The notes under the pieces are model-generated. The model worked only from the letters and a program-made list of their open reading frames with translations. It did no database searches and was not told where the DNA came from. This document shows positions 1 through 40,584 of a stretch of 40,584 bases of DNA, piece after piece. A program made the position numbers and the translations under genes. Numbering within the stretch: position 1 is the first letter of the stretch; the number at the start of each line of letters is the position of its first letter. Where the stretch lies: NCBI RefSeq assembly GCF_900180345.1, contig NZ_FXLV01000005.1:1-40584 (forward strand). Direction: 5' to 3'. This stretch comes from Bathymodiolus heckerae thiotrophic gill symbiont (GTDB taxonomy: Bacteria > Pseudomonadota > Gammaproteobacteria > PS1 > Pseudothioglobaceae).

Positions 1-139
1 GCTCAAAGCTATGATCAAAGACTGCCCAGTTAATGGCATTGGCCAGCTGTATTAAAGGGTCTTTAGTGTCTAATTGGGAGAAAAGCTCTGAATGAAAAAG
101 ATTTTGTTGACCTGTGTTTGGGGTTGATTTTGTTAGCAT
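1..139 (-). CDS. IS transposase, N-terminal part (cut by window edge)
   Basis: Reading leftward from an ATG at 139-137, an open frame of 46 codons runs off the window. The peptide begins MLTKSTPNTGQQNLFHSELF and continues with a segment containing DPLIQLANAINW and ending FDHSFE. This pattern (a short leader, then a 'hydrophobic-LANxIxW..F' block) is typical of the N-terminal DUF772-type domain of IS5-like and IS1182-like transposases. The DDE catalytic core lies outside the window. An IS terminus at about 245-264 fits an untranslated leader of roughly 105-125 bp. The family call rests on motif recall; whether the element is intact cannot be judged from here. Confidence 0.7.
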   Translation of the reverse strand, partial: MLTKSTPNTGQQNLFHSELFSQLDTKDPLIQLANAINWAVFDHSFE

Positions 140-244
140 TTTTTATCAGCAAAACGACCAAGAAAGATAGGGTATTTTATCAAAATCTGGTTGATTTGTC
201 TGTGATATATTGTGGTTTTATTGTTATAAATCAGTTTGTTGTGT

Positions 245-264
245 GGTTTTTAAGGGTTGACTAA
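245..264. repeat. Putative IS terminal inverted repeat (left copy)
   Basis: Read on the minus strand from 264 to 245, this 20-base sequence is TTAGTCAACCCTTAAAAACC. It occurs perfectly on the plus strand at 40458-40477. It lies about 105 bp upstream of the transposase start, where an IS end is expected. Sequence identity stops abruptly on both sides, as expected for a terminal repeat rather than a long duplicated segment. Confidence 0.5.
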
Positions 265-340
265 GTAATAAGCCTTTTTTTTATAAAAACCAACCAAAGG
301 CTTCTGTTTTTCTCTTTCTCTTGAAAAATTCAAGTATTTT

Positions 341-1864
341 TTAAGCAAGTTTGTCATCTGCTACATGGTAGGTAGGGTCTTCTAGAACATTAACTTCCAC
401 CAAATTTTTAGCGGCTTTTAACAGCAATCGGCATTCGGCACTGAGATGTTGTAAGTGTAGCGTTTTGCCAACTCGTTTGTAACGCATTGCCAGTTTGTCA
501 ATGGCTTGAATGGCTGAGTGGTCTAGCACTCTGGCATTACCAAAATCAACATAAACATCATTACTGTCTGCTTTAGGATTAAATAATTCTTGAAAATGCT
601 CTTTTGAAGCAAAGAATAAAGTGCCGTTTATTTTATATACATTATCACCTTTGTCGTTTTTACTGCTTTTGATAAAAATTTTACTGGCAGATTCCCAAGC
701 AAACGATAGGGCAGACAAAATCACGCCAACAATTACTGCTAATGCTAAATTGTCAGTTAAGACAGTGATCGCTGCCACCGAAATACCAGTAACAATGTCC
801 AATGCGGGTATTTTGCCAAATAGACGAAGTGTGCACCATTCAAAAGTGCCAATAACCACCATAAACATCACCCCGATGAGAACGGCAATTGGAATCATTT
901 CGATATATTCAGACAAGTAAAGAATGAACAACAACAGTGCAACAGAAGCAACCACGCCTGACAAGCGCCCACGACCACCAGATTTGACATTAATAATACT
1001 TTGACCCACCATGGCACAGCCACCCATGCCGCCAAACAATCCTGTTATCGTATTAGCAACACCTTGCCCAATACTTTCTCGGTTGGGCTGCCCTGTGGTT
1101 TCTGTTAAATCATCCACTAGATTTAGCGTCAATAGGCTTTCAATCAAGCCAACTAACGCCATGGTTAACGCATAAGGAAAAATAATTTGTAATGTTTGCC
1201 AATTGAAGGCGACATCAGGAATATGAAAAGCAGGAAACCCCCCTTTAATTGAAGCAATATCACCTACCGTGCGCGTGTCAAGCCCCAGCCAAATGACTGC
1301 CAAACTACCCACAATAACAGCCACTAAAATTTCAGGAACCGCCTTAGTGAATCTTGGTAAAAATTGAATAATTGCCATTGTGGCAGCAATAATACCCAGC
1401 ATAATGAGTAATGGTTCGCCCGTAATCCACGCACCATCAATTTTAAATTGTTTGATTTGCCCGATAAAAATAACCATAGCAATGCCATTAACAAAGCCCA
1501 AAAACACAGGATGTGGCACAAGGCGAATAAACTTACCAAGTTTAAATAAACCAAAAGCTATTTGCAAAATACCCGTGAGTATCACCGCAGCAAATAAATA
1601 CGCCACACCATGCATTGCTACCAGCGTGCCAATCACCACAGCAATCGCACCTGTTGCACCAGAAATCATACCGGGGCGACCCCCTATAATTGAAGTTACC
1701 AGCCCAATGGTAAAGGCAGCATATAAACCGACTAAAGGGCTTACGCCAGCCAGTAGGGCAAAGGCAACCGCCTCAGGCACCAAGGCTAAGGCAACGGTTA
1801 AGCCTGATAAAATATCATTTTTTGGATTAACAGAAAGATACTTATGGATAAGTGAAAAGAGCAT
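341..1864 (-). CDS. SulP-family anion transporter with C-terminal STAS domain
   Basis: A 507-residue inner-membrane transporter. Residues about 15-390 are a long run of hydrophobic helices with the SulP signature near the start (SGLTVALALVPEAVAFALLAGVSPLVGLYAA). Residues about 405-505 form a STAS domain with VYVDFGNARVLDHSAIQAID. SulP proteins carry sulfate, bicarbonate or dicarboxylates by proton or sodium symport; the substrate cannot be read from the sequence. AAGGAA lies just upstream of the ATG. The gene sits 21 bp downstream of aroC on the same strand, so it is probably the last gene of a GFA-aroC-sulP transcript. In a sulfur- or carbon-fixing organism sulfate efflux or bicarbonate uptake would be natural roles, but that is inference. 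Confidence 0.88.
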   Translation of the reverse strand: MLFSLIHKYLSVNPKNDILSGLTVALALVPEAVAFALLAGVSPLVGLYAAFTIGLVTSIIGGRPGMISGATGAIAVVIGTLVAMHGVAYLFAAVILTGILQIAFGLFKLGKFIRLVPHPVFLGFVNGIAMVIFIGQIKQFKIDGAWITGEPLLIMLGIIAATMAIIQFLPRFTKAVPEILVAVIVGSLAVIWLGLDTRTVGDIASIKGGFPAFHIPDVAFNWQTLQIIFPYALTMALVGLIESLLTLNLVDDLTETTGQPNRESIGQGVANTITGLFGGMGGCAMVGQSIINVKSGGRGRLSGVVASVALLLFILYLSEYIEMIPIAVLIGVMFMVVIGTFEWCTLRLFGKIPALDIVTGISVAAITVLTDNLALAVIVGVILSALSFAWESASKIFIKSSKNDKGDNVYKINGTLFFASKEHFQELFNPKADSNDVYVDFGNARVLDHSAIQAIDKLAMRYKRVGKTLHLQHLSAECRLLLKAAKNLVEVNVLEDPTYHVADDKLA

Positions 1865-1885
1865 TTTATTCCTTGTTTTTGTTGA

Positions 1886-2983
1886 TTATTTGCTTGCGGG
1901 TACAATAGGGGTGGATGATTTGACTCCTGTATTTTGTGCACGATGACGCATCACATGATCCATTAGCGTAATCGCCAACATTGCCTCAGCAATTGGCGTA
2001 GCACGAATACCCACACAAGGGTCGTGCCGTCCTTTGGTGATAACTTCCGTCGGCTTTCCATCTTTGTCAATACTGTCAATTGGTAACCGTAAACTTGAAG
2101 TTGGCTTGAGTGCAATAGACACCAGTAAATCCTGCCCAGAACTAATACCACCCAGCGTTCCACCCGCGTTATTAGATTTAAAACCTTTTGCAGTAATGGT
2201 GTCCCGATGTTCTGTGCCTTTTTGCGTGACAACATTAAATCCAGCACCAATTTCCACCCCTTTAACCGCATTAATACTCATCATTGAATGCGCTACATCC
2301 GCCTCTAATCTATCAAAAATCGGCTCACCCAGTCCAACAGGCATATTCGTAGCAACGATATTAATGCGTGCCCCAATAGAATCGCCTGATTTCCTCAAGG
2401 CATCTATATAATTTTCAAGTTCTAATACTTTATTAACATCAGGGCAAAAGAAAGGATTGTTATGTACTTCATTCCAATCCAACGCCTCTATTTTAATTGA
2501 ACCCAATTGTGCAAGATAACCTTTAATTTCAATGTCAAATGCTTGTTTTAAATATTTTTTAGCAATACCACCACACGCAACTCGCATCGCCGTTTCTCTC
2601 GCACTAGAGCGACCACCACCACGATAATCACGAATGCCATATTTTTGTTGATAAGTATAATCCGCATGCCCTGGACGAAACGAATTGGCGATATTGCCGT
2701 AGTCTTTAGATCGATGATCGGTGTTTTGGATAATGAGTGCAATCGGCATACCTGTAGTTTTGCCCTCAAAGGTGCCTGATAAAATCTTAATCAAATCCGC
2801 TTCACGGCGTTGTGTTGTGTGGCGAGAAGTGCCGGGTTTTCTCAGGTCTAAATCGCCTTGCAAATCCGCCTCATTCAACGCCATACCGGGAGGGCAGCCA
2901 TCCACGATACCAACCAATGCCTCACCATGCGATTCACCAGCGGTGGTTATTGTAAATAATTTACCGATACTATTGCCACTCAT
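1886..2983 (-). CDS. aroC: Chorismate synthase
   Basis: A 365-residue enzyme of the usual length. It converts 5-enolpyruvylshikimate-3-phosphate to chorismate using reduced FMN, the last step of the shikimate pathway in the cytoplasm. Visible family motifs are GESHG (residues 16-20, with the conserved His), [14 protein letters not shown] and [17 protein letters not shown], plus the C-terminal [17 protein letters not shown]. The ATG directly follows the TAA stop of the upstream GFA gene, and its Shine-Dalgarno AAGGAG lies inside that gene, so translation is probably coupled. No oddities were seen. Confidence 0.97.
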
Positions 2984-3376
2984 TTACCACTCCTTGTGCT
3001 GGGGGATGTCATCACAAATCACCTCCCAATTTGCTTTTGAATCAACAAAAATATGTTTTTCAATCGCCTCTTCAATTTTATTGGTAATCAAGCCCAATCT
3101 AATTCTTGTGTAATCTGGATTGTTTTTAAGTTTTGCCATAATCGGTGCCCCGCAAGATTGACAAAAAAAGCGACTTTTATTGTCGTTTTCTTTAAATTCG
3201 GTCAAATTGCTTTCCCCCTTTAAAAATTTAAAATTCTTACTCTCCACATTTCCATTCGTGGCAAATGCCGTGCCCTGAACACGGCGACATTCGCTACAAT
3301 GACACATAATGATATCTGTAATTTTCTGTGTAATTTGAAATTTAACCTTCCCACATAAACATTCACCTTGGTGCAT
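2984..3376 (-). CDS. GFA-family (CENP-V/GFA domain) zinc-binding protein
   Basis: A protein of about 130 residues with the cysteine pattern of the glutathione-dependent formaldehyde-activating (GFA) fold: GECLCGKV, MCHCSECRR and FFCQSCGAPI. These cysteines bind two zinc ions in characterised members. Few members have a proven reaction, and formaldehyde handling should not be assumed. I start it at the ATG at 3376 (MHQGECLC). The open frame extends upstream into the tRNA-Arg gene, but this ATG is preceded by AAAGGAG and matches the usual family start. Its stop codon abuts the aroC start. The tRNA-Arg-GFA-aroC-sulP order suggests one transcript. Confidence 0.85.
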   Translation of the reverse strand: MHQGECLCGKVKFQITQKITDIIMCHCSECRRVQGTAFATNGNVESKNFKFLKGESNLTEFKENDNKSRFFCQSCGAPIMAKLKNNPDYTRIRLGLITNKIEEAIEKHIFVDSKANWEVICDDIPQHKEW

Positions 3377-3391
3377 TCTAACTCCTTTAAT

Positions 3392-3468
3392 TGGCGTCCT
3401 TGAGTGGATTCGAACCACTGACCTGCCGCTTAGGAGGCGGCTGCTCTATCCAGCTGAGCCACAAGGAC
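3392..3468 (-). tRNA. tRNA-Arg (anticodon CCT)
   Basis: On the minus strand 77 nt fold as a complete tRNA. The acceptor stem is GTCCTTG/CAAGGAC, followed by G and an encoded CCA. The D arm is GCTC/GAGC, the anticodon stem GCCGC/GCGGC with loop CTCCTAA (anticodon CCT, reading AGG), and the T arm AGTGG-TTCGAAT-CCACT. It ends 15 bp before the GFA start codon and may be processed from the same transcript. Confidence 0.97.
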
Positions 3469-3511
3469 AAAATTATCAGTATTTTACAATATTTATACAA
3501 AATTCTCACAG

Positions 3512-3517
3512 TATAAT
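3512..3517 (+). promoter_or_regulatory. Candidate -10 element of pyrF
   Basis: A perfect TATAAT lies 28 bp upstream of the pyrF ATG, in the 77-bp gap between the divergent tRNA-Arg and pyrF. No good -35 hexamer sits at 16-18 bp, so the promoter call rests mainly on the -10 box and its position. Confidence 0.45.
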
Positions 3518-3545
3518 TCAAGCATTTTATTAGATAAAAAATACT

Positions 3546-4241
3546 ATGAAAAATATTAAGACTGAAGATAGGTTAATTTTTGCCCTAGATGTGCCAGAAG
3601 TAAAACAAGCTAAAGATTTGGTTAATCAACTTGATGACAGCGTTACCTTTTATAAAATTGGCATGGAAATGTTGATGACAGGGCAATATTTTCAGTTAAT
3701 GGACTGGTTGATTGCCAAAGATAAAAAAGTCTTTGTTGATTTAAAATTCTTCGATGTGCCAGAAACCGTCGGCAGAACCATTAAACGATTAAGCCAATAT
3801 GGCGCCACCTTTGCCACTATCCACGGCAATCAAGCCTTAATGGAAAGAGCCGCCGAAAACAAAGGCGACCTCAAAATCCTAGCAGTAACCGCACTCACCA
3901 GTCTTGACAGAGGTGATTTGGATGATTTAGGTTTTAAATGTGATGTGCAAGATTTGGTTATTTCTCGTGCCAAACGCGCCTTTGAAGCAGGATGTGATGG
4001 CGTAGTATCCTCAGGTTTAGAAGTCCCATTTTTGCGTGAATATGTTGACAACAAGTTAATTGCCGTAACCCCCGGCATTCGCCCCGTAGCCAATGATGAT
4101 GACCAAAAACGCGTAGTCGATGTGGCAACCGCATTTAAATCTGGCACAGATTACATTGTTGTCGGCCGCCCCATTAAAAACGCCAACAACCCTTACCAAG
4201 CCGCCAGTGAAATTCAAAATATTATTAAAACTTGTTTCTAA
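3546..4241 (+). CDS. pyrF: Orotidine 5'-phosphate decarboxylase
   Basis: A 231-residue cytoplasmic enzyme that decarboxylates OMP to UMP, the last step of de novo pyrimidine synthesis. The signature DxKxxD is present as DLKFFD (D65, K67, D70), with FALDVPEV at the N-terminal strand, GVVSSGLEVPFLR in the middle and the phosphate-binding TPGIRP and VVGRPI near the C-terminus. Length is normal for the bacterial short form. It appears to stand alone: tRNA-Arg diverges upstream, and tRNA-Val follows 34 bp downstream with its own candidate promoter. Confidence 0.97.
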   Translation: MKNIKTEDRLIFALDVPEVKQAKDLVNQLDDSVTFYKIGMEMLMTGQYFQLMDWLIAKDKKVFVDLKFFDVPETVGRTIKRLSQYGATFATIHGNQALMERAAENKGDLKILAVTALTSLDRGDLDDLGFKCDVQDLVISRAKRAFEAGCDGVVSSGLEVPFLREYVDNKLIAVTPGIRPVANDDDQKRVVDVATAFKSGTDYIVVGRPIKNANNPYQAASEIQNIIKTCF

Positions 4242-4259
4242 CAAGCTTTTCGGTATAAT
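4232..4259 (+). promoter_or_regulatory. Candidate promoter of tRNA-Val
   Basis: TTGTTT at 4232-4237, a 16-bp spacer and a perfect TATAAT at 4254-4259 lie just upstream of the tRNA-Val 5' end at 4276. The -35 half overlaps the last codons of pyrF. The -35 match is only partial. Confidence 0.5.
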
Positions 4260-4275
4260 TCCCCCCTTCTTCAAT

Positions 4276-4352
4276 AGTCGCGTAGCTCAGTTGGTTAGAG
4301 CACTACCTTGACATGGTAGGGGTCGGTGATTCGAGTTCACTCGCGACTACCA
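4276..4352 (+). tRNA. tRNA-Val (anticodon GAC)
   Basis: A complete 77-nt tRNA with an encoded CCA. The acceptor stem is AGTCGCG/CGCGACT, the D arm GCTC/GAGC, the anticodon stem CTACC/GGTAG with loop TTGACAT (anticodon GAC, reading GTC and GTT), and the T arm GGTGA-TTCGAGT-TCACT. A strong terminator follows within 10 bp. Confidence 0.97.
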
Positions 4353-4358
4353 AATTAT

Positions 4359-4391
4359 AAAAAAAGCCATCTTAATATAGATGGCTTTTTT
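4359..4391 (+). terminator. Rho-independent terminator after tRNA-Val
   Basis: A stem GCCATCT/AGATGGC, extended by A/T pairs on both sides, encloses a loop of about 6 nt (TAATAT) and is followed by a run of T. It is flanked by an A-run and a T-run, so it could also work on the opposite strand. Confidence 0.85.
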
Positions 4392-4760
4392 ACAAACCAT
4401 TGATTTAACAATATGGACTGTTGTTTAAAATTACCAGAATTTTATGCCAACTTTAATGGGTTAAATTACCCTTGTTTTTCCATTCCACATAGAAATGAGA
4501 ATACACCCGAGAAACTTGATAATAAGGAGTAGGGAAGGATTTATAACCCTTCTTTTTCCCGTCCATTCCCACAAGCAGAAAAAAGGTTTGCAATTTCTCT
4601 TAGTGTGTGAAGTCTGGCTTTGGGAAGGGTTACAAACCCTTCCCTACTTCGTGTTGTTATTTCCACGCATAGTATTGCTTTGTGTAAAAAACTCAAAAAA
4701 ACTATAAACCTTAGTATAAAATTCATCTCAGTGGTGAAAAATAGAAAAAAAATATGTATT
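4392..4760. other. Gene-free stretch with no recognised coding content
   Basis: Between the tRNA-Val terminator and the first MITE I see no credible gene. The two short open frames here run across the inverted repeat at 4528-4648 and have no family resemblance or Shine-Dalgarno. The remainder is AT-rich sequence without clear structure. Confidence 0.6.
4528..4648. repeat. Imperfect inverted repeat with 25-bp arms
   Basis: The arms are 4528-4552 and 4624-4648. Read on the same strand they match at 23 of 25 bases (AGTAGGGAAGG...AACCCTTC). Weaker similarity continues outward on both sides, to about 4490 and 4672. Each arm is itself nearly palindromic (GAAGGGTT...AACCCTTC). The roughly 70-bp interior contains no coding sequence. 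This could be a decayed small transposable element or a structured RNA; the sequence alone does not decide. Confidence 0.65.
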
Positions 4761-4921
4761 GAGACCTTTGCATAAATATGAATAATCATCAAAAATCCAC
4801 TTTTCACCCGCTTGGCGATTTTTTAAACCCAGCCTTAGCCCTGCTAGGACAAGGTTTAATAAAATCACCAATCTGGCAAAAATTGAATTTTGCTAATCAT
4901 CCCTATTTATGCAAAGGTCTC
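4761..4921 (+). mobile_element. MITE-like element, copy A (161 bp)
   Basis: It begins GAGACCTTTGCATAAATA and ends with the exact reverse complement of those 18 bases. Similarity between the two halves continues inward, so the whole element is a long imperfect palindrome around an internal segment at about 4830-4858. It carries no coding capacity. The flanking bases GTATT occur on both sides (4756-4760 and 4922-4926), consistent with a 5-bp target duplication. Copy B at 7754-7914 is its exact reverse complement over all 161 bases. It ends 25 bp before the deacetylase start codon. Confidence 0.9.
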
Positions 4922-4946
4922 GTATTTACTATAATGGAGTTATGAA

Positions 4947-5684
4947 ATGAAAAACATAATATACGGCTTAATAATTTTGCTATCTTCTTTTACTACAAAC
5001 AGTCAAGCACAGTCAATAGAACAGAATGCCCATAAAAAAGTTAAGCACATTTATTTAACTTTTGATGATGGCCCTTTGAATGGAAGTCGAAGAATAAATG
5101 ATGCGGTATTAGCAGAGAAATTGCCAATTTTCGTTATGTTAGTAGGCGAGCATGCTTTGGCAAGACCTAAAGATGTAAAACTTTATAAAGAGAATAAATT
5201 TATTGGGGTCGGAAATCATAGTTACAGTCATGCAAACAACCGTTATAAGTTATATTACTCAACCCCTAAAGGCGTGCTCAATGATTTTATTAGAAATAAA
5301 GATACTTTAGCATTAGACAATAAAATAGGAAGATTGCCCGGTAGGAATATGTGGCGTATCAAGGGAAGAAGTAGAAACGATGTGAGCAGTGGCATAGCGG
5401 CAGCAGATTTATTAGCTAAAAATGGATTTTCACTATTTGGTTGGGATTTAGAATGGGCACACGACCCTCACACAGGGAAGCCAATAGGAGCGGCCGAGGA
5501 TATTTTTAAAGAAATTGAAAAAAAACTTAATAACGATAAAACTTTTACAAAATCCCATATTGTGCTACTAAGCCATGATGAAATGTTTCGGTATCAATAT
5601 GAAGAATCCGAACTTAAAAAATTAATAGATCTTTTGAAAAGTAAAGACGGCTATAAAATCAGTCAATTAAAAGACTATCCATAA
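4947..5684 (+). CDS. Secreted polysaccharide deacetylase-family protein (NodB-like)
   Basis: A 245-residue protein with a signal peptide (hydrophobic residues 4-15; likely cut after SQA near residue 21), so probably periplasmic or exported. NodB carbohydrate esterase 4 motifs appear in order: TFDDG (38-42), the metal-binding H91-SYS-H95, RLPGRN (129-134), FGWDLEW (163-169) and LLSHDE (206-211, with the likely catalytic H209). Such enzymes remove N- or O-acetyl groups from peptidoglycan, chitin-like or exopolysaccharide chains; the substrate is not determined here. GGAG lies 7 bp before the ATG. It faces the restriction-modification genes head-on inside a MITE-bounded segment, and an ancestral link with neighbouring core genes is not apparent. 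Confidence 0.85.
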   Translation: MKNIIYGLIILLSSFTTNSQAQSIEQNAHKKVKHIYLTFDDGPLNGSRRINDAVLAEKLPIFVMLVGEHALARPKDVKLYKENKFIGVGNHSYSHANNRYKLYYSTPKGVLNDFIRNKDTLALDNKIGRLPGRNMWRIKGRSRNDVSSGIAAADLLAKNGFSLFGWDLEWAHDPHTGKPIGAAEDIFKEIEKKLNNDKTFTKSHIVLLSHDEMFRYQYEESELKKLIDLLKSKDGYKISQLKDYP

Positions 5685-5774
5685 CACCCCGTAAGCTAGA
5701 TTGTGTAAATCCTCGTATTTCATAATTTTCAGAAAAGAGAAAAATCAGTTTAACGCTTGAATTCAGCTGATGTG

Positions 5775-6839
5775 TTAACAGTCGACTACTGTGTTAGTCG
5801 TTTCTTCATCATTCAAATCCACTAAACTATATTCTGGTTTTAAAATAAAAAGATTATCTTTAATGCTATTTATTTTCTCAGTTGTTACTTTTATTGCTAA
5901 ATTTGACTCATCTATTCCTATCCATTGCCTATTTAATAAATGAGCGGATTTTAAAGTTGTTCCGGAACCACAAAAACAATCTAAAACGATACTATTTTGA
6001 TTAGATGAAGTTTTGATAATTAAATCCAAGATATCAGCGTTTTTTTCTGTTGGGTAATCAGGATATTGAGGGTCTTTATGCGTCCAAATGTCTTGCACTC
6101 TCTTCCCTTCTCTTTCATCAACAAAAATAATTTTTCTTGGATTTCCAGTGCTTGACCATTCAATCAACCCTTCTTTATCCCATTTTTCTAATGTTTGCAC
6201 ATCTGTGCGCCAATGTCTGCCTATTGGGGGCATAATGCCTTTAAATGGTTGGTTGGATTTTCCATTTTCTGTTTCCCCTGGGGCATGAATTGGCACGGTC
6301 GTATATTTTCTACCTTGTTTGGTTTTTTTAAACAGCCTTTCAATATCTTGTTGAGTGTATTTCTCTCTGGGCTCGTTCCAAATAGGCTTGGTAGATTTTG
6401 AATAAAATAAAATCATATCTTTTATATTGCCATAACCCGTTCTTTTAAAATTTTTAGGGTTGCATTTTATTCTGGTTATGTCATTTCTAAAATTTTCAAT
6501 ACCAAAAACTTCATCCATCATGACTTTTACATAATGACCAATTTTATAATCAATATGCAAATAAATAGAACCTTGTTCTGATAATAAATCTTTTAACAAA
6601 ATCAATCTGTCTTTTAAAAAATCTATAAATTCCTTGCCTTTCAGTTTATCGGAATAAGCAATTTCACCATTTTTTGAATTACTGATGGTTGATGCCCTTC
6701 CATTGGTTATTGTAAAATTTCCATTCGTAGCAAAAGGAGGATCTATATAGATTAAATCAATTTTCCCACTCATATTTCCATCATTAAGTAAAAATTTAAG
6801 CCCTTTTAGATTATCTCCCTGAATTAGTAAATTTTTCAT
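5775..6839 (-). CDS. DNA methyltransferase of a type II restriction-modification system
   Basis: A 354-residue amino-methyltransferase. The catalytic motif IV is IDPPF (32-36) near the N-terminus, and the AdoMet-binding motif I is FCGSG (289-293), followed by motif II-like WIGIDES. Catalytic motif before AdoMet motif defines the beta order, common among N6-adenine and N4-cytosine enzymes; DPPF does not say which base. The central 120-260 region is the probable target recognition part. Its ATG overlaps the TGA stop of the upstream endonuclease gene by 4 bp (ATGA), so the two are translationally coupled with the endonuclease first. The specificity is not recognisable by eye. Confidence 0.9.
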   Translation of the reverse strand: MKNLLIQGDNLKGLKFLLNDGNMSGKIDLIYIDPPFATNGNFTITNGRASTISNSKNGEIAYSDKLKGKEFIDFLKDRLILLKDLLSEQGSIYLHIDYKIGHYVKVMMDEVFGIENFRNDITRIKCNPKNFKRTGYGNIKDMILFYSKSTKPIWNEPREKYTQQDIERLFKKTKQGRKYTTVPIHAPGETENGKSNQPFKGIMPPIGRHWRTDVQTLEKWDKEGLIEWSSTGNPRKIIFVDEREGKRVQDIWTHKDPQYPDYPTEKNADILDLIIKTSSNQNSIVLDCFCGSGTTLKSAHLLNRQWIGIDESNLAIKVTTEKINSIKDNLFILKPEYSLVDLNDEETTNTVVDC

Positions 6840-7612
6840 AATGAGTATAAAAAATCTCTTAGTATTAAGGCACTCATAATATTATGTTTGCTTTGCTTTC
6901 TGACTGCTTTGCACATTTTGTTTGTACTGTCAATATATGGCACGCCATCTAAAATTGCAACTGTTACAGCATTAACATTAGATTTAACAGTGGTCATTGC
7001 ATCATTAAATTGTGCATTTTGATGACCACCAAAATCTGTTAGAAACTTCGCCTCACCAATGACATATACACCATTAAATCTTGCAACAAAATCTAACCCT
7101 TTATTGTGTTTATATCCTAAATGTTGTTTAGCAAATTCCATCATTTGAGCATCACTTGCATCTAATATTGCGTTATTTTTTGAATTAGAAAATTCTTCTA
7201 TTGTTACTGGTATTATCCCCAACACCCCATTATTTAGCCAGCGTTTAAATAATGGTCCAATTTGTCTATTTGTTTCTTTTGGCTCTGAACATCTTTCAAA
7301 AATTTTATCCAAACCCATTTCATACAATCTTCCGCATAATCTATCTACAGTATTTGGGTTTCTTGATATTGAGCCGTTATCTCTTTTAAGGTAGGCTACA
7401 TAAGAATCTTTGATTGGAAACAAATCCATTTTTAATAAAATATTTAATAAATCAATATTATTTTTGGCTTGAAAAGATTGCTCTACTTGTTGCCATAAGT
7501 TTTTATCAATATCTCTAATACCTTCTGGAATTGTGGGGTAAACACTAAATAACTCATCCAAATAATTTCTTTGGCTTGCAAACTCAATACTTAATTTTGT
7601 CCAGTGGTTCAT
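6836..7612 (-). CDS. Probable type II restriction endonuclease (PD-(D/E)XK)
   Basis: A 258-residue protein with no family I can name. It has a plausible PD-(D/E)XK core: GLDFVARF with D174, then VIGEAKF with E187 and K189, the D...ExK spacing of many type II endonucleases. A glycine/histidine/asparagine stretch follows (DFGGHQNAQF). The remainder is mostly polar with no membrane segment. The ATG is preceded by AAGGAAAC. The gene overlaps the methyltransferase by 4 bp in the order R then M, and no controller-protein gene is visible. The call rests on this partnership plus the catalytic motif. Confidence 0.78.
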   Translation of the reverse strand: MNHWTKLSIEFASQRNYLDELFSVYPTIPEGIRDIDKNLWQQVEQSFQAKNNIDLLNILLKMDLFPIKDSYVAYLKRDNGSISRNPNTVDRLCGRLYEMGLDKIFERCSEPKETNRQIGPLFKRWLNNGVLGIIPVTIEEFSNSKNNAILDASDAQMMEFAKQHLGYKHNKGLDFVARFNGVYVIGEAKFLTDFGGHQNAQFNDAMTTVKSNVNAVTVAILDGVPYIDSTNKMCKAVRKQSKHNIMSALILRDFLYSL

Positions 7613-7753
7613 TTGTTTCCTTATATTACGATATTAAAAATAAATCCTGTAAAGCAGCCAAATTCTATCTGTTTTTAAACTAAAGTGTATATTTTTATCT
7701 AATGTGTGATTGAGGTTAAAAATTAAAAACTAAGTTGTCATTTAAATTTAATA

Positions 7754-7914
7754 GAGACCTTTGCATAAATAGGGATGATTAGCAAAATTCAATTTTTGCC
7801 AGATTGGTGATTTTATTAAACCTTGTCCTAGCAGGGCTAAGGCTGGGTTTAAAAAATCGCCAAGCGGGTGAAAAGTGGATTTTTGATGATTATTCATATT
7901 TATGCAAAGGTCTC
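7754..7914 (-). mobile_element. MITE-like element, copy B (161 bp)
   Basis: The exact reverse complement of copy A at 4761-4921 over its full length, including the 18-bp terminal inverted repeats. TAATA occurs on both sides (7749-7753 and 7915-7919), consistent with its own 5-bp target duplication, different from the GTATT at copy A. It lies about 140 bp upstream of the endonuclease start. The flanking 7613-7753 holds only the leader of that gene. Confidence 0.9.
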
Positions 7915-7919
7915 TAATA

Positions 7920-8120
7920 TTAGCAAAAAATTATAACAGAAGGTAAGTCAATTGTTTGATAAATGTGTGACATAATCTTTGTTTTTATGCTGTGAGAATA
8001 AGGGTGCATAAACTTATGGGTGTATTTTTAGGTGGGGGTGTTTTAGTAGTAAGGGATGAATGTTTGAACTTACTGTATGTGTTACTAGCTTTGTTTTGTA
8101 TAGGCTTTATAAGGGGTGGC
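7920..8120. other. Gene-free stretch, nothing recognised
   Basis: About 200 bp of T-rich sequence between MITE copy B and the 3' end of the membrane methyltransferase gene. There is no open frame of note, no strong hairpin, and no match to the repeats described elsewhere in the window. Confidence 0.5.
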
Positions 8121-8546
8121 TTATAAAAAAGGGATAAAACGACCTGTTTTCTTTTTGTAAGTTGGGTAATCAGAAAAGCGTTGAGTAAGGAGTTTTTCTT
8201 CTAAATTAGATTTTAGGATTAAAATGATTGTTAATGCTAATAGAGCGAGTTGTGAAAATAGGTGGTTGTTGCTTAGGGCGAGTGCTAGGCATAGGGTTAA
8301 TACGCTGGTGTACATGGGGTGGCGTATCCAGTGGTAGATGCCGTTTGTAATTAATTTATGTTGGCTTTTTAAGGCTGGCTGTATATTGAAATTGTCTAAT
8401 TTCATTGCTATTATAGCACTGAGTCCAATGATAAACCCGATGCCGATGAGGGCATAATTGAGTGCATTGAGGTGTGTGTTAAAAATAAGATAAAAAATAC
8501 AACCGAATTGAACAATGACATAAAACATAATTTGGTATTGGTGCAT
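8121..8546 (-). CDS. Small membrane methyltransferase, ICMT/phospholipid methyltransferase-like
   Basis: A 141-residue protein with four to five hydrophobic segments (about 6-22, 30-47, 80-92 and 99-113). The C-terminal half has the pattern of the isoprenylcysteine carboxyl methyltransferase/PEMT superfamily: GIYHWIRHPMYTS (RHPMY at 75-79), then NLEEKLL (115-120) and YPTYKKKTGRFIP. These motifs bind AdoMet at the membrane face. The methyl acceptor in bacterial members is usually unknown. It diverges from ubiM. Either Met1 or Met7 could be the start; neither has a clear ribosome site. Confidence 0.75.
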   Translation of the reverse strand: MHQYQIMFYVIVQFGCIFYLIFNTHLNALNYALIGIGFIIGLSAIIAMKLDNFNIQPALKSQHKLITNGIYHWIRHPMYTSVLTLCLALALSNNHLFSQLALLALTIILILKSNLEEKLLTQRFSDYPTYKKKTGRFIPFL

Positions 8547-8593
8547 TGGTAGTTATAATACGCAATATTATACTATTATTTTATAAACTAAAA

Positions 8594-9808
8594 ATGCAAA
8601 CTAATTATGACATTGTTATTATTGGCGGTGGGCCAGCAGGATTAAGCTTTGCTTGTTCGATGATGGGGGCTGATGTGCGGGTTTTGGTGGTGGAAAAATC
8701 CAGTTTGGAGGCGATTTCCAAGCCAACTTATGACGGTAGGGAGATTGCATTAACGCATTTGTCTCTTCGTATTTTAAAAAAGTTGGGTGTTTGGAATTTG
8801 ATAGATCAGAATGAGGTATCTTTACTTAAAGAGGCTAAGGTTTTTGATGGTGATTCGGCATCGTTGTTGAATTTTAAATCTGAGGGTTCTGGTGTGGAGG
8901 CATTGGGCTATTTGGTGCCAAATTATCAGTTGCGACAAGCGTTATATCAGCGTGTGGCACAAGCGGATAATATTACAGTGGTTTGTGATACTTCAGTGGA
9001 GAGTGTGGATGATGGTGAGTTGCATTCAACTGTTGTTTTTGCTGATGCGACAACGGTTAAGGCTAAATTGGTGATTGCTGCAGACAGTCGTTTTTCTAAT
9101 ATTCGCCGTAAGGTCGGCATCCCCTCTGTGATGAAGGATTTTTCTAAGGTAATGATTGTGACTAAGATGAAACATGAGAAAAGTCATCAAAATATTGCTT
9201 TAGAGTGTTTTGATTATGGGCAAACTTTGGCGTTATTGCCTATGATAGGAAATGAGTCTTCTGTGGTGTTGACTGTGGCGACAAACAAGTCTCAAGCAGT
9301 GATAGAGATGAGTGAGGAGGCATTTAACGCTAAAATGACAAAAGATTTTAGGGGGGAATTGGGGCAGTTGACGCAGGTCGGTGAGCGTCATTTTTATCCA
9401 TTGGTGGGTGTGCATGCACAAACTTTTATTGCCAATCGTTTTGCGTTGATTGGTGATGCGGCTGTGGGTATGCATCCGGTAACGGCACATGGTTTTAATT
9501 TGGGACTGAGAGGGCAGGATATTTTAGCAACATTGGTGCAAGAGGCGTTGACACGGGGGCAGGATATTGGCTCACAGTCTTTGCTGAGTTTGTTTGAGAG
9601 GAAGCACATTCATCTTACTAAAATTATGTTTTTTGGCACCAATGGGATTGTGGCGTTATTTACTAATGATGCGCCGATGATTAAGCAAATCAGGCGATTT
9701 GTGCTAAATCTTGCTGAGCGTTTTCCGCCGATTAAGTATTTAATTACCCGCCACTTGACCGAGTCTAGTAAGGGCTTTCCCACCTTAAAAAAAGTGTTAG
9801 GTAAGTAA
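8594..9808 (+). CDS. ubiM: FAD-dependent ubiquinone-ring hydroxylase, UbiM type
   Basis: About 404 residues. The N-terminal dinucleotide fold is YDIVIIGGGPAGLSFA (GGGPAG 11-16), and the second FAD motif is FALIGDAAVGMHPVTAHGFNLGLRG, as in the UbiH/UbiF/COQ6 monooxygenases. The C-terminal region (KHIHLTKIMFFGTN, LFTND, LAERFPPIKYLITRHL) resembles the UbiM subgroup, which hydroxylates ring positions in ubiquinone synthesis with O2 as oxidant. The open frame extends 16 codons upstream, but I start at the ATG at 8594 because the FAD fold follows at once. Confidence is high for the family and moderate for the subgroup. glnD follows 4 bp downstream. Confidence 0.85.
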   Translation: MQTNYDIVIIGGGPAGLSFACSMMGADVRVLVVEKSSLEAISKPTYDGREIALTHLSLRILKKLGVWNLIDQNEVSLLKEAKVFDGDSASLLNFKSEGSGVEALGYLVPNYQLRQALYQRVAQADNITVVCDTSVESVDDGELHSTVVFADATTVKAKLVIAADSRFSNIRRKVGIPSVMKDFSKVMIVTKMKHEKSHQNIALECFDYGQTLALLPMIGNESSVVLTVATNKSQAVIEMSEEAFNAKMTKDFRGELGQLTQVGERHFYPLVGVHAQTFIANRFALIGDAAVGMHPVTAHGFNLGLRGQDILATLVQEALTRGQDIGSQSLLSLFERKHIHLTKIMFFGTNGIVALFTNDAPMIKQIRRFVLNLAERFPPIKYLITRHLTESSKGFPTLKKVLGK

Positions 9809-9812
9809 CTTT

Positions 9813-12326
9813 ATGCAGTTAGAAGCCTTTAAAAGCAGATACCAGGCATTACAAACCTCGCTTGAGCAAGACTTCTTAAAAAATCCTGACTCAGTCGGTG
9901 TTTTGGTGCAAAAACGCAGCGATGAGATAGATGTTTTATTGGTCGATATTTGGCAAGGACTTAAGATTGACAGTCATTTGTGTTTGGCAGCGGTAGGTGG
10001 TTATGGTCGGGGTGAATTGCACCTGCATTCTGACATTGATTTGTTGATTTTAATCCCTGATAGTGGTCACGATGTGTATCAACAAAGTCTATCTAAGTTT
10101 TTAACTTTTTTGTGGGATGTGGGTTTGGAAGTAGGGCATGCCACGCGTGATATGGCGGATTGTGTTGCCAATATTGATGATTTGAGTGTGGTTACAAATT
10201 TATTAGAATCTCGTATTCTTGTAGGCAAGGAATCCTTATTTTTAAAAATGAAAGCCATGATTGAGGCGAGCGATTGGTCTTCGCAGTCGTTCTTTGTTGG
10301 CAAGCAAAAAGAGCAACATAACCGCCATCTTAATTATTCCAATACTGCCTATAATTTAGAGCCAAACCTCAAGGAAAGCCCTGGCGGGTTGCGTGATATT
10401 CAAACAGTGGCATGGGTGGCAAAATGGTATTTTGATGTTAATCTTTTTTCTGACTTAGTGGACAAGGATTTCTTAACGCAGGGTGAATATGATTTGTTGA
10501 TGCAATCGCAGTTGTTTTTATGGAAGGTGCGTTTTGCCTTACACATTGTTGCCAAACGGCGAGAAGACAGAGTGGCTTTTCAATATCAGCGAGAAATAGC
10601 AAGTGTGCTGGGGTATCAAGATGGCGAGAGTATTGCAGTTGAGCAGTTGATGCGTGATTATTATCAAGCGGCGACTAAGGTGGCGCGTTTGAATGATATT
10701 TTATTGCAATTATTTGAACAAAGCGTGTTGCATACGCAGAATTTAAATGCGCATTTTGTTATTAATCACGGCTATATTTATATGATGAATAATGCTGTTT
10801 TTGTCAAGCATCCATCAGCTTTTATTGAAATTTTCTTGTTGGTTGCTAAGCACAATTATGTGCGTGGTATTAGCGCAGATACACTCAGGCAGATGCAAAA
10901 AGACATTGAGTTAATTGATAAAAATTATTATAAAAAACGACAAAATAATCGTTTGTTTATTGAGCTATTACAACAAAAACACGGCATCAATAAGGCTTTA
11001 AAACTAATGAATCGTTATGGTGTGTTAGAGCGCTATATTCCTGCCTTTGGCAGGATAACAGGGCTGATGCAATATGATTTATTTCATGCTTATACGGTGG
11101 ATCAGCATACTTTATTTGTGATTCGTAATCTGAGGCGTTTCTTTGTTGATGATTTTGCCAAAGAGTTCGAGCTTTGCAGTGAGCTGGCACAAAATATTGC
11201 TAAACCTGAGTTGTTGTTATTGGCAGGGCTGTTTCATGATATTGCCAAAGGGCGGGGCGGTGATCATGCAGTTTTAGGGGCGCAAGATGTGCGTGATTTT
11301 TTAACACATCATCGCTTTAAAACCAGCGATATTGCTTTGGTGTCAGGCTTGGTGGAGCAGCATTTGTTAATGTCACAAATAGCACAAAAACAAGACCTTG
11401 AGGATTTTGATGTTATTCATCAGTTTGCCAAAACGGTAAAATCTGTGCAATTTTTGCAGTTTTTATATTTATTAACGGTTGCCGATATTCGTGCCACAAA
11501 AGAGGGATTATGGAATGGTTGGAAAGATTCGCTTTTGAAGAAATTATTTTACAAAACCAAAGAGCAGTTGCAAACACAGGTTAAACCGCCCAGTATTAAT
11601 AAGCGGGCTCAGACAGTTAAACAAGCGTTGGCAGTCAAACTTCAACAGCAGGGCTACGGTATTGAGCAAGTGGAAAAAATACTTGGCACTTTGCCAAAAG
11701 ATTATTTTTTACGCTATCAGCTTGAGGATATTTTGTGGCATTTACAGTTGTTTAGAAAAACAGGTGATAAAGCCATCAGAGTAGCACAACGCCTGTCTGA
11801 ACACAGTGTAGTAGATATTTTTGTGTATGGTGATGATTCCAAGGGCCTGTTTTTTAAATTGGTAAGTATTATTGAAAAATTAGGTCTGGATATTGTCGAT
11901 GCAAAAATCTTAACCAGTAAGAGCAATAAGGCTTACAACACTATTAGCGTGTTACAAGATGAAATAATGGAACAGAATGACATTAGTCAAATCATAGAAG
12001 ACAAATTGGCACAAGCAAGCGTTGATGTGGGGGCAATGAGTGACAAATACGCACATCGACATTTTGACCATAAAATGCGCATTGTGTTTTCACATAATGA
12101 TAAGTGGAATCTCACTCAAGTTGAGGTAAGTGTGATTGACAAACAAGGCTTGTTGTCTAATATCGCTCATATTTTCTATCAGTTAGATATTCGTTTGGTT
12201 AATGCGAGAATATCCACTATGGGCGAGCGAGTAGAGGATATTTTCTTTATCAGTAATGCCAAGCAACAGCCATTAGATAAGCAGCAGCAGCAGCGACTAA
12301 AGCAGTATTTGCAAGAAAAATTATAA
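9813..12326 (+). CDS. glnD: [Protein-PII] uridylyltransferase / uridylyl-removing enzyme
   Basis: An 837-residue nitrogen sensor; the E. coli protein is somewhat longer (890). The nucleotidyltransferase motif is GGYGRGE (62-68) with HSDIDLL (72-78), the HD hydrolase motif LFHDIAKGRGGDHA is at about 470, and two ACT-like domains lie at about 690-760 and 770-835. It uridylylates PII when glutamine is low and removes UMP when glutamine is high, so controlling glutamine synthetase and nitrogen genes. No PII gene or glutamine synthetase gene lies in the window. The gene begins 4 bp after ubiM. Confidence 0.96.
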   Translation: MQLEAFKSRYQALQTSLEQDFLKNPDSVGVLVQKRSDEIDVLLVDIWQGLKIDSHLCLAAVGGYGRGELHLHSDIDLLILIPDSGHDVYQQSLSKFLTFLWDVGLEVGHATRDMADCVANIDDLSVVTNLLESRILVGKESLFLKMKAMIEASDWSSQSFFVGKQKEQHNRHLNYSNTAYNLEPNLKESPGGLRDIQTVAWVAKWYFDVNLFSDLVDKDFLTQGEYDLLMQSQLFLWKVRFALHIVAKRREDRVAFQYQREIASVLGYQDGESIAVEQLMRDYYQAATKVARLNDILLQLFEQSVLHTQNLNAHFVINHGYIYMMNNAVFVKHPSAFIEIFLLVAKHNYVRGISADTLRQMQKDIELIDKNYYKKRQNNRLFIELLQQKHGINKALKLMNRYGVLERYIPAFGRITGLMQYDLFHAYTVDQHTLFVIRNLRRFFVDDFAKEFELCSELAQNIAKPELLLLAGLFHDIAKGRGGDHAVLGAQDVRDFLTHHRFKTSDIALVSGLVEQHLLMSQIAQKQDLEDFDVIHQFAKTVKSVQFLQFLYLLTVADIRATKEGLWNGWKDSLLKKLFYKTKEQLQTQVKPPSINKRAQTVKQALAVKLQQQGYGIEQVEKILGTLPKDYFLRYQLEDILWHLQLFRKTGDKAIRVAQRLSEHSVVDIFVYGDDSKGLFFKLVSIIEKLGLDIVDAKILTSKSNKAYNTISVLQDEIMEQNDISQIIEDKLAQASVDVGAMSDKYAHRHFDHKMRIVFSHNDKWNLTQVEVSVIDKQGLLSNIAHIFYQLDIRLVNARISTMGERVEDIFFISNAKQQPLDKQQQQRLKQYLQEKL

Positions 12327-12333
12327 AATAATG

Positions 12334-12361
12334 TTACCAAGCTTATAATAGACGCTATAAT
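12334..12361 (+). promoter_or_regulatory. Candidate promoter of trxA
   Basis: TTACCA at 12334-12339, a 16-bp spacer and TATAAT at 12356-12361 lie 64 bp upstream of the trxA ATG. A second perfect TATAAT sits at 12344-12349. The region is the 98-bp gap after glnD. Confidence 0.45.
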
Positions 12362-12424
12362 TTACCTAAATCGCTTTTTCTAGTGATACTATTTCCCCTT
12401 AAACAATAAAACACATAACAATAT

Positions 12425-12751
12425 ATGAATGATAAAATTAAAGTAGTAACGGACGATTCTTTTGAGTTAGATGTTGTTAATTCATCGCAGGCAGTTTTGG
12501 TAGATTTTTGGGCACCATGGTGTGGGCCTTGTAAAGCATTGGCACCAATACTTGATGAAATTGCCGATGAGTATGATGGCAAGGTGATTGTTGCTAAAAT
12601 TAATATTGATGAAAACGACCAAACTCCACCAAAATATGGCATTCGTGGTATACCAACAGTGCTGTTGTTTAAGGATGGTGTGGTTGAGGCAACTAAAATG
12701 GGCGCTTTGTCTAAGGCAGAATTAAGCACTTTTATAGATGCAAATATTTAA
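12425..12751 (+). CDS. trxA: Thioredoxin 1
   Basis: A 108-residue thioredoxin, exactly the family length. The redox motif is WCGPC (C33 and C36) in [16 protein letters not shown], followed by a cis-proline loop [12 protein letters not shown]. It reduces disulfides in ribonucleotide reductase, PAPS reductase and other cytoplasmic proteins. It lies upstream of rho, as in many gammaproteobacteria, with a 121-bp gap that probably carries a separate rho promoter or leader. Confidence 0.97.
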
Positions 12752-12872
12752 GAGACATCACTTAAACTTACAAACTAACTTATTTTTATTTTAAACCCTT
12801 AATTGCTGCCAAGTAGCACCTATGTCGCTCAATTCTGACTGACGATTCTTTTTTACATCTATTGGAAATTAC

Positions 12873-14135
12873 ATGAAACTATCCGAACTAAAACGCTCCA
12901 CAGCTGCCGAATTATTAGAGCTAGCACAATCTTTGGGCATTGAAAATATCTCTCGTGCTAAGAAACAAGCGCTTATTTTTGCCATCTTAAAACACAAATC
13001 TGCTAATGACGAGGAGGTGTTAGGCGATGGCGTGTTGGATATATTACAAGAGGGCTATGGTTTTTTAAGGTCGGCAGATGACTCTTATGTTTCTGGTCCA
13101 GATGATATTTATGCTTCCCCTAATCAAATTCGTCGTTTTAATTTATCAACAGGTGATGTGGTTACTGGCAAGATTCGTGCACCTAAAAAAGGTGAAAAAT
13201 ACTTTGCCCTAGTAAAAGTCTCTGAGGTTAATGGCGAAGATCCAGACAATGTTAGAAATAGAATTCCTTTTGCCTCACTCACGCCGCTACACCCAGATGA
13301 ACGCATCACTTTAGAGGTTGGCAATGGCGGCACCGAGGATATTACTGCCAGAATGATTGACCTTGTTGCGCCTTTTGGTAAAGGGCAAAGGGGTTTGTTG
13401 GTAGCACCGCCCAAGGCGGGAAAAACCATGATTATGCAAAATATTGCCACCTCAATTTCACGCAATCATCCAGAATGCGAGCTAATTGTTTTGCTGATTG
13501 ATGAGCGCCCTGAGGAAGTAACAGAAATGGCACGCACTGTGCGTGGTGAGGTGGTTGCCTCAACTTTTGATGAGCCAGCCAAACGCCATGTCCAAGTGGC
13601 AGAAATTGTCATTGAAAAAGCCAAACGCCGTGCTGAACAAGGCAAGGATGTGATTATTTTATTAGATTCAATTACGCGTTTAGCGCGTGCTTATAACACC
13701 ATTGCTCCTTCTTCAGGCAAGGTATTAACGGGCGGTGTTGATGCTAATGCTTTGCAACGACCTAAACGATTTTTTGGTGCGGCGAGAAACATTGAAAATG
13801 GCGGTAGCATTACTATTATTGCTACGGCATTAATTGATACAGGCTCAAAAATGGATGAAGTTATTTATCAGGAATTTAAAGGCACAGGCAACATGGAACT
13901 ACACTTGGAGCGCCGCTTGAGTGAAAAACGCATTTTCCCAGCCATTAATATTAACGCCTCTGGCACACGCCGTGAAGAACTGATTACCGATGAAAAAGAG
14001 TTGCAAAAAATGTGGATTTTGCGCAAGATTTTGCATCCGATGGATACGGTAGAAGCGGCAGAATTCTTAATTGACCGTTTAAAACTAAGCAAAACCAATG
14101 ATGAATTTTTCTCTTCAATGTCACAAAAGAAATAG
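12873..14135 (+). CDS. rho: Transcription termination factor Rho
   Basis: A 420-residue hexameric RNA helicase, the same size as in E. coli. It has the N-terminal Rho-N helices (1-45), the RNA-binding cold-shock fold with EGYGFLRS (about 59-66), Walker A APPKAGKT (about 178-185), [10 protein letters not shown], Walker [17 protein letters not shown], and the Q-loop/R-loop region with [20 protein letters not shown]. It terminates untranslated transcripts. The 121-bp leader is T-rich with no clear leader peptide. Confidence 0.98.
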
Positions 14136-14169
14136 TAAGATCTTTATTTACTTCATCTATACTTAAGGG

Positions 14170-15321
14170 ATGAAAGTATCTATTTTTAAGAGAGCTTATG
14201 CTTTAATTGATAGTATTATTGCAAAATATCTGATGCGCAATGTGTGGGTATTGACAGGTGCTATTTTTCTAGTTATCAGTTTAGTGATATTTGGCAATCA
14301 AGTAGCGTCAATGATTAACGAAAGTCTTAAGTATGGCATTTCTGCGACTGATTTATTGCCATTAATCAGTTTTAATATGATTAGAGATATTCCTCTAATG
14401 CTGTCTTTGTCGTTGTTTTTAGCGATTATTTTGGCAATTAGTAAGTTTTACAAGAATTCAGAGGCGATTGTAATGAACTCACTTGGCGTGGGGGATAAGC
14501 ATTTTATGGTGTTTATACAGCCTGTGGTTTTGTCTATTTTTATCTTTGTTTTATTTTTAACCACCATTGCGGTGCCTTGGACTAAGCAGGAAAGGGATGT
14601 TATTCTGAATCGTAGCGATAATGCTTCAGAGTTTTCTTTTGTGAAGCAAAAAGAATTTCAAAAATTTAAAAACGGCAATATTGTTTTTTACACCTCCAAG
14701 GTGGAAGACAGTGGCAGTGATGCACAGCAAAAAATGGAATCCGTGTTTATTTATACACTGGTGAATGGAGAACCTATTATTACTTTAGCAAAACAAGCGA
14801 AAAAATATATAGACCCCGTGACTAATAGCGTTTATTTACGCTTGCAGAATGGCAAGCGTTATCATGGGTTTCTAACTGATGTTAATAAAAGAATTCTAGA
14901 TTTTGATTTGTATGATTTGCAAATTGTTGATGGTGAGGCAGTGCAGCCCAATATAAATTTCACTGGGGAAGAATCGCAAGGAATGCTTGATTTATTCCAT
15001 TCAAATAACCCTAAAGATATGGCAGAATTTCAATGGCGATTGTCACAGCCATTGAGTATCTTTATTTTATCATTTTTGGGGGTTTTGTTAGGAAAAGCAC
15101 CCTCTAGAGGTGGAAAAAACTTAGGCGTCTTGTTTGGTGTGATAATTTTTATTTTATACAATAATGTTTTACTCATTGCCAAGTCATCTTTGGAGCATGG
15201 AGAAACTTCTGCTCTAGTAGGTTTGTGGTGGGTGCATTTGCTGATGTTGATTTTTATTTTACTATTATATGCCTATCGACATCAAAAGCTATTGACCACG
15301 GCACGATTTTTTGTAAAATAA
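14170..15321 (+). CDS. lptF: LPS export permease subunit LptF (YjgP/YjgQ family)
   Basis: A 383-residue inner-membrane protein with three helices at about 28-115, a large periplasmic beta-jellyroll region (about 130-275), and three helices at about 290-375. The N-terminal SEAIVMNSLGVG coupling-helix segment and the AEFQWRLSQPLSIFILSFLGVLLG motif place it in the LptF/LptG family and closer to LptF. With LptB and LptG it lifts LPS from the inner membrane to LptC. The usual lptG neighbour is absent; queF follows at once. The N-terminus is about 18 residues longer than usual, and an ATG at 14233 is an alternative start. Confidence 0.85.
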   Translation: MKVSIFKRAYALIDSIIAKYLMRNVWVLTGAIFLVISLVIFGNQVASMINESLKYGISATDLLPLISFNMIRDIPLMLSLSLFLAIILAISKFYKNSEAIVMNSLGVGDKHFMVFIQPVVLSIFIFVLFLTTIAVPWTKQERDVILNRSDNASEFSFVKQKEFQKFKNGNIVFYTSKVEDSGSDAQQKMESVFIYTLVNGEPIITLAKQAKKYIDPVTNSVYLRLQNGKRYHGFLTDVNKRILDFDLYDLQIVDGEAVQPNINFTGEESQGMLDLFHSNNPKDMAEFQWRLSQPLSIFILSFLGVLLGKAPSRGGKNLGVLFGVIIFILYNNVLLIAKSSLEHGETSALVGLWWVHLLMLIFILLLYAYRHQKLLTTARFFVK

Positions 15322-15346
15322 CCCATTTCTTAAAGGAACTTATTAA

Positions 15347-15742
15347 ATGTTATCTCAAGCTAGTAAAACTTTAGAAGTTTTCGACAACCCAAATACGCAA
15401 CGCGATTATGTGATTCAAATTGAGTTGCCAGAATTTACCTGCCTATGTCCAAAGACGGGGCAGCCAGACTTTGCCATATTGCATCTAGAATACATTGCAG
15501 ATAAGACTTGCGTTGAGCTTAAGTCTTTAAAAATGTATATTTGGTCGTTTCGTAATGAAGGCTCGTTCCATGAGGCAGTGACCAATCAAATTTTGGAGGA
15601 TTTGGTGGCAGCCACTAATCCTAGGTTTATGCGCCTTAAGGCGATTTTTAATGTGCGTGGCGGGGTTTATACCACCATCATTGCTGAGCACCAACAAGCA
15701 GGCTGGCAGCCTAAACCTACCGTTGATTTACAACATCTTTAA
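15347..15742 (+). CDS. queF: NADPH-dependent 7-cyano-7-deazaguanine reductase, short form
   Basis: A 131-residue tunnel-fold enzyme that reduces preQ0 to preQ1 in queuosine synthesis. The short YkvM-like form is shown by [13 protein letters not shown], with catalytic C34 and D41, and by the QueF motif [28 protein letters not shown] precedes the start. It implies that queuosine-modified tRNAs are made; no other que gene is in the window. Confidence 0.95.
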
Positions 15743-15755
15743 AAAAATCTCACAA

Positions 15756-16922
15756 ATGATAATGGGCACGAAAACAGCGCCTGTGCGTCAGTCTGTGCAA
15801 TTTAACAAGAAGCTTTTAGATAAAAACGCACTGCGGGTGGTCAATACCATTCATAAAGCAGGGTTTGAGGTTTATTTAGTGGGTGGCTGTGTGCGAGATT
15901 TGCTACTGGGTTTAAAGCCTAAGGATTTTGATGTGGCAACCAATGCCAAGCCTGAGCAAGTGCACAAACTATTTAAACGCTCGCGTTTGATTGGCCGGCG
16001 TTTTCGCCTAGTACATGTGATGTTCGGCGCACGAGAGTTTATTGAGGTTGCCACTTTTCGCTCTGGCAAAGTGCAAACCGCTAAAAACGGCGTTATTACG
16101 AATGATAATTGTTATGGCAAGCTGGAAGAGGATGTGGTGCGTCGGGATTTTAATATTAACGCCCTATATTACGACATCCATAAGCAAGAAGTGATTGATT
16201 TTGTTGGTGGTTTAAAAGACCTTGAGGCAAGGGAAATCCATATGATTGGCGATGCTAAGCAGCGTTTTGAACAGGACCCTGTGCGTATGATTCGTGCCGT
16301 GCGTTTTAGCAAAAAATTAGGCGCAAAATTAAGTCCAGAAATCAATGCCTGTATTTTAGAACAGGCGCCATTGCTTGGCAATATATCCCCAGCACGCCTA
16401 TATGAAGAGTGCGTAAAGCTGTTTCAAAATGAATATTCTTTTGAGGTGTATGAACAATTAGAAAAATATGGCTTGTTGGCGTATTTGTTTGAACAAACTC
16501 GTAACAATGATTTTGTTAAAAAAGCGTGTATAAATACTGCCAATCGTATTAAACGCAATCAGTCAGTAACGCCAGCCTTTTTGTTTGCTGTGTTTTTGTG
16601 GCAAGCACAAAACGAGCGTTTTGCCCTGATTAAAAAGCGACAGCGCTCTTTTCATTTGGCAATGATGCAAGCCTGTGATGAAGTGATTATGCGCCAAATT
16701 AAACAAGTGTCCATTCCCAGATACTTGAGTGCTAGAATGAGAGATATTTGGATGATGCAAGCTAAACTGGAAAAAATGCCTCCTAAAAAAATAGAATTTT
16801 TACTACAACATCCACGCTTTAGAATGAGCTATGATTTTTTAGTATTGCGTAGCAAGAGCGTTAATCCAGAACTTAAAGCCACGGCAGAGTTTTGGACTAC
16901 AGCACAACAACGAGACGCATAA
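15756..16922 (+). CDS. pcnB: Poly(A) polymerase I
   Basis: A 388-residue class II nucleotidyltransferase. The signature GGCVRDLLLGLKPKDFDV (43-60) includes the catalytic D57 and D59. It continues with RRFRLVHVMF, FIEVATFRSG, DVVRRDFNINALYYD and the RNA-binding DPVRMIRAVRFSKKL. The RRF start of the RRFRLVHVMF motif favours PcnB over a CCA-adding enzyme. The protein is shorter than E. coli PcnB (465), chiefly at the basic C-terminus. I start at ATG 15756, because the open frame upstream overlaps queF; ATG 15762 is equally possible. It adds poly(A) tails that promote RNA decay. Confidence 0.9.
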   Translation: MIMGTKTAPVRQSVQFNKKLLDKNALRVVNTIHKAGFEVYLVGGCVRDLLLGLKPKDFDVATNAKPEQVHKLFKRSRLIGRRFRLVHVMFGAREFIEVATFRSGKVQTAKNGVITNDNCYGKLEEDVVRRDFNINALYYDIHKQEVIDFVGGLKDLEAREIHMIGDAKQRFEQDPVRMIRAVRFSKKLGAKLSPEINACILEQAPLLGNISPARLYEECVKLFQNEYSFEVYEQLEKYGLLAYLFEQTRNNDFVKKACINTANRIKRNQSVTPAFLFAVFLWQAQNERFALIKKRQRSFHLAMMQACDEVIMRQIKQVSIPRYLSARMRDIWMMQAKLEKMPPKKIEFLLQHPRFRMSYDFLVLRSKSVNPELKATAEFWTTAQQRDA

Positions 16923-16924
16923 TT

Positions 16925-17761
16925 ATGCAAAAGTCTGTTTTAATTACAGGTTGCTCCAGTGGCATTGGGTTGTGCGTAGCTTTAGGCTTACAGCAAGCAG
17001 GCTACCAAGTATTTGCCACTGCGAGGCAAAATAAGGATGTGGAACGACTTAAAACTCAGGGGTTTGAGGCATTGCAGTTAGATTTAGCTTCGTCTGAGTC
17101 AATCAATACGGCAATGAGTGCTGTTTTTGCAAAAACTGATAGACTTTATGGCTTAATTCATAACGGTGCTTATGGGCAAGTAGGGGCGTTGGAAGATGTG
17201 TCCCGCTATGCGTTAGAACAACAATTTCAAACCAATGTATTTGGTTGGCACGAATTAACCAATTTGGTTTTGCCAATAATGAAACGCCAAAATGAAGGGC
17301 GTATTATTTACCTAAGTTCAATATTAGGCTTTGTAGCAATGCCATTTCGTGGGTCGTATAATGCATCTAAATTTGCGATTGAAGGCTTGGTCAATACATT
17401 GCGTTTAGAATTGTCAAATACCCAAATTCAGTTGTCCTTAATCCAGCCTGGACCAATCGAATCTGAGTTTAGAGCCAATGCCTACAAGGCATTTTCCAAA
17501 CATATTGATAGGGAAAATAGCGATTATAAGACCAATTATCAAAAGATGGTTGAGCGCTTGCAATCAAAAAATTTGGCAGATTTTACTTTACCCGCAGAAG
17601 CGGTGCTAAAATGTTGCCTACATGCACTTAGTGCAAAGCAGGCAAAAATTCATTACCGGGTAACATTCCCAACAAAATTGTTTGCAATATTAATCAGACT
17701 GTTACCGACTTGGTTAATGGATAAGATACTAAATAAAGCGGGTAGCAGCGGAGAAAAATAA
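16925..17761 (+). CDS. Short-chain dehydrogenase/reductase family oxidoreductase
   Basis: About 278 residues. The NAD(P)-binding motif is TGCSSGIG (8-15), with the NNAG-like position as HNGAYG, the catalytic Ser in IYLSSILGF and the catalytic YxxxK in SYNASKF. The family is certain but the substrate is not. ATG 16925 lies 2 bp after the pcnB stop and agrees with the usual SDR N-terminus; an upstream in-frame start would overlap pcnB. Its TAA overlaps the xseB ATG (TAATG), so it is probably cotranslated with xseB. Confidence 0.88.
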   Translation: MQKSVLITGCSSGIGLCVALGLQQAGYQVFATARQNKDVERLKTQGFEALQLDLASSESINTAMSAVFAKTDRLYGLIHNGAYGQVGALEDVSRYALEQQFQTNVFGWHELTNLVLPIMKRQNEGRIIYLSSILGFVAMPFRGSYNASKFAIEGLVNTLRLELSNTQIQLSLIQPGPIESEFRANAYKAFSKHIDRENSDYKTNYQKMVERLQSKNLADFTLPAEAVLKCCLHALSAKQAKIHYRVTFPTKLFAILIRLLPTWLMDKILNKAGSSGEK

Positions 17762-17988
17762 TGGCAGAAAAATTTGATTTTAATAAGGGCTTAAGTGAAC
17801 TTGAGGATATTGTGAAGACAATGGAATCAGGAGATTTGAGCCTAGAAGATTCTTTAAAACGCTTTGAGCAGGGTGTGATATTGACCCGCCAATGTCAAAC
17901 AGCACTGAGTGAGGCAGAACAAAAAATATCCCTGCTTAGTGCAGCTGATGGCTATCAAGCCCAGCAACCTTTGGATAAAGAATCGTAA
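17761..17988 (+). CDS. xseB: Exodeoxyribonuclease VII small subunit
   Basis: A 75-residue helical protein with the family pattern FNKGLSELEDIVKTMESGDLSLEDSLKRFEQGV. Together with XseA it forms the single-strand nuclease ExoVII; xseA is not in the window. Placement directly before ispA is the common gammaproteobacterial arrangement. The start overlaps the SDR stop by one base, and ispA begins 1 bp after the stop. Confidence 0.95.
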   Translation: MAEKFDFNKGLSELEDIVKTMESGDLSLEDSLKRFEQGVILTRQCQTALSEAEQKISLLSAADGYQAQQPLDKES

Positions 17989-17989
17989 A

Positions 17990-18835
17990 ATGAACTATGT
18001 GCAGCGTGTTGACCAGTGCCTAGACAGGGTTTTATCTAATCAGGGCAGTTTAACCGAGGCAATGCGTTACAGCGTTTTGTCTAACGGCAAGCGTTTTCGA
18101 CCAATTTTAACCTACACTGTTGCCAATACTTTTGGCGCTAATCTTGATTTGGCAGATTCTAGCGCCTGTGCAGTGGAGCTGATTCATGCCTATTCTTTAA
18201 TCCATGATGATTTGCCTGCTATGGATGATGATGATATTCGCCACAACCAACCCGCTTGTCATAAGCGTTTTGGCGAGGCACAAGCCATCTTGGCAGGCGA
18301 TGGTTTGCAGGCGTTGGCTTTTGAGGTTTTGGCAAGTGATGTGCAGTTATCAACGAAAATAAGGATTGATTTACTACAAACACTGACCCATGCAGCTTTT
18401 GAGATGGCAGAAGGTCAGTCGATTGATTTAAGCGTGGCTGCACAAACGGTGGGTATTGATATTTTACAAAATATGCATCAGAAAAAAACAGGTGCTTTGC
18501 TTGGCTGTGCAATTAAACTGGGTGCTTTGGTTGCTGATACCTGTAATGAGAAGGAGCTACAAATTTTAGGGCGTTTTGCTGCAAATATTGGCTTGGCATA
18601 TCAAATTCAGGACGATGTGCTAGATGTGCTGACTCCTGAAGAAATATTGGGCAAAAAACAGAATTCCGATGCAGATAAAAACAAGCCCACTTACCCTACT
18701 TTGTTAGGCTTGGAGGTCTCGAAAATCAAGTATGAGAATCTTTATCAGCGTGCTTTTAGTGATTTGGATACACTTGATGTAGATATAGTGCAATTAAAGG
18801 CTTTAACGGTTAAATTACAGAGTAGAAAATTTTAA
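17990..18835 (+). CDS. ispA: Farnesyl diphosphate synthase (geranyltranstransferase)
   Basis: 281 residues. The first aspartate-rich motif lies in LIHDDLPAMDDDDIRHNQPACH and the second in YQIQDDVLDV, and GKRFRPILTY carries the conserved Lys/Arg. It condenses DMAPP or GPP with IPP to farnesyl diphosphate for ubiquinone side chains and undecaprenyl carriers. I start at ATG 17990, immediately after xseB, because the longer open frame overlaps xseB out of phase. The dxs gene, a frequent next neighbour, is replaced by convergent fabH, whose stop overlaps that of ispA by 4 bp. Confidence 0.94.
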   Translation: MNYVQRVDQCLDRVLSNQGSLTEAMRYSVLSNGKRFRPILTYTVANTFGANLDLADSSACAVELIHAYSLIHDDLPAMDDDDIRHNQPACHKRFGEAQAILAGDGLQALAFEVLASDVQLSTKIRIDLLQTLTHAAFEMAEGQSIDLSVAAQTVGIDILQNMHQKKTGALLGCAIKLGALVADTCNEKELQILGRFAANIGLAYQIQDDVLDVLTPEEILGKKQNSDADKNKPTYPTLLGLEVSKIKYENLYQRAFSDLDTLDVDIVQLKALTVKLQSRKF

Positions 18836-19776
18836 AACTTAAGTAGAATACCGCCCCAACTAAAGCCACTGCCGATACCCTCAAGCAATAGCGTGTGTCC
18901 TTTTTGAATGCGGCCATCACGCACGGCTATATCAAGTGCCAAGGGGATTGAGGCGGCAGAAGTGTTGCCGTGCTTATCTAAGGTAACAATGACCTTGCTC
19001 ATTGGGGTGTTAATGCGCTTGGCAACGGCTGAAATAATGCGAATATTGGCCTGATGTGGTACCATCCAGTCTAGATCCTCTGAGGTTAGGTTGCAGACTG
19101 ACAATGTGTCTTGTGCCAAAGATGACAACTGACTAACGGCAATCTTAAAGACTTCGTTGCCTGCCATCTCAATAAAGCCTGTTTCGTTGATGTAGTTATT
19201 ATTCACTTGCAAAGAAGATAAATAATTGCCATCACTAAAGAGTTTTGAATGCAAAATTCCTGTCTCTTCGCTGCCACTAAGCACAACAGCGCCAGCACCA
19301 TCACCAAACAAAACAGCTGTAGATCGGTCGCTCCAATCTACAATGCGTGACAAGGTCTCACTGCCAACAATCAATATTTTGTTGGCTGTACCAGTTTTAA
19401 TATATTGCTCGGCAGTCGTTAGTGCAAAGACAAAGCCCGCACAAACTGATTGCAAATCAAAGGCAGGGCAGTTAGCACCAATGGCGTTTTGCAACATGGT
19501 GGCAGTTGCTGGGAAAATTTTATCAGGGGTAGTGGTGGCCAAAATAATCAAATCCAATTCACTGGCATTAATGCCTGCCATTTCTAGCGCATTATTGGCT
19601 GCAATTACACCTAAATCACAAGTACTTTCATTGGTAACGACGTGCCTTTCTTTGATGCCTGTTCTGCTGGTAATCCACTCATCCGAGGTGTCAATCGTCT
19701 TAGATAAGTCGTCATTAGTAACAATCTTTGGCGGCAAGTAAGATCCAGTGCCGATAATTCTTGCAAATTTATTCAT
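18832..19776 (-). CDS. fabH: 3-oxoacyl-ACP synthase III
   Basis: A 314-residue enzyme that starts type II fatty acid synthesis by condensing acetyl-CoA with malonyl-ACP. The catalytic triad is visible: C112 in SVCAGF, H241 in VPHQANIR and N271 in HGNTSAAS. Its start overlaps the end of plsX by 8 bp, suggesting tight coupling. It is the last gene of the yceD-rpmF-plsX-fabH block, which links fatty acid and phospholipid initiation to ribosome supply. Confidence 0.97.
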   Translation of the reverse strand: MNKFARIIGTGSYLPPKIVTNDDLSKTIDTSDEWITSRTGIKERHVVTNESTCDLGVIAANNALEMAGINASELDLIILATTTPDKIFPATATMLQNAIGANCPAFDLQSVCAGFVFALTTAEQYIKTGTANKILIVGSETLSRIVDWSDRSTAVLFGDGAGAVVLSGSEETGILHSKLFSDGNYLSSLQVNNNYINETGFIEMAGNEVFKIAVSQLSSLAQDTLSVCNLTSEDLDWMVPHQANIRIISAVAKRINTPMSKVIVTLDKHGNTSAASIPLALDIAVRDGRIQKGHTLLLEGIGSGFSWGGILLKF

Positions 19777-20785
19777 GAGTTTGTTGTCCTACTTGTTTTG
19801 TTATTTTCTCAGTAATTTTAGCTTGCACCTCAAGGTATGCTTCTTTAATTGCCTGAAAAAACGAATCAACATCAGCGCCGCCATGGCTTTTGACGACAAC
19901 ACCACGCAACCCTAACAGACTAGCACCATTGTATTTTCCAGGGTTAAGACTGGCTTTAAAATCTTTTAAAACAGGGGTGGCAATCAGGGCAATCAGTTTG
20001 GTAAAGATATTTTTAGTGAAGGCTTGTTTGAGATAATGACCCATCATAGAGGCCACGCCTTCGCTGGCTTTAAGGGCAATATTGCCTTCAAAACCATCAC
20101 AAACCACTAAATCAACTGTGCCTTTGTAAATGTCATCGCCCTCAACAAAACCGACATAATTAAGGTCTGAGGCTTTGAGTAATTCTGCTGTTTGCTTGAT
20201 CTTATCATTGCCTTTCATCTCTTCTTCTCCAATGTTTAGCAAGCCAACAGTGGGTAAGGCAATGTTCTCAGTGTATTTAACGGCAATAGAGCCCATAACT
20301 GCAAACTCAAGTAATGCCTCAGGCTTAGAATCAACATTTGCACCCAAATCCAGCATATGTGTGTGTCCATTCATGGTTGGCATGCGACCCATAATAGCAG
20401 GGCGGTCAACGCCCTTGATGGTTTTAAGCACAAAGCGAGAAATCGCCATCAATGCACCAGTATTACCAGCACTGACACAAGCATCAACGGAGTTGTCTTT
20501 GACTAAATTGATGGCGACACGCATAGAAGAATCTTTCTTCTTGCGTAGTGCTGTTGAGGGTGATTCACACATAGCAACAACTTCACTGGCATGGGCAATG
20601 CTAAAACGCTTGGCGTGTTTTTGAGCACTGATGTTTTTGTCAAACTCTGCCTGAATACTAGACTTATCACCCACAAAAACCAGATGTAAATCTGAAAATG
20701 CGATTAGCGCCTTAATGCCCGCTGCAACAGTCGTGGGTATCCCGCGGTCGCCCCCCGAAGCATCAATTGACACCTTAATTGTCAT
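19769..20785 (-). CDS. plsX: Phosphate acyltransferase
   Basis: A 338-residue enzyme that converts acyl-ACP to acyl-phosphate for the PlsY route to phosphatidic acid. The N-terminal KVSIDASGGDRG, the SAGNTGALMA loop, DLGANVDSKPE and the C-terminal GLRGVVVKSHGGAD are family hallmarks. ATG 20785 is preferred over the upstream TTG codons because AGGA lies 7 bp before it and MTIKVSIDASGGD is a typical start. The ACP-independent PlsC for the next acylation is also in this window (34836-35561). Confidence 0.96.
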   Translation of the reverse strand: MTIKVSIDASGGDRGIPTTVAAGIKALIAFSDLHLVFVGDKSSIQAEFDKNISAQKHAKRFSIAHASEVVAMCESPSTALRKKKDSSMRVAINLVKDNSVDACVSAGNTGALMAISRFVLKTIKGVDRPAIMGRMPTMNGHTHMLDLGANVDSKPEALLEFAVMGSIAVKYTENIALPTVGLLNIGEEEMKGNDKIKQTAELLKASDLNYVGFVEGDDIYKGTVDLVVCDGFEGNIALKASEGVASMMGHYLKQAFTKNIFTKLIALIATPVLKDFKASLNPGKYNGASLLGLRGVVVKSHGGADVDSFFQAIKEAYLEVQAKITEKITKQVGQQTHE

Positions 20786-20806
20786 CAACAATCCTAATAA
20801 AATATT

Positions 20807-21004
20807 CTAGGCTTCTACTTCTGGAATATCTTGTGTTTTATTAATCACTTGTTTGCCACGGTAGTAGCCATCAGCGGTAATGTGGTGACGCAAGTGTGTT
20901 TCACCCGTTTCTTGGTCTTCAGACAAAGTTGGGCTTGCTAGTGCATTATGAGAGCGACGCATGCCTCTCTTTGAAGGGGTTTTTCTACTTTTTTGTACGG
21001 CCAT
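20807..21004 (-). CDS. rpmF: 50S ribosomal protein L32
   Basis: A 65-residue ribosomal protein starting [22 protein letters not shown] and continuing with the [15 protein letters not shown] segment. It is slightly longer than E. coli L32 (57), with an acidic C-terminal end. The position between yceD and plsX is strongly conserved in Proteobacteria. The zinc cysteines found in some L32 forms are absent, as in other gammaproteobacteria. Confidence 0.97.
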
Positions 21005-21007
21005 TTT

Positions 21008-21517
21008 TTACTCCTTAGTTGTGTTCTTTAATTGTTGTAATATTGCAAAAGGGTTTTCACGCTTTTGTTGATTTATTGGCTGTGTGTCTTGATACGATGC
21101 GCATTTATGTTTATGCATAGGCGTCATCGGAATCACTATTAACACTTCATCCGTTATAAATTCAATGGTTGAAAATTCTTCGTCAGTATTCAGAATTGTC
21201 TCAAAGCTAGCACTTAATGTTTCGCCTTGCTGTTCATTTTGCAAAAAAGCAAGCTGAAATTTAGGCTGTAAATGAAGACTGACTTCATCTAAGCACCGTT
21301 GGCAGGTAAGTGCCGCATCCAGTTTAATTTCACCTTTAATACAAGGGATTTTACCTTCTTCAAGATTAAAACTAAGTTTTACATCAACCGTTGAATCTTG
21401 GTTGCTAAGCAATTTGCTGATTCTAGGTAAATCCTTCACTTGATAGCGCTGTGAAAAGGTTAGTGATCTAGAGGCAAACCTAAAAAGTTTAATCGTATCT
21501 GGTATTCCTTGTTTCAT
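21008..21517 (-). CDS. yceD: YceD / DUF177 family protein, 23S rRNA accumulation factor
   Basis: A 169-residue protein with the DUF177 cysteine pair CQRCLDEV in the middle, preceded by GEIKLDAALT, and a later MHKHKCAS segment. Bacterial YceD is needed for proper 23S rRNA accumulation and is nearly always upstream of rpmF, as here (3-bp gap). The molecular activity of the family is not settled. Confidence 0.9.
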   Translation of the reverse strand: MKQGIPDTIKLFRFASRSLTFSQRYQVKDLPRISKLLSNQDSTVDVKLSFNLEEGKIPCIKGEIKLDAALTCQRCLDEVSLHLQPKFQLAFLQNEQQGETLSASFETILNTDEEFSTIEFITDEVLIVIPMTPMHKHKCASYQDTQPINQQKRENPFAILQQLKNTTKE

Positions 21518-21561
21518 TGCAAAAACTTGACAATTTTACCAAAAAAACCAAGCTTTAGGCA

Positions 21562-22308
21562 TTAAGTTTTCAAGCGCTGTCTGTTGGCTTCAAACAAAGC
21601 AATACCCGTTGCTACCGACACATTTAGGCTTTCTACATTACCTTGCATAGGAATTATTACCAGTTCATCGCAAGATTTTTTGGTGAGTGAGCGCAATCCA
21701 GAGCCTTCAGAGCCCATAATGATCGCACTGGGCGAGGTTAAATCGATTTGGTAGAGTGATTTATCGGTTGAACTATCTAAGCCTACTACCCAAATATTTT
21801 GCTCTTTCAGCGCTTTAATCGTGCGTGATAAATTCGTTACCGAGAAGATTTTAAGTTGATTAAGTGCACCAGCTGAAGTTTTATGTACCAAAGCATTGAC
21901 AGGTGCCGACCCATCTTTGTTAATGACTACGCAATCCGCGCCTGCGGCGTTAGCACTGCGTAAGCAAGCGCCTAAGTTTCTTGGGTCTTGTATTGAGTCT
22001 AAAATTAAGATTAATGCTGTTTTTTCTAGTTTGGCAATGTGCTGCATTAGCCCGTCTTGATTGGGTAGGGCGGGCAGTAATATTTCAGCAGCAATACCTT
22101 GATGGGTTTGATTTTTAGTGAGCTTATCCAGCTGTTGTTTCGTTGAGCGTTGCGTGTTGATACCGAGTTTATCAAGTTGGGTAATAAGGGTATTTAGGCG
22201 TTTGTCATGACGATTGTCCAGCGTAAATGTTTTAACTAAGCACTCTGGATTGGTGTCTAATTGTGCTTGGATTGCGTGAAACCCAAAGATGATGATGGAC
22301 TTGGACAT
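21562..22308 (-). CDS. rlmB: 23S rRNA (guanosine-2251-2'-O)-methyltransferase
   Basis: A 248-residue SPOUT methyltransferase. The N-terminal substrate-binding domain (1-80) begins IIFGFHAIQAQL. The three SpoU motifs are LDSIQDPRNLGACLRSANAAG, IIMGSEGSGL and IPMQGNVESLNVSVATGIALFE, forming the knotted AdoMet site. It methylates the P-loop of 23S rRNA. It lies 3 bp after surA in the same direction, an unusual partner, since pdxA or ksgA commonly follows surA. Confidence 0.94.
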   Translation of the reverse strand: MSKSIIIFGFHAIQAQLDTNPECLVKTFTLDNRHDKRLNTLITQLDKLGINTQRSTKQQLDKLTKNQTHQGIAAEILLPALPNQDGLMQHIAKLEKTALILILDSIQDPRNLGACLRSANAAGADCVVINKDGSAPVNALVHKTSAGALNQLKIFSVTNLSRTIKALKEQNIWVVGLDSSTDKSLYQIDLTSPSAIIMGSEGSGLRSLTKKSCDELVIIPMQGNVESLNVSVATGIALFEANRQRLKT

Positions 22309-22311
22309 ATA

Positions 22312-23208
22312 TTAGAGTTTGTGTTCAAAAATCTCTATGTAGGCTTTTTTTCGTAGTGTTTTTAGCCAATCTTGAAAAAAAATGTGTTGTTTGGATTGAA
22401 TGAGCTGTGCCCTAACAGTGATAAGATTTATATCAACCTTGCGTTGAGCAATAATTTTAATAATGCGCCAGTCTTTCGCTGTTTTAAAGGGTTTAGAGAC
22501 CTCATCAGTGTTAAGGTTTTTTAGTTGTTGCTGGAACACCGTAGGAAGTTTTTCTTGCACTAGCCAATCAGTTTCTCCGCCATTTTCATAAGAAAAGTCT
22601 TGCGAATGTAGTTTTGCAAGACTGGAAAATGTGGTGCCATTTTTAATTTCTTTACTTAATCCTGTTAAAAATTGTTTGATTGAATCATCTTTAGATTGTG
22701 GCAAGGAATCGGTTTTTTCAACAGCACTGATTACAATCTGAGCGATTTTAATTTGCTCCACTAACTGTGTATTTTTATTAGGGTTTTTAGCCAGATAGTT
22801 GTCAATTTCTGCCTGTGTTATTGTAATATTGGCGCGTTGTAAAACAAATTGTTCAAGTCCTTTGAGAGAAAGCTGTTGAGAGATATTGTCAACAATTTCA
22901 GCAAATTGATTGTTAGACTGTAATTGTGCCAAAGTAATGCTGTTTTGCTTAGCAACATCAGCCAGCATTGCCTTGATGGTTTCTGGTCTAGGTTTAATGC
23001 CTAGTGATTGTACTTTTTCTGCTTGTAGCACCAAGTTGATTTGTTGTTCAACCAGCGCTATTTTTTGTGCCTTGGTTTTGGTTTTTTTTATTTGAACACT
23101 GATACTGTCTAGAGTAATGACAGTGTCATTAACGATAGCAATAATGCTATTGGGCGATGCCAAGGCGTTGAATGAAAAAGTAAAGGCAAGGGTAAAAAAA
23201 AGTTTCAT
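22312..23208 (-). CDS. surA: Periplasmic chaperone / peptidyl-prolyl isomerase SurA, short form
   Basis: A 298-residue protein with a signal peptide (cleavage after ALA near residue 17). The N-terminal chaperone domain (about 18-135) begins SIIAIVNDTVITLDSI. A single parvulin domain (about 148-260) has LAKLHSQDFSYENGGETDWL and the strand EVSKPFKTAKDWRIIKI, and a C-terminal helix closes the fold. E. coli SurA has two parvulin domains and 428 residues, so one domain is missing here. It escorts outer membrane proteins such as LptD, whose gene lies directly upstream and whose stop overlaps this start (TAATG). Confidence 0.88.
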   Translation of the reverse strand: MKLFFTLAFTFSFNALASPNSIIAIVNDTVITLDSISVQIKKTKTKAQKIALVEQQINLVLQAEKVQSLGIKPRPETIKAMLADVAKQNSITLAQLQSNNQFAEIVDNISQQLSLKGLEQFVLQRANITITQAEIDNYLAKNPNKNTQLVEQIKIAQIVISAVEKTDSLPQSKDDSIKQFLTGLSKEIKNGTTFSSLAKLHSQDFSYENGGETDWLVQEKLPTVFQQQLKNLNTDEVSKPFKTAKDWRIIKIIAQRKVDINLITVRAQLIQSKQHIFFQDWLKTLRKKAYIEIFEHKL

Positions 23209-25397
23209 TATTTGTCCAAGTTAGCTAAATAGTTTGGTATTTCTTCTTTTAGGCGTTCTGCCAAGCTAGAATCGCTAGAGGCTAAGCCCTTAAGTACTAA
23301 TTCAAATTTTGTCACTGTGTCATAACTGCCATCATTTAGGTGTTGCTTAAAGCGTGCTATGCGTATTGCATAACAACAAGATTCATACGCAATACCAGCC
23401 GTTTTTCTGTTGGTGATTGAGTTAGTTAGGGAGCGATTAATACCAGTAAACAAATGTACTTTTTGAGTAACTGGGTAAGCACCATATACGCCTACGGTTC
23501 TTTGTTCGCCATCATCTGAGTGGGTTAGGCTGATGAATTTTCTAGGGCTTAAAATGTAGCTTAATGCACTGTGGTGCTTGGCGACTTCTTTGCTGTCTGA
23601 GTCGTATTCTAACTCGTTGTTAAAAGTAAACTTATCTAGTGTAAGGTCAGCAGTAGCGGCAATGTTTGAGTAATCTTTTTCTTGGGCAACTAAGTTACCA
23701 GCCTCGTCCAGTTTTGTATCGGATAAATAACGCAATTGAGCAATTTTTAGGCTTAAATAAGTTGCCCCTGTATCATTATCAATAAAATCAGATTCAAGAC
23801 CTAAGGCAATGTCATTGGTTTTTCCAATTCTATCAATACCTGTAAATTTTTTGCCTGAGAATAGATTTTCATAAGAGAAATTTATTGCCTCAGAATCAAA
23901 TTTTTGTAATGCACTTTGGTCTTTTCCTTGAGTGTAATTGTAAGCTAATCTCGGCGTTAGTGTTTGAGTGACGCTTTTGCCAAATAGATTAATATCTCTT
24001 TCAAAAAACAACTTAGAATCCACCCCGAAACTGTAAATAGAGCGGTTTTGGTTTGGTACACTGTCCATTGAGTATTTTGTTTTAGAGATATTAAATCTAG
24101 GTTGTAATGAGTACGCATTGGTTGTAATATCTCGGGTAAATTCTGCTTGAGCGTGGGTGCGAGTGCCTGTTTCTTTACTGGCATCTTGGTGTTTAAATTT
24201 TGTACTAAGTATAGAAAAATTCACTTCTCGATTGCCTAGACCGATGACTTTTTTGTTAATAAAGATCTTAGGTGCCCGTGTGTATTCTGCCTTGCCGTTA
24301 TTAACCAATTGCTCGTTTTCAGCAAATATTGAGGTATTAATATTGGTTTTTTTGTTTTCATAAGACAGATTAACAGAAGATTGCAATAAATCCTTTGAGG
24401 TACCACTGTGTGCGATTTCTTTAAAATAATCCTTGTCTGATACACGATTACTTACTATGTTTAATTCGGTGTTGGTATTTAAAGAGAGATCTAGTTCAGC
24501 GTCAATTAACCAGCGTTTTTCTTTACTAATCTTGTCTTTGTCTAAATAATGTCCTTCAATTTCAATACGACCTCGATTAAGAACTGAGACGAGTTGGCGA
24601 TATTTGCCTTCAATCACACGGCCTCGAGTGGACGCTTGATTGAGTGTTAATAAAAAATCACGATTAGGCGCAATGTTGAAATAATAAGGAATGCGGATTT
24701 GATAGCCTTTATTTTTATTGACATCTGATTCGTTATAACTAGCAAAACTCGGCGCTAAAAAACCAGAACTTCTGCCTTTCAATACCCATTCATGATATGG
24801 TGAATAGAAGATTGGCACGCCCATAAACTCAACTGTTACATTTTCGGCAACGCCGAGATTGGTTTTTTGGTCAAGTGTTACCTTGTTTGCTTTCATAACC
24901 CAGTCAGTATTACCCACTGGACACAAACTATAGGTTACTGAATCAAAAGTTTGCTTAGTGCCATCGTTTACAATTTTTTGTGCTTGTCCATTAACTTTAC
25001 TTTCTGGATAATGGTATTTGGCTTGTTCAAAAACAGTGTATTTTTTATCGCCTTGTTTTTTCATTACTGCTTTATTGCCAGTTAGCATTATTCGTTTATC
25101 TTGAAATTTAACATGACCACTAGCGCTTGAGATTTTACTGGCTTTTTGTAGGTTTATTTCGTCTGCTGATAGGTAATATTCGGCTGAATTGACAGCAGCA
25201 TTGCCTCTTAAAAGATAGTTGCCATTGCTGACTTCGCTATAGTCTGCGGTAATGTCTAAATTTTCAATGTTTGTAGAAAGCGTTTGCTTGGGAAACAGCA
25301 GTGGTGTACCGCCACAGCCGAGGGCAAATTCTTGCGCTTGGGCGCTAACAGTGCTTGATAATAAAACAATAGTAGAAAGAGCGAGTTGCTTTCTCAT
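23208..25397 (-). CDS. lptD: LPS-assembly outer membrane protein LptD
   Basis: A 729-residue protein with a signal peptide (hydrophobic 5-18, SAQA cleavage region), a periplasmic OstA-like N-domain (about 40-190, repeated hydrophobic strands) and a C-terminal 26-strand beta-barrel. Disulfide cysteines important for LptD maturation appear to be conserved: C28, one in YSLCPVG, and a CC pair in YESCCYAIRI near the C-terminus. With LptE it inserts LPS into the outer leaflet. It is somewhat shorter than the E. coli protein (784). It precedes surA as in most gammaproteobacteria. Confidence 0.95.
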   Translation of the reverse strand: MRKQLALSTIVLLSSTVSAQAQEFALGCGGTPLLFPKQTLSTNIENLDITADYSEVSNGNYLLRGNAAVNSAEYYLSADEINLQKASKISSASGHVKFQDKRIMLTGNKAVMKKQGDKKYTVFEQAKYHYPESKVNGQAQKIVNDGTKQTFDSVTYSLCPVGNTDWVMKANKVTLDQKTNLGVAENVTVEFMGVPIFYSPYHEWVLKGRSSGFLAPSFASYNESDVNKNKGYQIRIPYYFNIAPNRDFLLTLNQASTRGRVIEGKYRQLVSVLNRGRIEIEGHYLDKDKISKEKRWLIDAELDLSLNTNTELNIVSNRVSDKDYFKEIAHSGTSKDLLQSSVNLSYENKKTNINTSIFAENEQLVNNGKAEYTRAPKIFINKKVIGLGNREVNFSILSTKFKHQDASKETGTRTHAQAEFTRDITTNAYSLQPRFNISKTKYSMDSVPNQNRSIYSFGVDSKLFFERDINLFGKSVTQTLTPRLAYNYTQGKDQSALQKFDSEAINFSYENLFSGKKFTGIDRIGKTNDIALGLESDFIDNDTGATYLSLKIAQLRYLSDTKLDEAGNLVAQEKDYSNIAATADLTLDKFTFNNELEYDSDSKEVAKHHSALSYILSPRKFISLTHSDDGEQRTVGVYGAYPVTQKVHLFTGINRSLTNSITNRKTAGIAYESCCYAIRIARFKQHLNDGSYDTVTKFELVLKGLASSDSSLAERLKEEIPNYLANLDK

Positions 25398-25552
25398 GGT
25401 TAATCTCGTGGATAATCTAATTTTTAATGTAATATTTTAACATTATTGAGATTCAGATAATAACTATGTTTTTTATTACTAATAGAATACTTTGATAAGC
25501 AATAGTTTGGGTAAAATAGTATTGGATTTGTAATTTAATATGGAATATTTTA

Positions 25553-26713
25553 ATGGCTTGGAATGACAACAATAATCAAAACCCTTGGGGTACCAACGGT
25601 CAAAAACCACCAGAGTTGGATGAGGTGATTAAAGATTTTAAGAATAAATTTGGTAATATTTTTGGTGGCAATCAGCCTTCATCAAATACCAACACACCTA
25701 GTGCGCCTAAAAAAGGCGGCTTTAAATACATATTCATTCTGGTTTTATTGGTCTGGGCTTTATTAGGTATTTATATTATTGACCCTGCTGAAAAAGGGGT
25801 GGTGCTGCGTTTTGGTGCCTTTCAAGAGGAAACTGGAGAGGGACCACATTGGCACTTACCGTATCCGATTGAGAGCCTAACCCGAATTAATGTCGAACAA
25901 ATTAGAACCGTACAAATTGGCTATCGAGATGCGGTTAGTAATCGTCGTGGTGGCAATGTATCCTCTGAATCGTTAATGCTGACTAAAGATGAAAATATGA
26001 TTGATGCTAAGTTTGCAGTGCAATACAAAATTAACGATGTGCAGGCTTATTTGTTTAATGTTGCCAGTCCTGATTTGACTTTGCGTCATGTGGCTGAAAG
26101 CGCTATTCGTCAGGTGATAGGTCAAAATACCATGGATTATGTGCTAACCGAAGGTCGTGTGGCAGTTGCCGACAGCATTAAAGATAAATCTCAAGAGTTG
26201 CTTAATGCTTATCAAACAGGTTTGATTATTACCACTGTAAATATGCAAGATGCGCAACCGCCAGAGCCAGTGCAAGCGGCGTTTTCCGATGCGGTAAAAG
26301 CGCGTGAAGATAAGCAACGCTTGATTAATGAGGCACAAACTTATGCCAATGATATTTTGCCAAAATCCCGTGGTAAGGCCGCACGAATGCTGGAAGAGGC
26401 GAAAGCGTATAAATCAGAGGTGGTGTCTAAATCAGAAGGTGAAGCGTTTCGTTTCAAACAGATTTTAGCAGAATATGAAAAAGCACCCGTCGTAACCAAA
26501 GAGCGCCTATACCGTGAAACAATGGAGAGTGTACTGGCCAATACCAGCAAAGTGGTGGTGGATTCAAAAGCCAACAGTATGATGTATTTACCGATTGATA
26601 AGTTGATTAATAATACATCACGCACTGAGGTTGTTATTCAAGAAGCGCAACCAGGGCAGTCTGGGCAGAGAAGTGGGCTTAGAGATGTTTTCCGTAATAG
26701 AGAGGTTAGATAA
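25553..26713 (+). CDS. hflK: FtsH protease modulator HflK
   Basis: A 386-residue SPFH/band-7 protein. The Asn/Gly/Pro-rich N-terminus (WNDNNNQNPWGTNGQKPPELDE) is typical of HflK. One membrane helix at about 60-78 is followed by a periplasmic SPFH domain (VVLRFGAFQEETGEGPHWHLPYPIESL) and a long helical region rich in Ala/Glu/Lys at about 265-325. With HflC it forms the cage around FtsH that modulates membrane protein turnover. Its TAA overlaps the hflC ATG by one base. Confidence 0.96.
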   Translation: MAWNDNNNQNPWGTNGQKPPELDEVIKDFKNKFGNIFGGNQPSSNTNTPSAPKKGGFKYIFILVLLVWALLGIYIIDPAEKGVVLRFGAFQEETGEGPHWHLPYPIESLTRINVEQIRTVQIGYRDAVSNRRGGNVSSESLMLTKDENMIDAKFAVQYKINDVQAYLFNVASPDLTLRHVAESAIRQVIGQNTMDYVLTEGRVAVADSIKDKSQELLNAYQTGLIITTVNMQDAQPPEPVQAAFSDAVKAREDKQRLINEAQTYANDILPKSRGKAARMLEEAKAYKSEVVSKSEGEAFRFKQILAEYEKAPVVTKERLYRETMESVLANTSKVVVDSKANSMMYLPIDKLINNTSRTEVVIQEAQPGQSGQRSGLRDVFRNREVR

Positions 26714-27570
26714 TGAAAAAATTAGTATTGATTATTGTTGCGTTGTTGTTTTTTGTTAGCGGTTCGGCTTTATACACAGTTAATGAGACGCAAACTGTCA
26801 TTAAACTCCGTTTGGGTAAAATCGTTTCTGTTGAACGCGAGCCAGGGCTTAAATTCAAAATGCCATTTGTGAACAATGTGGTGAAATTTGACAATCGTAT
26901 TCAAACGCTAGATACACCAGCAGAACGATTTTTAACTGGCGAGAAGAAAAATGTGATTGTAGATTCTTATGTTAAATGGCGTATTGTTGACGCTGAACGG
27001 TTCTACAAATCAACGGGTGGTAATATGGCAAGAACCAGAAATCGTCTAGCACAAATCATCAAAACTGGATTGAAAAGTGAATTTTCTAAGCGCACTATTG
27101 CCGATGTGGTTTCTGGTGAGCGTAGTGAGATTATGCAAAATATTGTACAGTTGGCGAAAAAAGACATTAGCGAATTTGGTATTGAAATTATCGATGTGCG
27201 TATTAAACGCATTGACTTGTCTCAAGAAGTGTCAAATTCTGTCTATCGTCGTATGCAGGCAGAACGCCAGCGAGTTGCTAAGGAATTCCGTTCAAAAGGT
27301 GCAGAAGAGGCGGAGGTTATCCGCGCAGCAGCAGACAAGCAGCGTACTATTATTTTGGCTAATGCTTATCGTGATAGCGAAAAAATTCGAGGTGAAGGCG
27401 ATGCAGTTTCGGCAAATAATTATGCGCAAGCTTACAATAAAAATGTAGATTTTTATTCGTTCTATCGCTCGTTGGAGTCTTATAAAAAGTCATTCTCAGG
27501 TCAAAATGATATTATGGTGTTAAATCCAAATACCGAGTTTTTCCGTCATTTTAACCCAGTGATTAAATAG
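26713..27570 (+). CDS. hflC: FtsH protease modulator HflC
   Basis: A 285-residue SPFH protein with an N-terminal membrane helix (3-22), the SPFH core (TVIKLRLGKIVSVEREPGLKFKMPFVN) and a C-terminal helix with RRMQAERQRVAKEFRSKGAEEAE. It forms hetero-oligomers with HflK around FtsH. It is translationally coupled to hflK (TAATG) and followed 11 bp later by hisZ. Confidence 0.96.
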   Translation: MKKLVLIIVALLFFVSGSALYTVNETQTVIKLRLGKIVSVEREPGLKFKMPFVNNVVKFDNRIQTLDTPAERFLTGEKKNVIVDSYVKWRIVDAERFYKSTGGNMARTRNRLAQIIKTGLKSEFSKRTIADVVSGERSEIMQNIVQLAKKDISEFGIEIIDVRIKRIDLSQEVSNSVYRRMQAERQRVAKEFRSKGAEEAEVIRAAADKQRTIILANAYRDSEKIRGEGDAVSANNYAQAYNKNVDFYSFYRSLESYKKSFSGQNDIMVLNPNTEFFRHFNPVIK

Positions 27571-27581
27571 AATAACCATTA

Positions 27582-28535
27582 ATGAATACTTGGCAATTAC
27601 CCGAAAGTATTGACGAACTAGTTGGTGACAGAGCGCTGGAATTTGAGTCTGTGCGTCGTCAATTAATTGATTTATACACCAAAAAAGGGTTTTCTTTGGT
27701 GATTCCGCCAATGGTGGAAAATATTGAATCTTTGTTATTAACCAGTGATTCAATTAATGAAAAAACTTTTAAATTCTTAGACCCTACAAGTGGCAAGATG
27801 TTAGGCGTGCATGCTGATATTACCCCCCAAATTGCACGAATTGATGCCAAACAGGGTAATAACAAGGTAGCAAAGTATTGTTATATTAATGCAATTTTGC
27901 AGACTAGGGCGGATGATTTTTATGCCTCTAGGTCGCCGATTCAGGCAGGGGCAGAATTATATGGCTCTGATGATATTAGTGCTGATGTTGAAGTGATTGA
28001 GCTAATGCTTGAGAGCTTAAAATTGTTGTCAATTAAGCCGATTACCTTAAGTTTGGGTAATGTTGCTGTGTTTAATGCTTTAATTGCAGAAGAGGCACTT
28101 GATGAGGGTAAATTATCAGAACTTAGACAAATTTTTGTTAAACGCTCTACGCCAGATTTGGTGGTATTTTTACAAGATAACACGCTAATTTATGGCGATA
28201 AATTTAGTGCATTGATGCGGCTGGAAGGCAATGCTAGTATACTAGACGAGGCGTTGGTCATATTCAAAGATATTCCTAAAGCAAAAACAGCCATTCAAGA
28301 TTTGCTTAAAATTAACGAAAAACTCAGTGCTACAGGCGTTGAAGTGGTGCTTGACCTCGGTGAATTCAAAGCCTATGAATATCACACAGGCGTTGTATTT
28401 TCAGCTTACAATGAAAATTACCCTAAAGCACTCGCACAAGGCGGTCGTTATAACGGTCTCAGTGCATCATTTGGCTGTTCAAGAGCGGCAACAGGTTTTT
28501 CATTTGATTTAAAATTTTTGTCTCAAAGGAATTAA
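27582..28535 (+). CDS. hisZ: ATP phosphoribosyltransferase regulatory subunit
   Basis: A 317-residue HisRS-like protein without tRNA synthetase function. It has the class II fold start (QLPESIDELVGDRALEFESVRRQLIDLY), a motif-2-like region around QTRADDFYASRSPIQAGAELYG, and a C-terminal YHTGVVFSAYNENYPKALAQGGRYNGL. HisZ activates the short form of HisG, so a short HisG is expected elsewhere in the genome. The hflC-hisZ-purA order is widespread in beta- and gammaproteobacteria. It is shorter than the usual 380-400 residues. Confidence 0.92.
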   Translation: MNTWQLPESIDELVGDRALEFESVRRQLIDLYTKKGFSLVIPPMVENIESLLLTSDSINEKTFKFLDPTSGKMLGVHADITPQIARIDAKQGNNKVAKYCYINAILQTRADDFYASRSPIQAGAELYGSDDISADVEVIELMLESLKLLSIKPITLSLGNVAVFNALIAEEALDEGKLSELRQIFVKRSTPDLVVFLQDNTLIYGDKFSALMRLEGNASILDEALVIFKDIPKAKTAIQDLLKINEKLSATGVEVVLDLGEFKAYEYHTGVVFSAYNENYPKALAQGGRYNGLSASFGCSRAATGFSFDLKFLSQRN

Positions 28536-29858
<1,323 letters not shown>

Positions 29859-29865
29859 ATAAACT

Positions 29866-31980
29866 ATGAACGATCCGCACCAACAAAGAGAATCAGATAA
29901 ATACGACAACCCTATCCCTTCAAGAGAATATATTCTTGAATTTGTAACCAAACAACCACAATCATTCTACGACTTGGTTGATGTTCTTGAGATTAACGGT
30001 AAACAAAAAAAACCTCTAACGCATCGCCTTAAGGCCATGGTCCGTGACCAGCAATTGAGCATGGATCGTGATGGTGTGTATGATGTTTTTAACAGTGAAA
30101 GAGACATTATGATTGGTACAGTTAGCGCTAATCCAAAGGGTTTTGGCTTTATTGCCTTAGACGAAGGCGGTAAAGATTTGCGTCTTTCTACTTATCAAAT
30201 GAAACTGGTTTTCCACGGTGATAGAGTTAAGGCGAGAATGTTGGATCAACGGGGTGATTCTGAAATTATCGAAGTAATTGAAAGTATTAAAACTGTGGTA
30301 GGGCGTTTGCATCTAGGTGCTGAGAGCGCTTATATTGTAGTGGATGACAGACGCATTCGTAATAATATTAATATTTCTGACATCAGTGCAACTAATACTG
30401 ACAAACAAATTGTGATTGTTGAGATTACCCAAGCACCAACTTTCAAGACCCTTGCCGAAGGCAGAATTATTCAAATCTTAGGTGACTATATGGATGAAGG
30501 GGTAGAGACCGAGGCAGCGCTGTATCGTAATGGCATTCCAGTGGATTTCTCAGCGGAAGCCTTGGCACAAACAGAGCAATTACCAACGCAAGTTACGGTC
30601 GAAGACAAAGTGGGGCGAGTTGATATTACCAATATGAAGTTAGTCACGATTGATGGCGAAGATTCTCGTGATTTCGATGATGCTGTATTTGCTGAACCTA
30701 CTAATAATGGCTGGAAATTGGTGGTTGCGATTGCTGATGTTTCTCATTATGTGGTAGAAGGATCGGACCTTGACATTGAAGCGATTGAGCGAGGTAATTC
30801 AGTTTATTTCCCACGCCGTGTGGTGCCAATGTTACCTGAGGCGTTATCGAATGGTTTGTGTTCCATTAATCCTGATGTAGAGCGGCTGTGTATGACTTGT
30901 GAGATGAATATTGATGCAGAAGGTAATTTATTAGATTATAAATTTTACCCAGCAGTAATGTTCTCACACGCACGCTTGACTTACACCAAAGTAAGTCAAA
31001 TTTTAGAGCACCATGACAGTAAATTAACCCAGCAATATGAAAGTGTGATAGACAATCTGAATACTTTGTATGATTTATACAAAACCTTAAAAAATGCCAG
31101 AACCAAACGCGGGGTAATGGACTTTGACCGTATTGAAACACAAATTTTATTTAATGACGAGGGTAAGATTGATAATATTGTTGCCACTTCTCGTAACGAT
31201 GCTCACAAACTGATTGAAGAATGTATGCTAATGGCAAATCAAGCCACAGCGAAGTTTTTAGCAGAAAATAACGAAGACTTCTTATACCGTATTCACCCTA
31301 AACCTACCGCAGAAAAAGTCGAAGTTACCCGCCAATTCCTAACTGCAGTTGGTCTAACTCTAGAAGGTGGCGCACAACCAGAATCTAAACACTTTGCAAA
31401 AGTATTGGAAGATGCTAAAGGCAGAGACAATGAGAATATCATCAAAACCGTTGTACTACGGACTATGAAGCAAGCCGTTTACACGCCCGCTAACGAAGGA
31501 CATTTTGGTCTAGCCTTTGATGATTACACTCACTTTACCTCGCCAATCAGGCGTTATCCTGATTTATTGGTACATCGTGCGATTAATCGTGTCATCAATA
31601 AAAATACTAGAAAGCCAAGCAAGAGAATGGTGGAATTAGGCGCTGAATTATCCGTTACCGAGCGCCGAGCAGACGAAGCCACCCGTGATGTGGAGAAATG
31701 GCTTAAATGCGAATATATGCGTGACAAAGTCGGCGAAACCTTTAATGGCGTTATCTCCGGCATTGCTGCTTTTGGTATTTTTATTGAGCTTACCGATGTT
31801 TATGTTGAAGGTATGATTTCCATTCGTGACATGAAAGACGACTACTACAACTTTGATGACATCCATCATAAACTCACAGGCTCTCGCACTGGCAAAACCT
31901 TCCAACTCGGCGATACCATTAAAATCCAAATCGCCTCTGTGAATTTAGATGACAGGCAAATGGTGTTTGTGCCCGCCTAA
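29866..31980 (+). CDS. rnr: Ribonuclease R
   Basis: A 704-residue 3'-5' exoribonuclease. It has an N-terminal winged-helix part (about 25-70), cold-shock domains with NPKGFGFIALDEGG and LGDYMDEGVETEA, the RNB catalytic domain starting VTIDGEDSRDFDDAV (metal-binding aspartates) and ending DYTHFTSPIRRYPDLLVHR, and a C-terminal S1 domain (GETFNGVISGIAAFGIFIEL). It stops right after S1 and lacks the Lys-rich tail of E. coli RNase R (813 residues). That tail aids helicase activity and tmRNA work in E. coli. Confidence 0.95.
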   Translation: MNDPHQQRESDKYDNPIPSREYILEFVTKQPQSFYDLVDVLEINGKQKKPLTHRLKAMVRDQQLSMDRDGVYDVFNSERDIMIGTVSANPKGFGFIALDEGGKDLRLSTYQMKLVFHGDRVKARMLDQRGDSEIIEVIESIKTVVGRLHLGAESAYIVVDDRRIRNNINISDISATNTDKQIVIVEITQAPTFKTLAEGRIIQILGDYMDEGVETEAALYRNGIPVDFSAEALAQTEQLPTQVTVEDKVGRVDITNMKLVTIDGEDSRDFDDAVFAEPTNNGWKLVVAIADVSHYVVEGSDLDIEAIERGNSVYFPRRVVPMLPEALSNGLCSINPDVERLCMTCEMNIDAEGNLLDYKFYPAVMFSHARLTYTKVSQILEHHDSKLTQQYESVIDNLNTLYDLYKTLKNARTKRGVMDFDRIETQILFNDEGKIDNIVATSRNDAHKLIEECMLMANQATAKFLAENNEDFLYRIHPKPTAEKVEVTRQFLTAVGLTLEGGAQPESKHFAKVLEDAKGRDNENIIKTVVLRTMKQAVYTPANEGHFGLAFDDYTHFTSPIRRYPDLLVHRAINRVINKNTRKPSKRMVELGAELSVTERRADEATRDVEKWLKCEYMRDKVGETFNGVISGIAAFGIFIELTDVYVEGMISIRDMKDDYYNFDDIHHKLTGSRTGKTFQLGDTIKIQIASVNLDDRQMVFVPA

Positions 31981-32081
31981 ATTACTTTAACTTTTTCTTT
32001 GTCGTATTGACGCACACAAAATAAAATTAATTAATTTCTAAAACTTATTGTTTGCAATGATGAGCGCATAATAAAAGGTAA

Positions 32082-33755
32082 TTAATCAGTTACTGCACCC
32101 TCAGAAGCAGATTTAGCCAGTTTTGCAAATTTGGCTAACACGCCTTTGGTGTAGTTTGGTTTAGGCTGTGTCCAGCCAGATAAGCGTTTATCAATAACAG
32201 ATTGTTCAACCAAGAGCTCTAAGACATTATTTTCAGCATCAATCAAAATTTCATCGCCATCTTCAACCACGGCTAACACCCCTCCTTTAAAGGCTTCTGG
32301 AGTAATATGACCAACCACAAAACCGTGCGTACCACCAGAGAAGCGACCATCGGTAATAAGGGCAACTTTACCACCCAAACCTTTACCCATGACGGCAGAA
32401 GTGGGGGCAAGCATTTCACGCATACCAGGACCACCAGCAGGACCTTCGTAGCGGATGACAATCACATCGCCTGCTTGAATATGGTCATTTAAAACTGCTG
32501 CTAACGCTTCTTCTTCACGACCAAAACATTTTGCCGTGCCTTTAAAGCTCAGACCTTCTTTACCAGTGATTTTTGCCACCGCACCATCAACAGCAAGATT
32601 GCCACGCAAAATCCTAAGGTGTGAATCTTTTTTAATAGGGTTGTCCAATGCTCTGATGATTTCTTGAGAATCAACATACGGCTTAACATTTTCTAAGTTT
32701 TGCGCCATAGTTTGACCTGTAACTGTCATACAATCACCGTGTAATAATCCTGCTTCTAATAACATCTTCATTAAAGGTAGCGTGCCACCAATTTCAACCA
32801 ACTCACTCATCATATATTTTCCTGATGGCTTAAGGTCGGCAACAACAGGTACATTTTTACCAATGCGAGTAAAGTCGTCAATGGTTAAATTAACACCAGC
32901 AGCATTTGCCATAGCGATTAAGTGCAGAACTGCATTGGTAGAACCACCCAGAGCAATAATCACAGTAATTGCATTCTCAAACGCTTTCATTGTCATAATA
33001 TCATTTGGCTTAATGTCTTTTTCTAGTAAATTAAGCACCGCTTCGCCTGCACGAATACAATCGTTATTTTTATCTACTGAAATAGCATCTTGGGCAGAGG
33101 AATTTGGCAAACTCATACCTAATGCTTCAATTGCACTTGCCATTGTATTTGCCGTATACATACCGCCACAAGATCCTGCACCGGGAATGGCAGTTTTTTC
33201 AATATTTTCTAATTCAATCGCATCAATCGTATTATTGGCATATTGACCTACTGCTTCAAACACACTAACCACATCGGTATGATTTTCACCCGGTTGAATC
33301 GTGCCACCGTAAACGAAAATACCTGGGCGATTAAGACGGGCTAAACCAATAATACAACCGGGCATATTCTTATCACAACCCCCAATAGCAACCACGCCAT
33401 CAAACCCTTGGCAACCGACAACAGTTTCAATTGAATCGGCAATTACCTCACGAGAAACCAAAGAGTATTTCATCCCCTCAGAGCCCATAGAAATGCCATC
33501 TGAAATGGTAATGGTATTGAAAATAACACCTTTGCCACCCGCAGTATTAACCCCTTTTTCCGCTTCATCAGCCAGTTTATTAATGTGCATATTGCACGGT
33601 GTTACCATTGACCAAGTGCTTGCTATACCCACTTGAGGTTTGTTAAAATCCTCTTTTTTAAAACCAACGGGATATAACATGGCGCGACTTGGTGCTCGCT
33701 CGTAGCCGTCAACCACTTGAGAAGAATATTTTCTTGAATTCGAAGACATAATCAT
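32082..33755 (-). CDS. ilvD: Dihydroxy-acid dehydratase
   Basis: A 557-residue iron-sulfur enzyme of isoleucine and valine synthesis that dehydrates 2,3-dihydroxy acids to 2-keto acids. Cluster cysteines are visible in [18 protein letters not shown] and [25 protein letters not shown] and [15 protein letters not shown] are further hallmarks. The start may be Met1 (33755) or Met3 (33749). It is convergent with rnr, separated by 101 bp without a clear terminator, and divergent from the acetyltransferase gene. Confidence 0.97.
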
Positions 33756-33823
33756 TTGTATTGATATAAAACACCGAATTTTAGACTAAAATAAAACCTT
33801 TCTCAATGCCTTTTTAAACCAAA

Positions 33824-34249
33824 TTGGATGTAGCACAGCAAATATTGAACTTAATTATGCCTTTTGTCAAGGAGGGTAAAATTTTGCCCAGAACTTATGC
33901 GCAAATTAGTAATAATATTACAGATTTTGTATGGATTGAGCAGTCTGGTAGATTGGTTGCTTGCGTAGGGTTAAAAGACTGCCAAGAAGATGGTATGGGT
34001 GAAATTTATGCTTTGGCAGTGTCAGAAAAAGTGCAAAATCAAGGAATTTCAGTTGAATTATTAAACAAAGTTATGCAAAAAGCATTTGCTGATAATTTTT
34101 CCAAAGTATTCGCATTATCCAAGCATAATGCTGAATGGTTTTTAAAACAGGGTTTTGTAAAAATGGAAATTAGTGAATTACCAAAAAAACGCCAAGATTT
34201 GTTTGACCATCAGCGTAATTCATCTGTCTTTTTTAAGGACATATTGTAA
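33824..34249 (+). CDS. GNAT acetyltransferase, N-acetylglutamate synthase-like
   Basis: A protein of about 141 residues matching the acetyltransferase domain of ArgA. It has LIMPFVKEGKILPRT at the start, GEIYALAVSEKVQNQGISVELLNKV as the acetyl-CoA loop, EWFLKQGFVKMEISELPKKRQDLFDHQRNSSVFFK at the end. The amino acid kinase domain of full ArgA is absent, so this is a stand-alone NAGS-like protein; the arginine-pathway role is inference. The start is unusual: the frame is closed by TAA at 33815, the only upstream codon is TTG 33824, and no Shine-Dalgarno is seen; Met13 (33860) is the alternative. Its stop overlaps the rnt start (TAATG). Confidence 0.78.
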   Translation: MDVAQQILNLIMPFVKEGKILPRTYAQISNNITDFVWIEQSGRLVACVGLKDCQEDGMGEIYALAVSEKVQNQGISVELLNKVMQKAFADNFSKVFALSKHNAEWFLKQGFVKMEISELPKKRQDLFDHQRNSSVFFKDIL

Positions 34250-34839
34250 TGAAAATTAAACAACGCATTCGGGGGTATTTACCCGTTGTAATTGATATAG
34301 AAACTGGTGGTTTTAATGAAAAAACCGATGCTATGCTTGAGGTTTGTGCCATTATAATTGGCATTAATAATGACGGTGTATTTTATCCAAAAGACCCACA
34401 ACATTTTCATATAGAACCCTTCAAAGGTGCCAATCTTGAACCGTCAGCACTCAAATTTAATGGCATTGATGTGTATAATCCATTGCGTATGGCGGTTACT
34501 GAAAAACAGGCGCTTAGTGAGATTTTTCAAACTGTTCATATGGAAATAAAAAATGAAGAATGCACTCGTGCCATTTTAGTTGGGCATAATGCTTTTTTTG
34601 ATTTGGGTTTTTTGCGTGCTGCCACCGAGAGGAGTAAGCTTAAAAGCCCTTTTCATCAATTTTCAACCATTGACACGGTTAGCCTTTCAGCGTTATATTA
34701 TGGCGAAACCGTTTTGGCTAAGGCGATGCGTGTGGCCAATATTGAGTGGAACGATGCCAACGCTCATTCTGCACTTTATGACACACAAAAAACTGCCGAA
34801 CTTTTTTGTCAAATTTTCAACACCCAGCAGTATAATTAA
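34249..34839 (+). CDS. rnt: Ribonuclease T
   Basis: A 196-residue DEDD exonuclease that trims the 3' ends of tRNA and other stable RNAs. ExoI (VIDIETGGFNEKTD), ExoII (VGHNAFFDLGFL) and ExoIII (NAHSALYDTQKTAELF) are present in order, and the length is about that of the family. It is coupled to the acetyltransferase gene by a one-base overlap. Its TAA overlaps the plsC stop by 4 bp at a MITE terminus scar. Confidence 0.95.
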   Translation: MKIKQRIRGYLPVVIDIETGGFNEKTDAMLEVCAIIIGINNDGVFYPKDPQHFHIEPFKGANLEPSALKFNGIDVYNPLRMAVTEKQALSEIFQTVHMEIKNEECTRAILVGHNAFFDLGFLRAATERSKLKSPFHQFSTIDTVSLSALYYGETVLAKAMRVANIEWNDANAHSALYDTQKTAELFCQIFNTQQYN

Positions 34840-35561
34840 TTATGCAAAGGTCTCTCTGAGTAAGTCTCACTTGATTTTTTTTCAGTCCATTCTTTCACTT
34901 CCTGAGTGAGTATTGTGGCTGATTTCCCTGTAATGCTAATAGGTTTGCCAATCACCACAGTAATTGTGCCGGGATATTTGATAAAACTGCCTTTAGGCCA
35001 TAATTTACCTGCATTGTGATAAATAGGGCAAATATCACAACCTGCCTTTTGAGCAATGGCAATCCCTCCTCTTTGATAGTTGCCAAGTTGCCCATAGGGT
35101 TGGCGTGTTCCTTCGGGAAATATTACCACAAAAATATTTTCTTGAATACGGGCAACGCCTTGTTTAATAACTTTTTTAAGTGCTTTAAGTTTATCACCAC
35201 GGTTGATAATAATTGGCTTGAGTAGCGCCAAACCCCAGCCAAAAACAGGTATCCACAACAATTCTCGTTTCAACACCCAAGATTGTTGTGTAAATATTGT
35301 TTGAAAAGCAAATGATTCCCAGGTTGATTGATGGTTGGAAATAATAACACAAGCCGATATCGGGATGTTTTCTTTGCCAATTACTTTGGTTGTAATGTTG
35401 CAAGTAATGCGTAACCACCAGATATTAAAAATAGCCCATTGTGATATTATTTTATAGCGAATGTTGGAAGGGAATAAAGCGGTTAGCATGGCAAATAAAA
35501 ACACAATAAAGGAAAAAATACACATTCCAAGGAAAAAGATAAGTGAACGAATTAGTAGCAT
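34836..35561 (-). CDS. plsC: 1-acyl-sn-glycerol-3-phosphate acyltransferase
   Basis: A 241-residue inner-membrane enzyme that adds the second acyl chain to make phosphatidic acid. An N-terminal hydrophobic segment (about 5-30) is followed by the acyltransferase box SNHQSTWESF (a His-x4-Glu form of HX4D), the glycerolipid-binding FPEGTRQPYG and the later GGIAIAQKAGCDICPI. Residues 236-241 (ERPLHN) and the stop codon are encoded by a MITE terminus at 34841-34854, so the natural C-terminus may have been changed. With PlsX in this window it supports phospholipid synthesis. Confidence 0.93.
   Translation of the reverse strand: MLLIRSLIFFLGMCIFSFIVFLFAMLTALFPSNIRYKIISQWAIFNIWWLRITCNITTKVIGKENIPISACVIISNHQSTWESFAFQTIFTQQSWVLKRELLWIPVFGWGLALLKPIIINRGDKLKALKKVIKQGVARIQENIFVVIFPEGTRQPYGQLGNYQRGGIAIAQKAGCDICPIYHNAGKLWPKGSFIKYPGTITVVIGKPISITGKSATILTQEVKEWTEKKSSETYSERPLHN
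34841..34854 (-). mobile_element. Solitary MITE terminal repeat at the rnt/plsC junction
   Basis: The plus-strand TATGCAAAGGTCTC is the outermost 14 bases of the MITE terminal repeat with the outer end to the right, except that no second terminus or interior follows to the left. It lies within the last codons of plsC. Loss of the rest of an element by deletion is the likely explanation; a chance match of 14 bases is possible but unlikely, given three other copies nearby. Confidence 0.6.
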
Positions 35562-35634
35562 ATTTTATTTTTTTATTAAGTATTTTTTTAATTTTCAGAT
35601 GCTGGAAAAGCAATCCAGTAATTTTATTTTATAT

Positions 35635-35735
35635 GAGACCTTTGCATAAATATGAATGATTGTAAAAATTCAATTTTTTGCCAAGTCAACGAAAAGCAGA
35701 TTTATGGTAATTATTCATATTTATGCAAAGGTTTC
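35635..35735 (-). mobile_element. MITE-like element, copy C (101 bp, internally deleted)
   Basis: It begins GAGACCTTTGCATAAATA and ends with TATTTATGCAAAGGTTTC, one base off a perfect terminal repeat. The left 50 bp resemble copy B read left to right (AATGATT, AAAATTCAATTTTTTGCCA) and the right 35 bp also follow copy B (AAAGCAGATTTATGGTAATTATTC), with about 60 bp of the middle missing. The flanks TATAT and TATAG are only 4/5 alike, so a target duplication is weak. It lies between plsC and gph. Confidence 0.82.
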
Positions 35736-35852
35736 TATAGCGTAAAAGCGACAGGTAAAATGCCTAGAATACTTGCACAACGGCATGGGTTTAAAATTCT
35801 AAATAAGGTTGCTAATGATTGCAAAACAAACAAATAAGTAAAAAATAATTAT

Positions 35853-36491
35853 ATGGATATCAACACTATTTTATTTGATTTAGATGGCACTTTGATTGAT
35901 ACAGCACCAGATTTGGCGTATGCACTGAATATACTGTTGTCAGAAAATAGCTTAGAAAAAAAGTTGTATAACGACATTAAACCCTTGGTGTCCTTTGGCG
36001 GCAAAGCCTTGGTAAGTATGGGGTTTGATTGCGATGAAGCACACCCTGAATTCAGCAAGAGACACCAAAGATTGTTAGAAATTTATACTGATAATATTGA
36101 CAAACACTCGGTAACTTTTCCTGGTATTGATGCCTTGATAATGCTGATTAAAAAGCGAGGATTGTTTTGGGGTATTGTGACTAACAAACCTGAGAATTTA
36201 ACCCAACTATTGCTAAATAAATTAGACATTAAGCCAGATGTTGTGGTGTGCGGTAACACCTTAAAACACAATAAACCACATCCTGCGCCACTGCTTTATG
36301 CTTGTGCACAATTAGCGGTTAAACCAAAGTCATGTTTATTTATTGGTGATGATAAAAACGATATGATTGCAGGCAAAAATGCAGGCATTAAAACCGTAGC
36401 AGTGGCTTATGGTTATGGTAAAGTTGAGCAGGATTGGGGTTATGATTTTTTGGTTAACACGGTTAAGGAGTTAGAAAAATGGATATTGTAA
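35853..36491 (+). CDS. gph: Phosphoglycolate phosphatase (HAD family)
   Basis: A 212-residue HAD hydrolase. Motif I is LFDLDGTLID (with the nucleophile Asp), motif II is the Thr in GIVTNKPENL, and motifs III and IV are NKPHPAPLLYA and FIGDDKNDMIAGKNAG. It fits Gph, which hydrolyses 2-phosphoglycolate made by DNA repair or, in a Calvin-cycle organism, by RuBisCO oxygenation. Length and motifs fit Gph, but the closely related pyrophosphatase PpaX or MupP cannot be excluded without comparison. rmuC starts inside its last codons (13-bp overlap). Confidence 0.85.
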   Translation: MDINTILFDLDGTLIDTAPDLAYALNILLSENSLEKKLYNDIKPLVSFGGKALVSMGFDCDEAHPEFSKRHQRLLEIYTDNIDKHSVTFPGIDALIMLIKKRGLFWGIVTNKPENLTQLLLNKLDIKPDVVVCGNTLKHNKPHPAPLLYACAQLAVKPKSCLFIGDDKNDMIAGKNAGIKTVAVAYGYGKVEQDWGYDFLVNTVKELEKWIL

Positions 36492-37792
36492 TATTAGTAT
36501 TGTTGGTTATTGTGGTGATTTTAATGGTGTTTTTATTGCGTAAAAAAGAGGTAATGGCTGACATTGATACACCCATTAAAACCCTAGAAGAAGCGTTTAA
36601 AAATGAATTAAAAACCAATCGAGAAGAAATTAATACAATTGCCAAAGAAAATAGAAAAGAGTTAAATGACTCAATTCAAATATTAGAAAAATCATTAACA
36701 GAAACAGTTGATAAAAAATTTAATCAACAACAGGAAAAACAAAAGCAACTTAACCAAGAATCTAGCACCATTATCAAAGAAAAGTTTAGTGATTTCAATC
36801 AACAGCAAGCACAATTTAATCAACAGGCGACGGACAATATTAAACATATTGAAAAAACAGTTGGCACGCAATTAACCAATATTAGAGAAGAAAGTAGCAA
36901 AAAATTAGAGCAAATGCGTCAAACTGTTGACGAAAAATTACAAAGCACTTTAGAGCGGCGTTTAGGTGAATCTTTTAAGCAAGTTAGTGAGCGATTGGAA
37001 CAAGTACATATAGGTTTAGGGGAGATGAAAAGTGTTGCCAACGATGTGGGTGATTTGAAAAAAGTATTGTCAAATGTTAAAACTAGAGGCACTTTAGGAG
37101 AGTATCAATTGGGTGCTATTTTGGAGCAAATGCTCTCTCCAGAACAGTATGCTTGTAATGTTGCAACCAAAAAAGGCTCTCAGGCTAATGTTGAATTTGC
37201 GGTTAAATTGCCAGGTAAGAGTGAAGGTGAAGTGTGGATACCTATAGATGCTAAATACCCAAGAGAAGATTACGAAAGGTTGATTGATGCTTATGAATTG
37301 GGCGATAAAATAAAAATAGATGAATTTCAGAAAAAAGTATTAAAATCTATTGAATTATTTGCCAAAGAGATTGCCAGTAAATACATTGACCCGCCCCATA
37401 CTACTGATTTTGCGGTGATGTATTTACCTGATGAAGGTCTGTATGCCGAAGTATTAAGACATGTGAGTTTGTTTGAAAAATTACAAAGGCAATATAAGAT
37501 TACCGTTACTGGACCCACTACGCTGTCAGCTTTTTTAAACAGTTTGCAAATGGGTTTTAAAACTTTGGCAATACAAAAAAGAAGTGCCGAAGTATGGGAT
37601 GTTTTAACCGAAGTAAAAACCGAGTTTTCTACATTTTCTGGTGTCTTTGAACAAGTGCAAAAACAACTTAACACCGCTTCAGGCACTTTGGAAAAACTCA
37701 GAACAACACGAAGCAATGTATTGGAAAGAAAGCTTAAAAAAGTTGAGTTATTAGACAACAAGCAATCCACTTTACCTATGGACGAATCATGA
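36479..37792 (+). CDS. rmuC: DNA recombination protein RmuC homologue
   Basis: 437 residues. An N-terminal membrane helix (about 3-21) is followed by a long coiled coil (about 35-190, rich in Q, E and K), then the RmuC endonuclease-like domain (about 200-390) containing RGTLGEYQLGAILEQML, WIPIDAKYPREDYERL and VMYLPDEGLYAEVLRH. RmuC limits inversions and short repeats during recombination; the biochemistry is uncertain. It overlaps gph by 13 bp and the SDR by 4 bp, so the three are one operon. Confidence 0.95.
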   Translation: MDIVILVLLVIVVILMVFLLRKKEVMADIDTPIKTLEEAFKNELKTNREEINTIAKENRKELNDSIQILEKSLTETVDKKFNQQQEKQKQLNQESSTIIKEKFSDFNQQQAQFNQQATDNIKHIEKTVGTQLTNIREESSKKLEQMRQTVDEKLQSTLERRLGESFKQVSERLEQVHIGLGEMKSVANDVGDLKKVLSNVKTRGTLGEYQLGAILEQMLSPEQYACNVATKKGSQANVEFAVKLPGKSEGEVWIPIDAKYPREDYERLIDAYELGDKIKIDEFQKKVLKSIELFAKEIASKYIDPPHTTDFAVMYLPDEGLYAEVLRHVSLFEKLQRQYKITVTGPTTLSAFLNSLQMGFKTLAIQKRSAEVWDVLTEVKTEFSTFSGVFEQVQKQLNTASGTLEKLRTTRSNVLERKLKKVELLDNKQSTLPMDES

Positions 37793-38541
37793 ACATTAAA
37801 ACAGATTATCAAATTACCACTGGAGAATTAAAAGACAAAGTTATTTTAGTAACTGGGGCAAATCGTGGTTTTGGCAAGGCGATGACACTGGATTTAGCCA
37901 AAGCAGGTGCAACAGTAATTATGATTGGGCGTAATTTGGGTGCATTGGAAGTGGCTTATGATGAAGTGGTAGATGCAGGTTATCAAGAACCCATTCTTTA
38001 TCCGTTTGATTTAGAAGGGGCAACACCTGAGCATTATGAGCAACTACAAGCCGATATTTTTGCGAATTTTAGGCAACTGGATGGATTGATTCATAATGCC
38101 AGTATTATCGGCACGATGATGCCGATTGAGCAATATGACATTAAATTATGGTATTCGACCATGCAGATTAATGTTAGCGCTCCTTTTATGCTGACGCAGT
38201 TTTTGATTCCTGCTTTAAACAAATCCGCTGATGCGCGCGTGTTGTTTTTATCCTCTTCGGTAGGGCGAGAGGCTCGTGCTTATTGGGGGGCGTACGGAGT
38301 GAGTAAGTTTGCCATTGAAGGGTTAAGTAAAACGCTGTCTGAGGAGTTGGAAAAAACCAATATTCGGGTAAATTCACTTGATCCAGGGCGTATGAAAACT
38401 GAAATGAGACGAACGGCTTATCCCGCTGAAAATTCGGATAAAAACCCGCTTCCTGAAAGCAAAAGCCCTGCGATTGTGTATTTAATGAGTGAAAAATCTA
38501 AAAAAATAAAGGGAGAGCAACTTACTTTATCCGACGCTTGA
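37789..38541 (+). CDS. YciK-like short-chain dehydrogenase
   Basis: A 250-residue SDR. The cofactor loop is TGANRGFGKAM, the NAG-like motif is IHNASIIG, the catalytic serine is in VLFLSSSVGREARAY, and YGVSK supplies Tyr and Lys. The N-terminal layout and the SLDPGRMKTEMRRTAYPAE segment match the YciK family, often found beside gph in gammaproteobacteria. The substrate is unknown. Its 4-bp overlap with rmuC (ATGA) indicates coupling. Its last 20 bp overlap a small convergent membrane-protein gene. Confidence 0.88.
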   Translation: MNIKTDYQITTGELKDKVILVTGANRGFGKAMTLDLAKAGATVIMIGRNLGALEVAYDEVVDAGYQEPILYPFDLEGATPEHYEQLQADIFANFRQLDGLIHNASIIGTMMPIEQYDIKLWYSTMQINVSAPFMLTQFLIPALNKSADARVLFLSSSVGREARAYWGAYGVSKFAIEGLSKTLSEELEKTNIRVNSLDPGRMKTEMRRTAYPAENSDKNPLPESKSPAIVYLMSEKSKKIKGEQLTLSDA

Positions 38542-38758
38542 TTGATGCAAAAATCAACAACATTAAATAAATAATAAAGCTGGCCATGCTTAGCACGAAA
38601 GAAAAAGCGCCAATCGGTGTCCACAGAGTTTCGTGTAACAGACCTTGGGCATCCACATATATTGGATAAAAAATTCTTTGAATCAGCACAGAAACAACAG
38701 TCAAGAATAGAAAAAATAAAGAAATTTTCAAGATTATGTTTTTAAAAGACTTTTGCAT
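38522..38758 (-). CDS. Small two-helix membrane protein, DUF3955-like
   Basis: A 78-residue protein with two hydrophobic segments (about 9-26 and 47-70) and a short conserved-looking loop VDAQGLLHETLWTPIGAFSF. That loop resembles the DUF3955 pattern (VD.xG.LhE.....P.G), a family of unknown function; the match is from memory and needs an HMM check. It is convergent with the SDR, overlapping it by 20 bp, and lies 7 bp downstream of suhB on the same strand. A real gene is likely, but the function cannot be named. Confidence 0.6.
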   Translation of the reverse strand: MQKSFKNIILKISLFFLFLTVVSVLIQRIFYPIYVDAQGLLHETLWTPIGAFSFVLSMASFIIYLMLLIFASIKRRIK

Positions 38759-38765
38759 AAAACTC

Positions 38766-39566
38766 CTAGCGTTGTAAATCGCTGGTTAAGTGCGGGTGAA
38801 TACTTTTTAAAATTTCTTTAAAGACTTTTTCATTGCCAGCCACCACATTTCCTGTCTCTAGGTATTTATCTCGTCCTGAAAAATCACCAATAAACCCCCC
38901 CGCCTCTTTAACCAAAAGCACGCCAGCAGCAATGTCCCAAATATTCAGCTCAATCTCCCAAAATCCATCCATTCTACCTGCCGCTAAATAAGCCAAATCA
39001 AGCGCAGCAGAGCCTGCACGGCGAATGCCCGCAACCCTTGGATGGATGGCTTTAAACATATCAAGATAAGCATCCAAGTGTTGAGGCGCTTTAAATGGAA
39101 AACCTGTGCCGATAAGAGTGTCTTTAAACCCATCGGTATTGGTCGTTCGCATTCTTTGCTCATTGAGGTAAGCGCCTTCGCCCTTGGATGCAGTGAACAT
39201 TTCTTCTTTGAAAGGATCGTACACCACGGCGTGTGTAGGCTCATTATTCTCATACAGAGCAATGGACACCGCATATTGAGGAAAGCCATGCAAGTAGTTG
39301 GTAGTGCCATCTAAGGGGTCAATAATCCATTGAAAATTTGCATCACCTAAAATTTTCCCGTTTTCTTCTCCTAAAATTGAATGACTGGGAAAGGCGTATT
39401 TCAACTCGTCTATAATAGCATCCTCAGCAGCTTTATCCACTTCGGATACAAAGTCATTGACGGCTTTGTTTTCAATTGTCAAAATATCAATCTGGTTGTG
39501 GTATCTGAGGATGATATCGCCGGCTTTTCGGGCGGCTTTAACGGCAATATTAAGCGTAGGATGCAT
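38766..39566 (-). CDS. suhB: Inositol-1-monophosphatase family protein SuhB
   Basis: 266 residues. Metal and substrate motifs are GEENG (66-70), WIIDPLDGTTNYLHGFP (80-96) and WDIAAGVLLVKEAGG near the C-terminus. The start MHPTLNIAVKAARKAG matches the usual SuhB N-terminus. SuhB hydrolyses inositol-1-phosphate and in E. coli helps rRNA transcription antitermination. It diverges from trmJ with only 14 bp between start codons. Confidence 0.95.
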   Translation of the reverse strand: MHPTLNIAVKAARKAGDIILRYHNQIDILTIENKAVNDFVSEVDKAAEDAIIDELKYAFPSHSILGEENGKILGDANFQWIIDPLDGTTNYLHGFPQYAVSIALYENNEPTHAVVYDPFKEEMFTASKGEGAYLNEQRMRTTNTDGFKDTLIGTGFPFKAPQHLDAYLDMFKAIHPRVAGIRRAGSAALDLAYLAAGRMDGFWEIELNIWDIAAGVLLVKEAGGFIGDFSGRDKYLETGNVVAGNEKVFKEILKSIHPHLTSDLQR

Positions 39567-39580
39567 AATAGAATACTAAA

Positions 39581-40321
39581 ATGAAAAAAGAAACGAATTA
39601 TACCTTTGATAATGTGCGTGTGGTCATGGTTAATACCACCGAGCCGGGTAATATTGGCGCAGCTGCACGAGCGATGAAAAATATGAACTTATCGCAGCTG
39701 ACTTTGGTTAATCCAAGGGGCTATCCATCGGCCACAGCCACAGCTAGAGCCAGCGGTGCAGACGATGTATTGTTAAATACTGTGGTTTGTGAATCTTTAG
39801 AGCAGGCTTTACAGGGTGTGCATTTGGTGATTGGTGCTAGTGCCCGCCAACGCAATATCAAATGGCGGCAAATGGATGTGGTTGGCGCGTGTAGTGAAAT
39901 TCAAAAAACTGTTGCCATTAAAAACCAAACAGTAGCAGTGGTATTTGGCACAGAAAAATCAGGATTAACTAATGAAGAGCTAGATTTGTGCCAAATCCTG
40001 ATGACTATCCCTGGTAATCCAGATTATTTCTCTCTGAATGTTGCCTCTGCCATTCAAGTTTTCGCTTATCAAAATTATGTTTATAACACCACTACAGAAT
40101 TTGAAAATAACAATAACGCACTTGCCAGTTTTGATGAATTAGAAGGTTTTTACATTCATCTCACCCAAGTATTAGAACACATTGAATATTTTGAAGACAA
40201 GCGCCCCAAGGTTTTGTTAATGCGTCGTTTAAGGCGTTTTTTTGGCAGAGCAGAGCCTGAAAAAGAAGAAGTGGCGATTTTTAGAGGTATTCTTAGAAAC
40301 ATTAAACCCTTTCAAAAATAA
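39581..40321 (+). CDS. trmJ: tRNA (cytidine/uridine-32-2'-O)-methyltransferase
   Basis: A 246-residue SPOUT enzyme with VRVVMVNTTEPGNIGAAARAMKNM at the start, the second knot motif VVFGTEKSGLTNEEL and the third motif IPGNPDYFSLNVASAIQVFAYQNY. It methylates the 2'-OH of residue 32 in the anticodon loop. The first 8-10 residues are longer than usual, and the start is at 39581. suhB-trmJ are divergent neighbours as in many gammaproteobacteria. A hairpin at 40362-40392 lies 40 bp after the stop. Confidence 0.93.
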   Translation: MKKETNYTFDNVRVVMVNTTEPGNIGAAARAMKNMNLSQLTLVNPRGYPSATATARASGADDVLLNTVVCESLEQALQGVHLVIGASARQRNIKWRQMDVVGACSEIQKTVAIKNQTVAVVFGTEKSGLTNEELDLCQILMTIPGNPDYFSLNVASAIQVFAYQNYVYNTTTEFENNNNALASFDELEGFYIHLTQVLEHIEYFEDKRPKVLLMRRLRRFFGRAEPEKEEVAIFRGILRNIKPFQK

Positions 40322-40361
40322 ATCAATATGAGACCGCTGCATTAGCCCAGAACGACCTAGA

Positions 40362-40392
40362 GAATGCAGAAAAAAGTACTGTTTTCTGCATT
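40362..40392. terminator. Hairpin downstream of trmJ, possible terminator
   Basis: A perfect 11-bp stem AATGCAGAAAA/TTTTCTGCATT encloses a short loop (AAGTACTG). It begins about 40 bp after the trmJ stop. No T-run follows directly, so Rho-independent termination is uncertain; it could be part of a decayed mobile element, because GAGACCGCTGCAT just upstream (40331-40343) resembles the MITE ends loosely. Confidence 0.4.
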
Positions 40393-40457
40393 TCATAAGT
40401 TGTAATGGAAGGGGTAATACAGTAACCTCACAAAAGTAAGCCACACTTCAATCCTAA

Positions 40458-40477
40458 TTAGTCAACCCTTAAAAACC
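40458..40477 (+). repeat. Putative IS terminal inverted repeat (right copy)
   Basis: TTAGTCAACCCTTAAAAACC, identical over 20 bp and inverted relative to 245-264. The sequence beyond it to the window end (AT-rich, no open frame that I can recognise) probably belongs to an IS that continues past the edge. The internal bases differ from those inside the left IS, so this is either the other end of the same kind of element or a related element. Confidence 0.45.
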
Positions 40478-40584
40478 CAATTCAAAATAACCAAACCTTA
40501 TTTAATTACAAGCTTTTGCATACTGCAACATAAACCAATGATTCTTTATAAAAAAATAGCGAACCTTTTGTAAAAACAAAAAAA

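Follow-up and report, generated by a model that had tools for sequence, protein, structure and literature searches.

The last residues of the acyltransferase PlsC in the thiotrophic gill symbiont of Bathymodiolus heckerae very probably go back to an ancestral MITE insertion at the 3' ends of plsC and rnt, followed by decay of the element and a frameshift that together gave the enzyme its ERPLHN tail. It is a clean case of a transposon remnant ending a conserved enzyme, and a near relative carries an intact copy. The junction of both genes lies in the 40,584-nucleotide stretch of DNA analysed here, referred to as the window.

The plsC-rnt junction and the bare terminal repeat

The following features of the junction are considered:

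34836-35561, minus strand: plsC, 241 aa, 1-acylglycerol-3-phosphate acyltransferase family (ORF and domain/profile matches)
34249-34839, plus strand: rnt, ribonuclease T, 196 aa (ORF and TIGR01298)
34836-34839, no strand: TTAA, the 4-bp overlap of the plsC and rnt ORFs, with both stop codons (sequence and ORFs)
34840-34854, minus strand: bare terminal inverted repeat (TIR) of the MITE family, exact over 15 of 15 bases (GAGACCTTTGCATAA)
34875-34882, minus strand: run of eight A in plsC, seven in the relative G004, a +1 frameshift (sequence and alignment of the relatives)

Both genes are convergent and their 3' ends share the 4 bp at 34836-34839, as the earlier note on this DNA had observed. From the ORF translations, PlsC ends in ...KKSSETYSERPLHN and Rnt in ...NTQQYN, each followed by the stop. 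Rnt matches TIGR01298 with 275.5 bits (cut-off 246.2). In PlsC, Pfam PF01553 (Acyltransferase) spans residues 59-181, and the match to TIGR00530 (E 9.8e-24) is under the curated cut-off. The ERPLHN tail comes after the end of the acyltransferase domain at residue 181. An Rfam scan of 34600-35900 gave no match, and a terminator scan at the junction found none.

The 15 bases GAGACCTTTGCATAA at 34840-34854 (minus strand) encode R-P-L-H of the tail and contribute to its E and N codons, and the longer pattern GAGACCTTTGCATAAT is matched exactly at 34839-34854 on the same strand. When up to three mismatches are allowed, the latter has 9 matches in the window against 0.62 expected, a number reached by none of 100 shuffles. 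Throughout the genome (1,444,397 bases) the 15-mer with at most one mismatch marks 153 + 147 = 300 ends, whereas the reversed-pattern control gives 0 + 0, so the match in the tail is not due to chance. That these bases are a coincidence or ancestral plsC sequence is scarcely credible: the element-free spacer of G006 (AAGACTTGTCTAGGATTATCAACT) does align loosely with the remnant, and another match in the window, at 16922-16937, resembles a gene start, but the perfect 15-base match against no control match in the genome, and the complete elements borne by G004 and G001 at this same junction, refute it in practice.

Base 16 at the remnant is T (34839) while complete copies read GCATAAA, and the TIR is therefore 15 bases long. 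Outside it lie this T and the PlsC stop TAA (34836-34838). The earlier note had assigned ERPLHN and the stop alike to the MITE terminal repeat; the exact repeat and the 300 genomic ends bear out the first part, and the stop falls outside the repeat. This TAA lies within TTAATTATA, aligned to the right target copy TAACT of G001 and to AATT in G004, and belongs to the host flank, probably to the second target-site copy. Likewise, TTAA (34836-34839) is probably part of a right-hand target-site copy TAATT that aligns to TAACT in G001. In the window genome, G000, no left target copy can be recognised (TCAGA, vs TAATT on the right), and the remnant retains no recognisable target-duplication pair; because of this, its identification with the insertion seen in G004 rests on position and phylogeny. 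One T at the deletion breakpoint is unaccounted for in G000 and its sister G009.

The junction in related genomes and its proposed history

Twelve genomes of the genus were compared. PlsC is present in 11 of them and the plsC-rnt junction is readable in ten, that of G002 running off its contig. The bare TIR and ERPLHN occur in G000 and G009, a complete element is found in G004 and G001, and the remaining six of the ten (G003, G005, G006, G007, G008 and G010) have no element at this place. The complete copy that the earlier note had anticipated in a relative thus exists twice: G004, whose PlsC is 84% identical, has an 81-bp element that has decayed, with changes in its left TIR, and G001 (L012) has one of 161 bp with perfect TIRs and a perfect TAACT/TAACT duplication. 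The PlsC tails vary in length and sequence across the 11 genomes. The native tails of the relatives (KLT, KLA, LNY, AEH and AES among them) differ from ERPLHN, as had been predicted, though they are shorter where the prediction was of longer ones. ERPLHN itself was found in 2 of the 11 proteins, those of the window genome and G009, and the case named as refuting in the earlier note, the same ending in distant PlsC proteins lacking the MITE, did not occur among these 11. The plsC/rnt overlap is 23 bp in G003, G005 and G008.

The complete elements take part in the stop codons of these genes. In G004 the rnt stop TGA draws its GA from the element and, judging by the alignment, the plsC stop TAG probably draws its G from it; in G001 the rnt stop TAG draws its G from the element.

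In the PlsC tree G000, G009 and G004 form a clade with support 100/100, for which a single insertion suffices, and G001 stands among the others. Since the G001 copy is perfect whereas that of G004 is decayed, and G001 lies outside the clade, two insertions have probably taken place at one 5-bp site, that of G001 being younger and independent. The tree needs 2 changes, and a single change is still allowed in 22% of 200 bootstrap trees. It might also be thought that the bare end of G000 and G009 comes from an insertion separate from that of G004, given that the left flanks are unlike (CTCAGA vs CTTA) and that G001 probably shows repeated use of the site. This is rather unlikely, because the three genomes fall in one clade (100/100), they have the right flank (T)AATTATA in common, and one possible alignment reduces the difference between the left flanks to a single substitution and a GA repeat unit.

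The claim that a MITE decayed to one end gave PlsC its new tail agrees with the complete elements of G004 and G001, but it was incomplete: the alignment indicates that the tail needs a frameshift besides the TIR, the expansion from A7 to A8 apparently moving the plsC ORF into the ERPLHN frame. The run has eight A in both G000 and G009, and this length is known from these two assemblies only. The stretch from the GAA codon to the native stop measures 27 nt in G004 and in G001, against 28 nt to the equivalent CAG in G000 and G009. An alternative alignment puts the gap of G001 elsewhere, for which reason these lengths are the firmer argument for the frameshift. In the window DNA the present frame reads ...KKSSETYSERPLHN and the native frame, in the other register, ...KNQVRLTQRDLCIINYTAGC, each closed by a stop. 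Of 13 altered residues, only about 5-6 come from the TIR. The PlsC tail appears to have been shaped jointly by the frameshift, the loss of the stop (TAG to CAG) and the deletion within the element, with no order implied.

The preferred history, an ancestral insertion with later decay and frameshift, would run as follows. The ancestor shared by G000, G009 and G004 would have received a short MITE at the touching 3' ends of the convergent genes, with a stop preserved for plsC and for rnt. The G000/G009 lineage would then have lost about 65 bp relative to the 81-bp copy of G004, including the second TIR; in whichever order, the A-run some 20 bases further upstream would have gained one A and CAG would have replaced the former TAG. 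PlsC would in this way leave its old frame, pass through the 15-bp TIR, translated as (E)RPLHN, and terminate at TAA in the flank that was kept. None of the genomes compared shows an intermediate state.

The tail is most likely neutral. It is highly unlikely that the new C-terminus is adaptive and alters the function or stability of PlsC: the ORF has stayed open in two genomes and the tail of G009 matches that of G000 save for one synonymous change, but a single change is too few to reveal constraint when both loci differ at 34 of 3,723 columns, and the tails are variable across the 11 genomes.

The MITE family and its insertions at gene ends

Three complete copies are present in the window:

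35635-35735, no strand: 101 bp, 73 bp upstream of the plsC start, target copies TATAT/TATAG, hairpin z -8.67
4761-4921, no strand: 161 bp, target duplication GTATT
7754-7914, no strand: 161 bp, inverted with respect to 4761-4921 and 100% complementary to it, target duplication TAATA

Their TIR arms measure 44-49 nt. The two 161-bp copies flank about 2.8 kb with three long ORFs, and recombination between them could flip this segment. Separately, a 32-bp inverted repeat (84%) at 4521-4552 and 4624-4655 is unlike the MITE ends, and a 23-bp inverted repeat (96%) lies near both contig ends (245-267 and 40455-40477), which suggests a possible break of the assembly at a different repeat family.

A first sample of the symbiont's own genome (420,872 bases) gave 31 TIR pairings, equal to 29 non-redundant elements, and 22 of the 31 have a perfect 5-bp duplication. 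In a larger set of 2,638,175 bases from three genomes the duplication is perfect in 160 of 241 pairings, 133 of these 160 being 161 bp long. The family is that of a MITE: short, high in copy number, devoid of its own transposase, bounded by terminal inverted repeats and flanked by a target-site duplication. Of the 12 genus genomes, 11 contain the exact 15-mer, with copy numbers running from 0 (G011) to 572 (G001). Its TIR, GAGACCTTTGCA, is of the IS5-family type, as in ISNme1, according to a table in PMC4596501. An element of 1284 bp in G001, with matching TIRs and the target duplication CATTC, holds a 179-aa transposase fragment (Pfam DUF772) whose best match is IS5_4 (97.4 bits, cut-off 140), followed by IS1182 (80.6 bits, cut-off 270), both below cut-off; no intact transposase was seen between such TIRs in the sampled sequence.

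The 81-bp copy of G004 folds into a long hairpin of -28.3 kcal/mol (z -6.27), which none of 200 shuffles equalled, and so does the 101-bp copy of the window (z -8.67); the G000 junction has no hairpin excess (z 0.49, 138 of 200 shuffles as good). An intact element might act as a bidirectional terminator between convergent genes.

Seven solo ends with at most one mismatch were found in the 420,872-base sample; two lie close to contig starts, two at the ends of sampled stretches and one runs into the interior of an element. Only the window remnant and L028:6755 look like bare ends, with L040:113, near a contig start, possibly another. Two further candidates in the window were discarded as solo ends: 16922-16937, which by eye resembles the gene start MQKSVLITG, and 38746-38761, with 3 mismatches and probably due to chance.

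The family is concentrated at the 3' ends of genes. In the same sample, a mechanical ORF ends inside or within 12 bp of 11 of the 29 elements. Three of these ORFs (95, 92 and 147 aa; L028:761-921, L028:2494-2654 and L032:303-462) end within the TIR in ETFA and a stop, and some of them, at least, resemble truncated genes. In fmt and nhaA the stop receives its last base from the start of a MITE (TA|G) and stands in place of TAA (L027:7812-7972, L037:11873-12047). An insertion inside a stop can rebuild it because the TIR begins with GAG.

Insertion statistics were obtained on rebuilt empty sites in the 2,638,175 bases of the three genomes, with a 5-mer-matched expectation; the ORFs are mechanical (at least 150 aa, greedy), so that the null expectations are approximate and correct only in part for stop codons being AT-rich. 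Among insertions not interior to an ORF, 27 of 132 lie 3-30 bases past an ORF end (8.3 expected). Insertions inside a stop codon account for 11 of 160 rebuilt sites, and all 11 re-create a stop. Non-interior cases number 6 of 85 in the discovery set (0.83 expected), 1 of 47 in the confirmation set (0.23 expected, Poisson P 0.21, not significant) and 7 of 132 overall (1.02 expected); when sites overlapping a second ORF are included, the counts are 9/108, 2/52 and 11/160. Compared with the next six positions, the stop positions received 11 of 23 insertions in 2 of 8 positions (P 0.015). The preference for stop codons stays a lead, as the confirmation set by itself is not significant.

A tentative and somewhat doubtful extension is that this family uses stops as safe landing sites. 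Its GAG ends would rebuild TGA or TAG after T or TA, and other frames would often stop soon (ETFA, RPLHKYE); copies would accumulate at 3' ends with repeated hits, their decay would give new tails, and the hairpin could end transcription both ways. If true, a stop-rebuilding MITE could pile up cheaply at gene ends and be a source of new C-termini in symbiont genomes.

Comparison with known systems

Among the papers listed by literature searches on Bathymodiolus symbiont MITEs, none describes this family in its title or the displayed opening of its abstract, and among those listed for stop codons rebuilt by element ends none, judged in the same way, describes such a case. In another symbiont, a MITE derived from an IS982-family element is mentioned (PMC9769881). 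IS5-family-type MITEs with the TIR GAGACCTTTGCA are listed as BrickBuilt in Porphyromonas gingivalis and ATR/ISNme1 in Neisseria; they share the first 12 TIR bases with the symbiont MITE, the comparison covering the TIRs, and the target duplication is given as variable in BrickBuilt whereas it is 5 bp here (PMC4596501).

With regard to protein tails, RU-1, a small MITE-like repeat, is described at the Erwinia amidase gene ECA3499, whose protein ends at residue 496 instead of about 461 (PMC2759123). As in PlsC, the normal stop was lost through a small mobile sequence, which extended the protein by a tail past the conserved domain; unlike the PlsC remnant, RU-1 belongs to another element family and its tail is much longer (PMC2759123). 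A second case is QMITE2 at enhC of Coxiella burnetii Dugway, reported as a MITE that lies at the 3' end of the gene and supplies 33 C-terminal amino acids (PMC5896051). There too the stop is immediately downstream and an indel decides whether the tail is read, but those 33 residues come from a longer stretch of the element, whereas PlsC keeps a 15-bp end and about 5-6 residues (PMC5896051). MITE-donated protein tails are therefore already published, and PlsC is an additional, well-supported case.
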